The notes beneath the pieces are model-generated. The model did not search any database, was not told where the DNA came from, and worked only from the letters and a program-made list of their open reading frames with translations. Below, piece after piece: positions 1 to 64,000 of a stretch of 64,000 nucleotides of DNA. Made by a program: the position numbers and the translations under genes. Source of the DNA: Alphaproteobacteria bacterium (GTDB taxonomy: Bacteria; Pseudomonadota; Alphaproteobacteria; Rhizobiales; Rhizobiaceae); NCBI GenBank assembly GCA_024742485.1, contig JANSYK010000004.1, positions 248,001 through 312,000 on the forward strand. The letters run 5' to 3'. The first letter of the stretch is position 1, and each line of letters starts with the position of its first letter.

Positions 1-965
1 CCTTCAATATCAGCCATTTTGGTCGGAAGTCCGACGCTCTGAAAATGCGCGGCAACACGGTGCGCATCGTCCGGGCTGGCCAGATTGAGTCGGGCCGAGA
101 ACTGATGGGCCAGCACCGTGCCAATCGCCACCCCTTCGCCATGCACGAGCCGGTTTCCGTCATAGTCGGTCGCTGCCTCCAGCGCATGTCCGAACGTATG
201 CCCCAGATTCAGCAGCGCCCGGTGACCACCTTCATGCTCATCGGCGGCAACGACATCCGCCTTGGCCTGGCAGCTTTGCGCGATTGCGCGCACCCGCGCA
301 CCGCCGCCGGCAAACACATCACGCCAATGGTCTTCCAGCCAGGAAAAGAATTCAGGCTGGTCGATCAATCCGTATTTGACCATTTCGGCGTAGCCGGCAC
401 GAAACTCCCGCTCGCTCAACGTGTCGAGGACGCCGGTGTCGGCAAGCACCAGCGCCGGCTGATAAAACACGCCGACCAGGTTTTTTCCATGGGCGGTGTT
501 GATCCCGGTTTTGCCGCCGACGGAGGAATCGACCTGCGCCAGGAGCGATGTGGGGATCTGCACGAAACGCATGCCCCGCCGCACGATTCCGGCGACAAAC
601 CCCGTCAAATCGCCGATGACGCCGCCACCCAGCGCCACAACGGCGTCGCCGCGTTCGAGATGGGCATCAAGGATCTCCTCCGAGACCCGGATCACCTGAT
701 CGAAGCGCTTGGTTTTCTCGCCGGCCGGCAGAACAATGGATATGCTCTGGATACCGGCATCCTTGAGACTGTCCTGCAGCGGTGCGAGATAATGGGCGGC
801 GACATGTTCATCCGTGACGATGGCGGCACGCACCCCCGGCAGACGCGCGGCGATCTTGGAACCAGCGCGGCCAATCAGGCCCGGGCCGATGAGAATGTCG
901 TAGGATCGGGCGCCCAGCGGAACCTCGACGCGCGCCTGATCTGCAGTTTTTTCTGTCGCGCTCAT
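1..965 (-). CDS. aroB: 3-dehydroquinate synthase AroB (3' end cut by window edge)
   Basis: Second step of the shikimate pathway: converts DAHP to 3-dehydroquinate using NAD+ and a divalent metal, in the cytoplasm. Reading the minus strand from ATG at 965 gives about 321 codons with no stop before the left edge. Family hallmarks are visible: the glycine-rich NAD-binding stretch GGGVIGDLTGFVAG, the substrate segment DSSVGGKTGIN, the metal-ligand region GYAEMVKYG, and the metal-binding histidines in LGHTFGHALE and VHGEGVAIG. The start is fixed by a 4-bp ATGA overlap with the stop of aroK, so the two genes are translationally coupled as aroK-aroB, a common alphaproteobacterial arrangement. Only the C-terminal helical part (roughly 50 residues by family length) is missing. 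Confidence 0.96.
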   Translation of the reverse strand, partial: MSATEKTADQARVEVPLGARSYDILIGPGLIGRAGSKIAARLPGVRAAIVTDEHVAAHYLAPLQDSLKDAGIQSISIVLPAGEKTKRFDQVIRVSEEILDAHLERGDAVVALGGGVIGDLTGFVAGIVRRGMRFVQIPTSLLAQVDSSVGGKTGINTAHGKNLVGVFYQPALVLADTGVLDTLSEREFRAGYAEMVKYGLIDQPEFFSWLEDHWRDVFAGGGARVRAIAQSCQAKADVVAADEHEGGHRALLNLGHTFGHALEAATDYDGNRLVHGEGVAIGTVLAHQFSARLNLASPDDAHRVAAHFQSVGLPTKMADIE

Positions 966-1570
966 GGATTGCCTTCCCAGCTCCCTTTATCGCTGCCCGG
1001 CCCAACCCCGATGACCGCATCCAGCACTTCACCGACGATTTTTTCCTTGCTGACATCACGTGATTGCACGATGAGATCCGCTTCGCCATAAACCGGATAT
1101 CGTGCCTCAAGCAAGGCCGATAGCGTGCCCTTGGGATCGGCATTCTGCAAAAGCGGCCGGTGGGACCTCTTGCGCACGCGCTCCCAAAGCACCTCCAGAT
1201 CCGCCCGCAACCATAACGAAAGACCGCGCCGCTGGATCACCGAGCGTGTCCGCTCATTGATAAATGCGCCGCCGCCGGTGGACAGGATCATCGGCCCCTC
1301 CTGAAGGAGCCGCCTGATGACCCGCTCCTCAAGCGCACGGAATTCGTCCTCTCCATAGGTGTCAAAGAGATCGACAATCGACATGCGCGAGACCTTCTCG
1401 ATCTCCTGATCCGAATCGACAAAGGGAATCTTCATCGCGGAGGCCGTCATTTTGCCGATAACGGACTTGCCGGCCCCCATCAGGCCGACGAAAACCAGCG
1501 TCCGTTTGCCAAGCACATTCGTGGCCAGCCGCCCCTTGTTTTGCATCAGACTGAGCACACGGCTGTTCAT
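962..1570 (-). CDS. aroK: Shikimate kinase AroK
   Basis: ATP-dependent phosphorylation of shikimate to shikimate-3-phosphate. The 202-residue product has the P-loop GLMGAGKSVIGK at about residue 30, the shikimate-binding FVDSDQEIE that follows it, the GGGAF motif at about 100, and the lid region around RKRSHRPLL. The N-terminal 20 residues precede the normal family start, but the upstream ATG at 1570 has a GGAA-type ribosome-binding site and the internal Met9 has none, so the longer form is kept. Its TGA overlaps the aroB ATG. The 243-bp gap to the divergent small gene at 1814 should hold the promoters for both directions; no box could be assigned with confidence. Confidence 0.95.
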   Translation of the reverse strand: MNSRVLSLMQNKGRLATNVLGKRTLVFVGLMGAGKSVIGKMTASAMKIPFVDSDQEIEKVSRMSIVDLFDTYGEDEFRALEERVIRRLLQEGPMILSTGGGAFINERTRSVIQRRGLSLWLRADLEVLWERVRKRSHRPLLQNADPKGTLSALLEARYPVYGEADLIVQSRDVSKEKIVGEVLDAVIGVGPGSDKGSWEGNP

Positions 1571-1813
1571 GATTCAGAATTCCGGCACCGAGGCAATTGT
1601 CGGTGTTTCATCAATGAGGGCACGTTTTTCGGGGTCAGCCCGACACCCGCCCCTATCCGGTATCGACAAATGTGCCCACGCCGTCAAGATGGGCCGCTCA
1701 AACCATGGATGGGGCGACGACACGATCGTCCTCACCGATTGTCGCCATCAGTCTTGCAACGGCCCCGCGCCTCGCCCATAAAGGTCAGCAAGACAACACA
1801 CACGGGACGCCGC

Positions 1814-1960
1814 ATGCCGTCATTGATCCGATTTCTGGTTTTTTGCGCGGTCATTGCCGGCCTGGTCTACGGCGCGATGTTTGCGCTGACGACCCTTGTC
1901 GACCCCAAACCACGGGAAATCACGATCCGGGTGCCGACGGAAAAGGTCAATCAGGACTAG
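1814..1960 (+). CDS. Small single-pass membrane protein upstream of xerD
   Basis: A 48-residue product with one hydrophobic helix at residues 5-27, followed by a short charged tail containing [13 protein letters not shown]. The start at 1814 is chosen over longer in-frame openings because the hydrophobic segment begins immediately after it. It lies 25 bp upstream of xerD on the same strand, so the two are probably co-transcribed. Small membrane proteins at this position next to xerD are, from general knowledge, recurrent in Rhizobiales genomes and are often loosely labelled histidine kinases; nothing in this sequence supports that label. Function unknown. Confidence 0.7.
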
Positions 1961-1985
1961 GCTCTCTTGCGTCGGGAGGTTCACA

Positions 1986-2936
1986 TTGGCAGACCTGAGT
2001 TCCGCCCATCTGGAAGCTTTCCTGGAGATGATGAGCGCCGAGCGCGGATCCGCCGGCAACACGCTGACCTCCTACAGGAGCGACCTTGAGGACGCGCTGG
2101 CCTTTCTGAGCGGCAGCCGCACCAGTTTGCTTGCTGCGACAAGCGACGATCTTCGAGGCTATCTCGCCGACATCTCGGCCCGCGGCTTTGCCGCCAGCTC
2201 CCAGGCCAGACGCCTTTCGGCCCTGCGTCAGTTCTACCGCTTCCTCTACACCGAAGGCCTTCGCGGTGATGACCCAACAGGTGTTCTTGATTCGCCCAAA
2301 AAACCGCTAGCACTGCCCAAGTCCCTGAGCGTCGACCATGTGACGGCGCTGCTGGACGGCGCCAAGAAAGAAGCCGAACAGGCAACGGACGACCCAGGCG
2401 AACATCTCTTGCGTCTGCGGCGGCTGGCGCTGCTGGAAATGCTGTATGCGACCGGAATGCGCGTGTCCGAACTTGTCAGCCTGCCCGCATCCGTCGCAAC
2501 GCAGGATGACGACCGGTTCCTCATCATTCGCGGCAAGGGCAACAAGGAAAGACTGGTCCCGCTTTCGGTCACCGCTCGCCAGGCGCTGGCCGACTACGTC
2601 GCCCGCCGCTTACGCTTGGAAGAGGCGGAGGGGATACCGGCGCCGGCCTTTTTGTTTCCGTCGCGCTCCGCGAGCGGTCATCTGCCGCGTCAGGTCTTTG
2701 CCCGTGAACTCAAGGACCTTGCATGGCGCTGCGGCCTTGATGCACGGTCGCTTTCACCGCACATACTTCGACACGCCTTCGCCAGTCATCTTCTGCAAAA
2801 CGGCGCCGATCTCAGAGTGGTGCAGGAACTGCTTGGCCATTCGGACATATCGACGACGCAAATCTACACCCATATATTGGAGGAACGACTGCAGAAACTG
2901 GTCGGTGATCATCATCCGCTGGCAAAACAGGGATGA
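1986..2936 (+). CDS. xerD: Tyrosine recombinase XerD
   Basis: Site-specific recombinase acting with XerC at dif to resolve chromosome dimers at division. The 316-residue product (family about 300) has an N-terminal SAM-like core-binding domain (residues 1-90) and a C-terminal catalytic domain with the complete residue set: Arg in [12 protein letters not shown], Lys in [11 protein letters not shown], His-x-x-Arg in [15 protein letters not shown], the second His in LGHSDIS, and the nucleophilic Tyr in TTQIYTH. The start is TTG at 1986, six bases after a GGAGG ribosome-binding site; the open frame extends to 1896 but that extension has no family similarity. A non-ATG start may keep expression modest. 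No dif-like site was recognised nearby. Confidence 0.93.
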
Positions 2937-3089
2937 ATCGCACTGTCCAAGATACGCCCAAAAAACAAATCGGGTTCTTTTTCCGGGAAATTATTACCAA
3001 TACGACTTGCAATAACCCATAATGGTACTTAGCCAGAGGGTCTGGAAAACGCGCCGAACTGCCGCAACAGCCTGAGAGATCAGACCTAT

Positions 3090-4043
3090 ATGATCAACTA
3101 TCTCGACTTCGAAAAGCCACTTTCAGACATTGAAGGCAAAATACACGAGCTCAGAAAACTCGCCGGTGACGATGAAATCATCGATACACAGGCCGAGATC
3201 GAGAAACTCGAGGCAAGAGCCCGCGATCTGCTGGGCGATCTCTACGGAAAGCTGACTCCCTGGCAAAAGACACAGGTGGCGCGTCATCCCGCACGGCCGC
3301 ATTTTCGCGACTACGCAGCAGCCTTGTTCGAGGATTTCACCCTGCTTGCCGGGGACCGCAAATACTCCAATGACGAGGCCATACAGGCCGGCCTTGGCAG
3401 GTTTCGCGGCGAGGGCGTTGCGATTATCGGTCAGGAAAAGGGCCACGATACGAAATCCCGCATCCGGCATAATTTCGGCAGCGCCCGACCGGAAGGGTAC
3501 CGAAAGGCGGTTCGTGTCCTCGAAATGGCAGACCGCTTCGGCCTGCCAGTGGTCACATTGATTGATACGTCCGGCGCTTATCCCGGCGTCGGAGCCGAAG
3601 AACGCGGGCAGGCTGAAGCCATCGCCCGTTCGACGGAAATGTGCCTGAATGTCAAGGTTCCGATCATCTCTGTGGTCATCGGCGAGGGAGGATCCGGTGG
3701 TGCGATCGCCATTGCAACGGGCAACCGGGTCTTCATGCTCGAACATGCCATCTACAGTGTCATCTCGCCCGAGGGCGCCGCGTCCATCCTGTGGCGTGAT
3801 GCTGCACGCGCCAAGGACGCCGCTGCCAACATGAAAATCACCGCGCAGGATCTCAAGGATCTCGGCGTGATTGACGAGATCATTTCCGAGCCGGTGGGCG
3901 GCGCGCACCGCGACCCGGAAGCCGTGATTGCCGCGACCGGCGATGTCATTTCCAGATCATTGGTGGAGCTTGGTGAACTCGATGGCGACGCGTTGCGCCA
4001 GGACAGGCGCCAAAAATATCTCGACATCGGCAGAAACCTCTGA
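3090..4043 (+). CDS. accA: Acetyl-CoA carboxylase carboxyltransferase subunit alpha
   Basis: With AccD, transfers carboxyl from carboxybiotin to acetyl-CoA, making malonyl-CoA for fatty acid synthesis. The 317-residue length is exactly that of the family. The N-terminal coiled segment (residues 8-50, [14 protein letters not shown] onwards) is followed by the crotonase-fold carboxyltransferase domain, with [35 protein letters not shown], the glycine-rich [11 protein letters not shown] and [12 protein letters not shown]. The 150-bp gap from xerD is AT-richer and probably contains its own promoter. The order xerD-accA-L,D-transpeptidase is characteristic of Rhizobiales. Confidence 0.97.
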
Positions 4044-4260
4044 TCCATCACCCCCGCGGGACCGGTATTGGCCTTGGAATTGGCGCATTGCTGATTACAA
4101 TTTTGTGAGGTTTCTCGTTTGGACAGCCATGGTAAAGGTTCATGAACCATATTCGGCTTATCTGAGATCGCCGGCTGTCTCCTCACCGGATCGCGGCGTC
4201 GGCAAAACTCAGACCGATTGAATCAATCGAACCGGATCGGGCATGCAACGCGGAAGACAA

Positions 4261-5373
4261 ATGAAAACTGATCGACCTTTGGGCTGGAAAACATTGCTGG
4301 TGATGTCCGCAATGACGGTTGCCCTGGCTGGCTGCAACGACGTGCTGGAATCCGTCGACAACAAGGCCGAATACCCGTTGCCCAAGAAGCTGGTCAACAA
4401 GATGAAGGCCCATGACCAGCGCGTGCGTGCACCGGTCATGATGCGCATCTTCAAGCAGGAAGGCATGCTGGAGGTCTGGAAGGCCAAGGGCAATGGCCGG
4501 TACGCCCTCGTCAAGGAATATGAGATCTGCAAATGGTCCGGTGTTCTGGGACCGAAATTCAAGGAGGGGGACCGCCAGGCGCCTGAAGGGTTTTATGATA
4601 TCCGCCCCCATCAGATGAATCCCAAATCCAGCTACTACCTGTCATTCAACATGGGATTTCCCAATCGCTTCGATCGGTCACACGGCCGTACGGGCAGCAA
4701 TCTGATGGTCCATGGCGCCTGCTCATCGGCCGGATGCTATTCCATGACCGACGAACAGGTTCTGGAGATCTATGCCTTTGCCCGCGAAGCCTTTCGAGGT
4801 GGCCAGCAGGCATTTCAGGTTCAGGCCTATCCCTTTCGCATGACAGCCGAAAACATGGCCGCTCACCGCGACAGCGAGCATTATGAATTCTGGAAAATGA
4901 TCAAGGTTGGCTATGACCATTTCGAGCTGACCAAACGGCCGCCGAAAGTGGATGTCTGCGACCGCCAATACATGTTCAACCAGGTCACCGAGCCGGGTGA
5001 GGAATTCCGGGCCAATGCCGCATGCCCACCGTCACAGACGCCGCATTCACTGCAACTGGCCTATGCATCCTATTCCAAGAAATATGAGCGGGAATACGCC
5101 GAGGCGGTCAAGGAAGCGGTCAAGAAGGAAAACAAGGCCAAGAGAAAGGCCATCACAGCTCCGGCAATTGCCGCACCGGCCCAATCCACGCCTCTTCCCG
5201 CAGTGACCACTGCCCAGCAATCACCGCGTGTCCTGACCGCACCGGCCGTCGCTGCAACCGCGCCGGTTCCGGTGCCCACACCGTCGACCGACGATGCTTC
5301 TACGGCCTCGATCAATGCGCCGGTCCAGCAGGAAAAGACCAAGAAGTCCTGGTGGAAGGTCTGGAACCGCTGA
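4261..5373 (+). CDS. L,D-transpeptidase (YkuD-type) lipoprotein
   Basis: Predicted periplasmic peptidoglycan-modifying enzyme making 3-3 crosslinks or attaching proteins to diaminopimelate. The 370-residue product has a lipoprotein signal peptide with lipobox VALAGC at residues 20-25. The catalytic stretch MVHGACSSAGCYSM matches the YkuD pattern of a His-Gly followed by S-x-G-C with the nucleophilic Cys, and FYDIRPHQMNP resembles the YafK group. The last 110 residues are Lys/Ala/Pro-rich and low in complexity, plausibly a cell-wall-spanning tail. The start at 4261 (GGAAG upstream) is preferred; ATG at 4243 would add six residues. TusA-like follows after 6 bp. Confidence 0.88.
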   Translation: MKTDRPLGWKTLLVMSAMTVALAGCNDVLESVDNKAEYPLPKKLVNKMKAHDQRVRAPVMMRIFKQEGMLEVWKAKGNGRYALVKEYEICKWSGVLGPKFKEGDRQAPEGFYDIRPHQMNPKSSYYLSFNMGFPNRFDRSHGRTGSNLMVHGACSSAGCYSMTDEQVLEIYAFAREAFRGGQQAFQVQAYPFRMTAENMAAHRDSEHYEFWKMIKVGYDHFELTKRPPKVDVCDRQYMFNQVTEPGEEFRANAACPPSQTPHSLQLAYASYSKKYEREYAEAVKEAVKKENKAKRKAITAPAIAAPAQSTPLPAVTTAQQSPRVLTAPAVAATAPVPVPTPSTDDASTASINAPVQQEKTKKSWWKVWNR

Positions 5374-5379
5374 GACAAC

Positions 5380-5610
5380 ATGACATCGGCCGACATCTAC
5401 GATCTGCGCGGATTGAAATGTCCGTTGCCTGTTCTCAAAACCCGCAAACGCATGAAGGACATGGCGCCCGGATCACTGATCTGGGTTGAAACCAGCGATC
5501 CTCTGGCGGTGATCGACATTCCGCACTTCTGCCAGGAACACGGGCATACCCTGTGTGAAACGCAGAGCGATGAAGCAGGTCATCGTTTTCTGATCGAAAA
5601 AGCGCGCTAG
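5380..5610 (+). CDS. TusA/SirA-like sulfur carrier protein
   Basis: A 76-residue protein of the TusA family (two-layered alpha/beta fold). TusA proteins carry persulfide sulfur on a conserved Cys for tRNA thiolation, molybdenum cofactor synthesis or other sulfur trafficking. The signature is LRGLKCPLPVLKTRK near residue 10, with Cys-Pro-x-Pro containing the sulfur-accepting Cys. Also visible is the family segment GSLIWVETSDPLAVIDIPHFC. It sits 6 bp after the L,D-transpeptidase, so it is probably the last gene of that transcript. Its TAG stop directly abuts repeat element copy 1. Whether it is true TusA or a paralogue cannot be told from sequence alone, so no symbol is given. Confidence 0.88.
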   Translation: MTSADIYDLRGLKCPLPVLKTRKRMKDMAPGSLIWVETSDPLAVIDIPHFCQEHGHTLCETQSDEAGHRFLIEKAR

Positions 5611-5691
5611 AACAATTCAGGTTTTGACGGAATCGGCAAATCCATCGACTGGCACCGTTGTCCCGTTACTGACAAAACGAGAAACGGTCTA
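5608..5691 (+). repeat. Dispersed two-stem-loop element, copy 1 (shortened)
   Basis: Begins TAG-AA-CAATTCAGGTTTTGACGG and ends GAAACGGTCTAA. It matches copy 3 (60846-60948) closely at both ends but lacks about 20 bases in the middle, including the right arm of the first stem. The second stem survives with one mismatch (CCGTTAC / GAAACGG). It fills the convergent gap between the TusA-like gene and the CobW GTPase, so it may serve as a bidirectional transcript end. Confidence 0.85.
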
Positions 5692-5699
5692 AGGTTCAA

Positions 5700-6791
5700 T
5701 CAACCGGAATATCCCGGAATGGCCAGCGGATTGTCTTCCAGGGCTGCCCGGTCCGGTGTGTCGACCCCCGGTTTGCCGACAAAGGCTGCAAACAGACGAC
5801 TGACATAATCCGGGTCGATGTCCCGGGTGATCAGCACAAGTCGTGTGCGATGATCATCATCCGGCCAGCCGGCCAGCCGCGCAGGCGGATGGAATATCTC
5901 CTGAACTCCGTGCAGAACCACCGGCCTTGCCGGGTCGTCCGAAAGGCTGACGATGCCTTTCATCCGCAACAGGTCTCGCCCCTGTCCCGAGCGCAGCAAG
6001 TCTATGAACATGTCCAGTGCGGCCGGTTCGATCGGCGTCTCTTCCGTCACGGTAAAGGCCCGAATGCGGCTATCGTGCCGGTTCACATCATGATGATGAT
6101 GATCGTCATGATCATAGGCGTCGGCGCGCAGCCAACCGGCCACGTCGGCTGTCTTGGTCGCCGGGTCATACAGACCGCATTGAAAAAGCCCGGCCAGCTT
6201 CCCGTCAATATCCTCGGCCGTGAACTGTTCGGCGCCGGGATTGAGGTGGCGCAGGCGTTGCCGCAATGCGCCGATCCGGTCTTGTTCCGATTCACACAGA
6301 TCGGTCTTGGTCAAAACGATGCGGTCGGCAACGGCGACCTGCTTGACGGCTTCCGCATGGCTGTCCAGCGTCGCCGCGCCATTGACCACATCCACCGTGA
6401 CGATGACGCCATCAAGACTGTAATTTTGAACCAGAACCGGGTGCCCCATGACCGCATGCAGCACCGGCGCGGGATCGGCAAGACCGGTGGTTTCGATGAC
6501 GACGCGGCGAAGAGCCTTGATCCGGCCTGTCTGCAGGCGGTCGATCAGATCGGCTAACGTATCGACCAGTTCACCGCGCACGGTACAGCACAGACAACCG
6601 TCCGACAGTTCGATCACGCCATCGCTGGATTGCTCGACCAGCAGATGGTCGATCCCGACATCGCCAAACTCGTTGATGATCACGGCCGTATCACGAAGGT
6701 CGGGATCCTTGAGTAGCCGGTTCAGCAGCGTCGTCTTACCCGAGCCCAGAAATCCGGTCAGGATGGAGACGGGGATGGGATCGGTGGCCAT
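5700..6791 (-). CDS. CobW/COG0523-family GTPase (metal chaperone)
   Basis: G3E-family P-loop GTPase that delivers or inserts metal (Zn, Co, Fe or Ni according to subgroup). The 363-residue protein has Walker A GFLGSGKTTLLNRLL at residue 12, the diagnostic metal-binding CxCC in DGCLCCTVRGEL at about 65, the Walker B/ETTG segment VVIETTGLADPAPV, NKxD-like TKTDL, and a C-terminal CobW domain. A His/Asp-rich stretch (DHDDHHHHD, about residue 230) is typical of zinc-handling members. It lies 8 bp downstream of the D,D-carboxypeptidase gene on the same strand and is probably co-transcribed with it. I see no Zur box or B12 genes nearby, so the metal is unassigned. Confidence 0.9.
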   Translation of the reverse strand: MATDPIPVSILTGFLGSGKTTLLNRLLKDPDLRDTAVIINEFGDVGIDHLLVEQSSDGVIELSDGCLCCTVRGELVDTLADLIDRLQTGRIKALRRVVIETTGLADPAPVLHAVMGHPVLVQNYSLDGVIVTVDVVNGAATLDSHAEAVKQVAVADRIVLTKTDLCESEQDRIGALRQRLRHLNPGAEQFTAEDIDGKLAGLFQCGLYDPATKTADVAGWLRADAYDHDDHHHHDVNRHDSRIRAFTVTEETPIEPAALDMFIDLLRSGQGRDLLRMKGIVSLSDDPARPVVLHGVQEIFHPPARLAGWPDDDHRTRLVLITRDIDPDYVSRLFAAFVGKPGVDTPDRAALEDNPLAIPGYSG

Positions 6792-6799
6792 GGGGCAGC

Positions 6800-7948
6800 C
6801 TACAGGCTGGGCCGCGGCGTTGGCACGGGCACGTCGAATGCCGGTTTCAGGCTGGTCGCGGCAAACGAGGCAGAGGCACTCCCGGTGAAATTCGGCCGCG
6901 GCGTCGGAATCGGAACATCGGCCAGCACAATGCGACCGGTCAGGCGCACCGGCACCGCCTTGGCCGCTCGGTTGAGCGGCTTGAGATGGGTCGAATTCAA
7001 CACCAGCCGGCCCTCCACATCGCGGCCGCCATAGCGCGCCTTGCGCGCTTCCGTGGAACAGATGGATTCACGTAGATCGGCGATCTGCCTGCGGTTCTTT
7101 CCATAGGGTTTGAGATTTGTCAGCGTTGGTTTTGTCAGCGAACCAATGTTGAACCCCTTCGTCAACAGCATCGCCGATTCGTTGGCCCGCTCCTCCTGGT
7201 CTTTCGCGCCAAGCACGACCGACACAATCGTCCTGCCATTGCGTGTCGCCGATGAAACCTGATTGAACCCCGACGAACAGATGAAACCGGTCTTCATGCC
7301 ATTGGCGCCGCTGAAACGGCCGATCAGGATGTTGTAATTGGTATAGGTCTTCTTGCCGCTGGTGATGGCCTCCAGTGCAAAATAATGCATGTGCTCCGGG
7401 AATTCACGATGCAAGGCAACACCCAGAACCGCCATATCCCTGGCGGTGGTGCTCTGGCCTTCGCCCGGAAGTCCGTTGGAATTGACAAACCGTGTGTCGG
7501 TCATGCCAAGGCGCCGCGCTTCAGCGTTCATCATGGCGATAAACTGTTCGTTGCTTCCGGCAACCGATTCACCAATCCCGATGGAAACATCATTGGCCGA
7601 CTTGACGAGAATGATCTTCAGCGCATTGTCCAGCGTCAATTGCGACCCTGGCTTGAAATACATCTTGCTCGGCGGTGCCTTGGCCGCTTTTTTGCTGATC
7701 GTCACCGGCGAGTTCATGGTCATCTCGCCGGACTGGACCTGACGAAACACCACATAGGCCGTCATGAGTTTCGTCAGCGATGCCGGATACCAGCGCTTGA
7801 ATGCGTCCTTGTGATCCAGCACCTTGCCGCTCGCCACATCGACAATGATGGACGGACCTGCCGCATGGGCAAGCCCTGCCGGCATAACCCACAGCATGAT
7901 CGCTGCGATCAGGAGCGCCGGAATGGCGGGACGGCGGCGTGACGACAC
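6800..7948 (-). CDS. D-alanyl-D-alanine carboxypeptidase (serine, S11 family)
   Basis: Low-molecular-weight penicillin-binding protein that trims the terminal D-Ala from peptidoglycan stem peptides in the periplasm. The start is taken as GTG at 7948, preceded by CTGGAG; the frame runs back to 8116 but that extension crosses the divergent gene's promoter. Residues 1-31 form a signal peptide ending AHA. The catalytic motifs are complete: SxxK in PASLTKLMTAY, SxN in KSANDVSIG, and KTG in GMKTGFICSSGF. The C-terminus carries two copies of a Pro-rich motif, VPIPTPRP and VPVPTPRP, about 30 residues apart; I do not know their role. The downstream gene is the CobW GTPase. Confidence 0.9.
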   Translation of the reverse strand: MSSRRRPAIPALLIAAIMLWVMPAGLAHAAGPSIIVDVASGKVLDHKDAFKRWYPASLTKLMTAYVVFRQVQSGEMTMNSPVTISKKAAKAPPSKMYFKPGSQLTLDNALKIILVKSANDVSIGIGESVAGSNEQFIAMMNAEARRLGMTDTRFVNSNGLPGEGQSTTARDMAVLGVALHREFPEHMHYFALEAITSGKKTYTNYNILIGRFSGANGMKTGFICSSGFNQVSSATRNGRTIVSVVLGAKDQEERANESAMLLTKGFNIGSLTKPTLTNLKPYGKNRRQIADLRESICSTEARKARYGGRDVEGRLVLNSTHLKPLNRAAKAVPVRLTGRIVLADVPIPTPRPNFTGSASASFAATSLKPAFDVPVPTPRPSL

Positions 7949-8045
7949 GATGGAACTCCAGTAGGTGGATATTTGTATGTACCGATACGCTGCCTTATAT
8001 GCCATACATTCAGCAACGCCAATACACACAACAAGGGATCCGTCC

Positions 8046-9215
8046 ATGCCGATTCTCAATCGCGCCGCCGAGATGCAAACCGAAATCACCGAGTGGCGCA
8101 GACATCTGCACAGCAATCCCGAATTGCTGTTTGATGTTCACCAGACCGCGGCATTTGTCGAGGACAAGCTGAAATCCTTCGGGTGCGACGAGGTTGTCAC
8201 GGGCATCGGCCGAACCGGTGTTGTGGGCATTATCCGGGGCCGCGATGGTGGCAACGGCAAGACTGTCGGACTGCGGGCCGATATGGATGCGCTGCCGATC
8301 AGCGAAACCACCGGGAAATCCTGGGCATCGAAAACCAGTGGGAAAATGCACGCCTGCGGCCATGACGGTCACACGGCCATGCTGCTTGGAGCGGCGAAAT
8401 ACCTGGCGGAAACACGAAATTTTGATGGATCGGTCGCCGTGATTTTCCAGCCCGCTGAGGAAGGCGGCGGTGGCGGCAACGAGATGGTTCAGGACGGCAT
8501 GATGGAACGGTTCACCATCGAGGAAGTGTATGGCATGCACAATCTGCCGGGTCTGGCCGTCGGCGAGTTCGCCATCCGCTCCGGACCGATCATGGCGGCA
8601 ACCGACGTGTTCACCATCACCATCAAGGGCAAAGGCGGCCATGCGGCGATGCCCTATCAGACCGTCGACCCCATTACCATCGGTGCGCAGATTGTCTCGG
8701 GCATGCAGCTGATTGCCTCGCGCAATGCCAACCCGCTGGAGTCGATCGTGGTTTCGGTCACCAAATTCAATGCGGGCAACGCCTATAATGTCATTCCAGA
8801 GGAGGCGGTCATCGCCGGCACCGTCCGCACACTATCGCCTGAGGTGCGCGCCATGGCAGAGCAGCGCATCACCCAAATCGCGCACAACAGCGCCGATGCA
8901 CACAATGCCGAGGCATCCGTCAATTATGAGCGCGGTTATCCGGTCACCCACAATCATTCGGACCAGACCGAATTCGCTGTCTCCATAGCCGGTGACATTG
9001 CCGGACCGGACAAGGTGGATGCCGATACCCCGCCAACCATGGGCGGAGAGGACTTTTCCTACATGCTGGAAGCCAGACCGGGATCGTTCATTTTCATTGG
9101 CAATGGGGACACGGCCAGCCTTCACCATCCGGCCTATGACTTCAACGACGAAGTCATTCCCCATGGCGTTTCCTATTGGGTGCGGCTGGCCGAATCCGCC
9201 CTCGCACGCCACTGA
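8046..9215 (+). CDS. M20-family amidohydrolase (hippurate hydrolase / aminoacylase-like)
   Basis: Metal-dependent hydrolase removing acyl groups from N-acyl amino acids or similar amides. The 389-residue protein (ATG at 8046, AAGGGA 8 bases upstream) has the M20D ligand set: C-x-H-D-x-H in HACGHDGHTAMLLG, the Glu pair in FQPAEEGGGGG, His in GMHNLPG, and the terminal TMGGEDFSYM and SLHHPAYDFND segments. The dimerisation domain lies around residues 185-295 (GKGGHAAMPYQTVDP). Natural substrate unknown. It is divergent from the D,D-carboxypeptidase, with a 97-bp gap that should contain both promoters. Confidence 0.9.
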   Translation: MPILNRAAEMQTEITEWRRHLHSNPELLFDVHQTAAFVEDKLKSFGCDEVVTGIGRTGVVGIIRGRDGGNGKTVGLRADMDALPISETTGKSWASKTSGKMHACGHDGHTAMLLGAAKYLAETRNFDGSVAVIFQPAEEGGGGGNEMVQDGMMERFTIEEVYGMHNLPGLAVGEFAIRSGPIMAATDVFTITIKGKGGHAAMPYQTVDPITIGAQIVSGMQLIASRNANPLESIVVSVTKFNAGNAYNVIPEEAVIAGTVRTLSPEVRAMAEQRITQIAHNSADAHNAEASVNYERGYPVTHNHSDQTEFAVSIAGDIAGPDKVDADTPPTMGGEDFSYMLEARPGSFIFIGNGDTASLHHPAYDFNDEVIPHGVSYWVRLAESALARH

Positions 9216-9250
9216 ACCGCCAGAGAGCAGACCGCATCGGCGTCTGACGA

Positions 9251-10171
9251 TTACGGTGCCGATCCCGGCTGGTGCGCTGGCGCATCGATTGCCGCAAACA
9301 CGCGGACCAGTCGATCAGCAAGCGCGCGCACGCGCCGCGGCCGGACGCGGGCCGGCGGGAACAGCATATGGATTGGTATCGGCGGCGCAGCATATTGGGC
9401 AAGCAGTTCAACCAACCTGCCCGCCTGCAGGTCCACGCCGACATCCAGTTCTGATTTCAGGATGATGCCATGGCCATCCAGACACCATTGCCTGACCAGG
9501 GCGCCATCATTGGCAACCCTGTCCCCGCGCACCGTGATTGCCGTCGCTGAACGAGCCGTCCCCAGGTGCCAGACATTGTCCAGGGATGTCCCGAACCGCA
9601 TGACAAGGCAATTGTGATTTTTGAGATCATCGGGGGTTTGCGGTTCGCCATGGATTTTCAGATAGGCCGGCGCGGCACACACGACGCGCCGTTTTTGTGA
9701 CAGCCGCCTCACCCGCAACGAACTGTCGGCAATGTCGCCAAACCGCACGGCAATGTCGATGCCCTCCGCAACGATATCGACATATCCATCCGACAGGAGA
9801 ATCTCCACCGAGATCGCCGGATGCTCGGCCAGGAAAAGGCTGACCGCCGGCGCGATGAGCGAACGCCCGGTATCGATGGGCGCACTGATGCGTATCGGGC
9901 CGGACAGCGCCCGCGCACCATACCGAATGCGGCTATCCAAATCGGCCACCTCTCCCAAAACCGATTTGGCTCCCTCGACAAGCGCGCGCCCCTCGTCAGT
10001 GAGGCTGATCGCACGCGTTGTTCGGTTCAGCAGAACAACACCGTAGTGGGCTTCCAGTGCGGCCAGCCTCTCGGACACCGTTGTCGGCGACAATCCACAT
10101 TCGCGCCCGGCAGCGGTGAGACTGCCTTTTTCGACGATTTGCACGAACAGGGCGATGTTACCAAGCAGCAT
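9251..10171 (-). CDS. LysR-family transcriptional regulator
   Basis: A 306-residue LTTR with an N-terminal winged helix (NIALFVQIVEKGSLTAAG then LSPTTVSERLAALE) and a substrate-binding domain with RVRRLSQKRRVVCAAPAYL, as in the CrgA-like LysR group. The start at 10171 is set by homology; the upstream open frame to 10834 is antisense to the next two genes. It is divergent from the monooxygenase/oxidoreductase pair with a 99-bp AT-rich gap, the standard LTTR layout, so that pair is its most likely target. The inducer is unknown. Confidence 0.9.
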   Translation of the reverse strand: MLLGNIALFVQIVEKGSLTAAGRECGLSPTTVSERLAALEAHYGVVLLNRTTRAISLTDEGRALVEGAKSVLGEVADLDSRIRYGARALSGPIRISAPIDTGRSLIAPAVSLFLAEHPAISVEILLSDGYVDIVAEGIDIAVRFGDIADSSLRVRRLSQKRRVVCAAPAYLKIHGEPQTPDDLKNHNCLVMRFGTSLDNVWHLGTARSATAITVRGDRVANDGALVRQWCLDGHGIILKSELDVGVDLQAGRLVELLAQYAAPPIPIHMLFPPARVRPRRVRALADRLVRVFAAIDAPAHQPGSAP

Positions 10172-10270
10172 CTTACGGAAACTCCGGATTATTTTTGTAT
10201 AATTTCCCTGATTATCTTGAATCAACAAACAATTATTTGAATGGTCATCATCAATCAAGGAGCCAAAGCC

Positions 10271-10561
10271 ATGGGCACACTGACAATCGTTGCCAATATC
10301 CGCGCCAATCCCGACAAGATCGATCTGGTAAGGGCCGAACTGGAGAAACTGGTCCCAATCACCCGAGCCGAAAAGGGCTGCATCCAGTATGATCTCCACC
10401 AGGACAACGACGATCCGTCCCATTTCATGTTTTACGAGAACTGGGAATCGCGCGATCTGTGGCAGACCCACATGAATGCGCCGCATCTGAGCGCCTATAT
10501 GGACGCAACGGATGGCGCGATTGCCGATTTCACCCTGCACGAAATGACACGCACCCTTTGA
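10271..10561 (+). CDS. Antibiotic-biosynthesis-monooxygenase (ABM) fold protein, YgiN-like
   Basis: A 96-residue dimeric alpha/beta barrel protein. Family members are cofactor-free quinol monooxygenases or haem-handling proteins. The family pattern is clear: TIVANIRANPDKIDLVRAEL, then TRAEKGCIQYDLHQ, then FMFYENWESRDLWQTHMNAPHL (quoted in parts). The ATG at 10271 lies 8 bases after AAGGAG; the earlier ATG at 10241 has no such site. It is followed after 28 bp by an MDR oxidoreductase and sits beside a divergent LysR gene, suggesting a small quinone- or aldehyde-detoxifying operon. Confidence 0.87.
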   Translation: MGTLTIVANIRANPDKIDLVRAELEKLVPITRAEKGCIQYDLHQDNDDPSHFMFYENWESRDLWQTHMNAPHLSAYMDATDGAIADFTLHEMTRTL

Positions 10562-10589
10562 CGGGTGACCGCGTTTGGGAGACAGATCG

Positions 10590-11597
10590 ATGAAAGCCGT
10601 TGCCGTGACCCAATACCTCCCGGTCGAGGATCCAGAAGCTTTTCTGGACGTCCAAATACCCAAACCAGTCCCTGCGGGCCGCGACCTTCTGGTCGCCGTA
10701 AAGGCTGTTTCGATCAACCCGGTCGACACAAAAATACGAAAATCGATGAACACCATCGAAGACACGCCTCGGATACTCGGCTGGGATGCCAGCGGAGTGG
10801 TGGAAGCCGTCGGCGCCGATGTCACGCTCTTCAAGCCAGGTGATGCGGTTTACTATGCAGGTGACATTACGCGGTCGGGAAGCAATGCCGAGTTTCAGCT
10901 CGTTGATGAGCGCATCGTCGGGCACAAATCCAAGTCGCTTGATCATCCGCAAGCGGCCGCTCTGCCACTGACGACCATCACGGCCTATGAAGCATTCTTC
11001 GATCGCCTTGGCATCGACAGGAACGGGGCGGACGCCGGCCAGTCGGTCCTGATCATAGGCGCCGGCGGAGGTGTCGGTTCCATCGCAATTCAGCTTGCCA
11101 AAGCGGCAGGGTTGACAGTGATCGCAACAGCATCGCGTCCAGAATCCGTGGACTGGGTCAGGACCCTGGGAGCGGATCACGTGATCAATCACCGCAAGCT
11201 GATGGTTGAACAGACACGCGCGCTCGGCTTCGACCATGTCGATCACATTGCAATATTCAACGACATGCGCCACTGGGACGCCGCGGTTGAGCTGATCCGG
11301 CCGCAGGGGGGCATTGTCTCCATCGACAACACCGATCAGCCGCTGCCGATGGAGGGTATGAAAACCAAAGCGGCCAGTCTGCACTGGGAGTTCATGTTTG
11401 CGCGGTCGATGTTTGAAACACCCGACATGATCGAACAACATAAATTGCTCAACCATGTGGCTGACGAGATTGATGCGGGGCACATTCGCACCACGCTCAG
11501 CAAGACACTCAGCCCGATCAACGCACACAATATCCGAACCGCCCATGCCCTGATTGAAACAGGCAGCGCGACCGGGAAAATTGTCGTGCACGAATAG
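10590..11597 (+). CDS. Medium-chain dehydrogenase/reductase, zinc-independent quinone-reductase type
   Basis: NADPH-dependent reductase of the MDR superfamily (the 'zinc-type alcohol dehydrogenase-like' group). The 335-residue protein starts at ATG 10590 after GGGAGA. The GroES-like N-terminal domain (SINPVDTKIR, ILGWDASGVVEAVG) is followed by a Rossmann domain with GAGGGVGSIAIQLAK at about residue 155. Despite the common family name the protein contains no cysteine at all, so it cannot hold the structural zinc and is expected to be a quinone or enone reductase. It is co-directional with the ABM protein. Confidence 0.9.
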   Translation: MKAVAVTQYLPVEDPEAFLDVQIPKPVPAGRDLLVAVKAVSINPVDTKIRKSMNTIEDTPRILGWDASGVVEAVGADVTLFKPGDAVYYAGDITRSGSNAEFQLVDERIVGHKSKSLDHPQAAALPLTTITAYEAFFDRLGIDRNGADAGQSVLIIGAGGGVGSIAIQLAKAAGLTVIATASRPESVDWVRTLGADHVINHRKLMVEQTRALGFDHVDHIAIFNDMRHWDAAVELIRPQGGIVSIDNTDQPLPMEGMKTKAASLHWEFMFARSMFETPDMIEQHKLLNHVADEIDAGHIRTTLSKTLSPINAHNIRTAHALIETGSATGKIVVHE

Positions 11598-11627
11598 GCA
11601 CAATCGCAAATTGGGACGTCAGGGGAT

Positions 11628-11655
11628 CGTGATGGTTCCGGGATAAACCATCACG
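11628..11655. terminator. Hairpin downstream of the MDR oxidoreductase gene
   Basis: Perfect 10-bp inverted repeat CGTGATGGTT / AACCATCACG with an 8-base loop, 30 bp past the stop. No T-run follows, so it is either a weak terminator or an mRNA-stabilising hairpin. The rest of the gap to 11796 shows nothing I can assign. Confidence 0.5.
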
Positions 11656-11796
11656 GGGAAAGCATGTGAGATCTCGTACCACAAGCGTGATTTACTGATG
11701 GCACAAGTCACGGCACGCTCTTCCAGTCGTGCCGCATTCAATGCCTTTCCGGCATCGCATCAATAGGCTGAATTATCCTGGCTTGGAGTGACCTGT

Positions 11797-12204
11797 TTAC
11801 AAACCAATCGAAACGTCGCGCCCGGCGGAACGGATCGATACCGAAAAACCGGCGACCAGATCGATGAAAGCAATGACGGTAAGAATGAAGAAGATGTCGG
11901 TTGCCGCCTGTCGGACGAGCAGGAATTCCACCAGAAACGCCACGAACACCAATGTCGAGAGCAGATGATCGATCAGTGACCAGGAACCGGTTCGAGTTGC
12001 CTTGAGCACTTCAAAAAAGAGCAGCACCAAAGCCGCGACGATGACGGTGTCGCCAAGCTCCATCGTCCAGACCGCCCCTGATATCATGGCCACGCTGATG
12101 ATCTCGTTCGACAAGGACTCCAGGCCCAATCCGCCATAGGGACTGAACACCAGCACATTGTAGAAGATCAGCGGGATGATCATCAGGGGAATGGCTGCAA
12201 TCAT
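11797..12204 (-). CDS. Conserved hypothetical integral membrane protein
   Basis: A 135-residue product, almost entirely hydrophobic, with about four membrane helices (IAAIPLMIIPLIFYNVLVF, a second around VAMISGAV, a third at DTVIVAALVLLFFEVLKA, and two close segments around LVFVAFLVEFLLV and IFFILTVIAFIDLVAG). The start is placed at the second of two adjacent ATG codons (12204) because AAGGAG lies 7 bases upstream; the frame opens at 12231. No enzymatic motif is seen. It resembles small membrane proteins of unknown function found in Rhizobiales. No neighbour suggests a role. Confidence 0.7.
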   Translation of the reverse strand: MIAAIPLMIIPLIFYNVLVFSPYGGLGLESLSNEIISVAMISGAVWTMELGDTVIVAALVLLFFEVLKATRTGSWSLIDHLLSTLVFVAFLVEFLLVRQAATDIFFILTVIAFIDLVAGFSVSIRSAGRDVSIGL

Positions 12205-12524
12205 CATCGGCTCCTTGTCCACGATCGACACCGACGGGATGGATCGGATATCCCATGGCTTGGCGTCGAACGAATATATGGCAGCTTCCGCCAGTTTGAA
12301 ACCGGCCTTTCGATGCGGCTCACGGCCACACCAGGACGGTTCTCATTGAAATCGTTGATGCCTTCAGGCTTTGCCGACGCGGTCAAATCCTGGATTGCTC
12401 TGAGCAATGCTGCCCCACGACCGGAAACAACAAAAGGCCGGCTGTTGAGCCGGCCTTGACAGGGTTATTTAACGACCACACTCCTGAACGGGATCCGGTA
12501 TCGGGCCCGGGAGCAGGCCCGGAA
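12205..12524. other. Gene-free stretch between membrane protein and rpmF
   Basis: About 320 bases. It contains the rpmF terminator (listed separately) and otherwise no coding frame with recognisable content. Short open frames here, such as 12204-12407 on the minus strand, have no plausible start context. Confidence 0.5.
12425..12457 (-). terminator. Rho-independent terminator of rpmF
   Basis: Perfect 10-bp stem AAGGCCGGCT / AGCCGGCCTT with a 4-base loop. On the minus strand it is followed by TTTTGTTGTTT, the form expected of an intrinsic terminator, 68 bp past the rpmF stop. Confidence 0.85.
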
Positions 12525-12710
12525 TCAGGCCTCGTCCTTGACCTTCAGAACCTGACGGCCCCGATACATACCGGTTTTAAGGTCGATATGGTGCGGACGA
12601 CGCAATTCACCCGAATCCTTGTCCTCGACATAGGTCGGTGTCTTCAGCGCATCGGTCGCGCGGCGCATCCCGCGCTTCGAGCGGGATATCTTACTTTTAG
12701 GTACGGCCAT
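12525..12710 (-). CDS. rpmF: 50S ribosomal protein L32
   Basis: A 61-residue, strongly basic protein starting [20 protein letters not shown], the invariant N-terminus of L32, and containing the [19 protein letters not shown] core seen in alphaproteobacteria. It has no cysteines, so it is the zinc-free form. It is downstream of mtgA on the same strand with a 231-bp gap and its own intrinsic terminator. The mtgA-rpmF neighbourhood is conserved in Rhizobiales. Confidence 0.97.
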
Positions 12711-12941
12711 TTCTTACTCCACTCGCGGGCAAATCGTGTTCCCCGGCCAGTTCGGGCCGAAAACGACGAATATCAATCTCGGAAATTGCGCGGGCTTATA
12801 CACCGCCACGACCGCTTTGACCAGCGTTGTCCCGCTTTTTTTTCTTATCCGCGCCCCGATATCGCACCTGCCCCTCAAACACCCAGCCCGTCACTTGTCG
12901 GGCCGTCGGGGATCAGTGGCCCAGGAGCCCAAAAACCAACC

Positions 12942-13658
12942 TCATTCCTCGAGGCATTTGATATAGGCGCCCGATTGTTTGGCGCGGCGTTCATTGATGT
13001 TGGCAAGGCGCGTCAGGCCGCGGGACGGCTTGACCGGATTGCGCAGATAGGGATTTGGCAACGTGACGGCAAGATAGGCAGCGCGGCGGCGCGACAGCCG
13101 GTCGGCGGACACGCCGTAATAATGCTGTGCGGCCGCCCCGACTCCATAGATGCCAGGGCCCCATTCGACAATGTTCAGATAAATCTCCATCAGCCGACGT
13201 TTCGACCAAACCGCATCGGCCACCATGGCCAGCGGGACTTCCAGGGCCTTGCGCACATAGGAACGGCTGCTCCACAAGAAGAGATTCTTCACGGTCTGCA
13301 TCGCAATGGTGCTGGCGCCCCGTGTACGCTCACCCTCGAGCGCCTCATCAATCACCAGATCCAGCGCATCCCAGTCGACACCATCATGAAAGCAGAACTT
13401 GCCATCTTCAGAGGTCAGGACGGATTGAACGAGCGCCGGGGAAATCCTGTCGAAATCCACCCATTCGCGCTGATATTCGCGCTGCAACACCAGATCACGC
13501 GCCATCAATGTCGAAACCGGGTGGACCGAACGCGACCCGTAAAGAAAGATCAGCGCGAGCGGCACACAGACCAATACCAGGACAACAACGATCGCGACGC
13601 GCCACAAAGCCCGTCGAATTCGCCGCCCGGTTCCCCGTTTTTTTTTCGCGCGCGCCAA
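12942..13658 (-). CDS. mtgA: Monofunctional biosynthetic peptidoglycan transglycosylase MtgA
   Basis: GT51 glycosyltransferase polymerising lipid II into glycan strands at the inner membrane. The 238-residue protein has a basic N-terminus, one membrane anchor (residues 20-42) and the GT51 motifs: catalytic Glu in [32 protein letters not shown], and [19 protein letters not shown]. There is no transpeptidase domain, as expected for MtgA. The gene ends at a CLEE tail. Codon use resembles the core genome. Confidence 0.94.
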
Positions 13659-13843
13659 CCGACCCCCGACATATCAACTCTCCACTCTTTCCATAAATGA
13701 CTTGGGCGCCAAATGGAAACAGAGCTTCAGACAAGTCTTTAGCAACCGTCGAATGACCGCTCTGCGGACTTTGCCGACCTTTCTAGAATCTGATGCGTGC
13801 GATAAAGGTGCTGTGATTCCATTGCGGATTGGTTGACCTCATC

Positions 13844-14353
13844 GTGACTGAATATACGAAACCCAAAATCATCTTTCTAAATGGTACATCAAGTGCTGGA
13901 AAATCGAGCATTGCGAGAGAGCTTAGGACACTCCTTCCAAAAGACTTTTGCTACTTCGCATCTGATCAACTAGCAGATGCCGAGTTTCGCGCCCTTGAAA
14001 AATCGGACTCCGAAAGACAGCGCTTTTTTGCTGGTTTCCATTTGTCAATTGCCGCTTTTGCAAGCTGTCACAATGATATGGTTGTTGAACATATCGTCGA
14101 GGAACGGGAATGGGCGAACGATTTGAAGCGCATGTTAGCTCCATTCGACACTTTTTGGGTCGGTGTCCATTGCGACCTTGAAAGGCTTCGACAACGAGAA
14201 AAACTACGTGTTGATAGAACACTTGGTGAAGCCGAATTTCACCTTAAGACACACGAGCACCTAACTTATGACGCTGAAGTAACCAACATCACGCATCCAT
14301 TGGATGCTGCAAAGGAAATTCACCGTCTTTGGCTTAACCGCGAGCTGACATAG
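13844..14353 (+). CDS. Chloramphenicol-phosphotransferase-like P-loop kinase
   Basis: Member of the CPT family (chloramphenicol 3'-O-phosphotransferase fold), cytoplasmic P-loop kinases, many with unknown small-molecule substrates. The 169-residue protein begins KPKIIFLNGTSSAGKSS with Walker A G-T-S-S-A-G-K-S-S. It has FASDQLADAEFRALE, the DMVVEHIVEE segment where the family carries its catalytic Asp, HCDLERLRQREKLRVDRTLG and a terminal HPLDAA-like motif. The base composition is visibly AT-richer than the neighbouring mtgA and ispA, suggesting recent acquisition. Start uncertain: GTG at 13844 is chosen; TTG at 13829 is possible. Whether it confers resistance is not decidable from sequence. 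Confidence 0.85.
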   Translation: MTEYTKPKIIFLNGTSSAGKSSIARELRTLLPKDFCYFASDQLADAEFRALEKSDSERQRFFAGFHLSIAAFASCHNDMVVEHIVEEREWANDLKRMLAPFDTFWVGVHCDLERLRQREKLRVDRTLGEAEFHLKTHEHLTYDAEVTNITHPLDAAKEIHRLWLNRELT

Positions 14354-14492
14354 TGCCCATGCTTTCTCCGAGCCAGAGTAAGTTTGGGCTCGAAACTGCC
14401 ATTGATGGGTTGGCGCAGATCTTATGTCTTTTGCACGCCGATTATGATCCTGCACCGTTGCCGCACCGTACACATCATGCAATGAGAGCAGC

Positions 14493-15407
14493 ATGAGTGA
14501 CGAAACCCACACATTCCTTGAATCGCTTGGCCTGCGTGCGCAGCAAGTCGAAAGCACACTGACAAAGCTGCTGAATTCGGACCTGCGCGACGACGAGATC
14601 GCCCGCCCGAACCACTTGCTGGCCGCCATGCGGCATGGGGTGCTGAATGGCGGCAAGCGTCTGCGTCCGTTTCTGGTTCTGGAGAGCACGGCGCTTCTGG
14701 GCGGTCCGGATGATGCGGCGTTGCGGGTCGCAGCGGCGCTCGAATGCCTCCATTGTTATTCGCTTATTCATGACGATTTGCCATCCATGGACGATGATGA
14801 TCTGCGGCGCGGCCTACCGACCGTGCACAAGGCTTTCGATGAGGCGACCGCCATCCTGGCCGGCGATACGTTGCTCACCATGGCGTTTGACATCATAGCA
14901 GCGCCGCAAACACAACTGCCGGACCGGCAAAAGACCGAACTGATCCTGGCCCTTGCACGCGCGGCGGGCCTCGGCGGCATGGCTGGCGGCCAGGCGCTCG
15001 ATCTTCTGGCTGAAACCACCGACCCGGACGAAGCGGCAATCATCCGCCTTCAGGCCATGAAAACCGGTGCGCTGCTGCGCTTTGCCTGCGAAAGCGGGGC
15101 GATCATCGCATCCGCCTCGCCGACCGACCGACAGCAGTTGAAACGATTTGGCGAGGCGATCGGACTGGCCTTTCAACTTGCAGATGATCTGCTGGACGTC
15201 ACGTCCGACAGCCAGGCGCTGGGCAAGGCGGCCGGCAAGGACGCCGCCGCCGGCAAGGCCACACTGGTCGCCCTGCATGGCACGCAATGGGCACGCGAAC
15301 AGCTTTCAGGTCTCGTTGAGGAAGCCAACCGGTTGCTGGAGCCGTTTGGCGAAAGAGCGGCAATATTGAAGGCTGCAGCGGAATTCATCGCCAACCGCGA
15401 GAACTAG
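14493..15407 (+). CDS. ispA: Farnesyl diphosphate synthase (polyprenyl synthetase family)
   Basis: Condenses IPP with DMAPP and GPP to farnesyl diphosphate. The 304-residue length fits bacterial IspA. Motifs: GGKRLRPFLVL for IPP binding, the first Asp-rich motif SLIHDDLPSMDDDDLRRG, GQALDL, LQAMKTGALLRFAC, and the second Asp-rich motif FQLADDLLDVT. In many Rhizobiales a similar gene sits alone. It precedes the decayed transposase that marks the edge of the accessory island, so the island junction falls immediately after its stop. Confidence 0.93.
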   Translation: MSDETHTFLESLGLRAQQVESTLTKLLNSDLRDDEIARPNHLLAAMRHGVLNGGKRLRPFLVLESTALLGGPDDAALRVAAALECLHCYSLIHDDLPSMDDDDLRRGLPTVHKAFDEATAILAGDTLLTMAFDIIAAPQTQLPDRQKTELILALARAAGLGGMAGGQALDLLAETTDPDEAAIIRLQAMKTGALLRFACESGAIIASASPTDRQQLKRFGEAIGLAFQLADDLLDVTSDSQALGKAAGKDAAAGKATLVALHGTQWAREQLSGLVEEANRLLEPFGERAAILKAAAEFIANREN

Positions 15408-15750
15408 GCGCGGACTCATAAACACGCAGCCAAAGGCGGATCGCTGAGAGCTTTACGAAGGCCAGGAAGTTGGCGGCCCACTTCTCGTAACGCGTGGCAA
15501 TGCGGCGGCAGTGCTTGATTCGATAGAAGAACCGTTCGACCAGGTTTCGATCTCGACAGAGGTTCAGTTTGAAGCAGATCGGCCCAATGCGAGATGGCGG
15601 TCAAGACGCGGTCCGATCCGCCGGCGCACGAACCGGTTATAGCAGGTGGTGCAAGGCCCATAGCATACGGGAAGATCCCGCCACGGGGCACCCAACTTCA
15701 ATACCCAAATGATACCGTTCGGAACCCGCATGTTGGCGTTGTCGAGGAAG
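15408..15750 (-). pseudogene. Decayed IS5-family transposase
   Basis: Reading the minus strand, the first part (about 15745-15615) encodes VPNGIIWVLKLGAPWRDLP followed by YGPCTTCYNRFVRRR, the N-terminal signature of IS5-family (IS427-like) transposases. A frame shift and loss of most of the DDE core follow. In another frame (about 15570-15410) comes NLVERFFYRIKHCRRIATRY and then KWAANFLAFVKLSAIRLWL, the C-terminal signature. The element cannot encode an active enzyme. Terminal inverted repeats were not recognised. It separates ispA from the lower-GC island. Confidence 0.85.
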
Positions 15751-15812
15751 CGCTTGCTTGGCTTTTCTCAGTGACCAAAGGCTGATCTTCCCTCTCAGTC
15801 AACAAGCGTAGA

Positions 15813-17588
15813 CTAATGCGCCGCCTTGGCCGCATCAGCGATTCTACCGATAAGGTCTCCAAAATGTTGATACAGAAGAAGCTGGCCTGCATCAGAGACA
15901 ACTTCGATTTTGATCCACGGATAGGCTTCACGGTATTCTGCGATTGTCGCAATGTCGGTTGCGGGGTCTTCTGCGCCGTTGACGAACCACGTTTTGATGC
16001 TCGCACATTGCATGAGCAAATGCGACCAATCGGCTTCTGTTGCGAGTACCTCCATGGTATAGGCCTGCGCAACATCTGTGGTCTCACCAGCGATCAGTTC
16101 TGCATTTGCAAGCAGAACGGGCCGCAGCTCATCTATATTCATCAAAGCTATATCAGCCGGAGACCGCTGGTTCATCTGCCGGTACATCTCAATGACACCA
16201 ATTCGCTTGGCCAGAGCAACTGCGGCCTTGGTGGTGAATTTCAGCAAATGAGGTGCATGTCTGGCAGTTGATAGAAAGAAACGGTGCCACTTCGCCATGC
16301 CAGAGTAATGCTGGTCTCCGGGCAGACAGGGGCGGGCACAAATGCCAATGATCTCGCTAATCATCTTTGGGTGATGTGCGGCAAAATCGGCTGCAAACAA
16401 CAGGTCATTGCCTTGTGTCAGATATGGCAGCCGCGCAATGCCAAGTTGGTTCAGCAGGAACAACGTGTCATCACGGGTGGAAGCGAGAACATCTGCCTTG
16501 GGATCCAGATTGTCACTTTGGCCGTATCCTGCCCGGATCGGGCAAATGACACGGAGCCCATGCTGAAAGGCCAGTTTGAGCATCGGCTTGTGCCAACGCG
16601 CCAGACCATACCCCATATGGGAGTACAAGACAGGGGCACCCGTCGCAGGACCCATATCGTGATAGTCCAACCGGCGCCCATCGGGTAACGTGACGGACTT
16701 GAAGGGCTTCCAAACCTCGACGGTGAGCCAGTCGGTTGTATCATAGAAAGATTCTTGAGTTGCAATGTCGGTGTCTGAGTTGGTTGCATTGGAAACATCC
16801 CGCAGCGACAACACGAGGCGGATCACCTCAGACTGTGTGCGCGCGTGCATCTTGGACAGGATGGATTTGATCTGCCCCCGGACTGTGCCTTCACTTGTGC
16901 CGCGTTCCGCTGAAATGGTTTTAGCGTCCAATCCTTCGACCAGTGCGCGTACGACCCCTTGCTCGGCTGCTGTGAGACCAAACACCTCTTGCAGAGTATC
17001 CCCCAATGCAGTCTGCCAGTGATAGCGTGTTGTGACTACGAGGGCGTGTTCGTCAGTCTGTTGGGTGGTCCTGCCCACCCTCCTTATCTGAAACAACGCG
17101 GGACCAAGTTGGCCACCAAATTCGATGTTCAACAACCGGTCCGGGCGATCTGCCGTTAAGAAGACATCCCTAACGCCAGCGGCTAAGGCCTCCAATGCCT
17201 CACCTTGCAGGCGCATGTCACTCAGATTCAAACCGTCGCTGATCTCAAATGCAGATTGTGCTCCCTGATTGGAGGCCAGCACGGTCAGGTCTCGGCTGAC
17301 AATGAAGGCTGCGAGCGAATTGAAAGGTGTCAATGTTGCCGCAAGGCTGAGCTTTCCATCTCTCTCTGCGGCGCGAGACAGGAATGTCTCGGCACGGTTG
17401 AGGTGAGCTTGGTAGGCATCGTCAAAGACGTCGATGTCCTTAATGGTTTGCCGTGCCGCGCTGGCGTCCAGACCGGCGTTGTTCCAAGCATCAATGAAAA
17501 GCTCAAGCGACTGGGGATCAAGCGCGATGTCATATAGCTGATTTACGAATGCGCTTGTTTCAATGTCTTTGCTTTGGCTGTCCGTCAT
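15813..17588 (-). CDS. LuxR-type regulator fused to a catalytically incomplete alpha/beta-hydrolase domain (paralogue 1)
   Basis: A 591-residue protein in three parts: an N-terminal PAS-like region (about 1-195, with FNSLAAFIVSRDLTVLASN), a LuxR/GerE helix-turn-helix (about 205-265, FGLTAAEQGVVRALVEG then GTSEGTVRGQIKSILSKMH), and an alpha/beta-hydrolase fold (about 295-591). The hydrolase strand-turn segments are present (CPIRAGYGQSDN, ADFAAHHP), but the nucleophile elbow G-x-S-x-G is replaced by TQGNDLLF and the final catalytic His by Gln (DAGQLLLY). The acid Asp region NGAEDPATD is kept. The fold is therefore probably a ligand sensor. Start 17588 is confirmed by end-to-end alignment with paralogue 2. 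It lies downstream of the LysE exporter on the same strand. Confidence 0.87.
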   Translation of the reverse strand: MTDSQSKDIETSAFVNQLYDIALDPQSLELFIDAWNNAGLDASAARQTIKDIDVFDDAYQAHLNRAETFLSRAAERDGKLSLAATLTPFNSLAAFIVSRDLTVLASNQGAQSAFEISDGLNLSDMRLQGEALEALAAGVRDVFLTADRPDRLLNIEFGGQLGPALFQIRRVGRTTQQTDEHALVVTTRYHWQTALGDTLQEVFGLTAAEQGVVRALVEGLDAKTISAERGTSEGTVRGQIKSILSKMHARTQSEVIRLVLSLRDVSNATNSDTDIATQESFYDTTDWLTVEVWKPFKSVTLPDGRRLDYHDMGPATGAPVLYSHMGYGLARWHKPMLKLAFQHGLRVICPIRAGYGQSDNLDPKADVLASTRDDTLFLLNQLGIARLPYLTQGNDLLFAADFAAHHPKMISEIIGICARPCLPGDQHYSGMAKWHRFFLSTARHAPHLLKFTTKAAVALAKRIGVIEMYRQMNQRSPADIALMNIDELRPVLLANAELIAGETTDVAQAYTMEVLATEADWSHLLMQCASIKTWFVNGAEDPATDIATIAEYREAYPWIKIEVVSDAGQLLLYQHFGDLIGRIADAAKAAH

Positions 17589-17774
17589 TCTTGAACTTGT
17601 TTGTTTCGTCACACCGTGCAAGGGGCAACGGGAAAGCTCCTTATTAGGTATCAGATCGGAGTGGTGTGCCTGTGTCCTTAGTTTATCACATCATTGGGCC
17701 ACAGACACACCAAGTCGCACTGGATCAGGCACAAGAGTATGCTGTCGCCAATGCGCTTGCGCGCGGTGTAGGAA

Positions 17775-18386
17775 TCAAGCCAAAACCATCCACCCACCCC
17801 CGAACACAAGAAGGGATGCGAGGGAACGGTTCATAAAAGTCATGGAACGCTCTGATCTTGCCAAACGTTTCAATTGCGCCGCAAATCCAACGACCAGTGC
17901 GGCACCTGCAGCAAGGGCTGCAAATGTTGTCAGCGCCACAATCAAAAACTCTGGCATTTCAATAACACGAATATCCATCATCTCTGGTAGGACGAGCGGG
18001 AAGAGCACCATCATGTAAGGCGAGATAAAGCATGACATGAGACCGGCACCCAGCGAGCAAAAGACAGACCCTCTTGCCGCATCGCAATCGGCATTCATGT
18101 CAAACCCGCCTTTCCAGGTCCCCCGGGCGAGCCAAAGTATGTAGGCGATCATGACGTACTTGCTGTACTCGAAGACAAGTGGGGCTGATGTCAGCCATGC
18201 GCTGAGCCCAAAGCAAACTGCGGAGATGATAATGACCCCGCCAAGAGCAAAACCAAGACCAAAACCTGTGGCCCCTTTAACATCATTGCTGGCGGCCCGA
18301 ACCATCAGCATCAAAACGACGGGACCCGGTGCAATTGCGATGGCGACAAGGGTAATGAAGTAGGAAAGCGAGTCTGCAAAGGTCAT
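17775..18386 (-). CDS. LysE/RhtB-family amino-acid exporter
   Basis: Inner-membrane exporter of amino acids or related small polar molecules. The 203-residue protein has about six membrane helices and the family N-terminus with AIAPGPVVLMLMVRAASNDVK (quoted in part; the A-P-G-P motif is diagnostic) followed by GFGLGFALGG. The second half has the SPYMMVLFPLVLPEM segment. Its ATG overlaps the stop of a 42-codon ORF by 4 bp, indicating translational coupling. It lies between two paralogous LuxR/hydrolase-fold regulators, all on the minus strand; these are its likely regulators. Substrate unknown; homoserine lactones, aromatic amino acids or a product of the neighbouring enzymes are possible. Confidence 0.88.
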   Translation of the reverse strand: MTFADSLSYFITLVAIAIAPGPVVLMLMVRAASNDVKGATGFGLGFALGGVIIISAVCFGLSAWLTSAPLVFEYSKYVMIAYILWLARGTWKGGFDMNADCDAARGSVFCSLGAGLMSCFISPYMMVLFPLVLPEMMDIRVIEMPEFLIVALTTFAALAAGAALVVGFAAQLKRLARSERSMTFMNRSLASLLVFGGGWMVLA

Positions 18387-18511
18387 GACCGCACCTCCGC
18401 ATCAATGCCGATCTGCACCAATCCAAAAGCACCTAAGTAGCAGACAGAGCCAATGACCACGGTGGCTTGGTGGGGTCCAAAGTTGGAATTATGGGAAACG
18501 AGTTCGGCCAT
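18383..18511 (-). CDS. 42-residue ORF coupled to the LysE exporter
   Basis: Starts at ATG 18511 after AAAGAAGAG and ends in a TGA that overlaps the LysE ATG (ATGA). The product MAELVSHNSNFGPHQ then TVVIGSVCYLGAFGLVQIG (in part) has one moderately hydrophobic segment at residues 16-36 and one Cys. The good ribosome-binding site and 4-bp coupling argue that it is translated. It may be a leader peptide, a small membrane partner of the exporter, or a relic. I recognise no family. Confidence 0.5.
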   Translation of the reverse strand: MAELVSHNSNFGPHQATVVIGSVCYLGAFGLVQIGIDAEVRS

Positions 18512-18566
18512 GGTCTCTTCTTTCGATGTGATGTTTGGAAAGTAGAGAGCAGGCCAAAGTCCGGCA

Positions 18567-18584
18567 TCTCCCATATGGGAGATA
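18567..18584. promoter_or_regulatory. Perfect 18-bp palindrome upstream of the LysE operon (candidate operator)
   Basis: ATCTCCCATATGGGAGAT is its own reverse complement over all 18 bases and lies 56 bp upstream of the 42-codon ORF start, between paralogue 2 and the exporter operon. Length and symmetry suit a dimeric helix-turn-helix regulator such as the flanking LuxR-type proteins. Confidence 0.65.
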
Positions 18585-18647
18585 CGCGCGCAAAACTCTT
18601 ACGCAGCGGCAATTTATACGTTTAGTGAGAAGTCACACGCATGTTCG

Positions 18648-20417
18648 TCAAGTCGTGTAACGGTGCGCGATTTTGGCAAACAAGGGTATCAATTCCTGAT
18701 ACTTCTGGAACATCAGGAATTGCCCAGTTCCTTCCATGACCTTTAGCTCAATCCATGGATATGCTGCACGAATCCGTTCGACGGAAGCAAGATCAATCGT
18801 CGGGTCCTGCTCACCGAACAGAATTTGCATGGGTATATCGCGCGTTTGCAACATCAATGCGGACCAATCTTGCTCAATCGCGATATACTCCATCGCAAAC
18901 GCCTGTGCTGCATTGGTTGTGCTGCTTGCCAACATACTTGAGTTATTCAACACCACTGGGCGCATTTCGTCACTGTCCAATAAGGCAAGATCGGCAGGCG
19001 AATCTTTGCACAGCTTTTGATGCATTGTCTTCATGCCCATTCGCTTTCCCATGGCGACCGCCGCTTTGGATCCGAAATGCACTATTTGTGGCGCATACTT
19101 TGCGGTGGACATGAAGAACCTTTGCCATGCCCCCGTACCCAGCAATTGGACGTTGCCGGGCAGGCACGGGCGTGCGCAAATGCCAATCAGTTCCGGAATA
19201 ACCTCTGGTCTTTCGACAATTAGATCGACCGCAAAGACAAGATCATTGCCATGCGCGATGTAGGGTAGTTTGGAGATGCCAAGGCTATCCAGAATCCGTA
19301 GGGTGTCATTGCGTGTGGACACCATGACATCAGCGTTTGGATGCAGATTCTCGCTGTGCCCAAATCCCGCCCGGATTGGACAAATCACCCTGAGCTTATG
19401 TTGGTACGCCAGCTCGATCATGGAGCGAGACCACCGGGCCTGACAATATCCCATATGTGAGTAGAGGATCGGCGCTCCATCGGCTGGCCCCATTTCGTGA
19501 TAATCCAGCTTGCGCCCATCGGGCGTATACAAGGACCGAAAGGGCCGCCAGACTTCTTCTTCCAGCCAATTGGTGGAGACCGAACGTACCGCCGGCGCGG
19601 CTCCCGTCGTTTCGTCAGCCAACAGCGGCAAGTCCGTCATTGGTAGAACCAAGCGGATGATTTCGGACTGGGACTTCACATCCATCTTGGAAAACACGGT
19701 CTTAACCTGATCGCGGACGGTGCCTTCGCTCGTCCCGCGTGTTTTAGCTATCCCCTTGATAGTTTTGCCTTGAACCAGCGCGTGCACGATCTCACATTCA
19801 GCCGAAGTAAGGCCGAAGGTAGCTTTCAATGCATCGTCCTGCCCGGTGCGCCAGTAGCGTTGGCTGCTTACCACCAGCACTTTTGCCCCATCACCATTTT
19901 CCATTTCTGAAAGGCGGCGGATCTGCAGTAAGATGGGACTTTGTTGAGTCTGCTCATGTACCTTTAGAACGCGCTTGAAGTTTCCATCAGCGGCAATGGC
20001 TTCAACCAACGTTCTGCGAAACGCGTCCCTTTCCTCAGCTGAATGACCAATTTCGACAACTGAGTTAACTGCTTGGGGCCCCAACCACTCTTGCGCCGCT
20101 GTGTTCGCCTCAACGATCTTTCGCGCAGCGTCGACAACGAAAGCTGCCAGACTGTCAAAGTACTTTAGGAAGGATTGCAATTCGGGTTGGGGCGTCTCTC
20201 CGCGCTGCAGGAACAGATCGGCCCGTTTGAGATTGTCGTAGTAGTCTGGACCAAGCTCCTCAATGTCTTCAACGGAGCGAAGCGCAAGCCCGCGTTCCAG
20301 ACCTGCCGCATTCCACGCATCAATGAAAGCATCCAAAGATGTTGGGTCGAGGGCAACATCAAGTGTGCTGTCCACGAAAAATCCGGGTTCTCTGGCGTTG
20401 AGATATTCGTCGGCCAT
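18648..20417 (-). CDS. LuxR-type regulator fused to a catalytically incomplete alpha/beta-hydrolase domain (paralogue 2)
   Basis: A 589-residue paralogue of the gene at 15813-17588, colinear over its whole length; by eye about half the residues of the hydrolase part agree. The PAS-like N-terminus has FDSLAAFVVDAARKIVEAN. The helix-turn-helix has FGLTSAECEIVHALVQGK and GTSEGTVRDQVKTVFSKM. In the hydrolase fold the nucleophile elbow reads AHGNDLVF and the catalytic His is Gln again (GTGQFLMF), while FGEQDPTID keeps the acid. Loss of the same two residues in both copies indicates a conserved non-catalytic role. The start is ATG 20417 (TTG at 20420 also open). It is upstream of the LysE operon and may be transcribed with it. 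Confidence 0.87.
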   Translation of the reverse strand: MADEYLNAREPGFFVDSTLDVALDPTSLDAFIDAWNAAGLERGLALRSVEDIEELGPDYYDNLKRADLFLQRGETPQPELQSFLKYFDSLAAFVVDAARKIVEANTAAQEWLGPQAVNSVVEIGHSAEERDAFRRTLVEAIAADGNFKRVLKVHEQTQQSPILLQIRRLSEMENGDGAKVLVVSSQRYWRTGQDDALKATFGLTSAECEIVHALVQGKTIKGIAKTRGTSEGTVRDQVKTVFSKMDVKSQSEIIRLVLPMTDLPLLADETTGAAPAVRSVSTNWLEEEVWRPFRSLYTPDGRKLDYHEMGPADGAPILYSHMGYCQARWSRSMIELAYQHKLRVICPIRAGFGHSENLHPNADVMVSTRNDTLRILDSLGISKLPYIAHGNDLVFAVDLIVERPEVIPELIGICARPCLPGNVQLLGTGAWQRFFMSTAKYAPQIVHFGSKAAVAMGKRMGMKTMHQKLCKDSPADLALLDSDEMRPVVLNNSSMLASSTTNAAQAFAMEYIAIEQDWSALMLQTRDIPMQILFGEQDPTIDLASVERIRAAYPWIELKVMEGTGQFLMFQKYQELIPLFAKIAHRYTT

Positions 20418-20754
20418 CAATCAGTCTCTGTCTATCTCAACTACCTCGTTTTGGAGATATCTCAATGGCACACAAAGTGACACTTCTTCGCCATGGTTGA
20501 AAGACTTCTCTCGCGGGCGGAAAAGTGCTTTTCATCGAACAGGCACCTCCCGCGCGCATTTGCAGACCGAGCTCGCGAAATAAATTCACAGGGCGGGTAC
20601 CTATGAAATTAGAGGCGCGGACAATATTGGTTCTCCTAATGCTGACATTCAAACAACATGCAGCATCAGTAAAAATGGGCTCAGTAACGACCTTCGCGGC
20701 CCAACGAACAAAGGTCGGAAGAGCGGGACGAAGTTGCCCCTGGGTGCTGCCCCG
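20418..20754. other. Non-coding stretch upstream of paralogue 2
   Basis: 337 bases, AT-richer than the core. It holds a perfect 10-bp palindrome GAGATATCTC (20454-20463) and the octamer TATCTCAA twice (20433-20440 and 20458-20465), about 20-45 bp before the paralogue 2 start: a candidate autoregulatory site. It also has a loose inverted repeat ATGCTG/CAGCAT near 20640-20665. A plus-strand frame at 20525-20860 runs antisense into the next gene and is not called. Confidence 0.4.
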
Positions 20755-21546
20755 TCAACGTCCGCATTCGTTGTGTGGCAGTGTCCTCGATGCTGTTTCT
20801 AGTTCGACGCTCAGACTTGTGGCCAAGTCAAAAAACCGTCGCCGCACCGTCTCGGAATAGGGATTGGCCTTCTCAATCGCTTCAAATACTTCTGGCGCAT
20901 CGTGCTGAACCATGGAAACCGCCTCGGATAGCAAGTCAAAGCTCTTCGTTGTCATACGTGTTGGCAGCGGTCCCATTCTCAGTAGCACTTTGGCGATGAG
21001 GTGCGTGAGCCCTTGGACAATTGCTGCTTCCTGGTCGTGATCTTCGGGTGTTGTCATGATGACGGTCAGACCCAGAGCCTTGCGTAAAAACGCAGCCAGC
21101 CTCGCATGTCGTCTTCCCTGAACCGGGCAGACTGCAATTTTTAGACCCTCAATTCCTGTCGCGGCACTCTGAGGACCGAACAGGGGATGAGACGCGACGA
21201 TGTCCACATTGTTCGGTAGCAGTCGCCGCATGATTTCAGAAGGAACGACTTTGACTGAACCAACATCGACAATCAGCGCGCCAGGTTTACAAGCAACCGC
21301 GACCTTGCTGACAACTTGCTCAAATGAGGACACTGGTGCCGCAATGAGGATCACATCAGCCTGCGATACTGAGTGCAACGATGACAGACGCACTCCAAGT
21401 TGCTTTGCGGCCCAGGCAACGTCCGGGGACGGATCGTGGGCCGTTATTTCGAAATGCTGACCAAGATGAAGGGCTGCAAGTTGTCCGAATGCACCAAACC
21501 CCACAATGCCTAGCGACGTGTTTTGGCTTCTGCTGTTGTTGTCCAT
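20755..21546 (-). CDS. Prephenate/arogenate dehydrogenase family protein (TyrA-like)
   Basis: NAD(P)-dependent oxidative decarboxylase family making 4-hydroxyphenylpyruvate or tyrosine. The 263-residue protein starts at ATG 21546 after AAAGG. The Rossmann motif is GIVGFGAFGQLAALHLG; family segments ASHPLFGPQSAATGIEGLK, VCPVQGRRHARLAAFL and QEAAIVQGLTHLIAK follow, with the two conserved histidines (HPLFGP and LTH) present. No ACT or chorismate mutase domain is attached. It lies within the accessory island between regulator paralogue 2 and an amidohydrolase, away from the aro genes at 1-1570, so it is more likely a specialised pathway enzyme than the housekeeping tyrA. Confidence 0.82.
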   Translation of the reverse strand: MDNNSRSQNTSLGIVGFGAFGQLAALHLGQHFEITAHDPSPDVAWAAKQLGVRLSSLHSVSQADVILIAAPVSSFEQVVSKVAVACKPGALIVDVGSVKVVPSEIMRRLLPNNVDIVASHPLFGPQSAATGIEGLKIAVCPVQGRRHARLAAFLRKALGLTVIMTTPEDHDQEAAIVQGLTHLIAKVLLRMGPLPTRMTTKSFDLLSEAVSMVQHDAPEVFEAIEKANPYSETVRRRFFDLATSLSVELETASRTLPHNECGR

Positions 21547-21924
21547 TTTTCGACCTTTGAATTTGCCGCCCGGCACAAGGTCGATTTTATGTTGACCGCT
21601 GAAAGGGGCAGCGGAAAACCAATGATAAATTACCCGCAGCTATGGAAGCTGAGGATAGTAGTCCTGCGATGCGAAGAACGAATTCACCATGACGCCAGCG
21701 ATAAGACACCCTTGAGAGCAGAGTCAACCATATTGCGCCCTGGCGGCCATTGGCCGTGACGCAGCATTCTGGAGACATGGGCTCGGAGCCGACCTTTGCT
21801 GCAAGGTGTTGCGACGACCGGATCGCGGACGCTGCGGACATTGCAAAAGGAGCCCAAGTGCGAAAGTGTATTGTTTCGATCAGTCCATCTCTTTGGCGCC
21901 GAAGCATATGGAACGAGTGTAAGC
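21547..21924. other. Divergent intergenic region with repeat
   Basis: 378 bases between the TyrA-like gene (minus) and the amidohydrolase (plus). It contains an inverted repeat CGGCCA-T-TGGCCG near 21743 and the first copy of a 26-bp direct repeat (listed separately). No promoter could be assigned with confidence. Confidence 0.4.
21778..21803 (+). repeat. 26-bp direct repeat, left copy
   Basis: TGGGCTCGGAGCCGACCTTT followed by GCTGCA. It matches 23444-23469 at 25 of 26 positions in the same orientation and includes a perfect GGCTC-G-GAGCC palindrome. The two copies bracket the amidohydrolase gene. Confidence 0.8.
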
Positions 21925-23337
21925 ATGATAGGTTGTCCACGGCTTGCTATTCTTCGTGGTCACATGGTTGGCGGATGGGTTTTTGCCCTGTTTCTTTGTG
22001 TGCCAGTTTTTGCCTGGGCTTCTGATCTGGCAATCAGAAACGTTCACGTGTTCGATAGTTATGACGGATTTGACGATGAAACTCGATCCATCATTGTGCA
22101 CAATGGCACGATCTCTGAAGTCTTGGACAATGGGTCAGCCATTCCTTCAACGCTGAAGGTCATTGACGGCGACGGGGGATATCTGCTTCCCGGCTTCATC
22201 GACGCTCATGTCCATATTCTGGTTCCGCGATGTCAGTCCTTTTCTGTTTTTTCCCGCGGAAATGTGCAGTTTGATCGAGCCCTCTCTGAAGAAATGATGA
22301 GTGTTCTTATCGATTTTGGGATCACGACCATACGAAGCCCCGCGACGCCAACAATGGAAGGACTTGCGCTTCGTGATGATCTCAACGCTGGACGAATAAA
22401 AGGACCATATGCACTCGCGTCAGCAGAACTCATCAATGATGGGAGGATGACCGCAGATGATCTTAGATTCTACGTTCGCAACGCCCTGCAACATAGGCCG
22501 GACTATTTCAAGGTTTATGCCGGACTCCATCCCTGGCAGGTCAAAACCGTTATCGACGAGGCCCACAAGCACGGTGTTCCCGTAATCGGGCATTTGGGGA
22601 GGACCTCATGGGCGGAAGCGATCAAACATAAGATTGACTTTCTGACACACGCGGTCTCTTGGTCCGAAAAGACACTGAAACCGGAATATCGAAAAGCCTA
22701 TCGTGAAGCGAGACACCAAGTAGGCGCCATGCGTGCCCGGCTCGATTGGCTGGAGTGGTTGGATCTCGAATCAAACGAAGTCACCTCGATGATTAAGGCG
22801 TTGGCTGCGAGCAGGGTGCCGGTCGACCCGACTTTGGTGGTCTATGACGCAAAGTTCTCCGCCCCGGACGATCGGCGATACCGTCTCAACGCCAACGTGA
22901 ATGTGGTGCCGACGCTGAAATCTGACTGGAGCGAGTGTCGCGGTCTCGCACACAACTGGACCAGGGATGATTTTAAACGGTGGCGCAGGCTGTTTCCGAA
23001 GCTGCAGTCCTTGGTCCGACTGATGCACGAGCGTGGTGTTATCCTTATGACGGGTTCTGACACTGCCAATGAGTGGGTGATCCCTGGAGAAAGCCTACAT
23101 CAAGAGTTCGAACTTCTGGTGGAAACCGGAATTCCTCCAAGGGACGTGTTAAGAATGACGGGAGCAACGGCCGCAGAAGCTCTTGGACTTGATGACCGGG
23201 GCGTCATTGGACAAGGATACAAAGCTGACTTGGTTCTACTGACAGACAATCCAGAGACAAATATCACAAACACCCGGAGTATCATTTGGGTCATGAAAGA
23301 CGGTCAGATAGTCTCAGGGCGCGCGAAATCTGACTAA
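21925..23337 (+). CDS. Secreted amidohydrolase (imidazolonepropionase/prolidase-like superfamily)
   Basis: Metal-dependent amidohydrolase, probably exported. The start is set at ATG 21925, giving 470 residues with a signal peptide (VGGWVFALFLCVPVFAWA, about residues 14-31); the frame opens at 21796 without a signal-like start. Ligands: H-x-H in LPGFIDAHVHIL, a Lys in YFKVYAGLH at the carbamylated-Lys position, His in PVIGHLG, His in FLTHAVS and Asp in LMTGSDTANEW. The C-terminal composite beta domain is typical (GQGYKADLVLLTDNP). Members cleave peptides, lactones or cyclic amides, so substrate is not predictable. It is the last gene of the accessory island and is flanked by 26-bp direct repeats. 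Confidence 0.84.
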   Translation: MIGCPRLAILRGHMVGGWVFALFLCVPVFAWASDLAIRNVHVFDSYDGFDDETRSIIVHNGTISEVLDNGSAIPSTLKVIDGDGGYLLPGFIDAHVHILVPRCQSFSVFSRGNVQFDRALSEEMMSVLIDFGITTIRSPATPTMEGLALRDDLNAGRIKGPYALASAELINDGRMTADDLRFYVRNALQHRPDYFKVYAGLHPWQVKTVIDEAHKHGVPVIGHLGRTSWAEAIKHKIDFLTHAVSWSEKTLKPEYRKAYREARHQVGAMRARLDWLEWLDLESNEVTSMIKALAASRVPVDPTLVVYDAKFSAPDDRRYRLNANVNVVPTLKSDWSECRGLAHNWTRDDFKRWRRLFPKLQSLVRLMHERGVILMTGSDTANEWVIPGESLHQEFELLVETGIPPRDVLRMTGATAAEALGLDDRGVIGQGYKADLVLLTDNPETNITNTRSIIWVMKDGQIVSGRAKSD

Positions 23338-23443
23338 AATATTGTCTCCTTCTGCATGTCAGATTGTGCATTCAATTTCCAAGCATGAAAAGGTGCTAAC
23401 ACCTGTCCATCGCCGAAAACTCATATGAAGTTCTATGTCCTTT

Positions 23444-23469
23444 TGGGCTCGGAGCCGACCTTTGCCGCA
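23444..23469 (+). repeat. 26-bp direct repeat, right copy
   Basis: Second copy of the 21778-21803 repeat with one mismatch (GCCGCA for GCTGCA). It lies 107 bp past the amidohydrolase stop and marks the apparent right end of the island, before ispG. Confidence 0.8.
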
Positions 23470-23523
23470 CAATCAACCGATGACAGCTATAGTCGGTCTG
23501 GAGGCACTGTCGGATCGAAAGCG

Positions 23524-23554
23524 AATGTCCGGGCTACCGTCAAAACCGGACATT
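23524..23554. terminator. Inverted repeat downstream of ispG
   Basis: AATGTCCGG / CCGGACATT, a perfect 9-bp stem with a 13-base loop, 37 bp past the ispG stop. No T-run follows on the minus strand. The loop contains GGTTTTGACGG (minus strand), the same 11-mer as the first stem of the dispersed element, which may be chance or distant relatedness. Confidence 0.45.
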
Positions 23555-23590
23555 GCCGTTTATGAGCACACGGCCTGGAGTGTCCGTTTG

Positions 23591-24865
23591 TCAGGAGACG
23601 GTTTCGACCGCCATTTCTCCGTCATCCGATTGGTGATTGCCAAAGCGGTTTTCGATATAATCGGCAACCAATCGCTCGAATTCCCCGGCGATATTGTCAC
23701 CGCGCAGCGTGTGGGCCTTGCGGCCGTCGACAAAAACCGGCGCCGCCGGCGTTTCACCGGTGCCGGGCAATGAAATGCCGATATCGGCATGTTTGGATTC
23801 GCCCGGTCCGTTGACGATACATCCCATGACGGCAACGTTGAGACTTTCCACGCCGGGATATTTCTCCCGCCAGACCGGCATGTTCCGGCGCAGGTCATCC
23901 TGGATTTTCTGGGCGAGTTCCTGGAAGACAGTCGATGTCGTGCGTCCGCACCCCGGACAGGCGGCCACGATCGGCACGAATTGCCGGAATCCCATCACCT
24001 GGAGCAATTCCTGCGCCACCTGCACCTCCCGTGTCCGGTCGCCGCCGGGCTCTGGTGTCAGGGATATTCGGATCGTGTCCCCGATGCCTTGCTGCATCAC
24101 GATGGCAAGGGCCGCGGAAGAGGCAACGATCCCCTTGGTGCCCATGCCCGCCTCGGTCAATCCGAGATGCAGCGCATGGTCCGAACGCCGCGCCAGCTCC
24201 GTGTAGACGGCGATCAAATCCTGGACCTGGCTGACCTTGGCTGAAAGAATGATGCGTTCCCGCGCCAGGCCGATCTGCTCGGCCAGATCCGCCGACATCA
24301 GCGCCGACTGGACGATGGCTTCCTGCAGCACTTCTTGGGCACTGAGCACACCGCCCTTTTGCTGGTTCTGGTCCATCAGGTGTGTCAGCAGCACCTGGTC
24401 GAGCGATCCCCAGTTCACACCGATCCGGACAGGCTTGTCGAAGCGGATCGCCGTCTCGATGATCTGCGTGAACTGGCGGTCCTTCTTGTTTCCAAAGCCC
24501 ACATTGCCGGGATTGATACGGTATTTTGCCAAGGCCTCGGCACAGGCCGGATGATCGGCGAGCAGCGTGTGACCGATGTAATGAAAATCGCCGACCAGCG
24601 GCACATCCAGCCCCAGCCGTTCAAGCCGCTCGCGAATCTTCGGAACGGCTGCAGCGGCTTCATCGCGGTCGACCGTGATCCGGACAATCTCCGATCCGGC
24701 CTTGGACAGAGCGGCGACCTGGGCAACCGTTGCATCGATGTCGGCAGTATCGGTATTGGTCATCGACTGTACGACCACTGGCGTTCCACCGCCAACCGTG
24801 ACACCGCCTACATCGACCGGCACCGAATGCCGCCGCTGGAATACTTCGGAATAATATGAACTCAT
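23591..24865 (-). CDS. ispG: 4-hydroxy-3-methylbut-2-enyl-diphosphate synthase IspG (GcpE)
   Basis: [4Fe-4S] enzyme of the MEP isoprenoid pathway converting MEcPP to HMBPP. The 424-residue protein starts at ATG 24865 after AGAGGA; the open frame to 24946 adds an unrelated 27 residues. The TIM-barrel domain carries [19 protein letters not shown], and the C-terminal Fe-S domain has [19 protein letters not shown] and [20 protein letters not shown], which contain the three cluster cysteines and the conserved Glu. This is the core genome resuming after the island. Confidence 0.96.
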
Positions 24866-24968
24866 CGGTTCCTCTAGGGTCACGCCCATTGCGCCTGCGT
24901 CGGATGGTCGCCATGAGTTGGTGCAAACGACCCGCGATGTCAACATACCAACGCAGCGCAGGAACCGA

Positions 24969-25943
24969 TCAGGCCGCTCTTGCTACCCCTTCGATCCCCA
25001 TGGCCGGAACCCGTAAGCCGAGATCGCTCAGTGCTGCCGCCACGGCAAGCCTCGGTTCGGTATGTGGAACATGTCCGATCAGGGTTTGCAATTTGTCACT
25101 ATTGAGATGATGGGGCGACGACCACAGATAGGCCATTTCGCTGATTTCCCGCCACATGGGAACAATCAGGCCGCCCGCCCGCAACAGGGGCCAGGGAAGG
25201 CCGGCACGGTTCAGTCCATGGCCGACCGCCGCCTCGCATAATGACTTCAACTGCCCGCCCGTCATCGAATGGCCCTCAAAGAGAAAGGTCTCGAATTCGG
25301 ACAATTCGCCGAGATGATCGCTCAACGCGGCAAATGTTGCGGCCAGATCCGGCAGATACGCCCAGCTGTGCATGCGATCCATTGGGCCGGGATAGGTGAA
25401 TGTCCGTTTGCCGATCTTCGAGGCGATCACCAGATCGAACCAGGAGCCGGTCAACGGTCCACCATAGAAATCACCAGCACGTAAAATCACGGTCTGGACA
25501 CCATGGCGGTCGGCCTGTTCCTTGAAAAACGCTTCCAGCCCAATGCGGATCGCGCCCTTGCGGGTGGAGCCTTCGAATCCGCTTGCGTCCGACACGGTCG
25601 GCGCAATGGCGTGGCCATAATTATAGACATTGCCCGGAAACAGATGCGCCGCGCCGTGGCATCTGGCTGCCGCCATGACATTTTCACCAACGGGCATAAC
25701 CTGCTTCGACCACTCCGTATAGGGCGCGTTGAGCCCGTTGAAGAAAATGTCGGCGCCTTCGGTCGCTTGAATGAGGCTCTGCCGGTCAGTGGCGTCGGCA
25801 GCCCGTTGCCGGATGTCAGCCGGAAGCCCGACGGCTTTGCCGGACCGGGTGATGGCAACAACGTCATGCCCGGAAGCGTGAAACGCCTTCGCGACCATGT
25901 TCGAGACGCGCCCATTGGCACCGAGAACTGCGATCCTGGCCAT
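24969..25943 (-). CDS. NAD(P)-dependent epimerase/dehydratase (atypical SDR)
   Basis: A 324-residue Rossmann protein beginning [20 protein letters not shown] with the extended-SDR nucleotide loop G-x-N-G-x-x-S. It has PGNVYNYG (a Y-x-x-x-like active-site region is not fully canonical) and [10 protein letters not shown]. It belongs to the NAD-dependent epimerase group often annotated as NmrA-like or sugar epimerase. Substrate unknown. It is divergent from a LysR regulator with 111 bp between starts, so it is probably the target of that regulator. Confidence 0.8.
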
Positions 25944-26054
25944 GATTCCTGCTCCTTCTGCTTTCGATCAATGCGGATATCATTGATTTATTGCTTCAAA
26001 TATGCATTTAAAACAGACATGATCGCATAGATTAATTACAATAATGAATTGAAT

Positions 26055-26951
26055 ATGGATTGGAATCTGGTTCGCAGCTTTCTGGCGGTGGCCGAAAACG
26101 GGACACTGGCCGCGGCGGCCGAGGCCCTCGGCGCAAGCCAGCCGACCGTCGGCCGACACATCGATGCGCTGGAAGGCGCAACGGGTCTCACCTTGTTCGC
26201 ACGCGGCCGCCACGGCATGGTGCTTTCGGAGGCCGGACTGTCTCTTGTCGAAGAAGCCAAGGCCATGCAGGCAGAGGCCGACCGGTTCGAACTCAAGGCC
26301 GCCGGGCGCGCTCAATCGGTTCACGGACCGGTCCGTATTACCGCCAGCGAGGTGGTTTCGACCTATATCCTGCCGCCGATTATTGCCGCTTTCGGGCGGA
26401 CCGAACCCGACATCCAGATCGAACTGGTTTCCAGCAATTCGGTGGAAAATCTGCTCAGCCGTGACGCCGACATTGCCGTTCGGATGTTTCGTCCCGTTCA
26501 AAACGACATCATCGCCCGCAAGACCGGCGAACTCGGCATGGGCATTTACGCCCACCGATCCTATCTTGCCGACCATGGCGAACCGGTCGACGTCGAGACC
26601 TTCCTGCAGCACCGCCTGATCGGCATGGACCGCTCAACCCTGATCCTCGACGGCATGTCCGATCTCGGCATAAAAGCGGACCGAAACCTGTTTTCCGTTC
26701 GCACCGACGATCAGGTTGCCTACCTGGAACTGCTCAAGGCTGGGGCAGGAATAGGCTTTGCAGCCCATATCCTGGTTGCAGCGAATCCTGACATCAAACA
26801 GGTGTTACCGCATGTCCAGATACCAGCCCTGCCGATCTGGCTGGCGTCCCATCAGGAGCTGAGGACAAGCCAGAAAATCCGCCGCACCATGGACTATCTT
26901 CACCAGACGATAAGTATTTTGCCGTTAACTGGTCGAGCGGGACGGGAATAA
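26055..26951 (+). CDS. LysR-family transcriptional regulator
   Basis: A 298-residue LTTR with helix-turn-helix in VRSFLAVAENGTLAAAAEAL followed by ASQPTVGRHIDALEGATG (in parts), and a C-terminal effector domain. ATG at 26055 is preferred over TTG 26049. It is divergent from the SDR gene, implying regulation of that gene. The short AT-rich gap (AATTACAATAATGAATTG) probably carries both promoters and the LTTR site. Confidence 0.9.
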   Translation: MDWNLVRSFLAVAENGTLAAAAEALGASQPTVGRHIDALEGATGLTLFARGRHGMVLSEAGLSLVEEAKAMQAEADRFELKAAGRAQSVHGPVRITASEVVSTYILPPIIAAFGRTEPDIQIELVSSNSVENLLSRDADIAVRMFRPVQNDIIARKTGELGMGIYAHRSYLADHGEPVDVETFLQHRLIGMDRSTLILDGMSDLGIKADRNLFSVRTDDQVAYLELLKAGAGIGFAAHILVAANPDIKQVLPHVQIPALPIWLASHQELRTSQKIRRTMDYLHQTISILPLTGRAGRE

Positions 26952-27044
26952 TCCTGCAGTTGCACAACCCCAGAGGCCACGCGAAAATGGTCGATGGCCC
27001 GAAGGAAACGTGTGACTTGTTTCCGGACGAACGGAGAAACCCCC

Positions 27045-27452
27045 ATGCATCTGCTCGATTGGACGCTGACAAAATATGATTATTGGACCTTCGCGTTTCT
27101 CGTGGTGGCCATCATCGCGTTTTTCTATGCACTGATCCAGATTGGCGGCTTGCCAGGAAAGATCGCGGAGCGACGCAACCACCCGCACGCCGAAGCGGTC
27201 AAACTGGTTGGCTGGATCGGCTTGTTCACGGTTTTTCCCTGGATCCACGCTATTATCTGGGCCGTCCATGACGGGCTGACGATCGATGTGCGGTCGCTGC
27301 CGAAAGAGGGCACGAAAGGCGAAGTCGAAAACACCTCGATCCTGGGCATCGACATGCCACGGAACGAAGGACCGCCGGAAACCGACACCACCATCGAAGC
27401 CACAGCGGACGCATCGCCACCCGACGGCGACGCCCCCACGAAGCCGGCTTGA
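27045..27452 (+). CDS. DUF3302 membrane protein (YiaW-like)
   Basis: A 135-residue protein starting at ATG 27045 after GGAG. It has two membrane helices (about residues 10-33, YWTFAFLVVAIIAFFYALIQ, and 52-73, WIGLFTVFPWIHAIIWAV) around the conserved loop GGLPGKIAERRNHPHAEAV, which is the DUF3302 signature. A disordered acidic/Pro tail follows. In E. coli the equivalent yiaW sits with yiaV (HlyD type), and here it precedes an HlyD-type gene by 12 bp. Function unknown; it may be a partner of the adaptor protein. Confidence 0.85.
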   Translation: MHLLDWTLTKYDYWTFAFLVVAIIAFFYALIQIGGLPGKIAERRNHPHAEAVKLVGWIGLFTVFPWIHAIIWAVHDGLTIDVRSLPKEGTKGEVENTSILGIDMPRNEGPPETDTTIEATADASPPDGDAPTKPA

Positions 27453-27464
27453 CGAGGTAGTCAC

Positions 27465-28613
27465 ATGCTCATCGCTCTTGGTCTTGTCGTTGTCTATATC
27501 GTCTTTGTCTGGCTGGTGTTCTTCCGCTTCCGCCTGATGAAATTCACCATCGTCTGGGGTGTGGTCGGCTTCTGGGTCGGCGTGCACATGTTCCTGATCT
27601 TCATCGTGGCCCTGCGGTTTTTCCAGCCCTATTCCATGGATGGCCATGTGATCCGGCAAACCATTCAGCTGATACCGCGCTTGCCGGAACCGACGATTTT
27701 GGAAGAGGTGCTGGTGGAAGCCAATCAACCGGTCAAGGCCGGTGATCCGCTCTACCGGTTCGACAAGTCGCTCTATGAATTCCGGGTCAAGGAAAAGAAG
27801 GCAAATCTGGCCGAGGCCATACAAAATGCACTGATCCTCGACACCAATGTGGACCTGGCCAATGATGCGCTGGACGAATCCAAAGCCAATCAGGTTTACG
27901 CTCAGGAAGAGGTCAAACGCTATACGGATCTGGTGCCCAAGGGCGGCGCCCGCCAGGAAACCCTGGATGAGTGGACCCAGAAACTCGCCGCGGCCAATGC
28001 CCAGGTCGCCGAAGCCGAGGCCAATATCACAAAGGCCGAACTGGCAAGAGACGCCCAGATCGAAGGTGTCAACGCTCAGGTTGCCAGTGCCGAAGCCATG
28101 CTTGGACAGGCCGAATATTATCTGGATCAAACGGTTCTGCGTGCACCCGATGACGGCATGATCATCAATCAGCAGGCCCGCCCTGGCCTGGTTGTCGGCG
28201 ATCGCCGCATCGGCGCGGTGGCCGTTTTCGTTGCCGACCGCGATCCCTATTTTCTGGCCTCCTTCTATCAGGAACACCTGAAATTCGTCGAACCCGGTCA
28301 AGAAGCCGAGGTCGCGCTGGATATCTTCCCCGGGCAGGTGTTCAAGGCACGCGTTGATACGGTCTGGTGGGGCACCGGACAGGGTCAGATCAAACCGAGC
28401 GGATCGATCCCGACCTTCCGGTTTCCGCAATTGCAGGGCCGCATTGCCGTACAAATCACGATCGATGACCCGGCCTTGAAAAAACTGCCTGCGGGTGTTC
28501 ATGGTGCGGTTGCGATTTATACGGGCGGTGGCAAGGGTTTTGAGCCGCTCAGACGCATCAATATGCGCCTCTACAGCTGGGCCAATTTCCTCTTTCCAAT
28601 GGATTTCCTGTGA
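27465..28613 (+). CDS. HlyD-family membrane fusion protein (YiaV/YibH-like)
   Basis: Periplasmic adaptor. The 382-residue protein has two N-terminal hydrophobic segments (residues 1-22 and 27-52), the biotinyl-lipoyl half motif PEPTILEEVLVEANQPVKAG, a long helical hairpin (about 105-210, Glu/Ala/Lys-rich), a second lipoyl half VLRAPDDGMIINQQARPG, and a beta-barrel domain. It forms an operon with DUF3302 upstream and a NodT-type outer-membrane factor whose ATG shares one base with its stop codon. No ABC, RND or MFS pump gene is present in the cluster. Confidence 0.88.
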   Translation: MLIALGLVVVYIVFVWLVFFRFRLMKFTIVWGVVGFWVGVHMFLIFIVALRFFQPYSMDGHVIRQTIQLIPRLPEPTILEEVLVEANQPVKAGDPLYRFDKSLYEFRVKEKKANLAEAIQNALILDTNVDLANDALDESKANQVYAQEEVKRYTDLVPKGGARQETLDEWTQKLAAANAQVAEAEANITKAELARDAQIEGVNAQVASAEAMLGQAEYYLDQTVLRAPDDGMIINQQARPGLVVGDRRIGAVAVFVADRDPYFLASFYQEHLKFVEPGQEAEVALDIFPGQVFKARVDTVWWGTGQGQIKPSGSIPTFRFPQLQGRIAVQITIDDPALKKLPAGVHGAVAIYTGGGKGFEPLRRINMRLYSWANFLFPMDFL

Positions 28614-30196
28614 TGAATAGGGCTCTGAAAAACCGAGGCGGATCTTCACCTCGCCTCGCCGCTTTTCCTGCGCTCGCCTTCACGGCGACGTTTCTGGCCG
28701 GTTGTGTGATGGTTGGTCCCGATTTCGAACGGCCGGAAGCGCCCTATCTGGGGAGCTGGAGCAAGGGCGCCGGGCTGAAGATCGACAAGAACACCGGCCT
28801 GACAACCCGAAGCGAAGCGGTTTCCGACTGGTGGACCTTGTTCAAGGATCCGGTCCTGACGGCCTTTGTCGAGGATGCTTATCAGGACAATCTGGTTCTG
28901 GAGGCCGCCGGTGTGCGTGTCTACCAGGCCCGCGCCCAGTTGGGCATTGCCCGTGGCGAGTTGTTTCCGCAGAAGCAGCAGGCCAAGGCCGGCTTCCGCA
29001 GCGCCGAGTTCAGCACCAATAATTCTCTGATCAAGGAAGTGCGCCGGTTCATTCCGATCGACAACCGCTTCAACAGTTACAGCACCGGGTTCGATGCCGG
29101 CTGGGAAATCGATCTGTGGGGCAAGATCCGCCGTGACGTGCAGTCGGCCAAAGCCAATCTGATGTACGAAATCGCCAGCTATGATGACGTTCTGGTCACG
29201 TTGACGGGCGATATCGCGGCAACGTACATCACTATCCGCGAGTTGCAGGGCCTGATTGCCCTGACTCGCGCCAACGCCGCGCTGCAGAAAGAAAGCCTCG
29301 GCATCGCCAAGGTCAAGCTGGAGGGCGGCACGACAACGCAATTGGATGTCGACGAGGCCACGGCGTCCTACAATGCCACATTGGCGACCATTCCCGAATA
29401 TCAGGCTGCTCTCGCCCAGGCATTGAACGCCATGAGCCTGCTCATCGGTGAAACGCCCGGTGACGTTGCCCCACGGGTCAAACGCTACAAACGGCTGCCG
29501 CGCATTCCCGCGGCCGTCGCAATCGGCGTTCCGGCCGACATGCTCCGCCGCCGCCCCGACATTCGCGCCGCCGAATATCTGGCTGCTGCCCAGTCAGCGC
29601 AGATCGGCGTTGCCAAGGCCGATCTCTATCCGGCGTTCACCATCACCGGCGCGGTGGCCGTCAAATCAAGCGATGTCGCCAACCTGTTCAGCAATGGAAG
29701 CTTTGACGGCTTCATCAATCCGGGCTTTTCCTGGAATTTCCTCAATTACGGCCGCATCCGCAACAATGTCCGCGTCCAGGACGCCAAATTCCAGGAACTG
29801 CTCCTGCAGTACAAGAACACGGTCCTGAGTGCCTATTCAGAGGTGGAGACGGCGCTGGTTTCCTTCCTCAAGGCCCAGCAGCAAGTGGTTTATCTGCGCC
29901 GCAGTGTCGCCGCTTCGAAGCGCGCCGTGGGTGTTGTCGTGGATCAGTATCGTGATGGCACCGCGAGCTATGATCGCGTGATCGATTCACAGCGCGCCCT
30001 GCTGTTGTCGCAATCGCGCCTGCTCGCCGCACGGGCCGATGTGCTGACCAACCTGATTGCCGTCTACAAGGGGCTCGCCGGCGGTTGGATTCCGCCAAAC
30101 GTCAAGGGCTTCATCAATGACAAGACACGCGATCAGATGGAAGCGCGGACCAATTGGGGCCAACTCCTGAAAAAGCCGGTCGAAGACAAGAAGTAA
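28613..30196 (+). CDS. NodT-family outer-membrane factor lipoprotein (TolC-like)
   Basis: Outer-membrane channel of a tripartite export system. The 527-residue protein has a lipoprotein signal with lipobox LAGC at about residue 24, and the two OEP repeats of the family (first around WWTLFKDPVLTAFVEDA; second with RRPDIRAAEYLAAAQSAQIG and ADLYPAFTITG). GWEIDLWGKIRRDV is the NodT consensus. The start ATG 28613 overlaps the HlyD TGA by one base, so translation is coupled. With genes at 27045 and 27465 it forms a DUF3302-adaptor-outer membrane operon. Confidence 0.92.
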   Translation: MNRALKNRGGSSPRLAAFPALAFTATFLAGCVMVGPDFERPEAPYLGSWSKGAGLKIDKNTGLTTRSEAVSDWWTLFKDPVLTAFVEDAYQDNLVLEAAGVRVYQARAQLGIARGELFPQKQQAKAGFRSAEFSTNNSLIKEVRRFIPIDNRFNSYSTGFDAGWEIDLWGKIRRDVQSAKANLMYEIASYDDVLVTLTGDIAATYITIRELQGLIALTRANAALQKESLGIAKVKLEGGTTTQLDVDEATASYNATLATIPEYQAALAQALNAMSLLIGETPGDVAPRVKRYKRLPRIPAAVAIGVPADMLRRRPDIRAAEYLAAAQSAQIGVAKADLYPAFTITGAVAVKSSDVANLFSNGSFDGFINPGFSWNFLNYGRIRNNVRVQDAKFQELLLQYKNTVLSAYSEVETALVSFLKAQQQVVYLRRSVAASKRAVGVVVDQYRDGTASYDRVIDSQRALLLSQSRLLAARADVLTNLIAVYKGLAGGWIPPNVKGFINDKTRDQMEARTNWGQLLKKPVEDKK

Positions 30197-30214
30197 CTGG
30201 ACTTCTCCGATCCG

Positions 30215-31141
30215 ATGCGTGGCTTTGTGGTTGTCAATCCGCACGCCGGCAGCGGCCGGACGGGGCGCCGATGGCCAGCCATAGCGCGTGACCTGGCGGC
30301 CCATATCGGCCCCTTCGATCATGCTTTGACCACCGGCCCTGGTCATGCGACAGAACTGGTGCGCAGTGCCATTGACGATGGTGCCTCATTGGTGATCGCC
30401 GTCGGTGGCGACGGCACCATCAACGAGGCGGTCAATGGCTTTTCGCGTGCCGACGGCGCCGTCACAGGCACTTGTGCATTCGCTGCCCTGGCTGGCGGAA
30501 CCGGCAGCGATTTCATGCGCGGCCTCTCCCTGTCACACACCAATGCGCTGGCGCGAATTGCATCCGGTCAGACGCGGCAAATCGACCTGGGCCGGGTGAC
30601 ATTCACGAGCGATGATGGCCGCATCGTCTCGCGGCTCTTCATCAATATTGCCGGCATGGGTCTGTCCGGCGCTGTCGACAGAGCGGTCAATGCCTCTGGA
30701 TCATTCGGCTTTCTGCCCGGTATTGTCACCTATTATCTGGCCACCTTGTCGGCTCTTTGGCGCTATAGTTTTTCCGGCATTCGCCTGAGCGTCGACGGGC
30801 AAGCGCCGATCACCATCAATCTTGCAATGGCCGCGATCGCCAACGGAACCCATTTCGGTGGAGGCATGAACATCGCACCCCATGCGAAGCTCGACAGTGG
30901 TACGTTCGAAGTCATTGTTTTGCGTGGCGGCTCGAAACTGACCATGATGAGGGACTTCCCACAGCTCTGCCGCGGTACCCATATGAACCACCCGATGATC
31001 ACGGCCCTGCGGGGTCGGCGTGTCACCGCCGAACCGGTCGATCCCGCCACCGCCATCCCGGTGGATTTGGACGGTGAATCACCCGGTCACCTCAAAGCCG
31101 AATTCGAAATCCTGCCAGGCGCTTTGAAACTTCAACTGTGA
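30215..31141 (+). CDS. Diacylglycerol kinase-family lipid kinase (YegS/DagK-like)
   Basis: ATP-dependent lipid kinase. The 308-residue protein has the DAGKc signature: FVVVNPHAGSGRTG at the N-terminus, the nucleotide-binding VIAVGGDGTINEAVNGF at about residue 64, and ALAGGTGSDFMRGL. The C-terminal beta-sandwich contains GMNIAPHAKLDSG as in YegS/LCB5-like kinases. It follows the NodT gene by 18 bp on the same strand and may be the last gene of that operon, hinting at envelope lipid work, though co-function is only inferred from position. Confidence 0.9.
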   Translation: MRGFVVVNPHAGSGRTGRRWPAIARDLAAHIGPFDHALTTGPGHATELVRSAIDDGASLVIAVGGDGTINEAVNGFSRADGAVTGTCAFAALAGGTGSDFMRGLSLSHTNALARIASGQTRQIDLGRVTFTSDDGRIVSRLFINIAGMGLSGAVDRAVNASGSFGFLPGIVTYYLATLSALWRYSFSGIRLSVDGQAPITINLAMAAIANGTHFGGGMNIAPHAKLDSGTFEVIVLRGGSKLTMMRDFPQLCRGTHMNHPMITALRGRRVTAEPVDPATAIPVDLDGESPGHLKAEFEILPGALKLQL

Positions 31142-31153
31142 ATGGCATTCGAC

Positions 31154-32335
31154 TCATTGCGTTGCAGGAACAACGGGCGCTTCGCCGATATCGGCATGCC
31201 GGGTGATCGAGGACAGCAGCAGGACGATGCCGAACAGGACGGACAAGCCGTAAAACGCCACGGTGAAACTGTTGTATTCCGCAATAAAGCCGATCACCGC
31301 CGGGCCCAGCAGAATTCCGCCATAGCCCATCGATGTGGCAATGCTGATCCCCACGCCCGGCGGCAGGCCGGGCAGGTTTCCGGCCGCCGAAAGCGCCACC
31401 GGCACCAAATTGGCAATGCCGATTCCCGACAGGGCGAATCCGGCTATGGCCCATCCCGGGCTTTGCGCGCCGGCAGCCATGATCAGCCCCGCTGCCGCGA
31501 TAACCGTCGAATAGCGCACCGTCGTCACCGCGCCAAAACGCTGGCGTACCGCATCACCGGCAAAGCGCATGACGGCCATCGTCGCCGCAACGGCACCGAA
31601 AGCAAGCCCCGATGTCGCGACATCGGCGCCCAGATCCTGTCGCAGATAGAGGGCGCCCCAATCCAGGATCGCGCCTTCCGGAACCATCGAGAACAAGGCC
31701 ACCAGCCCTAGTACATAGGGCATTGGATTGAGCGTCAGCCGGAATTTCGGCTTGACGTCGGATGCCAACGGCAAGTCCGGGGCGATGAAACGGCTGCTTG
31801 CCATGGCAATGACAAAAGCAGCGACCGTAACCGCGGCAGCCTGTTCGAAGGAGCCCGCGCGGTCGATCAGCCAGCCACCCAGCGCGGCGCCGAACAATCC
31901 GCCAAGGCTCCAAAACCCATGGCATGACGACATGATCGCTCGGCCAAGCCGTCGCTCGACAACGACCGCATTGGCATTCATGGCGATATCCATCGATCCG
32001 ATGATGCCGCCAAATATGAACATGATGATCACCAGCAGCACCACATGCGGCGCCAGCACAACGGGCAGCAGCGCTGCTGAACAGACCAGACAGGTGACCC
32101 TGAGCACCGGACGCGAACCGACACGGGCAATCAGCGCCCCGGAGAGCGGCATGATCAGGATGGATCCCAGCCCGAGGGCCAGAATGACCAGCCCCATATC
32201 GGCTTCCGACAGGCCATGTCGCGCGGCAAGTTCGGGAACCTGAGGCGCCCAGCCGCCGACGATGAGACCATTCATGAAAAACAGCGCGGAAACCGCTACC
32301 CGCATGAGGGCCGGTTGAGAATCAGGCGATGACAA
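31154..32335 (-). CDS. MFS transporter (FucP/YbjJ-type)
   Basis: A 393-residue, 12-helix major facilitator with the N-terminal family start FFMNGLIVGGWAPQVPEL and a loop-2 region ALIARVGSRPVLR. It resembles the sugar/nucleoside-efflux-like MFS group that includes YbjJ. Substrate unknown. Its start overlaps the 3' end of pyc by 14 bp on the same strand, so it is probably translated from the pyc transcript. It converges with the lipid kinase gene. Confidence 0.88.
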   Translation of the reverse strand: MSSPDSQPALMRVAVSALFFMNGLIVGGWAPQVPELAARHGLSEADMGLVILALGLGSILIMPLSGALIARVGSRPVLRVTCLVCSAALLPVVLAPHVVLLVIIMFIFGGIIGSMDIAMNANAVVVERRLGRAIMSSCHGFWSLGGLFGAALGGWLIDRAGSFEQAAAVTVAAFVIAMASSRFIAPDLPLASDVKPKFRLTLNPMPYVLGLVALFSMVPEGAILDWGALYLRQDLGADVATSGLAFGAVAATMAVMRFAGDAVRQRFGAVTTVRYSTVIAAAGLIMAAGAQSPGWAIAGFALSGIGIANLVPVALSAAGNLPGLPPGVGISIATSMGYGGILLGPAVIGFIAEYNSFTVAFYGLSVLFGIVLLLSSITRHADIGEAPVVPATQ

Positions 32336-35300
32336 TCAGAAGGTCCTTGGCATCGATCTGGTCTCCAACCGTGACAAGAACCTCCGATACTACACCGTCA
32401 TTTTCTGCATGAAGGGCGGTTTCCATTTTCATGGCCTCGATCGATAGCAGCACATCTCCAGCCTGGACCTCCTGGCCCGGAGACACGGCGACTGTCGAGA
32501 CAACCCCCGGCATGGGCGCACCGATTTGTGCATCATTGCCGGCCTCGGCTTTGCGGCGTTGTGCGGATGCCGATGCGCCATGCGCCCGGTCCGGCACCTT
32601 GATGCGGCGCGGCTGGCCGTTCAGTTCGAAAAAGACCGTCACCATGCCCTTGTCATTCGGTTCACCCACCGCCAGATTGCGGATCACCAGCGTGACACCC
32701 TTTTCAAGGTCGACAAACAGCTCATCCCCGGCCGGCAGTCCATAGAAATAGGATGGCGTCGGCAACGCCGAAACAGGGCCATAGGTCTCCAGCGCCATGG
32801 CGTAATCGGTAAACACCTTCGGATACATCAGATAGGAAGCGAACTCGTACTCATTGACGGGCCGGTCGATGGTCTTTTCGATTTCGGCGCGTTCCGCATC
32901 CAGATCGGCCTCTTCCAGCAGGGCGCCAGGCCGCACCGTATAGGCGTCTTCACCCTTCAGCACCTTGGCCTGCAATGCCGGGGGCCAGCCGCCGGGCGAC
33001 TGACCGAGGTCACCACGCATCATCGAAACGACGGATTCGGGGAATGAAACATCCCGGTCCGGATCTTCGACATCGGCAACGGTCAAATCCTGCGAAACCA
33101 TCATCAAGGCCATGTCGCCAACGACCTTCGACGACGGCGTCACCTTGACGATGTCACCGAACATGCGGTTGGCATCGGCATAGGTTTGCGCAACTTCGTG
33201 CCACCGGGTCTCCAGACCCAATGAGCGGGCCTGCTCCTTCAGATTGGTGAACTGACCGCCTGGCATTTCATGCAGATAAACCTCCGAAGCCGGACCCTTG
33301 AGATCACTTTCGAACGCCGCATATTGCGCCCGCACGGCCTCCCAGTAGAACGAGATGCGGCGGATCCACTCCGGGTCGAGACCCGGATCGTGCTCGGTGC
33401 CGCGCAGCGCTTCGACGATGGAGCCGAGGCAGGGCTGCGATGTGTTGCCGGACAGCGCATCCATGGCCGCATCGACCGCATCGACACCCGCATCCACGGC
33501 GGCCAGCACCGTTGCCGCTGATATGCCGGACGTGTCGTGGGTGTGAAAATGGATCGGCAGATCCGTGGCCTCGCGCAGGGCCTTGAACAGCTGCGTCGCG
33601 GCGGCCGGCTTCAGCAGTCCTGCCATATCCTTCAGAGCAATGATATGCGCGCCGGCATCGGTCAATTCGCCGGCGAGATCGGTGTAGTATTTCAGATCGT
33701 ATTTCGGCCGCGCCGAATTCAGGATATCGCCGGTGTAACAGATCGTTGCCTCGCACAATCTGTCTTCTTCGCACACCGCATCCATCGCCACGCGCATATT
33801 GTCGACCCAGTTGAGGCAGTCGAAGACCCGAAACAGATCGATGCCGCCCCGCGCTGCCTGGCGGACGAAATGCCGGACCACATTGTCCGGATAGTTCTTG
33901 TAGCCAACGCCATTGGCCCCGCGCAAAAGCATCTGCAGCAGCAAGTTCGGCGCTCCTTCGCGCACCAATTGCAGCCGCTCCCATGGATCTTCTGTCAGGA
34001 ACCGCATGGCCACATCGAATGTCGCGCCGCCCCAGCATTCGAGCGAAAGCAGATTGGGGAGCGCCCGCGCATAGGTGCCGGAGATGCGCGCAATGTCATG
34101 GGTGCGCATCCGCGTGGCCAACAGCGACTGATGGCCGTCCCGCATGGTCGTGTCGGTCAGCAGCACCCGCTTTTCGTTGCGCATCCAGGCGCCGAAGGCC
34201 TTCGGGCCCAGCGCATCCAGTTTCTGTTTCGTGCCGTCCGGAATATCAGCATCGATGTAGGGGATGGTCGGCGGTGCGGCATCGTCGGCGGGCTGGGCCC
34301 GGCCGCGTGTCTCCGGATGTCCATTGACGGTGACATCGGCCAGATAGGTCAGCAGACGTGTTGCCCGGTCCTGTCGCCGGACCTGCGAAAACAGTTCGGG
34401 CGTATTGTCGATGAATTTGGTCGTATAGGCGTTGATGCGAAAATCCGGGTGGCTGATGATCGCCTCGAGAAAGGTCAGATTGGTGGCGACACCTCGAATT
34501 CGGAACTCGCGCAACGCCCGATCCATGCGGTCAATGGCTTCCTCCGCCGTTGGGGCCCAGGCCGTGACCTTCTCCAGCAATGGATCGTAAAACCGGGTGA
34601 TGACGGCACCTGAATAGGCGGTGCCACCATCCAGCCGGATACCGAAACCGGTTGCGCCTCGATAGGCGGTGATGCGGCCGTAATCCGGGATGAAATTCTG
34701 TTCCGGGTCCTCCGTCGTGATCCGGCATTGCAGCGCATGGCCGTTCAGGCGAATCTCATCCTGCGGAGGTACTCCCGATTGCGGTGTTCCGATCGCATGG
34801 CCGTCAAGCACATGGATCTGCGCCTTGACCACATCGATGCCGGTGACCTCCTCGGTCACCGTGTGTTCCACCTGTATTCGTGGATTGACCTCGATGAAAT
34901 AGAATTCACCACTATCAGCATCCATCAGGAATTCGACCGTTCCCGCGCCGAGATAATCGGTTGCCCGGCCGATTTTCAAAGCATGGGCCGCAAGTGCCTG
35001 CCGTTGAGCATCGTCAAGATAGGGCGCGGGAGCGCGCTCGACGACCTTCTGGTTGCGCCGCTGGATCGAGCAATCACGCTCGAACAGATGAACGACATTG
35101 CCATGGGTGTCACCGAGCAATTGCACTTCCACATGCCGTGCGCGTTCAACCAGCTTTTCCAGATAGACCTCGTCCTTGCCGAATGCCGCCATGGCCTCGC
35201 GCTTGGCTTCGGTGACTTCCCGTTCCAGCTCATCCTCGGATCGGATGACCCGCATGCCGCGGCCGCCACCACCCCAGGAGGCCTTGAGCATGACCGGAAA

Positions 35301-35780
35301 TCCGACGTCCCGGGCCATCTCCGCGACCTTGGTCATATCGTCCGGCAGCGGTTGCGTGGCCGGAACCACCGGTACGCCAACCTCGAGAGCCAGGTCACGT
35401 GCTGCCACCTTGTTACCGAGACGGCGCATGGTTTCGGGCTTGGGGCCGATAAAAACGATACCGTTATTCCCGCACGCCTCTGCAAATTCGGGGCTTTCCG
35501 ACAACAGCCCGTAGCCGGGATGGATGGCATCCGCGCCGGAGAGTTTGGCCACCCGGATCATTTCGTCGATCGACAGATAGCTTTCGATCGGGCCCATATC
35601 TTCGGACAGATGCGGCCCTCGTCCCACCTGATAGGATTCATCGGCCTTGAACCGGTGCAATGCCAGCTTGTCTTCCTCCGCCCAGACAGCGACTGTCCTC
35701 AGTCCCAGTTCGTTCGCGGCGCGGAAAACACGGATGGCAATTTCAGATCTGTTGGCAACAAGGATTTTCGTGATCGGCAA
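32322..35780 (-). CDS. pyc: Pyruvate carboxylase
   Basis: Biotin-dependent anaplerotic enzyme making oxaloacetate from pyruvate. The 1152-residue length fits the alpha4-type enzyme. In order: biotin carboxylase domain (start ITKILVANRSEIAIRVFRAA; ATP-grasp loop KASWGGGGRGMRVI; ENPR-like EVNPRIQVEHTVTEEVTG), carboxyltransferase barrel (TTMRDGHQSLLATRMRT; the metal-binding HFHTHDTSG), and the C-terminal biotinyl domain with the carboxylated Lys in SIEAMKMETAL near residue 1118. It lies downstream of a LuxR-type regulator and upstream of an overlapping MFS gene. Confidence 0.98.
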   Translation of the reverse strand: MPITKILVANRSEIAIRVFRAANELGLRTVAVWAEEDKLALHRFKADESYQVGRGPHLSEDMGPIESYLSIDEMIRVAKLSGADAIHPGYGLLSESPEFAEACGNNGIVFIGPKPETMRRLGNKVAARDLALEVGVPVVPATQPLPDDMTKVAEMARDVGFPVMLKASWGGGGRGMRVIRSEDELEREVTEAKREAMAAFGKDEVYLEKLVERARHVEVQLLGDTHGNVVHLFERDCSIQRRNQKVVERAPAPYLDDAQRQALAAHALKIGRATDYLGAGTVEFLMDADSGEFYFIEVNPRIQVEHTVTEEVTGIDVVKAQIHVLDGHAIGTPQSGVPPQDEIRLNGHALQCRITTEDPEQNFIPDYGRITAYRGATGFGIRLDGGTAYSGAVITRFYDPLLEKVTAWAPTAEEAIDRMDRALREFRIRGVATNLTFLEAIISHPDFRINAYTTKFIDNTPELFSQVRRQDRATRLLTYLADVTVNGHPETRGRAQPADDAAPPTIPYIDADIPDGTKQKLDALGPKAFGAWMRNEKRVLLTDTTMRDGHQSLLATRMRTHDIARISGTYARALPNLLSLECWGGATFDVAMRFLTEDPWERLQLVREGAPNLLLQMLLRGANGVGYKNYPDNVVRHFVRQAARGGIDLFRVFDCLNWVDNMRVAMDAVCEEDRLCEATICYTGDILNSARPKYDLKYYTDLAGELTDAGAHIIALKDMAGLLKPAAATQLFKALREATDLPIHFHTHDTSGISAATVLAAVDAGVDAVDAAMDALSGNTSQPCLGSIVEALRGTEHDPGLDPEWIRRISFYWEAVRAQYAAFESDLKGPASEVYLHEMPGGQFTNLKEQARSLGLETRWHEVAQTYADANRMFGDIVKVTPSSKVVGDMALMMVSQDLTVADVEDPDRDVSFPESVVSMMRGDLGQSPGGWPPALQAKVLKGEDAYTVRPGALLEEADLDAERAEIEKTIDRPVNEYEFASYLMYPKVFTDYAMALETYGPVSALPTPSYFYGLPAGDELFVDLEKGVTLVIRNLAVGEPNDKGMVTVFFELNGQPRRIKVPDRAHGASASAQRRKAEAGNDAQIGAPMPGVVSTVAVSPGQEVQAGDVLLSIEAMKMETALHAENDGVVSEVLVTVGDQIDAKDLLIVIA

Positions 35781-35905
35781 GTCAAATTACTCCGTCTGGG
35801 GTCCTTTTTGCCTTCTCTTTAGATTGTTTCACCGCCGAATCAAATGCCCTGGCCGTGCCGATGGCGCGAATAGCAGCCGCGCCCTACCGTCGCGGCGATG
35901 TGCAA

Positions 35906-36661
35906 TCAGGAAATCAGACCAAGCCTGAAGGCGATGGCGACTGCGTGGTGCCGGTTTTTTGCCTTCAGTTTGACCTGCACGGCGTTCATGTACCAATCAA
36001 CTGTGTGATTGGAGAGGTCGAGCACCGCGGCGATTTCATTTGATGTCATGCCATCGGCAAGAAAACTCAGCGATTCCATTTCGCGGCGCGTGAGTTGCAC
36101 ATCGACGGCCGAAGTCAATTCCTCGCTGACCAGCGGATCGGTCAATTCGAGAAGGCGCCAGAATGCCGCTTTGGCCAGCGCATCGAATTGGATCATCTCG
36201 AACCGTGACAGGTCAACAGGCTTGCCGCCGAGGGCAAGAACACCCAAAAGGCCGCGCCTGCCGTGCACCGGGAACATATAGCCGCTCTCAAGACCATATT
36301 TGTAGGCGTCGATCATCATGCGCTGCATGCGACGACGATGCGGGTCATTGCGGAAAGCGGGAATGGAATCGGACCATTTGAAGCCCTTTTGCGCATGGCC
36401 CAGATAGCGGATGTTCGGATCGATCAGCACGTATCGCTTGCGCATGTAGCGAACCGGCCAGCCCTCCGGCCAGCGACCCGTCAGGACCAGGCTGAGCGGG
36501 TCATCCGATGGGCCGGGCTGGCGAATCACGCCGTAATATTCAAAACCATAGGTTTCAAGAACCCCTTCCGGCAGGTCGATGACCTCACCCTGCGTACTCA
36601 GGTCGTCCACAGCTTCCAAAAACTCGATAACAGACTTGATTTTCAACGAATTACCCCACAA
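35906..36661 (-). CDS. AHL-type LuxR transcriptional regulator (no luxI partner in window)
   Basis: A 251-residue regulator with an N-terminal autoinducer-binding domain and a C-terminal GerE helix-turn-helix (LTRREMESLSFLADGMTSNE then AAVLDLSNHTVDWYMNAV). All AHL-pocket residues fall at the spacing known for TraR/LuxR: Trp68, Tyr72, Asp81-Pro82, Trp96 (TraR 57, 61, 70-71, 85) and Gly in GLESGYMFPVHG. It is therefore expected to bind an acyl-homoserine lactone or close mimic. No synthase is in the window. It is 125 bp upstream of pyc on the same strand. A 17-bp palindrome 33 bp upstream may be its operator. Confidence 0.9.
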   Translation of the reverse strand: MWGNSLKIKSVIEFLEAVDDLSTQGEVIDLPEGVLETYGFEYYGVIRQPGPSDDPLSLVLTGRWPEGWPVRYMRKRYVLIDPNIRYLGHAQKGFKWSDSIPAFRNDPHRRRMQRMMIDAYKYGLESGYMFPVHGRRGLLGVLALGGKPVDLSRFEMIQFDALAKAAFWRLLELTDPLVSEELTSAVDVQLTRREMESLSFLADGMTSNEIAAVLDLSNHTVDWYMNAVQVKLKAKNRHHAVAIAFRLGLIS

Positions 36662-36693
36662 CGGCTCCCACTTAAGTTAGCCGGCTTATTACA

Positions 36694-36710
36694 AACGATG
36701 AAACATCGTT
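36694..36710. promoter_or_regulatory. Palindrome upstream of the AHL-type luxR (candidate lux-box)
   Basis: AACGATG-AAA-CATCGTT, perfect 7-bp arms, 33 bp before the regulator start in the gap shared with the divergent MltB-like gene. Size and symmetry are near those of lux-box operators, but the sequence does not match the classic consensus. Confidence 0.5.
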
Positions 36711-36885
36711 GCGAACGGTCCCCGAACCCCTCAAAACCCGCTGTATGCAAATATAGCCCCTCCGGGTGTATCATAAAGGCTGTATAACGCCCATAGATTG
36801 AAAATTCATATTTGAACAGTGGCGAATGTAAAGCGGTTTGATCAATCCGGAACGATACCGGCTTGCCTGTGGACAGGTTCTTGCT

Positions 36886-38085
36886 ATGATTCCATGGATG
36901 CGTGACACTCTTCGATCTCTCCTGGCCATGATGCTGGTGTTCGGGCTTGCGACCGTTGCCCCAGCGGCGTTCGCCAAACCGACTTTCCAGAATTATCTTG
37001 AATCACTCTACCCCGACGCCGCCGCGGCCGGTGTCAAGTGGGAGACCTTCGAGGCGGCCATAAAGGGCATGACGCCCAACACCAAACTGGAAAAACTGAC
37101 CCGGCAGCAGCCCGAGTTCAAACGAACGATCGGTCAGTATGTGCAGAAATCGGTCACCGATGCACGCATCAAGGCGGGCCGGGCAATGGCAAAGAAATAT
37201 GCCCGCACCCTGGCCGCCATCGAGAAGAAATACGGCGTCGACAAATACGCGATCCTGGCCATCTGGGGCATGGAAACCAATTTCGGCGGCTATATCGGCA
37301 AGAGCGATGTGCTCCGTTCGCTGGCAACCCTTGGTTATATGGGCTATCGCGGCGACTACTTCCAAAAGGAGTTCATCAACGCGCTTCTCGTCATGCAACA
37401 GGAACGATTGAGCCGTAAACAGATGCGCGGTTCGTGGGCTGGTGCGGTCGGGCATACGCAATTCATGCCATCGAGCTTTCTGAAATACGCCGTCGATCAC
37501 AATGGCGACGGTAAGAAGGATTTGTGGGGCACACGAACCGATGCCCTGGCATCGGCGGCCAACTACCTGAAAGGCAATGGCTGGGTCACCGGCCGGCACT
37601 GGGGGTATCAGGTCACCTTGCCAAAGAACATCGATCTGACGCGCGCCGACGATTCCTACGCCAATTGGAAAAAGCGCGGGGTCAAGCGAACCGATGGTGG
37701 CCAGTTCCCCGGCAGGGGCAATGCCACCCTCTTTTTTCCCAGCGGAGTTCAGGGGTTGGCCTTTCTGGTTACCGAGAACTTTCCGGTGATCAAGACCTAT
37801 AATTTTTCCGACGCCTATGCCCTGTCGATCGCCCATCTTTCAGACCGGATCGCCAATCGCAGCACGCCGTTTCAGGGCAAGTGGAACCTGGAGACACCGC
37901 TGAACAAGAAGCAACGCATTGCCCTGCAGGAAGCGCTCCTGAAGAAGGGATACCCGGTGCCACGGACGGATGGCCGAGTGGGTTTGGAAATGCGCGCCGT
38001 CATCCGGCAGTTTCAGTCCCGCAACGGCATGGCGCCGGATGGACATGCCGACACGGAAATCTACCGCGCCGTTGTCGGCGGATAG
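36886..38085 (+). CDS. Lytic murein transglycosylase, MltB-like (SLT_2 plus peptidoglycan-binding domain)
   Basis: Periplasmic enzyme cleaving glycan strands with 1,6-anhydro product formation. From ATG 36886 the product is 399 residues with a signal peptide ending AAFA (about residue 27). The SLT_2 domain has the catalytic Glu in AIWGMETNFGGYIG, plus SLATLGYMGYRGDYF, GSWAGAVGHTQFMPSSFLKY, and a Ca-site-like VDHNGDGKKDLWGTRTDALAS (in parts). A C-terminal PG_binding_1 domain follows (LQEALLKKGYPVP then GLEMRAVIRQFQ). Start codon uncertain (36838, 36886 or 36898). Convergent with pbpC, 17 bp apart. Confidence 0.9.
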   Translation: MIPWMRDTLRSLLAMMLVFGLATVAPAAFAKPTFQNYLESLYPDAAAAGVKWETFEAAIKGMTPNTKLEKLTRQQPEFKRTIGQYVQKSVTDARIKAGRAMAKKYARTLAAIEKKYGVDKYAILAIWGMETNFGGYIGKSDVLRSLATLGYMGYRGDYFQKEFINALLVMQQERLSRKQMRGSWAGAVGHTQFMPSSFLKYAVDHNGDGKKDLWGTRTDALASAANYLKGNGWVTGRHWGYQVTLPKNIDLTRADDSYANWKKRGVKRTDGGQFPGRGNATLFFPSGVQGLAFLVTENFPVIKTYNFSDAYALSIAHLSDRIANRSTPFQGKWNLETPLNKKQRIALQEALLKKGYPVPRTDGRVGLEMRAVIRQFQSRNGMAPDGHADTEIYRAVVGG

Positions 38086-38102
38086 CCCACAGAACCGGTC
38101 GG

Positions 38103-40193
38103 TTACTCTACAAAAACGTCAATGCTGGCCGCACGGCCCGCAGCATCGATCACCATCAGACTGGCATTTCCCGGACCATCGGGAACCCAATGCATCTGTC
38201 GCCGACGAAACGGCTTGTCGAGCGGCTTGCCATTGGCAAGCCATCGAAACGGCGGCCGCCCGCCCTGCAGCTTGACGACAAGCGGCGCCAGCGACCCGTC
38301 GGCTCCATTGCTCAGGGCCACGCGCGCACCAGCCGGCGGATAGGCGATATGGGGCGCTGCCTCCCGGCCACGACCGTCCAGAGCATCTTCGACCGTCTGA
38401 TATCGACGCATAGCTACCGGCAGGTCCTGCCTGGTCAGTCGCACCGCACCGGCTGGCGCTCGGCCAAAGGGTGTCAATGCAAGACCGGACCGCGAAAACG
38501 CCTCGAACAATACCGGTGCCGCCGCTGACTGCCCCGTCATGCCGGGCACTGCCGTGTTGTCGGCCCGCCCGATCCACACTCCAATCACATAACGGCCATC
38601 ATATCCGAGCGACCAGGCGTCGCGATAGCCGTAGCTGGTTCCCGTTTTGTAGGCGATATCGAGCGACTTCGATCCGGCGGGTTCGGCAATGCCGCGTAAA
38701 ATGTCGGTCACGTGCCAGCGCGCCACACTCTCCAGCAGGCGCCGCTGTTGTCCGTCCCCGGCGGCATCGTCCACACCGTTGGTCAGCATGGACGGTCTGC
38801 CATTGGCGGCGGCAAGACCCGTATAGAGCTGCACGAGGTCGCGCAAGCTGATGCCAATTCCACCAAGCCCGATGGACAGGCCCGCCCGACCGCCCGCCGG
38901 CAAGGCGGTTTCGACCCGGCTGCGCCGAAACAGGGCCGTCAATTGTGCCGGTCCGACACCATCCAACAGACGAATGGCCGGCACGTTCAGCGACATTTGC
39001 AACGCTGTACGGACACTGACGTCGCCTTGAAACGTCATGTCGAAGTTTCGCGGTCGATAGCCGCCAAAATCGGCCGAGCGATCCGAAATCAGTGTTTCGG
39101 GGGCCACCAGCCCCTCCTGAAACGCAAGCCCGTAGATGAAGGGTTTCAACGTTGATCCGGGGGATCGGCGCGCCACCGACATATCAAGCCAGCCGGCCCT
39201 TCGACCATCGAAGTAGTTGGGCGATCCCACCTGCGCGAGGATCGTACCGTCCCGGCTATCGGCCATGACCAGGGCGATTGACACCCGCCCGTTCAACCGT
39301 TTCGCCGCATCCCTTGCCACGTCTTCCAAACCGGCCTGAATGCTCCGCTTCAATCGGGTCTTGTGACGCAAGGCATCCGGCTCTTTCTGCCGTGCCCGCT
39401 CCGCCAGATGCGCGGCCAGCGCCGGCATCGCACGTCGTTCCGCTTCAAAATCCAGTCCCGCCACTCTCTCAACTTCACCGGCCTCGACAAGCCCACCGGC
39501 AACTGCCCGTTCGAGAACCCTCAAACTGGCCGAACGCGCAATGTCGGCAAACCGATCCGGACGCCGGCGTTCGGGCGATTGCGGCAGGGCAACCAGAAGC
39601 GCCGCTTCGGCCAATCGCAATCGATCGGCACCCTTGCCGAAATAGGCAAGACTGGCCGCCCTTATACCTTCCAGGTTGCCGCCATAGGGCGCCAGCGTCA
39701 GATACCATTGAAGGATTTCAGCCTTGCTGAGGCGCTGCTCGAGCTGCAAGGCCCGGGCCATCTGCAAAACTTTGGCGCCAAGGGTCCGCTCCGGACGCGG
39801 CTCCAGCAGACGTGCCAGTTGCATGGTCAGGGTTGAACCGCCAGAGACCACGCGGCGATGGAGCACGAACTGCCACAGCGACCGCGCAATGGCCAGCGGA
39901 TCGACACCGTGATGGGACCAGAACCGTTTGTCCTCATAGGCGATCAGGAGGGATAAAAAGGCCGGATCGGTCGCCTGCAGATCGGCCTTCAACCGCCATC
40001 GGCCCTCCGGCGTTGCAAAAACCCGCAACAGCGCATCGTCCCTGTCAACCACCTCGGCTGACAGCGCGCGCTCGTCCGGCATGGGCGGCGGGTACATTCG
40101 GTCGAGCGTGATCGCCCCATAGACACCGGCGACGGCCAGAACTGCCGAGCATGCGGCGCCGGCTATGGCGACCCGGATAAGGCACCGCCTCAT
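38103..40193 (-). CDS. pbpC: Penicillin-binding protein 1C
   Basis: Bifunctional class A PBP. The 696-residue protein has an N-terminal anchor, a GT51 domain (LLIAYEDKRFWSHHGVDPLA with catalytic Glu near residue 87; GGSTLTMQLARLLEPR), a transpeptidase domain with SxxK in RRSPGSTLKPFIYG near 345, SxN in MSLNVPAIRL, and KTGT in YKTGTSYGYRDAW near 515, and a C-terminal BiPBP_C domain (LQGGRPPFRWLANGKPL). Its ATG overlaps the stop of the alpha-2-macroglobulin gene by 4 bp. This pairing is known for YfhM-PbpC: the macroglobulin traps proteases and PBP1C is thought to repair the wall. Confidence 0.95.
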   Translation of the reverse strand: MRRCLIRVAIAGAACSAVLAVAGVYGAITLDRMYPPPMPDERALSAEVVDRDDALLRVFATPEGRWRLKADLQATDPAFLSLLIAYEDKRFWSHHGVDPLAIARSLWQFVLHRRVVSGGSTLTMQLARLLEPRPERTLGAKVLQMARALQLEQRLSKAEILQWYLTLAPYGGNLEGIRAASLAYFGKGADRLRLAEAALLVALPQSPERRRPDRFADIARSASLRVLERAVAGGLVEAGEVERVAGLDFEAERRAMPALAAHLAERARQKEPDALRHKTRLKRSIQAGLEDVARDAAKRLNGRVSIALVMADSRDGTILAQVGSPNYFDGRRAGWLDMSVARRSPGSTLKPFIYGLAFQEGLVAPETLISDRSADFGGYRPRNFDMTFQGDVSVRTALQMSLNVPAIRLLDGVGPAQLTALFRRSRVETALPAGGRAGLSIGLGGIGISLRDLVQLYTGLAAANGRPSMLTNGVDDAAGDGQQRRLLESVARWHVTDILRGIAEPAGSKSLDIAYKTGTSYGYRDAWSLGYDGRYVIGVWIGRADNTAVPGMTGQSAAAPVLFEAFSRSGLALTPFGRAPAGAVRLTRQDLPVAMRRYQTVEDALDGRGREAAPHIAYPPAGARVALSNGADGSLAPLVVKLQGGRPPFRWLANGKPLDKPFRRRQMHWVPDGPGNASLMVIDAAGRAASIDVFVE

Positions 40194-43100
40194 GGTTGAG
40201 CCGCCTTCACCTCCATCCAGCGCGTTGCCGTGCGGGCAGCAAATCGCGGCCGGTACATGTCCTCGACCTGGGCGGCCGGATGCGTGTAAACCCCCGGCAC
40301 GACCGCACGAACCACATAGGCCGTCGTGAACCGGTCGCGATTGTTGGCCCTTGCCTGGAACGCCGCGACAAACCGGTCGCTGCGGAACTCCACATGAGCC
40401 GGCGTCGTCTCGCCCAGCCAGTCGAACCCATTCAGATTGGCACTTTCGACCAGCTTGGGATTGTCGATCTCAAGCCCCGCCGGCAAAAGATCGGTCACGA
40501 TCACCTGCGCGGGAAGGTCGTTGGTTTGTTCGATGGTCAAAACGGCGACAAACCGCTCGTTCTGCGCCACCGACTCAATGCTGATCTCCTTGCCCTGCAT
40601 ATCGTAGTAGCGCCGGCTGATGGTAAATCCGTCGCCGCCGGCCCGTGGTGGCTCCACCGGCGCGGCGATGGCCGTGACGATGGCGGTCACCGGTAGGGCG
40701 CCGTCATTTTCCACGCGGATCGGTTCGGTGAGCAATTCCCGGCCGGGCACGCGCCGGCTCAGGCCACCACGATGAGCGGTTCCATTGACGCGCAGCGAAA
40801 GATCCGCATCAGCCTCTCCGGTTGCCCGCGCCGCCAACAACATCCAGGCCTGCTCCTGGGTGGAGCGCGCCGGTGTCAGGGCCTGTCGGTCGGAGACGAG
40901 ACGAACCATGTCTCCAAGCAATGGTGTGACTGGCCGGCTTTCACCAGCGAGCGCCAGCATTGCCGCATCATCGCGAAGGGCGGAGCCATAGCCGCCACGC
41001 CATCCGGCAGATGGTTGCCCCGACTGGGCCAGTCGATACGCCGAGGCAAAAACCCGTTGCGCCCGCTCGCTGTCACCATAGAGCGCCAGCGCCGCAGCCA
41101 GCTGGGCCCGGGCAATGGGCGTATCAAACGCCTGCAATTGGGATTCGGCATAGTAGCGAAGATCCCCCGCAGCCGCCCGCTTGTTGCGCGCCAGCACATA
41201 AAGCCCATAGGCAATGGCATCACCATCGCTGCTGATATCGGTCGTGTAGGACAACACACTTTGAAGATTGTCCAGCGCAAGACGCATGGCCTGGCTGGGC
41301 ACCGCATAGTCTTTTTCCCGGGCTCGTGTCAGAAAATCCGTCACATAGGCGTCAAGCCAGAGATCACCGCCTCCCGGCCCCCAGAGACCGAAACTTCCTG
41401 CCGCCGACTGATAGGCCAGCACCCGTTCGATGGCCGCCTGCACCCGTTCCTTCAAACCCTTGTCTTCCAGCAGTGCCGGGGGCGCCTCGAATTCATTGAC
41501 ATAAAGAAGCGGCAGAGCCCTGCTGGTGGTCTGCTCGGCGCAGCCATAGGGATACCGGTCGAGCGACATCAAAAGTGCCGGTACATCGAACCGGGACCGG
41601 GTAACACTGACACTGACGCTGGCACCATCAAGATAGCTGGCCGCCAGCAATTCGCCGTCGATCACCGCACTGCCGCCATTCGACGCCAGCGGCAATTCGA
41701 TCCGCCGGGCAACCGGCAGGGATGCTGGTCGCACGGTGAGAGCCTGGCTCCGTTCGATGACCGTTCCATCCGGACCGGTCAGCCGCAGCACGATGTCACT
41801 TTCACCCGGACTGTTGGCTTTCAGTCCCGCGACCAGGGCTGTCGTCCCGCCTTCCGCAAGGTTCACTGAGGCCGGAATATCCGCCGCGTCGAGCGAAAGG
41901 GCGCCATCGGTCACCATGGTGATGGTGTACTCACCCGCCGGACCGTCCGTATTGGCGATATCGATGCGCAGTTGCGATACGTCGTCCGGCGCCAGAAACT
42001 GCGGCAGGCTGCTGGTGATGACCACCGGGTCGCGAACGATGACATCCTGCACCGCATTGCCGACACCGTCTTTCGTCCAGGCCACGGACATCACCCGCAA
42101 TGTGCCGTTGAACTGAGGGATGTCGAGTGCAATGCGTGCCTGACCGTCCGAATCCAGTTGAACGATTCCCGAATACAGGGCGACCAGTTTCTCTTTCGGC
42201 GGACTGCCCTTGATGGCCAGTCCCGGCCCATCGCCCCCGGTTCGAATGGCGCCGGAAACACCCTGCGACCCGTCGATCAACTGTCCATAAAGATCACGCA
42301 GCTCGACACCCATGCGTCGCTGGCCGAAATACCAGTTGACCGGATTCGGAGGCTCGTATCGCGTCAGATTGAGAATGCCGACATCCACCGCCGCAACGAC
42401 AATATGCGCCCCTTCGGCGATCGCCGATCCGCTGACGGCGACCGGAATGTCCAACGTGCTGTTCGGACGGATCCGCTCGGGCAGGTCGAGCTGCACGTCA
42501 AGAGACCGTTGCTCGGGATTGATCGCCAGCCACTTGATACCGACGGACCGCGACGGCATGCGTGACTCGCTGGCATCACCCGGACGGATGAGCGTCGCGG
42601 TCACATAGGCGCCCGCACCCCAGCTTTCATCAACCGGAATGTCGAGCACTGCGCCATCGGTCGGTACGGTTGCGGTGATGACATCATGCAGTTTTTCATC
42701 CGCAATCGTCACCAGCACCTCGCCGGAAAAGCGCGGCGATATCTGGAGTTTGGCAACATCACCAACGCGATAGGTCTGTCGGTCAAGGGCGATTTCCAGC
42801 CCGTCGGGCGTTTCCGTTGACGCGGTGCTGACATACCACCCTGCATCGAACTCGATGCTGGTCGCCGGCCCCGCCGCATCGCCCGTGTCAATCTCCAGCC
42901 GATAGCGTCCCCAGTCGACGGCAACACTGATTTCGGTGGCTGAATCGGCCCTATTGTCAATGGTACCGTCATCGATCTGCCGGGTATATTCAACCGGCTC
43001 GAACCGCCAGGAATTGCCTTCTCGGTACCATTGATAGTCGCGCTCGATACGCATCAACGACCATTTGAGGCCGCGCATATCCTGCTGTGCACCATTCGGC

Positions 43101-45661
43101 TCAACCGTGATTACCCTGAACGCCGCAATCGAGTTTTCGCCCACCAGACCGTCTTCGAATTCCGGCTTTATGCCGATCATCGGACCAACCGGAAGCACTG
43201 GAATTGTCGCGCTGCGTTCGACCGCACGACCACCGCCCTCGCGCATGCGGACCGTCAGATCCGCAACCAGCGGGCGGGTGGTCGAAGGTACGGAGCCGAC
43301 ATCGACGTCGATCACCGCCTTGCCATCTGCGTCGAGCCTCGGCAAATTCGCGATTGGAACCTGATCGGCGGATTCTTCTTCGTCCGCCAGACCAAACACA
43401 TATCCGGCATGACCGTCGCGTTGGCGCACGGTTTTGAGCCTGAGATCGGCTTCCAGCGCGAGACCGGCCGCTGGCGCGCCATACAGGAAGCGGCCGTCAA
43501 CCCCGACCTTTTCCACTTGTCCCGCAACGATCGGCTCTTTCGGCACGATCAGATCAAACTCGATCCGGTCGGGTCGGAAATCCTCGACCAGGAACCGCGA
43601 CTCCACCAGAGCCGCCTGTTTCGGATCCGTATGAATGCGAACGGTCCACGCACCATGCATGGCGTTGCGCGGCAGATCCAGGTCGAGCGCATAGCCACCC
43701 TGTGGCCCGCCATTGCGCACCACGCGCCTTTCTTCCTTGCCGTCCGGCCGCTGGACAATGAACGTCAAGGGAAGCCGCGAGACGGCGGACGCTTCGTCGT
43801 TTCGCGCGAGCGCCGCCAGGTGAACGGTTTCACCGGCACGATATATTCCCCGTTCGGTCCAGGCAAAGATGTCGATGGGTCCGGGAGCAGCACGTCCGGT
43901 TACGCCGCGATCGGACAGGTCGAACCCGGCCCGTGTCATGTCGAGGAACACAAAATCCCCGTCACCCGTATCGGCCGTCACCACCGCCGGCGCCAATCCG
44001 GCCTTGCCACGAACCAGGCCCGGCGCAAAATTGACACGCCCGTCCGCATCCGAGGTCGCCCGCGCCAGCACCTCATTGTTGCGCGCCAGCAGCGTGAGGG
44101 TGACATCCGTCATCGGCTTGGCGGTTTCGAGGGAGCGCGCAAAGACATTGAGGCCGTCAGTGCCGGAAAATGTCGACAGGCCGATATCGGACACGACCAG
44201 CCATTGCGTGGCTCTTTGCGTCCAGTTGTCCGGCCGTTCGCCTTCGGCTCGCGCCAGCATCACATAGACGCCGGGCTTGCGTTCCGGCACTGCCTCGTCG
44301 ATCGGAAAGCTGGTTGTTGTTTCCCGGTTGAGATCGGACTGAACGTCCAGCATTCCCTGCCAGACAAGCTCACCGAGATCATTCCGTATCCGCACCGCGT
44401 CATAACCGTCGAGCTGTCGCAGAAACTGCGATTCCGACAACAGTGAAGCCAGCGAACGGTCGCCGATCCGGAACAGCTCGACTTCGACCACGCTGGTATT
44501 GACACTGACAATCGGAATGCCGCGTCGCGCCGATCCCGGCAGAACGAAATTGTTGCCGGTGAACCGCACTGTCGGCGACCGGTCTCGGATATAGGCATTG
44601 ATGGTTACCGGGCTTTCCAGCACTTCACCGATGGCCGCCGGCAATCCGCTGCGCAGGGATAGCCTGTATGTGCGGCCATGTTCCAGATCCTCGGCACAAA
44701 GCTGATCGCCTTGTGCCGTGACATCGGCAATTGTCTGGCCATCGACTGTCACGAAGGTGCGGTAATCGACGCCCGATTTAACCAATGGGTCGGAAAACCG
44801 TACACAGATACGCGCCGTATTGCTGTCGGCATCGACCGAGTGCTCGACGACACGAAATCCCTTGCGCGCCCGAAGGTCCCGAAAATCGGCGAGCACACGC
44901 GGCGAATCCACCAGCGCCAGGCTTTCCTTGTAGGATTGCAGTGCTGCGCGGTAGAGCTGCCGCCACTCCAACGCCTTTGCCAGGAGATCAAGCGACTGCG
45001 CCCGTGCGGCCGGGTTACGGGACATCTCGTAGCCATTGAGCGCCGCACCGGTGGCGTCCCGCTGGACTTGATAATTGTTGGCCTGATCCGCGCCCAGCCA
45101 GCCGAGATTGGCCTGCGCCAATTCGAGCCACAGATCGACGTCACCCGGCGCAAGGGAGAGCGCCGCCCGGAAATTGTCCGCGGCAAACTGGTACGATCCC
45201 GCCGCCAGGGCGGCCCGGCCGGCATCGGTCAGCGCCGCCAAGCCCGAATTGACGGGTCTCGCGGCAATATTGCGGCGCATGTCGCGCGCTTCCGCCAGAA
45301 GACCGTCGGACAGGAAACCAAGAGCCGGCGGCGCACCGAGATCCGGTTGATCGTCCACCGTGACAACCTTGCCGGCCACCGCACCATCGAACGGCGCCCG
45401 GGTGGCATGGTCCGACTTCAGAAAGCACCACTGCGCAGAGATGTTGTACGTGAAGGCCCTGCACTGGCTGTCTTCCAGGCAGATTGCCTTGCATTGATCG
45501 AGTGACACATCCTTTTCGGCACGCAGGTCGAAACCGAAAAAATCAGCATTTTCATAGGTTTCGATCTTCCGGGTCTGAGCGCCGGCGGCACCGGCACAAA
45601 GACCCGCCACCACGAATGCACCGAATACCCAACGCCAATTCCGTGACATGAAAATTCCCAT
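40190..45661 (-). CDS. Bacterial alpha-2-macroglobulin with N-terminal PAN/apple domain (YfhM-like)
   Basis: Periplasmic protease trap. From ATG 45661 the product is 1823 residues, longer than E. coli YfhM (about 1650). Signal peptide (residues about 8-25, ending AGA), then a PAN/apple-like domain with DQCKAICLEDSQCRAFTYN and further Cys, a TPR-like helical segment (about 140-270, AALAAGSYQFAADNFRAAL), MG domains, and the thioester-forming Cys-Gln in YPYGCAEQTTSRALP near residue 1370, followed by the alpha-helical thioester domain. GCAEQ is intact, so covalent capture of proteases should work. It lacks a lipobox and so is probably soluble. It overlaps pbpC by 4 bp. Start alternatives are 45691 and 45649. 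Confidence 0.93.
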   Translation of the reverse strand: MGIFMSRNWRWVFGAFVVAGLCAGAAGAQTRKIETYENADFFGFDLRAEKDVSLDQCKAICLEDSQCRAFTYNISAQWCFLKSDHATRAPFDGAVAGKVVTVDDQPDLGAPPALGFLSDGLLAEARDMRRNIAARPVNSGLAALTDAGRAALAAGSYQFAADNFRAALSLAPGDVDLWLELAQANLGWLGADQANNYQVQRDATGAALNGYEMSRNPAARAQSLDLLAKALEWRQLYRAALQSYKESLALVDSPRVLADFRDLRARKGFRVVEHSVDADSNTARICVRFSDPLVKSGVDYRTFVTVDGQTIADVTAQGDQLCAEDLEHGRTYRLSLRSGLPAAIGEVLESPVTINAYIRDRSPTVRFTGNNFVLPGSARRGIPIVSVNTSVVEVELFRIGDRSLASLLSESQFLRQLDGYDAVRIRNDLGELVWQGMLDVQSDLNRETTTSFPIDEAVPERKPGVYVMLARAEGERPDNWTQRATQWLVVSDIGLSTFSGTDGLNVFARSLETAKPMTDVTLTLLARNNEVLARATSDADGRVNFAPGLVRGKAGLAPAVVTADTGDGDFVFLDMTRAGFDLSDRGVTGRAAPGPIDIFAWTERGIYRAGETVHLAALARNDEASAVSRLPLTFIVQRPDGKEERRVVRNGGPQGGYALDLDLPRNAMHGAWTVRIHTDPKQAALVESRFLVEDFRPDRIEFDLIVPKEPIVAGQVEKVGVDGRFLYGAPAAGLALEADLRLKTVRQRDGHAGYVFGLADEEESADQVPIANLPRLDADGKAVIDVDVGSVPSTTRPLVADLTVRMREGGGRAVERSATIPVLPVGPMIGIKPEFEDGLVGENSIAAFRVITVEPNGAQQDMRGLKWSLMRIERDYQWYREGNSWRFEPVEYTRQIDDGTIDNRADSATEISVAVDWGRYRLEIDTGDAAGPATSIEFDAGWYVSTASTETPDGLEIALDRQTYRVGDVAKLQISPRFSGEVLVTIADEKLHDVITATVPTDGAVLDIPVDESWGAGAYVTATLIRPGDASESRMPSRSVGIKWLAINPEQRSLDVQLDLPERIRPNSTLDIPVAVSGSAIAEGAHIVVAAVDVGILNLTRYEPPNPVNWYFGQRRMGVELRDLYGQLIDGSQGVSGAIRTGGDGPGLAIKGSPPKEKLVALYSGIVQLDSDGQARIALDIPQFNGTLRVMSVAWTKDGVGNAVQDVIVRDPVVITSSLPQFLAPDDVSQLRIDIANTDGPAGEYTITMVTDGALSLDAADIPASVNLAEGGTTALVAGLKANSPGESDIVLRLTGPDGTVIERSQALTVRPASLPVARRIELPLASNGGSAVIDGELLAASYLDGASVSVSVTRSRFDVPALLMSLDRYPYGCAEQTTSRALPLLYVNEFEAPPALLEDKGLKERVQAAIERVLAYQSAAGSFGLWGPGGGDLWLDAYVTDFLTRAREKDYAVPSQAMRLALDNLQSVLSYTTDISSDGDAIAYGLYVLARNKRAAAGDLRYYAESQLQAFDTPIARAQLAAALALYGDSERAQRVFASAYRLAQSGQPSAGWRGGYGSALRDDAAMLALAGESRPVTPLLGDMVRLVSDRQALTPARSTQEQAWMLLAARATGEADADLSLRVNGTAHRGGLSRRVPGRELLTEPIRVENDGALPVTAIVTAIAAPVEPPRAGGDGFTISRRYYDMQGKEISIESVAQNERFVAVLTIEQTNDLPAQVIVTDLLPAGLEIDNPKLVESANLNGFDWLGETTPAHVEFRSDRFVAAFQARANNRDRFTTAYVVRAVVPGVYTHPAAQVEDMYRPRFAARTATRWMEVKAAQP

Positions 45662-45885
45662 CTCAGTGCCCTCTTTCCTGCCACAAGCCATGAACGACCT
45701 GCTGAAATTCGCAGGCCCGACCCGTCATCCCAATGCGGCGTTGCCACAGGGTGGCCGGACTGCACGGTCATGGCAACAGGAAAAGCAGATAATTTCAAGG
45801 CAACCCTCTGCACCAGCCATCTGCTGAGCGCCTTGTTGTGTTTGCTGCAAATGACATTAGATTGTGCGGCGGGGCAGCAAAGGAT

Positions 45886-47100
45886 ATGGGTTTGTGGAAA
45901 CACAATGAAAAACATCGCCTTACGGACCGGGGCAGGCAATCGTCTGTCCGGTTGCAGTGGGTTTCTTCCATTGCCGCATTGGTGTTTGCAACAATCACTC
46001 CGGCCAAAGCCGAACCCGGTGTTTTCGATGACCGGGTCCTGTTTGGTCAATCAGCGGCGTTTGAAGGCCCGGCAGCATCACTGGGCACGGCCTTTCGCGA
46101 TGGCCTGACAGCCGCCTTCAAGGAGGCCAACCGGACGGGTGGCGTCCATGGGCGACAGCTCGAACTGACCAGCTATGATGATGGCTATGAGCCGGAACGG
46201 GCAATCGCCAACACGAACCGATTAATCGCGGACGACGAGGTGTTTGCGCTGATTGGTGAGGTAGGAACACCGACATCACGCGCCGCACAGCCGATTGCCG
46301 AAAAGAAGGGAGTTCCCTTTGTCGGGCCATTCAGCGGGGCGGCCTTTTTGCGCAATTCCGCGCTGAACACCGTCGTCAATATGCGCGCTTCCTACGACCA
46401 GGAAGCCGAAGCGCTGGTGGACTATCTGACCACCGATCTAGGCTATGATCGAATCGCGATTTTGTATCAGGACGACACGTTCGGTCTGGCCGGCCTTAAC
46501 GGCCTGACAGCGGCTTTGCAGGACAGGGGACTGGAACCTGTGGCCGACGGTACCTATCGTCGCAACACAACAGCGGTCAAAAGGGCATTGCTGACCATTC
46601 GCCGGGCCAATCCGCAAGCCGTCATCATCGTCGGCGCCTACAAACCGACCGCCGTATTCATCAAGACAGCACGGGATATCGGCCTCGATGTGACATTTGC
46701 CGCGCTGTCGTTTGTCGGCGGCAAGGCGCTGTCTGCCGAACTCGCACCGGGTGACAACGCCGTACTGGTGTCGCAAGTCGTGCCCTTGTTCAACGATCAC
46801 AACCTGCCCCTGGCCAAGCGGTTCCAGGACGCCCTTGCAGCGAGCGCGCCGGAAGCGGAAGCCGGTTTCGTGGCGCTCGAGGGGTATGTGGTCGGGCGTA
46901 TGGCAATTGAAACACTGGAACGGCTCGGCGAACAACCAACGCGGGAGTCCTTTCTGGCACTGTTTCAAAACCCCGCGACTTTCGACATTGACGGGCTGGA
47001 GCTTTCATTCGACGCCGGTGACAATCAGGGCTCCGATCGCGTCTTTCTGACGGAAATACGTCCGGACGGATCCTTTGCAGCGGTGGACCGAGCCGAGTGA
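45886..47100 (+). CDS. Type 1 periplasmic binding protein (LivK-like) coupled to an adenylyl cyclase
   Basis: Leu/Ile/Val-binding-like protein (Peripla_BP_6). From ATG 45886 the product is 404 residues with a signal-like hydrophobic segment at about 27-41 ending TPAKA. Visible family segments: VLFGQSAAFEGPAASLGTAF, DDGYEPERAIANTNRLIAD, ALIGEVGTPTSRAAQPIA, VPFVGPFSGAAFLR, and YDRIAILYQDDTFGLAGL. No ABC permease or ATPase gene adjoins it; instead its TGA overlaps the GTG start of a transmembrane adenylyl cyclase by 4 bp. It is therefore more likely a ligand-sensing subunit than a transport component. Start uncertain (frame opens at 45838). Confidence 0.87.
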   Translation: MGLWKHNEKHRLTDRGRQSSVRLQWVSSIAALVFATITPAKAEPGVFDDRVLFGQSAAFEGPAASLGTAFRDGLTAAFKEANRTGGVHGRQLELTSYDDGYEPERAIANTNRLIADDEVFALIGEVGTPTSRAAQPIAEKKGVPFVGPFSGAAFLRNSALNTVVNMRASYDQEAEALVDYLTTDLGYDRIAILYQDDTFGLAGLNGLTAALQDRGLEPVADGTYRRNTTAVKRALLTIRRANPQAVIIVGAYKPTAVFIKTARDIGLDVTFAALSFVGGKALSAELAPGDNAVLVSQVVPLFNDHNLPLAKRFQDALAASAPEAEAGFVALEGYVVGRMAIETLERLGEQPTRESFLALFQNPATFDIDGLELSFDAGDNQGSDRVFLTEIRPDGSFAAVDRAE

Positions 47101-50048
47101 GCAACACCATCAAACCCATCAGCCCGCCGGACATGCAGCCATCGCTGCCACCGGCAGCAGACATCCCATCCGAACCGAAAGTCGTGTTCGGAATCAAGAC
47201 AAAACTGTCCCTCGCCTTTCTGGCGCTGGCGGCGCTGACAATGATCGCCAGCGCCGTCGCATGGCTCGTGTTCACGCAGATCGAAAAGGCCGTGACGGTC
47301 ATCACCGAGCATACCATTCCCGAAATAACCTTGGCCCTCGGCATGGCTGAAATCAGTGCGGACATCACGGCGAGCGCACCAACCATAGTGGCCAGCACGA
47401 CGCAGTCAGAGCGCGCCGAACGGCGTGAGCAGCTCGACAAGGCGGAAGAGGACCTTGGCGCGTTGATCTCCCAATGGGAAACCCGCGGCATTGCGCAGGA
47501 TGTGGCCTATGGCCTGTCCGCCGCCGCAACCGGAATCGCAGAGAGAATAGGGATCGCGGATGAGGCAACCGAAATACAACTGACCCTCGCGGCGCATCTC
47601 GACCGGCAATCGGCCACACTCGACAGCGCGCACGCACAGTTTCTCGAAATCCTTGAACCGCTTATCGATGATGTCGTCTTCGACCTGGTCATCAAGAGCG
47701 AAACCGGCAATCAGGATGCCGCACAAACCCTGAAGCAGACGGTCGAGCGAGGAACCGCGCGTCTGGACCGCCTTACCGCGTTGAAAGCCGATGCCAATCT
47801 TCTTGTCGGCCTGCTGCGGGAATCGACACGCCATGGGGATGAAGCCCCGAACGAGCCCTTCGAGGCCGCTCTGGAAAGCGCACACGACGATCTGAACGCC
47901 GACCTCGGCGCACTGGCCGACAGTGAGGCCAGCCCGGCGCTGCAACAATCCGTTAGAGCGGTGCTTGGATTCGTCCATTCAGTGCCCACTGAACCGCCTT
48001 CGCTGGACAACACTGCGCAACGTCTTGCCGCCCTGACCGAGGCGCATGACGGTTTTTTGCGGCTGATTGAAACGGCGATCAATTCCGCCAAAGACCGGCT
48101 TCTGGCGGAAACTCAGCTGATAACGGACCGTCAGGCCAGCACGATGACAGATCTTGTGGACACCGGTTCTTTGACATTGCTTCATCTGCTGTCGCTGAGG
48201 GCTGACGGCAATCTTGCGGCCGGAATTCTGCGGGAAGCGGTCAATGTTTCCGCCGCAGCCCGGCTGGCGCCGCTCAGCGAGCGCTTTGACGCCGCGGCCG
48301 GTCGTATGGATCGCGCGCTCCGTCAAATCCCGCGAACACTTGATCTGACCCGCCTGCGCAGCGTCATTGGTCAGCAGCTTGGCCTTGGTCGCGATCAGGA
48401 AAACATGTTCAACCTCAAGCGGTCCCAGCTGGAGCAGCTCGAAACAGCGGAACTGGCGCTCGATGAAATTCGCACCCGGTCCGTGGCGCTCGGTGCGGCA
48501 GTGACTGAACTGGTGCAAGTCGCCGAAAGCATGAGCGATTCAACGGCGGCGAATGCGCAGCGGACCATCGATAACAGCAAAATCGTCATGGTGCTGTTGT
48601 TTGCCGCAAGCATTCTGTGCGCTTTTCTGCTGATGGTTGTCTTCGTCGGACCTCGCCTGATCCGCCCAATCGAAGAGATAACGAGAGCGATGGCCAGGCT
48701 GGCTGCCGGCGATACCCAAGTGGACATTCCCGGGAGCGGACGTCAGGACGAGCTTGGCCGCATGGCGCACGCACTGGGCGTATTTCGCGACATCACCATT
48801 GAGGTGCAGGAATCCAATCTGAGGGAAATCGAAACGGCCCGCCGCCGCCTGTCCGATGCGATCGAAAGCATTTCCGAGGCATTTTCCCTTTATGACCGGG
48901 AAGACCGGCTGGTGGTCTGCAACCGCAAATACGGCACCCTGGTTCATCCCGAAATCGCCGACGAAATCAAGCCGGGTCTGACGTTCGAGCAAATCGTCCG
49001 GCGGGCGCTGGAAGCCGGATTTATCGATGAAGCCCAAGGCAGAGAAGAGGAATGGCTGGTCGAACGCATTGCCAGGCATCGCAATCCGGGCGCGCCCCAT
49101 CTCATGCAAAGAACCGACGGTGTCTGGATCATGGTCAGCGAACGGCAGACCGCCGAAGGAGGAATTGTTGCCGTCTATTCCGACATCACCGAGCTGAAAG
49201 AGCGCGAGAACGAGCTGGCGGAAAAATCCAAAGCGCTCGAACAACTCTCCGGACAACTTTCGAAATATCTCTCGCCGCAAGTCTATCAGTCGATCTTCAC
49301 CGGCCAGCAGGCGGCGACCGTTGCCAGTCAGCGCAAGAAACTCACCGTGTTTTTCAGCGACCTTGAAGGCTTCACCGAGACCGCCGACCGGCTGGAATCG
49401 GAAGACCTGGCACAGTTGCTCAATGAATATCTGACGGAGATGTCCAAAATCGCTCTCGATCACGGTGCGACCATCGACAAATATGTAGGCGATTCCATCA
49501 TGATATTCTTTGGTGACCCGGTTTCCAACGGCATTCGCGAGGATGCGCTGGCCTGTGTGCGCATGGCGATCGCCATGCAGAAACGGTTGGGTGAACTCTC
49601 TGCGGCCTGGGCCGATCACGGTCTCACCGAGGAGCTGAAATGCCGAATCGGCATCGCCACCGGTTTTTGCACCGTGGGAAATTTCGGCAGCGAAGACCGG
49701 ATGGATTACACGATCATAGGCGGCTCGGTGAATCTGGCCTCCCGCCTTGAAAACGCTGCAGCACCTGGCTCGATCCTGATCTCAGGCGAGACCCACACAC
49801 TGGTGCACAAGGATATTGCCTGCCGGGAACATGAAACGGTCAAGATCAAGGGCCTGGCCTATCCGGTCAAAACCTATCTCGTTGCGGAAACCGACGGCCA
49901 GGAAACGCCGAACCGCATCTCCGAGCGGCGAGGCAAACTGGCAGTCGATCTCGACCTCGACGCCATGACCGATCAGGAGCGCGAACAGGCGGCCGGTTTG
50001 CTGCGCGAAGTGATGAACAAGCTGCACGGCCCCGGGGAACGGTCCTGA
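47097..50048 (+). CDS. Membrane adenylyl cyclase with HAMP and PAS domains
   Basis: A 983-residue class III cyclase started by GTG at 47097. Layout: cytoplasmic lead (1-36), TM1 (about 37-59), a large periplasmic helical sensor (60-495) with an internal two-fold repeat (ANLLVGLLREST and GNLAAGILREAV), TM2 (497-519), HAMP (520-575), PAS (585-700), and a CHD cyclase domain (745-915). Metal-binding Asp755 (TVFFSDLEGFT) and Asp799 (DKYVGDS) are present, with the transition-state Asn/Arg in GSVNLASRLE and a Thr (DYTIIGG) at the position typical of class IIIb adenylyl cyclases. It should make cAMP in response to a periplasmic signal, probably via the coupled binding protein. Confidence 0.92.
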   Translation: MSNTIKPISPPDMQPSLPPAADIPSEPKVVFGIKTKLSLAFLALAALTMIASAVAWLVFTQIEKAVTVITEHTIPEITLALGMAEISADITASAPTIVASTTQSERAERREQLDKAEEDLGALISQWETRGIAQDVAYGLSAAATGIAERIGIADEATEIQLTLAAHLDRQSATLDSAHAQFLEILEPLIDDVVFDLVIKSETGNQDAAQTLKQTVERGTARLDRLTALKADANLLVGLLRESTRHGDEAPNEPFEAALESAHDDLNADLGALADSEASPALQQSVRAVLGFVHSVPTEPPSLDNTAQRLAALTEAHDGFLRLIETAINSAKDRLLAETQLITDRQASTMTDLVDTGSLTLLHLLSLRADGNLAAGILREAVNVSAAARLAPLSERFDAAAGRMDRALRQIPRTLDLTRLRSVIGQQLGLGRDQENMFNLKRSQLEQLETAELALDEIRTRSVALGAAVTELVQVAESMSDSTAANAQRTIDNSKIVMVLLFAASILCAFLLMVVFVGPRLIRPIEEITRAMARLAAGDTQVDIPGSGRQDELGRMAHALGVFRDITIEVQESNLREIETARRRLSDAIESISEAFSLYDREDRLVVCNRKYGTLVHPEIADEIKPGLTFEQIVRRALEAGFIDEAQGREEEWLVERIARHRNPGAPHLMQRTDGVWIMVSERQTAEGGIVAVYSDITELKERENELAEKSKALEQLSGQLSKYLSPQVYQSIFTGQQAATVASQRKKLTVFFSDLEGFTETADRLESEDLAQLLNEYLTEMSKIALDHGATIDKYVGDSIMIFFGDPVSNGIREDALACVRMAIAMQKRLGELSAAWADHGLTEELKCRIGIATGFCTVGNFGSEDRMDYTIIGGSVNLASRLENAAAPGSILISGETHTLVHKDIACREHETVKIKGLAYPVKTYLVAETDGQETPNRISERRGKLAVDLDLDAMTDQEREQAAGLLREVMNKLHGPGERS

Positions 50049-50085
50049 CGCTCAGGCCGGCTTGACCCAAGGGGAAACGATGCCG

Positions 50086-50186
50086 GACCGTTTCACGTTT
50101 TGTCTGAAACGGGACAACGGTGCCGGTCTTTGATTCTGTTGAGGCATTCAGCTTTTGCCGATTCCGTCAAAACCTGAATTGCCCTA
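50086..50186 (-). repeat. Dispersed two-stem-loop element, copy 2
   Basis: Minus orientation. Near-identical to copy 3 along its full length of about 100 bp. First stem ATTCAGGTTTTG / CAAAAGCTGAAT (one mismatch); second stem CCGTTTC / GAAACGG with loop AGACAAAACGT. It fills the convergent gap between the cyclase and the ABC permease; the permease TAG is separated from CAATTCAGG by two bases, as for TusA and copy 1. Confidence 0.9.
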
Positions 50187-51119
50187 ACTCGGCGTGATAC
50201 CGCGCAGACGTTCAGACCGGCGGCGCAGCAGTTCCAGCACCGTCAGAAGCAGGATCGAAATGACGACCAGAATGGTCGCCACGCTCAATATGGCGGGACT
50301 GATCTGCTCGCGGATACCGTTCCACATCTGACGCGGGATGGTCTGCTCGTCAAAGGCACCGATGAAGAGCACCGCCACCACTTCATCAAAGGAGGTCACA
50401 AAAGCAAACAGTGCCCCGGAGATCACACCGGGAAGAATGAGCGGCATCGTGACCTTGAAAAAGGTCACGCGCGGATTGGCGCCCAGCGAAGCGGCGGCGC
50501 GGGTCAGCGAATGATCGAACCCGACCAGGGTTGCCGTGACGGTGATGATGACGAAGGGAATGCCCAACGTCGCATGCGCCAGGATGATGCCCAGATAGGG
50601 AATCTGCCACCCGAACAGCTCCCACTTGGAAATCTGGATCGACGAATAGAAAAAGAACAGGCCCGTGGCGGTGATGATGATCGGGACGATCATCGGCGAT
50701 ATCAGCACCGCCATGATGATCCGCCGGTACGGCATCTCGGGTCGGCTCAATCCCAAGGCGGCAATGGTGCCAAGGACCGTTGCAAAGATGGTTGCAAACA
50801 CACCAACGATGATCGAGTTTTTCGCGGCCTGAACCCAAGCCGCATTCTGCCACACATCGGCCCACCAGCTTCCGTCACGCGGGACCTCGGGCGTTGCCAT
50901 GCCGAATGTCAGCAGCAAATCGTACCAGCGGGTCGAAAAGCCTTCGGGATCCAGGGACATCATCTCCTGGGTGAAGGTGAAATAAGGTTGGGCGTTGAAG
51001 CTCAGCGGAATGATGATGAGGATCGGTGCGATCAGGAACAGGAAGATCAGCCCGCAAATCACCAGATAGGTGTAGTGCCAGATCCGTTCCAGGGGAGAGG
51101 CGTGATCGGGAAGAGCCAA
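50184..51119 (-). CDS. ABC transporter permease, PotC-like (polyamine-type importer)
   Basis: Inner-membrane subunit of a spermidine/putrescine-type importer. The 311-residue protein has six helices and the EAA-loop motif AAASLGANPRVTFFKVTMPL (ATPase contact), with YRRIIMAVLISPMIVPIIIT and GALFAFVTSFDEVVAVLFI as in PotC/YdcV. It lies 4 bp downstream of the PotB-like gene. An insertion between TM1 and TM2 (about residues 45-100) is longer than in E. coli PotC. Confidence 0.93.
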   Translation of the reverse strand: MALPDHASPLERIWHYTYLVICGLIFLFLIAPILIIIPLSFNAQPYFTFTQEMMSLDPEGFSTRWYDLLLTFGMATPEVPRDGSWWADVWQNAAWVQAAKNSIIVGVFATIFATVLGTIAALGLSRPEMPYRRIIMAVLISPMIVPIIITATGLFFFYSSIQISKWELFGWQIPYLGIILAHATLGIPFVIITVTATLVGFDHSLTRAAASLGANPRVTFFKVTMPLILPGVISGALFAFVTSFDEVVAVLFIGAFDEQTIPRQMWNGIREQISPAILSVATILVVISILLLTVLELLRRRSERLRGITPS

Positions 51120-51123
51120 ACCG

Positions 51124-52407
51124 CTATCCTAACTTCAAATTGTCGATGCCGACGAGGCGGTCATAGAGCCAATAAAGCACCAGAACCATCAAGAGCAGCA
51201 GCGTCGCGAGTGCTGCCGCAAGTGACCAGTTCAACGATTTTTGCATGTGAAAGGCAATGAAATTGGAAATCAGCTGACCGCTCGCCCCACCGACAAGCGC
51301 CGGCGTGATGTAGTAGCCGACACCGAGAATGAAGACCAGAAGTCCACCGGCACCCATGCCAGGAATGGTCTGAGGCAGGTAGATCCGCCGAAACGCGGTC
51401 CAGCTGGTTGCCCCGAGGGATCGTGCGGCCCGGACGTAACTCGGATTGATCGGCCGCATGACCGAATAGAGCGGCAAAATCATGAAGGGCAGGAGAATAT
51501 GGATCATTGCGATGATCGTGCCGGTCTGATTGTAGATCATCTGCACACGACTCTCATCGGCAACGACTCCGGCCGCAACCAGAGTGTCGTTCAGCACGCC
51601 CTGTGACTGCAGGAGAACAATCCAGCTTGTGGTCCGCACCAACAGGGACGTCCAGAACGGCAGCAGGACAAAGATCATCAAGAGGTTTGATTGCCGCAGC
51701 GGCAGTGTTGCCAGCAGATGAGCGACGGGGAATCCCAGGATCAGGCAGCAAACCGTGATCAATCCCGCCAAAAGCAGGGTTTTGAGGAAATTATAGGCAT
51801 AGATTCGTCGTTCTTCATCGACCGGTATGATGGAGCCGTCCACATCCCGCGTCCGATCCAAAGCGGCCAGATAAAAATCGATCGTATAGGCTGATGAAGC
51901 TCGCCGCATGACCTCCCAAAGCACCGGATTGCCCCATTTGTCGTTGGCATCCAGAACCGTGTCCTTGTAGGGCGGTTCCATCCTTTCGGATTTTCGGGCA
52001 GTGGACGTGAACAATGATCGGCTGCCGGGCAGTTCATAATTGATTCGCGTTCCGGCCACGCCCATGGTCTTGGCCGCGCGCATGCTGCGAAGATCGTGAA
52101 CAAGGGCTTCAAAAGCTGTCTCGTCCGGTTCGGTCCCCACAGGGTTTTCGTCGAACCAGACACTCAGGTGCGGGATGTGATCGGAAAAGCTCGGATTGTG
52201 CACCGAGCGAAAGAGCATTTGCGCGATCGGTGCAAGAAACGTCACCAGGACGAAAATCAACAGCGGCAGAACCAGAAACATGGCCCGGTACCGAGCCCGC
52301 CTTTGAGCCTTCGCCAGGGCCGCCTTCAACGGCGTTCCGTCGACCGTGGTCAGGTCGGGAGCGGATGCCTTGACTGGATCATTAAAACCGCTTGCGGCGT
52401 CAGCCAT
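51124..52407 (-). CDS. ABC transporter permease, PotB-like
   Basis: Partner permease. The 427-residue protein is longer than E. coli PotB (about 285) because of a periplasmic insertion of about 130 residues after TM1 (NPSFSDHIPHLSVWFDEN to DEERRIYAYNFLKT region). The transport core has FPVAHLLATLPLRQSNLLMI and the EAA motif AARSLGATSWTAFRRIYLPQ. Rhizobial polyamine-type transporters often show this enlarged first loop. It is downstream of the binding-protein gene after two hairpins. Confidence 0.92.
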   Translation of the reverse strand: MADAASGFNDPVKASAPDLTTVDGTPLKAALAKAQRRARYRAMFLVLPLLIFVLVTFLAPIAQMLFRSVHNPSFSDHIPHLSVWFDENPVGTEPDETAFEALVHDLRSMRAAKTMGVAGTRINYELPGSRSLFTSTARKSERMEPPYKDTVLDANDKWGNPVLWEVMRRASSAYTIDFYLAALDRTRDVDGSIIPVDEERRIYAYNFLKTLLLAGLITVCCLILGFPVAHLLATLPLRQSNLLMIFVLLPFWTSLLVRTTSWIVLLQSQGVLNDTLVAAGVVADESRVQMIYNQTGTIIAMIHILLPFMILPLYSVMRPINPSYVRAARSLGATSWTAFRRIYLPQTIPGMGAGGLLVFILGVGYYITPALVGGASGQLISNFIAFHMQKSLNWSLAAALATLLLLMVLVLYWLYDRLVGIDNLKLG

Positions 52408-52455
52408 CCGTCATTTCACCTCGGCATAGGGCCAGCATGGTTCGAAACACATTCA

Positions 52456-52493
52456 TCCCCCCGGGGGAAATGGGGGCACATAAGGTGCCCCCA
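52456..52493. terminator. Two adjacent hairpins between binding protein and permease genes
   Basis: TCCCCCCGGGGGA (52456-52468) and a perfect 9-bp stem TGGGGGCAC / GTGCCCCCA with a 5-base loop (52471-52493), immediately after the binding-protein stop on the minus strand. No T-run. Hairpins here commonly act as partial terminators or RNA-decay barriers that raise binding-protein yield over permeases. Confidence 0.65.
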
Positions 52494-52501
52494 TCGATGT
52501 C

Positions 52502-53575
52502 TTATTTCGCCAGCCAGGCGTTGAAACGCTCGTTCAGCTCCGTGTCCTTGTCCGCCCAGAAATCGTTGGACGATGCCAGGGCATTGGTCAGGTTCGCAGC
52601 GGTTGTCGGAAGATGGGGCGCCATTTCGGTCTTCCCGTCAAAATACATGCCGACCAACGGACCGGACGATTTGCGGGGCGGACCGTAGCTGATCCATTCC
52701 GCAGCTTTGGCTAATGCTTCCGTGCCGGCTGCGAACGCCACGAATTTCTTGGCCTCTTCCATATTCGGAGCGCCCTTTGGAATGACGTAGCCTTCAAATT
52801 CGTAGACCTGACCATCCCATATGATTTCGAACGGCTGGCTTTCACCGATGACGGCATTGAAGATACGGCCATTATAGGCGGTCGACATATCGACCTCACC
52901 ATCAGCAAGGAGCTGTGGCGGCTGTGCACCTGCTTCCCACCAGACGATCTGATCCTTGATCTGGTCCAGCTTGGCAAAGGCACGATCGACACCGGCATCC
53001 GTTTCGAGCATATCGTAGACCTCGGCGGCCGGAACACCGTCCGCCATCAAAGCCATTTCAAGGTTGGCTTTGGCCGTTTTGCGCATGCCGCGCTTGCCGG
53101 GAAACTTCTCCTTGTCGAAAAAGTCGGCAATCGAGGTTGGTGCGTTGTCGCCGAACTTTTCCGAATTGTAGGCAAACACGGTGGCGTAAACATCCGTGCC
53201 GATAATGCACTCGGTAAGCGAGCCGGGCAGGAAGTCTTCTGTCGCTGGCGTACCATCGGGTGCCGCCGGCAAGATGGAATGATCGATCTCTTCCAGCAGG
53301 CCTTCGTCGCACAGGCGAATGCCATCGGCAAATTCGACACTGGCGACATCAATCGTCACATTGCCTGCCTCGACCTGTGCCTTGATCGGTGTGGCAGGGT
53401 TGTCAGCGTCTTCCGAATTCACGGCAATGCCGGTCGCCGCGCTAAAGGGCTTGTGATAGGCTTCGGATTGGCTTTTCGTATAGGCGCCGCCCCAGCCAAG
53501 GACCGTAACCTCGGCCGCCTGTGCTGCAAATGCAAAGCCGGTCAAGGCTGTCGCGATGAGTAGGGTTTTTCTCAT
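52502..53575 (-). CDS. ABC transporter substrate-binding protein, PotD-like
   Basis: Periplasmic solute-binding protein of the polyamine/putrescine group. From ATG 53575 (GGAG upstream) the product is 357 residues with a signal peptide ending AAQA at about 21. The mature start AEVTVLGWGGAYTKSQSEAYH matches the PotD/PotF-like family (quoted in part), with DVASVEFADGIRLCDEGLLEE, DVYATVFAYNSEKFGD and a C-terminal LNERFNAWLAK. Actual ligand is not decidable; putrescine, spermidine or an opine-like compound are plausible. Confidence 0.92.
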   Translation of the reverse strand: MRKTLLIATALTGFAFAAQAAEVTVLGWGGAYTKSQSEAYHKPFSAATGIAVNSEDADNPATPIKAQVEAGNVTIDVASVEFADGIRLCDEGLLEEIDHSILPAAPDGTPATEDFLPGSLTECIIGTDVYATVFAYNSEKFGDNAPTSIADFFDKEKFPGKRGMRKTAKANLEMALMADGVPAAEVYDMLETDAGVDRAFAKLDQIKDQIVWWEAGAQPPQLLADGEVDMSTAYNGRIFNAVIGESQPFEIIWDGQVYEFEGYVIPKGAPNMEEAKKFVAFAAGTEALAKAAEWISYGPPRKSSGPLVGMYFDGKTEMAPHLPTTAANLTNALASSNDFWADKDTELNERFNAWLAK

Positions 53576-53663
53576 TGTTCGGTTCTCCATTTAGACTCGA
53601 GTTGGTAGGTAGGGTCGCCCGGTTGGTTTAATTTCGGTTGTCTTTTTCTGAACGATGGCAGGC

Positions 53664-54758
53664 TCACAACGGGTCCAACGCCCGCGCGTCTTGAGCTGAC
53701 CAGTGTATCTGCGTCGTTTCACCGACAACCAGATGCTCATGGCCGGCTGAATTGGGGACTTTGACAATAAACGCGTCATTTCCATGGACATTCAAGCGAC
53801 AGCGAATGTGGTCGCCCAGATAAATCAGCTCTTCGACAACGGCGTCCGTGGAATTATCGCTGGCGCTCTCACCGATGGCAACCCGCTCAGGACGGATTGA
53901 GATAAGCGTCTTGTCGCCCACGCCACCGCAATTGACCGCCAGTGCATCACACGCGGCTCCGTTGTCCAGCGTGATACGAACGATATCCCCCGTACGTTCG
54001 CTGACCGTACCGCTCAACTTGTTGTTTTCCCCGATGAATTGCGCCACGAAACTGTTGTCGGGGCATTCATAGAGGTCCGCCGGTGGTGCAAGCTGCTGGA
54101 TTTCACCATCATTGAACACGGCAACGCGGTCCGACATCGTCAGCGCCTCTGACTGGTCATGGGTGACATAGACCACGGTGATGCCGAGATTTTCGTGCAG
54201 ATGCTTGATTTCATACTGCATATGTTCGCGCAGCTGCTTGTCCAGGGCGCCAAGCGGCTCATCCATCAGCACGAGGTTGGGGTCAAAAACGAGGGCGCGC
54301 GCCAGCGCAATCCTCTGTTGCTGACCGCCGGACAATTGCGCCGGACGCCGCGCGCCGAATTCGCCCATCTGAACCATATCAAGCGCGCGCCTGACCTTCG
54401 CCTCACGCTCGGGTTTGGCCATGCCGCGAACCTCAAGCGGAAAGGAAAGATTCTCACCAACGGTCATGTGCGGAAACAGGGCATAGTTCTGAAACACCAT
54501 GCCAATGCCACGCTTATGCGGCGGAATATTGTTGATTTCAGCGCCATCAAGACGAATCTCGCCCCGGGTCGCCGTCTCAAAACCGGCAAGCATCATCAGG
54601 CAGGTCGTCTTCCCTGATCCCGACGGGCCGAGCATGGTCAGGAACTCACCTTTCGGCATGGAAAGGTTCAGATTTTTGACGACCAGCGTTTCCCCGTCAT
54701 AGCTTTTTTGGACCTTGTCGAATTCAACAAAGGCATCGGCGGTTTGATCTTGTTTCAG
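53664..54758 (-). CDS. ABC transporter ATP-binding protein, PotA-like (apparent CTG start)
   Basis: Energises the importer. Motifs: Walker A MLGPSGSGKTTCLMML, Q-loop MVFQNYALFPHMT, signature QLSGGQQQRIALARAL, Walker B LVLMDEPLGALD, H-loop VYVTHDQSEAL, then a TOBE domain (IRPERVAIGES). The first in-frame ATG (54657-54659) falls inside the domain and would delete the first beta-strands. Homologous sequence continues upstream (VEFDKVQKSYDGETLVVKNL) to a stop at 54792-54794 with no ATG, GTG or TTG. CTG at 54758 lies 7 bases after GGGAG and gives 364 residues, the normal family size. First gene of the operon. Confidence 0.9.
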   Translation of the reverse strand: MKQDQTADAFVEFDKVQKSYDGETLVVKNLNLSMPKGEFLTMLGPSGSGKTTCLMMLAGFETATRGEIRLDGAEINNIPPHKRGIGMVFQNYALFPHMTVGENLSFPLEVRGMAKPEREAKVRRALDMVQMGEFGARRPAQLSGGQQQRIALARALVFDPNLVLMDEPLGALDKQLREHMQYEIKHLHENLGITVVYVTHDQSEALTMSDRVAVFNDGEIQQLAPPADLYECPDNSFVAQFIGENNKLSGTVSERTGDIVRITLDNGAACDALAVNCGGVGDKTLISIRPERVAIGESASDNSTDAVVEELIYLGDHIRCRLNVHGNDAFIVKVPNSAGHEHLVVGETTQIHWSAQDARALDPL

Positions 54759-55050
54759 ATTGAGACTCCCGAGGACGACCGAAACTGACGCTCAAAAACT
54801 AGGTTTAAGAGTTTTTTTCAAAACATCAACCTCATCGCCGGGATGACCTTGGAGCCTGGCTCAGGCCTGTCCTCCACCGGACCGCTACCCCTCACCGTTG
54901 GTCTTTTGACTTCAATTGGATTGCGCAGGCGACATTCCGATTTCAGCCACTTCTGGCCGCGTTGGAGCTGAAACCGCCCAATCACTTCGATTGCGGCCTT
55001 GCCACAGTCAATTTCATCGTCAGTCTCCGGTCCGGTCGGGCAAACGGAGG

Positions 55051-55632
55051 TTACTTCTTGTAGAACCACTCGAATTGGCTGTCGCGACCGGCCTGACGGC
55101 AATGCAGAGTCACGAATTGCGGGCCCAGAACGCGCCTGGAATGGCAAGCCGTGGAATTGCCCATCGGCTCGATCCCGACCGTCAGCCCCTCGATTTCGCG
55201 CGTATCGCTGATCGTCCGGACCCGACTGTTGGCGCGCTGATGCCGAGCGCAGATGGTCTTCTTCAACAAGGTGCGAAACCGCGTGACACTCAGACCCGTA
55301 ATTCCACCCCTTCCGATCGCCGAAGCATTGCGAAGATCATTTTCGTTGGCGGCACATTCGGCCGGAAGCGTGTTGCGGTTCGAGCTGGCCAGCTTTGTCG
55401 CACAATGCTTGGCCTTGCCATTGAGAATCTGCCAAGCCCATCTGGCCTGGTACTTTCCTCGTCCCCAGGCCCAGAAATCAGCACCCGGCACTTCGGTTTT
55501 GGACAGCCCGCTGCCTGAAACCACAAACCGGATATGGCATTTGCGATACTCATAGGCACCGGCAACGTCCAATGCGGCGAGAAGCAGGGAAGCGGCAAGG
55601 ACGATTGGACTGAGGAGGGCGGCGCGAACCAT
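55051..55632 (-). CDS. Secreted cysteine-containing protein of unknown function
   Basis: A 193-residue product with a clear signal peptide (residues 1-26, LLSPIVLAASLLLAALDVAGA). The mature part is basic and has six Cys (KCHIRF, KHCATK, AECAAN, TICARH, TACHSR, LHCRQ), an even number spread along the chain, consistent with three disulfides in the periplasm. A segment WAWGRGKYQARWAWQILNGK is Trp-rich. I recognise no family. It stands alone; the 292-bp gap to the ABC operon holds nothing I can assign. Confidence 0.7.
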   Translation of the reverse strand: MVRAALLSPIVLAASLLLAALDVAGAYEYRKCHIRFVVSGSGLSKTEVPGADFWAWGRGKYQARWAWQILNGKAKHCATKLASSNRNTLPAECAANENDLRNASAIGRGGITGLSVTRFRTLLKKTICARHQRANSRVRTISDTREIEGLTVGIEPMGNSTACHSRRVLGPQFVTLHCRQAGRDSQFEWFYKK

Positions 55633-55795
55633 GGAAGAATATCCTTTTCAGTTGTGACAGGATTCTCCTAGCAGCGCGTCCTGTGCCGGTCATGACGCAT
55701 TTGCGCTATGGCCCGTAAGGCGAACGACGATTGGCTCGATCTATGTAAAAGAGCTGATAGTATGGGATATCGGCTTCATCAAACGGGACCTTGCC

Positions 55796-56578
55796 ATGGG
55801 GGAAACTCGCTCATTTCGACCGGCCGCACTGCGCGAAAGGCTCTATCAGGCCCTGTCGCACGACACCGAAACAGGCAGCAGGCTGTCGAACACCAATCGA
55901 TTGCTGGTAATCGTCATCGTTTCGTCCGTCTTTGTCGCGGTGCTCGAAAGCGAGGACCTGCTGTCACAGCCTTACGGTGATCTGTTCTGGCTGCTTGAAT
56001 TGTGCTTTGGAACCATCTTCGCGGTCGAATACATCATCCGTCTGTGGGTGTGCCCCGAAAACCCGAAATACGGATCGGGCATCAAGGGCCGGATCCGCTA
56101 TGCGCTGACCCCCACCGCCCTGTTCGATCTGATCGCCGTGCTGCCCCTGTTCTTGACCGTGCTTGGCAGCGAAACCTATCTGTTCCGGCTGCTCCGCATC
56201 ACCCGGATTCTCAGGCTTGCCAAGCTCGGCAAATATTCGCACGCGGCCCGGGCCATCGGCGAAGCCATTCGGTCGCGAAGCCACGAACTCGTCCTGAGCC
56301 TCGGTGCCGGCATGGTGCTCATGCTTGTCGCCGCAACCTGTCTCTATATAGCCGAAAACCGCGTCCAGCCCGACGCCTTCGGCAGCATACCGCGCGCCAT
56401 GTGGTGGGCCATCGCCACCCTGACGACGGTCGGCTATGGCGACACCTATCCCATCACCGTCCTCGGGAAGATATGCGCCGGGGTGACCGCCATCATCGGC
56501 ATCGGTCTTGTCGCCATGCCCGCCGGGATACTCGCCGCCGCCTTCAGCGACGGCCTGTCAAAACGCAGAGGTGATTGA
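55796..56578 (+). CDS. Voltage-gated potassium-channel-like ion transporter
   Basis: Six-helix cation channel subunit, 260 residues. The S4 voltage-sensor segment is RLLRITRILRLAKLGK with Arg/Lys every third residue, and the pore loop has the K+ selectivity filter TLTTVGYGDTYP. The S2-S3 region FGTIFAVEYIIRLWVC follows the Kv pattern. No RCK/TrkA-N regulatory domain follows. It ends 2 bp before the start of an NTF2-fold gene. Confidence 0.93.
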   Translation: MGETRSFRPAALRERLYQALSHDTETGSRLSNTNRLLVIVIVSSVFVAVLESEDLLSQPYGDLFWLLELCFGTIFAVEYIIRLWVCPENPKYGSGIKGRIRYALTPTALFDLIAVLPLFLTVLGSETYLFRLLRITRILRLAKLGKYSHAARAIGEAIRSRSHELVLSLGAGMVLMLVAATCLYIAENRVQPDAFGSIPRAMWWAIATLTTVGYGDTYPITVLGKICAGVTAIIGIGLVAMPAGILAAAFSDGLSKRRGD

Positions 56579-56580
56579 TC

Positions 56581-57015
56581 ATGCCGCTGACTGGTCGGCA
56601 CGTGGAGGAAGATCCGAAACTTACAAAAGCGCTGCACGAGTTTTATGCAGCATTCAACGATCGCGATATTGGGCGCCTGATGGCCCTGTTTGAACGCCAG
56701 GCCGTTTACATTGCCGGTTCCGGTCATCATGCGCACGGCCGGGAGGAAATTCGGGCCGCGCTTCTGAGCGCACTTCAAAAGGAGACCAGGATCATTCAGG
56801 GCGCCAGAACGACCATCATGTCCGGGGACATTGCACTGATGATGTCAAACTGGTCACAGATACCCCCTGAAGGAAATGCAGATCCCATATCCGGCACATC
56901 GAACATCGTTTTTCGACGTCAAGCCAATGAGGAGTGGCTCATTGTGATCGATAATCCGGTCGGGATTGACCTCATCGAGAACAGCACGGGCTTCAGCGCA
57001 AAGGACAAATCCTGA
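56581..57015 (+). CDS. NTF2-fold (SnoaL/DUF4440-like) protein
   Basis: A 144-residue protein with the cone-shaped NTF2-like pattern: ALHEFYAAFNDRDIGRLMAL, then GREEIRAALLSALQ, and the strands TTIMSGDIALMMSNWSQ and TSNIVFRRQANEEWLIVIDN. Members include ketosteroid isomerases and many proteins of unknown role. The start ATG 56581 follows the channel stop by 2 bp, with GAGGTGAT inside the channel's last codons acting as ribosome-binding site. The stop codon region (57006-57020) resembles an end of the dispersed element. Confidence 0.85.
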   Translation: MPLTGRHVEEDPKLTKALHEFYAAFNDRDIGRLMALFERQAVYIAGSGHHAHGREEIRAALLSALQKETRIIQGARTTIMSGDIALMMSNWSQIPPEGNADPISGTSNIVFRRQANEEWLIVIDNPVGIDLIENSTGFSAKDKS

Positions 57016-57020
57016 ATTGC
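57006..57020 (-). repeat. Possible end fragment of the dispersed element
   Basis: CAAATCCTGAATTGC differs at one base from CAAAACCTGAATTGC, the outer end of copy 2 as read on the plus strand. It contains the TGA stop of the NTF2-fold gene. Too short to be certain. Confidence 0.35.
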
Positions 57021-57114
57021 TTCAGGAGCGTTCTTGGCAGCCATGCTGAACGGCATGAGGGGTGCGACTTCGAAATCGGACCGGCTGCTGGCCGAACAGG
57101 CGTTCCGATCAGGA

Positions 57115-57300
57115 TCAAAAACACCCGTCCCATGGCCAGCCAACCGCCGAAACCATGTGCTATGTCGCCGTGGAGAAAGCTGGTGTCGAGTTCGAGAAAA
57201 CCCGCCTTGCCGATGTCGCTACGCCGGATGGCACCGGCCGTGACCTCGTTCTGCACCTGATTGCCTGACGCCATATCCTGTTCGGAGCCGTCGCATCCCG
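57115..57300 (-). pseudogene. Relic C-terminal tail of an autotransporter beta-barrel
   Basis: The minus strand reads GSEQDMASGNQVQNEVTAG, then RRSDIGKAGFLELDTSF, then HGFGGWLAMGRVF. This aligns without gaps to the last 60 or so residues of the autotransporter at 60946-62949 (GSTQDVASGYEALNAVTVG, LRSDIGATGFFELDADY, HGFGGLISMGRVF). The frame is closed by a stop just upstream (near 57300) and has no signal, passenger or rest of the barrel. DNA similarity is also visible (AACACCCGTCCCATG at the 3' end of both). It sits immediately downstream of the kinase/TolB gene. Confidence 0.85.
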
Positions 57301-57301
57301 C

Positions 57302-60300
57302 TCAACCACATTCGAAATCCTCGCCCTCCAGCGGCCGACACCGGGTCGGCCAGCCGCGGTCACGCCAATAGTCATCAAGCCCGATATCCTCAATCATTTG
57401 CCGGAACCTGTCCGTTTTGCCGATCAGAGACAGTTCGGTCCAGGGAACGAGATAGACCTGATAGATAAACGTCCTGCTGTTGGTGTTGTGTTCAAAGGCT
57501 CTCAGCACCAGATCCGGACCGCCGATGGCCTGCAGGAACGGGTAACCCATGAAACGAGCGTCCTGGTAGGTGTCATAGATTGCTTCGGGAGTCTCGCTTC
57601 CAACGGCCTCGACCATTGCCAGGGCAGGCTCGCGCCAGGAATCGTCGCAAGCCTCGCAACTGCTCAGGAAGTCTTTCAGTCGATCAACCTGCTGCGATTG
57701 GAAGAAGTATCCCATGGTGCTGCGAAGCACGAAGGGAGCCACATTCGGCTGTTTGCCGAAATCGTTGAGATGTTTCTCCAGATTCGCCTTGGTGGGCTTC
57801 TCCTGCAGCTCGTACAATGACCGGGTGAAACCGATAAGTGGATTGTGGCTGTCGATTTCAACCACCCGTTCAGTCAGGGCAATTGCCTGTTCTTCATGAC
57901 CCACCATGGCAAGCAGGCGGGCATAATCCAGCATGGCCAGCACATTGTTGGGCTCCTGTTCCAGCGTTTCGCGGTACAAATCCTCTGCGGCGGCCCATCG
58001 ACGCGAGCGCCTGTGAACATTTGCCATTGCATGCGCGACAACCGAAAGGTCGGGATCCAGTTTGTGGGCCTTCAAAGCCGCCTCGGACGCCCGTCTGACA
58101 TAAACCGCCGGTGACGCGCGGCGGTCCCTGGTATCGTCCGGAAAGATCACGCCGAAATCATAGGCGATGGACAACGCCGCCCAGCCCGCAGCGAAGTCAG
58201 GATCGATCTCAACGGCTTTTCTGAGCCACTCTATCCCCATGGCAACCTGACTGTTTGCATGCTCACCGCGATTGCCCACCAGCGCAATCGCATTCAGGAA
58301 CAGTTCATAGGCCTCGGGACTATCGGTCCGTTCCGTCTGCAGACCGCTTGCCTTTATTCCCAATGGCATCTTGAGGGCGGATCCGATCGCATTGGCGATC
58401 TTCTCCTGAATGACAAAAATATCCTGAATCTCGTCGGCAAACGCGTTGGACCAGACGAGGAACCCGTTATTGGCTTCTATCAGTTGGGCTTCGACACGGA
58501 GATTGTTGCCCACCCGGCGAACGGATCCCTCAAGCAAATATTGAACGCCCAGATCTTCCCCGATTTTGCGAAGATCCTCCTCCTGGTTCTTGAACCGAAA
58601 GGTAGAACTCTGTCCGGGAAGCCGAAATTGGCCGGTCCGCGCCAGCGTCGCCATGATTTCAATCGTCAGCCCGTCGCTGAAATTGTCATTGCTTCCCTCT
58701 TCGCTCAGATTGCGAAAGGGCAGGACCGCGATCGATGGCTCCGCGGCTTCGCCGGCGGCCACAGTGGGTGCGTTGCTGACGGTGCTGAATTCGTACCGCC
58801 AGACCGTGAAAGCCAGGAGGGCAACAATGCCCGACACCACCACATAATCGAGAACATCCCGCTGCCGTGGTTCTGAATTGCCGCCATCGGTGGCCGGTAC
58901 CGTGCGTTGCAAACCGCGCGGGCTGAGTTCGAAGGCCCAGGCAATGATGCAGGCGATCGGGAAGCCCAGCGCCAACAGGACCGTAACCAGCGTATCTGTC
59001 CAGTCCGGTAACAGGAGCGGGGCCTTCAGCGCACCGGCAACCTGGACGCAGAGCCATGCGACGATGAGATAGAGACCAGCGATTTTGACGACGTGGCGGC
59101 GCCGCAATTCCGCAAACAGGCTACCGGGTTGCAATCGGCCCCTGGTCTGGCGGATTTCAGCATCCGCCGCGATATCAGGATTCGCAGCCATTGCCGCAGG
59201 ACGGTCGGTCACAACCGGCTCGGCTTCGGTGCCGGGTTCAACGGGCGGAACAGCGCCCTCAAAGGTGTAGGGCGGCCCGTGTTTGGGCCAATCAAGATTG
59301 TTGAGCGTCACATAGTCCTTGAGATTGAATGCGGCATAGGCAAATGCCCGACGCTTCATTGCCTCAGGCAGGTTCTTGTGTGTGAAATTCAGCCCAGCCG
59401 CCACCCGTGCAAGAAGATACTGGCTTTCCATATAGGACAGCCGGTCGCCCTCGTGGCGGTCAATCCAGGCCGAAACCTCGTGGCGAAACGCCCTGACAAG
59501 CTCGATCAGGCCGATATCTTCGGTTCGCGATCCGGGCTTGTCGGTCTGCAACCCGTCCCGGCCAAGCTGCATGAGGATCGATTCCCAATCAGCTTCACTT
59601 GTGTCGCGGCGCGAATTGAGCAGAAAGGCCACCTCGAAATAGGCATGGTCATAAAACAGGAACTGCTCGCTTTGATAGAAGGCCAGATCGATCAGGTAAT
59701 AATCCGACTCCGGTGATTCGGGTCGCCCGACGAGAATGTTCTGACCATGCAGATCGCCGTGGAAGCGGCCGGAAATCATCCGCATTCGAAGATGGTCCGG
59801 GAGCGCGACCTTGCCGTTGGCGAAGGACAGCGGATTGGGATACCATTGACCTTCGAATGTAATGCTTGGTGACTCCGGCTCGATACCGCAGCGCGACGCC
59901 AGAAAATCATGGATCCGGCCACCCCGGTCCGGGTCAAGACGATAATCAAGCCATGAATGCAACAGTTCCGTTGGATGGCGCAGGCCTTTCAGTCGGCGAT
60001 AACTTGCGTTCCAGTCCTCCAGCAGCCCGCGCGAGACCTGACTGGCCATCTCGAGCTGTTTTTCGAAACTGCAATCGGACCAGGGCGTTGCATATTGCAG
60101 TCCGCGTCCCGCAATGGCCGAAAGAACGGCGATCTGCTGCCCGTGATGCAGCGTGTGCAGCAAACGGGGCAGATGGTGGGCTGCGAAATCCGGCGCATCG
60201 GCAATGGCCTGGTGATGCAGGTCGGCCTCATGTTTTTCCTGGGAGCTCGGATCGGGCGCTTCATCGAGTTTCAATATGGCCTGTCCGGTGAACAGCCGGC

Positions 60301-60730
60301 TTTCTATATCCGCCGCATAGACCACCGCCCCGGACCGTCCACCGCTGAGTTTTCGGTTGAGATACAGACTGCTTTCAACGCCCCATTGCTTGCGAATAAG
60401 AGGCAACAGGTCCTGATAGGACTCCGGCCAGGGAAGGCCGAGACTTTTGCTGGCATCCGTTTCAGATACCCTGCCCGTGGTTCCGGGATGCCGGTCGTCT
60501 TCTTTCAAAGCATCACACCAAAAGCAGAATGGTCCTCGAATAACGGCCATCACACCGCTTCGAAAACCCGTCACAACTATTTTGACAGGCCGTTCGTGCT
60601 CCTCGCCCCCGATCGCACGCGTGGCAGCCTGCCCGCTCACCTCACAAAGTCGCATGGGCAAGATCAGATCGCAATGCCGGCGGCAGAGGGAACCTGGCCG
60701 CTCACCGGCCAATCCCCTTTTGGGGGTCAC
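57302..60730 (-). CDS. Fusion: APH-like kinase, three membrane helices, TolB/FlgO-like domain and TPRs
   Basis: An 1142-residue protein if started at 60730; the first about 90 residues look non-conserved, and later starts (for example ATG at about 60550) are possible. Residues 110-480: aminoglycoside/choline-kinase-like domain with LSGGRSGAVVYAAD (P-loop-like), Lys in AILKLDE, the catalytic loop GRFHGDLHGQNILVG at 321-335, and the metal Asp in YLIDLAFYQ at 348. Residues 546-643: three helices (KIAGLYLIVAWLCVQVAG, TLVTVLLALGFPIACIIAWA, YVVVSGIVALLAFTVW). Residues 663-790: TolB-N/FlgO-like domain (SIAVLPFRNLSEEGS, FSDGLTIEIMATLA, YLLEGSVRRVG). Residues 800-1000: TPR repeats. Three helices would place the TPR half outside if the kinase is cytoplasmic. 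Target unknown. Confidence 0.85.
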   Translation of the reverse strand: MTPKRGLAGERPGSLCRRHCDLILPMRLCEVSGQAATRAIGGEEHERPVKIVVTGFRSGVMAVIRGPFCFWCDALKEDDRHPGTTGRVSETDASKSLGLPWPESYQDLLPLIRKQWGVESSLYLNRKLSGGRSGAVVYAADIESRLFTGQAILKLDEAPDPSSQEKHEADLHHQAIADAPDFAAHHLPRLLHTLHHGQQIAVLSAIAGRGLQYATPWSDCSFEKQLEMASQVSRGLLEDWNASYRRLKGLRHPTELLHSWLDYRLDPDRGGRIHDFLASRCGIEPESPSITFEGQWYPNPLSFANGKVALPDHLRMRMISGRFHGDLHGQNILVGRPESPESDYYLIDLAFYQSEQFLFYDHAYFEVAFLLNSRRDTSEADWESILMQLGRDGLQTDKPGSRTEDIGLIELVRAFRHEVSAWIDRHEGDRLSYMESQYLLARVAAGLNFTHKNLPEAMKRRAFAYAAFNLKDYVTLNNLDWPKHGPPYTFEGAVPPVEPGTEAEPVVTDRPAAMAANPDIAADAEIRQTRGRLQPGSLFAELRRRHVVKIAGLYLIVAWLCVQVAGALKAPLLLPDWTDTLVTVLLALGFPIACIIAWAFELSPRGLQRTVPATDGGNSEPRQRDVLDYVVVSGIVALLAFTVWRYEFSTVSNAPTVAAGEAAEPSIAVLPFRNLSEEGSNDNFSDGLTIEIMATLARTGQFRLPGQSSTFRFKNQEEDLRKIGEDLGVQYLLEGSVRRVGNNLRVEAQLIEANNGFLVWSNAFADEIQDIFVIQEKIANAIGSALKMPLGIKASGLQTERTDSPEAYELFLNAIALVGNRGEHANSQVAMGIEWLRKAVEIDPDFAAGWAALSIAYDFGVIFPDDTRDRRASPAVYVRRASEAALKAHKLDPDLSVVAHAMANVHRRSRRWAAAEDLYRETLEQEPNNVLAMLDYARLLAMVGHEEQAIALTERVVEIDSHNPLIGFTRSLYELQEKPTKANLEKHLNDFGKQPNVAPFVLRSTMGYFFQSQQVDRLKDFLSSCEACDDSWREPALAMVEAVGSETPEAIYDTYQDARFMGYPFLQAIGGPDLVLRAFEHNTNSRTFIYQVYLVPWTELSLIGKTDRFRQMIEDIGLDDYWRDRGWPTRCRPLEGEDFECG

Positions 60731-60845
60731 ATCGATCCGTGATCAAGCCACCGATTGGCATTCAGGGATTTTTGAATATCCAAATCTCGGTGACGTTATT
60801 CTCATATCCGTTTGCAACCGGTGCCCAAGCCGAGTAGCCGGGAAC

Positions 60846-60948
60846 TAGCGCAATTCAGGTTTTGACGGAATCGGCAAAACCTGAATGCATCAACAAAATC
60901 AACGGCCGACACCGTTGTCCCGTTTCTGACAAAACGTGAAACGGTCTA
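60846..60948 (+). repeat. Dispersed two-stem-loop element, copy 3 (most complete)
   Basis: First stem: perfect 12-bp inverted repeat ATTCAGGTTTTG / CAAAACCTGAAT around loop ACGGAATCGG. Second stem: perfect CCGTTTC / GAAACGG around an 11-base loop. The right end CGGTCTAGA provides the TAG stop of the autotransporter gene that reads into it. It lies between the kinase/TolB gene and the autotransporter. Confidence 0.9.
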
Positions 60949-62949
60949 GAACACCCGTCCCATGCTTATCAAGCCGCCGAAGCCATGGGCGGAGTCGCTG
61001 TAGAGATAGTCTGCGTCGAGTTCGAAGAAGCCCGTTGCGCCGATGTCGCTGCGCAGGGTGGCGCCCACAGTCACCGCGTTCAGCGCCTCATAGCCCGACG
61101 CCACATCCTGTGTGGACCCGTTCAGCGTGATGCCCGCCTCATCATTGCCGCCATTCCAGCGGCCAAGATAGCCGATCCGCCCACTCAGGATGCCGAAACC
61201 GTAGGCGCGTGAGGCTTCAAGCCCGGCCCGGGCCTCCAGCACACCGACAAAGCGGGTACCGACCGTCGCATTCGCCGCCGGATTGACAGCCCCGCTCTCC
61301 GAATAGCCGCCCAGCCATTGCGCCGCATAGCGAACACCCGCATTGGGCGTCAGCGTGATACCGTTCGCCATTGCGATGTCGGTGGCAATGGCAAGTTCCG
61401 GACTGACAAAGAACCCGCCATAATTCGCCGTCACCCAGCTCTCCCCCAGCGGCGCCAGATTGTCGTTGACGAAACGATTGTGATCGACCCATTGATACCC
61501 GGCGGTCAGGCCGAGCTGGATCGCACCATGTCCAAGGTCCTGTTCGCCGCCAAGGCCGGCAAAGACCGCATGCGTGTCGTGATCGAAAGACTGTGCCCAG
61601 GGGGCATCGGCCTTCGCCTTGCCGAACACATAGCCTCCCATCGCATTGAGCGTTGCCCCGGCGCTGTGCTGCCAGGTATAGCCTGCGGCAAAGCCGATAT
61701 GTTCGGTCGTGCTGTCGAGTGTTGTCGCACTGGCGTCAAAGTCCATGCGCCCGCCCAGCCCGGTGGCCCAGACCTGGCCCATGCGGTCCGCCACGCCATA
61801 TGCGTGCACGGCACGCTCGGTCGCCTGGAGGGCCTCGGAATGGCGATCATCTTCCCGCTGATAGGCCAGCGGGCTGTTGCCACCGACAGCCAGGTCCGCG
61901 CCGGAGCGGTCCAGAGCGCCCCGCCCGACCCGCGAAAGCAGCGCGGTCAGATCGCCCAGCGCATCCGTTTCGGTGGCCAGAAGGGTAGGATCGAACGTGG
62001 CGACGGTCTGCGTCGCTGCATCGTAGAACCATGGCACCGGACCGGAGAAATTGGGCGCGCCCCCGACTTTGTCACCCTCCAGCGTCCACAGGATCGAATG
62101 CGACGGCCCGGTCGTCACATTCACCGCCGTGGGGGTTCCTGCGGCAGTGTCAAAACGAATCTCACCACCAATGAATCCCGGGGCCAGGAGATTGAGTATG
62201 TGGCCAGTACGCCTGTCATCGAAAGAGATCGCACGGCCATTGACGCTCACCAGCCGCCCCGAATTGGTAAGCGTTCCATCGCGGCCGCCAAGCCTCTGTC
62301 CCACGGAATCAGCGCCATAGACTGTTATGGAACCGATGTTGATGAGGTGACCACCTTCTATGGCCTGCCCAAAGGAGGTACGGCCTCGTGTCGTAATGAC
62401 GCCGCTATTGACGACTTTCAGGCCGCTGGTGCCCTCCTGCCCGAAGGCGGACGGCCCAAATGTCATGATCGTCCCTGTATTGCTTATCGCGCCGCCGACG
62501 CTATTGCGCGAGATCGTTTGCCCATGAGCCACGTGACCCCAAGTCGTAATTGTACCACTGTTGTTGAGAGAGCCGAAGTCACCCTCGAGGCTCTGTGCGG
62601 GGGATCTGTCGCCTTCGGTCGATATCGCGCCGCTGTTGGCGATGGTGCCAAAATCGCCCTCGATATTTTGTGCGTAGGCTTGCTGTCCGCCGGTGGTGAG
62701 CCGGCCGCGATTGTCAAGCGTGATGGTGTTGCCGGTCCCCTCCATGGCGTCGACATCATTGCCCGTCACATCGATCGAACCGGTGTCGGTGACGATCAGC
62801 GTGTCGCCGTCCAGAACAGTATTGCCGCCATTGGTCGTCGTTTGCTGATCATCGACAACAAACACGTCCTGCGCGTTCGCAGCCGATGCGGCCAGCCAAA
62901 GTGCCATGGATGCGCCGAAGAAGGCAGAGCGCATACAAAGGCTCGTCAT
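60946..62949 (-). CDS. Autotransporter with beta-helix repeat passenger
   Basis: Type V secretion protein. From ATG 62949 the product is 667 residues with a signal peptide (ending ASAANA). The passenger has about five degenerate repeats of 22-26 residues built on the pattern N-S/T-G-x-I-x-T-x-G-x-x-x-x-G-Q (for example NSGAISTEGDRSPAQSLEG and NSGVITTRGRTSFGQAIEG), the signature of a right-handed beta-helix. The C-terminal 270 residues form a 12-strand barrel ending in Phe (LISMGRVF), the BAM recognition end. The stop lies inside repeat copy 3. Start uncertain (62949 or 62934; frame opens at 63060). Passenger function unknown. Confidence 0.9.
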   Translation of the reverse strand: MTSLCMRSAFFGASMALWLAASAANAQDVFVVDDQQTTTNGGNTVLDGDTLIVTDTGSIDVTGNDVDAMEGTGNTITLDNRGRLTTGGQQAYAQNIEGDFGTIANSGAISTEGDRSPAQSLEGDFGSLNNSGTITTWGHVAHGQTISRNSVGGAISNTGTIMTFGPSAFGQEGTSGLKVVNSGVITTRGRTSFGQAIEGGHLINIGSITVYGADSVGQRLGGRDGTLTNSGRLVSVNGRAISFDDRRTGHILNLLAPGFIGGEIRFDTAAGTPTAVNVTTGPSHSILWTLEGDKVGGAPNFSGPVPWFYDAATQTVATFDPTLLATETDALGDLTALLSRVGRGALDRSGADLAVGGNSPLAYQREDDRHSEALQATERAVHAYGVADRMGQVWATGLGGRMDFDASATTLDSTTEHIGFAAGYTWQHSAGATLNAMGGYVFGKAKADAPWAQSFDHDTHAVFAGLGGEQDLGHGAIQLGLTAGYQWVDHNRFVNDNLAPLGESWVTANYGGFFVSPELAIATDIAMANGITLTPNAGVRYAAQWLGGYSESGAVNPAANATVGTRFVGVLEARAGLEASRAYGFGILSGRIGYLGRWNGGNDEAGITLNGSTQDVASGYEALNAVTVGATLRSDIGATGFFELDADYLYSDSAHGFGGLISMGRVF

Positions 62950-63150
62950 TCCCGGCACTGTGGCTTTTAAAGGCACACGCTGCGCTCCGCCCAGACAAGT
63001 CTGGACGGAAATTCTGGATATGCCGGGCAGCAATGTTGGTACCAATCTCCTGACCCCCACGTCACAGGTTGAGAGATACCCTTGCCTCGCGTGAAATGAT
63101 ATCGGATCACAATCTCAATAGTATGGGCTATATGTCTCATTGATGCATTC

Positions 63151-63193
63151 AAATGCCGATATCGTTGCCTCGTTTCTGACGAGACCCCGTCTA
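63151..63193 (+). repeat. Dispersed element, decayed right half (copy 4)
   Basis: CCGATATCGTTGCCTCGTTTCTGACGAGAC aligns to CCGACACCGTTGTCCCGTTT-CTGACAAAAC of copy 3 with 24 of 30 identities, and every difference is a transition. It then ends GTCTAAACG, which supplies the TAG stop of the AraC gene as the GTCTAG of copy 3 does for the autotransporter. The first stem-loop is absent. Confidence 0.6.
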
Positions 63194-63200
63194 AACGGGG
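63185..63200 (-). terminator. Hairpin overlapping the AraC-gene stop
   Basis: CCCCGT / ACGGGG with a CTAA loop surrounds the TAG stop of the AraC-type gene. The 6-bp GC stem has no T-run after it, so it is a possible terminator only. Confidence 0.4.
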
Positions 63201-64000
63201 CGAATCCGGTCGAGCCAGCGCGTCACTATACCCATCTGATCTGACGGGGCGCCGGAGCGTGCGCGTATTCCCGTCGACAGGCAGGCGGAGGGGGAGATAC
63301 TGAACCGTGCGCGAAACAACCGATTGAAGTGCGTGGCGTCCGTGAAATGCCATCGTCGTGCGGTGGCCGCGACCTGCCCTCGCTCCGCCTTTGCACCGGC
63401 GAGTTCAAAAAAACACCGGTCAAGCCGGCGATTGCGGATGAAGCGGGAGACGCCACCCTCGTTCTCGAAATGCCGGTAAAGCGTCGCACGCGATATCCCG
63501 AACGCGGATGTCAGCGTATCGACATCAAGGTCGGGTCGATGAAGGTTGGTTGCCACAAAGTCCTGCAGCAGAAGTGTGAGGGGGAGGTCGCGGTCGTCGA
63601 CGGGCGCGTTTCCCGGTTCCGGCCCCAGCATGAGCTGGCGCACCAGTCCGACAAAGGTTTGCGCGATAAGCGCGGCATCCTCCGCGGTCCCGTCCGCCTG
63701 CACTGCCACCAGTTCGGCATGTGCAGCAGCGAGCAGGCGGCCCTTTGGCGAATCGAGCGCAACGGACGTCATCACGGGTTCTTCGCCGCGCGCATAACCC
63801 AGCGCCGCATGGGGAATGCAGATGCCGCGGCTTTGGCAGCGGTCCTTCATGGACACGTAACGCTGTGACATGTCGATGAGATGGAGGCGGGACGGTGTAA
63901 CATCAAACCCGACATCGGCCACCTCGGCGCGTCCGCCGCCGGCGTAAAAGCGTTCGAAGAGGAGGTAATCGTGGCAGGCGTCTTTGCGGGTTTGCGGATC
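63191..64000 (-). CDS. AraC-family transcriptional regulator (5' end cut by window edge)
   Basis: The open frame runs through the right edge, so the true start is outside; the in-window part is about 269 residues. The N-terminal part matches AraC_binding_2 (HDYLLFERFYAGGGRAEV, LIDMSQRYVSMKDRCQSRGI), and the C-terminus has the AraC helix-turn-helix pair (LTSAFGISRATLYRHFENEG, then HFTDATHFNRLFRARFSISP). It is upstream of and co-directional with the autotransporter gene, with a 240-bp gap, and could regulate it. The stop lies in a decayed copy of the dispersed element. Confidence 0.88.
   Translation of the reverse strand, partial: DPQTRKDACHDYLLFERFYAGGGRAEVADVGFDVTPSRLHLIDMSQRYVSMKDRCQSRGICIPHAALGYARGEEPVMTSVALDSPKGRLLAAAHAELVAVQADGTAEDAALIAQTFVGLVRQLMLGPEPGNAPVDDRDLPLTLLLQDFVATNLHRPDLDVDTLTSAFGISRATLYRHFENEGGVSRFIRNRRLDRCFFELAGAKAERGQVAATARRWHFTDATHFNRLFRARFSISPSACLSTGIRARSGAPSDQMGIVTRWLDRIRPV

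Follow-up and report, generated by a model that had tools for sequence, protein, structure and literature searches.

The window, the 64,000-nucleotide stretch of an alphaproteobacterial contig analysed here, contains three open frames that follow one another on the minus strand (15813-17621, 17775-18386 and 18648-20420). The two outer frames encode regulators, P0001 (15813..17588) and P0002 (18648..20417), which are 44% identical and share an architecture of a PAS-like region, a GerE helix-turn-helix (HTH) and an alpha/beta-hydrolase fold. The open frames reach TTG codons at 17621 (P0001) and 20420 (P0002); based on the sequence and on alignment A3, the ATG codons at 17588 and 20417 are the likely starts. 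Between the two regulators lie the gene of a LysE/RhtB-type exporter of 203 aa (17775..18386, minus strand), a 42-codon remnant of a gene for a CBU_0592-like small membrane protein (18383..18511, minus strand), a -10-like element (TACTTT; 18539..18544, minus strand) with a putative promoter role, and an operator-like 22-bp palindrome (18564..18585; GTATCTCCCATATGGGAGATGC on the minus strand).

A central LuxR-type HTH and a C-terminal alpha/beta-hydrolase fold had been proposed for both regulators by the sequence-only reading, and this architecture holds. GerE scores above the Pfam cut-off of 23.5 bits in P0001 (30.0 bits; best stretch residues 216-269) and in P0002 (34.4 bits; residues 204-257), and the HTH of P0001 occupies residues 204-273 of 602. 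The Abhydrolase_1 scores are slightly below the Pfam cut-off of 25.8 bits (22.7 for P0001 and 25.4 for P0002). In the AlphaFold models, a canonical alpha/beta-hydrolase fold spans residues 298-602 of P0001, with a pLDDT of 81-98 per 10-residue block from residue 301, and approximately residues 285-590 of P0002. Correspondingly, a Foldseek search of the PDB with the P0001 model returned alpha/beta hydrolases, with 9wlv as top match (target TM 0.86). The proposed PAS-like N-terminal region fared less well: the order of strands and helices in the models agrees with it, but by sequence the assignment is weak, as the Pfam matches to PAS_4 (E 0.09) and MLTR_LBD (E 0.009) occur in P0002 only and are below cut-off. 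An autoinducer-binding domain gave no Pfam match at E 0.1 in either regulator, and no receiver domain was found in them.

Within the hydrolase fold, the residues of the catalytic triad have changed. The elbow at the strand-to-helix turn reads Q403-G404-N405-D406 in P0001 and H390-G391-N392-D393 in P0002, the acid is retained as D552 and D539, respectively, and the position of the histidine is taken by Q580 and Q567. Both copies thus carry Gly/Asp/Gln (Gly404/Asp552/Gln580 and Gly391/Asp539/Gln567) in place of a nucleophile-acid-His triad, just as had been read from the sequence. Judged by residue position in the P0001 model, no intact triad was found elsewhere in the fold, and the modelled residues 404, 552 and 580 hold no Ser/His pair. 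The same state runs through the close clade to which both regulators belong (n = 18; the window pair and 16 others), where the nucleophile position is Gly and the acid Asp is kept in 18/18 proteins, with 13 of them carrying Gln and 5 Leu in place of the His. The further claim that the two copies lost the triad in parallel does not stand. Independent loss in P0001 and P0002 was rejected, because the same residues occur throughout their clade; as the relatives of both copies share the triad-less state, the loss was inherited.

Scoring homologues at the elbow and His positions had been named beforehand as a test, and few of them keep the triad: a plausible nucleophile, acid and His are retained in just 7 of 88 proteins of the wider family and in none of the 18 of the close clade. 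The wider family ranges from triads that look complete, through partial loss, to full loss. In the close clade, G404, D406, D552, G579 and H335-M336-G337 are invariant (18/18). With the old active-site positions fixed and Ser and His gone, the pattern points to selection for binding without canonical catalysis, as the sequence-only reading had put it. The hydrolase domain could still be an enzyme with a non-standard mechanism, the regulator answering to its own product. The retained acid Asp and the invariant D406 beside the elbow would fit such an activity, but in 18/18 proteins the nucleophile is absent (Gly) and so is the base (Gln or Leu), and a dehalogenase-type Asp nucleophile would be needed at residue 404, not 406; we therefore consider an active enzyme highly improbable. 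Alternatively, the fold may merely be a scaffold for dimerisation or protein contacts while the PAS-like domain senses. Non-catalytic domains often turn into scaffolds, and the models show a PAS-like order of strands and helices. However, a pure scaffold need not retain the former active-site loops, which are invariant in 18/18 proteins, and the hydrolase part is more conserved than the PAS-like part (means of 0.69 and 0.52 in the close clade), which makes this explanation unlikely. The domain rather appears to be a worn-out enzyme fold that is reused as a sensor in a bacterial gene switch.

The product of the middle gene is a LysE translocator by Pfam (39.6 bits, cut-off 25.6); no NCBIfam equivalog cut-off was reached. 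That regulator and exporter belong together, as suggested by the sequence-only reading, is borne out by their adjacency: in 16/20 loci, the window included, the gene immediately upstream of the regulator, in the same orientation, is a LysE/RhtB gene. The four loci without an adjoining lysE are L132, L135, L137 and L141, and in L135 and L141 the regulator frame is also broken. Among 40 neighbourhoods (L083-L122), a LysE homologue occurs solely in L103 and L104, both from close-clade genomes. L122, which is outside the 20 loci and carries a close-clade-like fragment of 230 aa, has no LysE within its 11.4 kb. The common gene order is small membrane gene, lysE and regulator. The CBU_0592-like gene lies between the palindrome and lysE, is full length in 15/16 loci, and in 16/16 loci its stop sits -14 to +3 nt from the lysE start codon (taken as the nearest in-frame start). 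Three of the 15 full-length relatives were scanned, and all three match NCBIfam NF047864 (73.6-78.7 bits, cut-off 25). The 42-aa remnant of the window, whose stop overlaps the lysE start by 4 nt, gave no Pfam match; because this gene is truncated, the operon copy of the window may be partly decayed.

The 22-bp palindrome was first read in the window and afterwards matched in 15/15 other lysE loci, so that it is present upstream in 16/16 loci with 0-4 mismatches. A motif-free search of the 15 other loci, seeded from 5 of them, recovered the same element, with 14/14 others within 4 mismatches, compared with at most 3/14 in three sets of base-shuffled controls. The match is poor in L126, whose 4 mismatches were equalled by 2/100 shuffles. 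The exact 20-bp operator form gave no match in 153 loci, because every site departs from it at one or more positions, and viral contigs held no match to the operator. The palindrome might also serve another regulator, with the LuxR-type protein acting elsewhere. Its assignment to the LuxR-type protein is a prediction, and an additional palindrome, some 41 bp further upstream in 9/16 loci, implies that other regulators may act here. Against this, the exact palindrome (18-bp core) occurs a single time in the 6.87-Mb draft genome. Beyond the window, the palindrome is found with the genes of regulator and exporter in records whose titles name Rhodobacteraceae and Granulosicoccaceae, and a site of this length and symmetry fits a LuxR-type dimer. 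We regard service to another regulator as quite improbable. As regulator, exporter gene and a matching DNA site occur together, the locus suggests a dedicated small molecule that is both sensed and pumped out.

According to PMC4471428, the usual binding site of LuxR homologues is a 20-bp palindrome with its centre at -42.5. A palindrome of about 20 bp is present here, and its position near -42.5 depends on the putative -10 element, a TA being found at the corresponding offset from the operator in 14/16 loci. A consensus sigma-70 promoter was not found beside the operator. The ribosome-binding site is spanned by an inverted repeat with better pairing than in shuffled sequences; as a consensus hairpin it is weak, at -0.98 kcal/mol. 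Of 16 leaders, 8 were folded, with z below -2 in 4 and positive in 2; a search of Rfam over 15000-21500 gave no match. If the RNA hairpin is real, the transcript would have to begin upstream of the repeat, in conflict with a placement at -10/-42.5.

P0002 raises the question of a second receptor. Two regulator genes occur in at least 2/20 loci, namely the window and L131 ('Candidatus Rhodobacter lobularis'); this is a lower bound, since the contigs of L126, L129, L130, L137, L138 and L139 end near the regulator. A two-receptor circuit had been proposed from the window; in such a circuit, each of P0001 and P0002 would regulate the exporter, and each would answer to a ligand of its own. The pairing recurs in L131, which like the window holds one gene from each of two subclades. 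However, a single regulator gene is seen in 18/20 loci, even if several contigs end close by, and both second copies carry Asp or Glu at a position of the recognition helix that is otherwise Gly, or Ser in L132. Because an acidic residue replaces Gly there, the second copies may read a different site. The circuit as claimed is thus weakly supported and in our view doubtful; P0002 may instead be a diverged extra copy, possibly with an altered DNA site.

Taken together, we consider it reasonably probable that the export operon is controlled, through the 22-bp operator and in tune with a ligand, by the pseudo-hydrolase LuxR-type regulator that it encodes. P0001 would be a dimeric DNA-binding regulator of the LuxR/NarL type, whose C-terminal alpha/beta-hydrolase domain would serve as a non-catalytic ligand-binding domain. 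It would bind the palindrome ahead of its own operon, in which the CBU_0592-like membrane protein, the LysE/RhtB exporter and the regulator would be transcribed together, and export and the level of P0001 would be adjusted to how much of a small molecule is present, probably the substrate of the exporter or a relative of it. We tend to favour activation in response to the ligand, the centre of the operator lying near -42.5. A more specific version, in which the dead hydrolase pocket of this family detects a self-made molecule exported by the paired LysE/RhtB pump, is speculative. If true, this would be a small-molecule signalling or overflow-export module built on a bacterial hydrolase-to-receptor conversion.

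Receptors derived from enzyme folds have been well described in plant hormone signalling. To our knowledge, the hydrolase-type receptor fold is known mainly from there, and such conversions have rarely been traced in bacterial transcription factors. With an exporter and a definable DNA site linked to one clade, sensor, operator and ligand are directly testable, and a new metabolite or signal exported by marine Rhodobacteraceae and their relatives could come to light. Neither P0002 alone against the named genomes nor A2 against viral contigs returned relatives. No shared pathway was found among ten scanned neighbours of the wider family, which include GST, DNA-gyrase-B-type, PPK2, SMC/RecN-type, YfiO, NicO and aminotransferase genes; we read these as ordinary synteny. 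Among the matches listed in a search of non-subscription literature for LuxR-type regulators with a hydrolase fold or LysE, and for receptors derived from hydrolases, the titles and opening lines of the abstracts describe neither family nor operon.

With LuxR/NarL (GerE) regulators, the proteins share a GerE HTH above the Pfam cut-off and an approximately 20-bp palindrome in the promoter region; they differ in that the HTH is located mid-protein, not C-terminally, and the putative sensor is a hydrolase fold. Quorum-sensing LuxR proteins have an autoinducer-binding domain followed by a C-terminal HTH, an order not seen here. LysG-LysE and ArgP-ArgO likewise combine a LysE exporter with an adjacent, dedicated one-component regulator, but those regulators are LysR-type, whereas here a LuxR-type protein with a pseudo-hydrolase is accompanied by a CBU_0592-like gene in the cluster. 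For RcgR, PMC9601222 gives a predicted alpha/beta-hydrolase domain and mentions an HTH motif for its partner. The strigolactone and karrikin receptors D14, DAD2 and KAI2 are also alpha/beta-hydrolase folds in signalling, and P0002 matches D14-type structures weakly by sequence (E 4e-5 to 0.003). In DAD2, however, the triad is intact and an analogue of strigolactone is hydrolysed, as stated in PMC3531792, compared with Gly/Asp/Gln here. The same paper describes plant GID1 as a hydrolase-fold receptor without enzyme activity that has lost the active-site His, a loss shared by our regulators (Q580/Q567). GID1 holds its ligand with retained Ser and Asp, whereas here Asp is kept and Ser is replaced by Gly, and the hydrolase domain shares its polypeptide with a DNA-binding domain.

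The two LuxR-type regulators P0001 (602 aa; 15813..17588) and P0002 (590 aa; 18648..20417) share 44% identity over 587 alignment columns and flank a LysE-type exporter of 203 aa (17775..18386), with all three genes located on the minus strand. Pfam detected GerE in both regulators and LysE in the protein between them; Abhydrolase_1 scored just under the cut-off in both regulators. AlphaFold models built from the sequences of the window and of related loci displayed the same order in both proteins: a helical N-terminal part, a PAS-like region, the helix-turn-helix (HTH), a low-confidence linker and a confidently predicted hydrolase domain (mean pLDDT 82 for P0001 and 79 for P0002). This layout, together with the GerE match, bears out the proposal of the sequence-only reading that the HTH sits between a PAS-like region and a C-terminal alpha/beta-hydrolase fold. 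For P0001, the fold itself was supported by Foldseek, where the model matched alpha/beta hydrolases of the PDB, among them, within the top ten, 3v1k, by its title a His-to-Gln mutant of BphD.

The same reading held that the nucleophile elbow is replaced by QGND or HGND and the catalytic His by Gln, while the acid Asp is kept. We found this to be the case at positions 404, 580 and 552 of P0001 (elbow Q403-G404-N405-D406, Q580, D552) and 391, 567 and 539 of P0002 (elbow H390-G391-N392-D393, Q567, D539). A parallel loss in the two window copies, as also proposed, was not borne out. In the close clade of nearest relatives (n = 18, window pair included; from the 20-row alignment A3 after removal of the partial rows L138 and L139), residue 404 (P0001 numbering) is Gly and residues 406 and 552 are Asp in 18/18 proteins, and residue 580 is Gln in 13/18 and Leu in 5/18, so that all share the same Gly and Gln/Leu state and none has a full triad. 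Among the 88 proteins of a wider set, 56 have Gln and 13 have His at the His position, and a plausible nucleophile (Ser in five, Asp in L029, Cys in L032), the acid Asp and the His occur together in just seven, among the loci listed. This set is a sample and no census: its loci were fetched from four relative searches, two of which gave no more than 30 loci apiece although they had more match rows, and proteins shorter than 400 aa as well as two that aligned badly (L049 and the second frame of L091) were left out. As Ser and His are missing from all 18 close-clade proteins and intact triads are this rare in the wider set, the loss of the triad is, on these alignments, old and shared. Apparently complete triads do exist in the wider family, e.g. 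in L048 and L050, which suggests that the dead state either is derived within this family or arose repeatedly. Within the wider family, L029 and L041 carry Asp and L032 carries Cys at the nucleophile position with the His kept, resembling dehalogenase-type or Cys-hydrolase triads; in L041, the acid position is occupied by Ser. Conservation is higher in the hydrolase domain than in the PAS-like part. Despite the predicted loss of catalysis, the loops of the former active site are invariant in the close clade.

With a threshold of E 1e-30, 16 of the 297 genomes from the window's family had relatives, a count that includes the own genome; the four other genomes listed for the same genus had none. 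In a further family, taken as Rhodobacteraceae, relatives were present in 61 of 394 genomes. When the threshold was tightened to E 1e-100, close-clade members were found in only one of 289 genomes of the class, the own genome. A scan of named records yielded 20 loci, mostly titled Rhodobacteraceae or its genera; the rest were two Granulosicoccaceae MAGs, one Afifellaceae MAG, one Alphaproteobacteria MAG and L142, which matched in the HTH region only and was excluded. GC content dips at about 15500-23500 of the window (1-kb windows about 0.51-0.56 versus mostly 0.55-0.62 in the surroundings); one lower window outside the dip (0.49) lies at 13.5-14.5 kb. The lower GC and the lack of relatives at E 1e-30 in the four same-genus genomes listed suggest that this stretch was gained horizontally. 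In the subtree, one group unites P0002 with L131b, L133, L134, L136 and L137 (99% ultrafast bootstrap), P0001 falls with the other type (96%), and L132 lies outside both. Each subclade is therefore represented by one gene in the window, and likewise in 'Candidatus Rhodobacter lobularis' (L131). In the recognition helix, the second copies of both two-gene loci carry Asp or Glu, and the other rows Gly, or Ser in L132. The corresponding position of NarL contacts DNA, and the second copies in two-gene loci may read other DNA sites.

In 16 of 20 loci (the window and L123-L141), the gene immediately upstream of the regulator, in the same orientation, encodes a LysE homologue. This arrangement is absent from L132 and L137, from L135, where the regulator frame is broken, and from L141, where the regulator is in pieces. 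The 20 loci do not include L122, a fragment of 230 aa that resembles the close clade and has no LysE in its 11.4 kb. Among the 40 neighbourhoods L083-L122, some of them shortened by contig ends, a LysE homologue was found only in L103 and L104, which come from the same genomes as L131 and L129. In 15/16 loci, a full-length ORF of 103-110 codons starts 49-58 nt past the core of the palindrome described below and ends -14 to +3 nt from a lysE start (taken as the in-frame start nearest its stop). Three scanned products match the CBU_0592 membrane family (73.6-78.7 bits); membership rests on BLAST clustering for ten loci and on the translations for the others, and the copy in L133 appears degenerate. 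The window retains a remnant of 42 codons (18383-18511, minus strand) that still overlaps lysE. As the operator-to-lysE distance is 196 nt here versus 381-395 nt in 10 of the other 15 loci (in the remaining five, the lysE frame reaches further upstream), the remnant is consistent with the loss of about 195 bp in frame. Nine loci (L104, L123-L127, L130, L139, L140) share a divergent gene of one family upstream of lysE, the one scanned member being a patatin-like phospholipase; in four of these loci (L123-L126) it is followed by another shared gene, for which one member matched the endonuclease/exonuclease/phosphatase family. Beside the regulator, at window positions 15416-15810, transposase-like remains were noted by eye; a 91-aa frame therein gave no Pfam match.

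The candidate operator palindrome (18564-18585) was seen in the window and then sought upstream of lysE elsewhere. The best match to TCTCCCAWWTGGGAGA had 0-4 mismatches in 16/16 loci, and base shuffles were as good in 0/100 cases for 15 loci and in 2/100 for L126. Upstream of the regulator genes, best matches had 5-7 mismatches; the exception was a site with 3 close to the broken gene of L141. When the 15 loci outside the window were searched without a preset motif, the element was recovered, with 14/14 others within 4 mismatches compared to at most 3/14 in three base-shuffled sets (seeds, 5 of 15 loci). Mean information per position reaches 1.51 bits in the site, compared with 0.30 upstream and 0.56 downstream of it. 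The own draft genome contains a single copy of the exact 18-mer, and the closest other site there differs at 2 positions. A second palindrome, GGTATGG-N4-CCTTACC, precedes the operator core by about 41 bp, at almost fixed spacing, in 9/16 loci (L104, L124-L128, L131, L138, L140; at most 2 mismatches) and was not found in the window.

The most economical candidate account is a one-component regulator whose pseudo-hydrolase domain would serve as ligand sensor and which, controlled by this ligand, would act on its own export operon. LysE-family exporters transport amino acids and derivatives. Given this family and the invariant acids D406 and D552 near the former active site, one may speculate that the ligand is cationic or amino-acid-like.

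Immediately 5' of the small-ORF start codon, we found an inverted repeat (18492-18548, minus strand) with the ribosome-binding site in its right arm, which recurs at the equivalent place in 15 loci with paired changes between species. Pairing amounts to 77.3% of cells versus 69.5% in shuffles, of which 1/500 reaches this value, and slid controls gave 35-57%; the covariation score is 0.421 versus 0.274 (1/500). Five pairs changed on both sides, which is not unusual (151/500 shuffles). The consensus structure has a weak energy, and folding of individual sequences gave mixed results. The repeat may be an RNA hairpin or a second DNA site. As a hairpin, it would require transcription to start upstream of the left arm, so that a TA step present at a fixed distance after the palindrome in 14/16 loci could not belong to a -10 box. 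Because of this conflict, activation as the sign of regulation is only a lean. If the TA step corresponds to -12/-11 within a -10 box, the centre of the palindrome would lie at -42.5, the usual position for sites of LuxR homologues according to PMC4471428.
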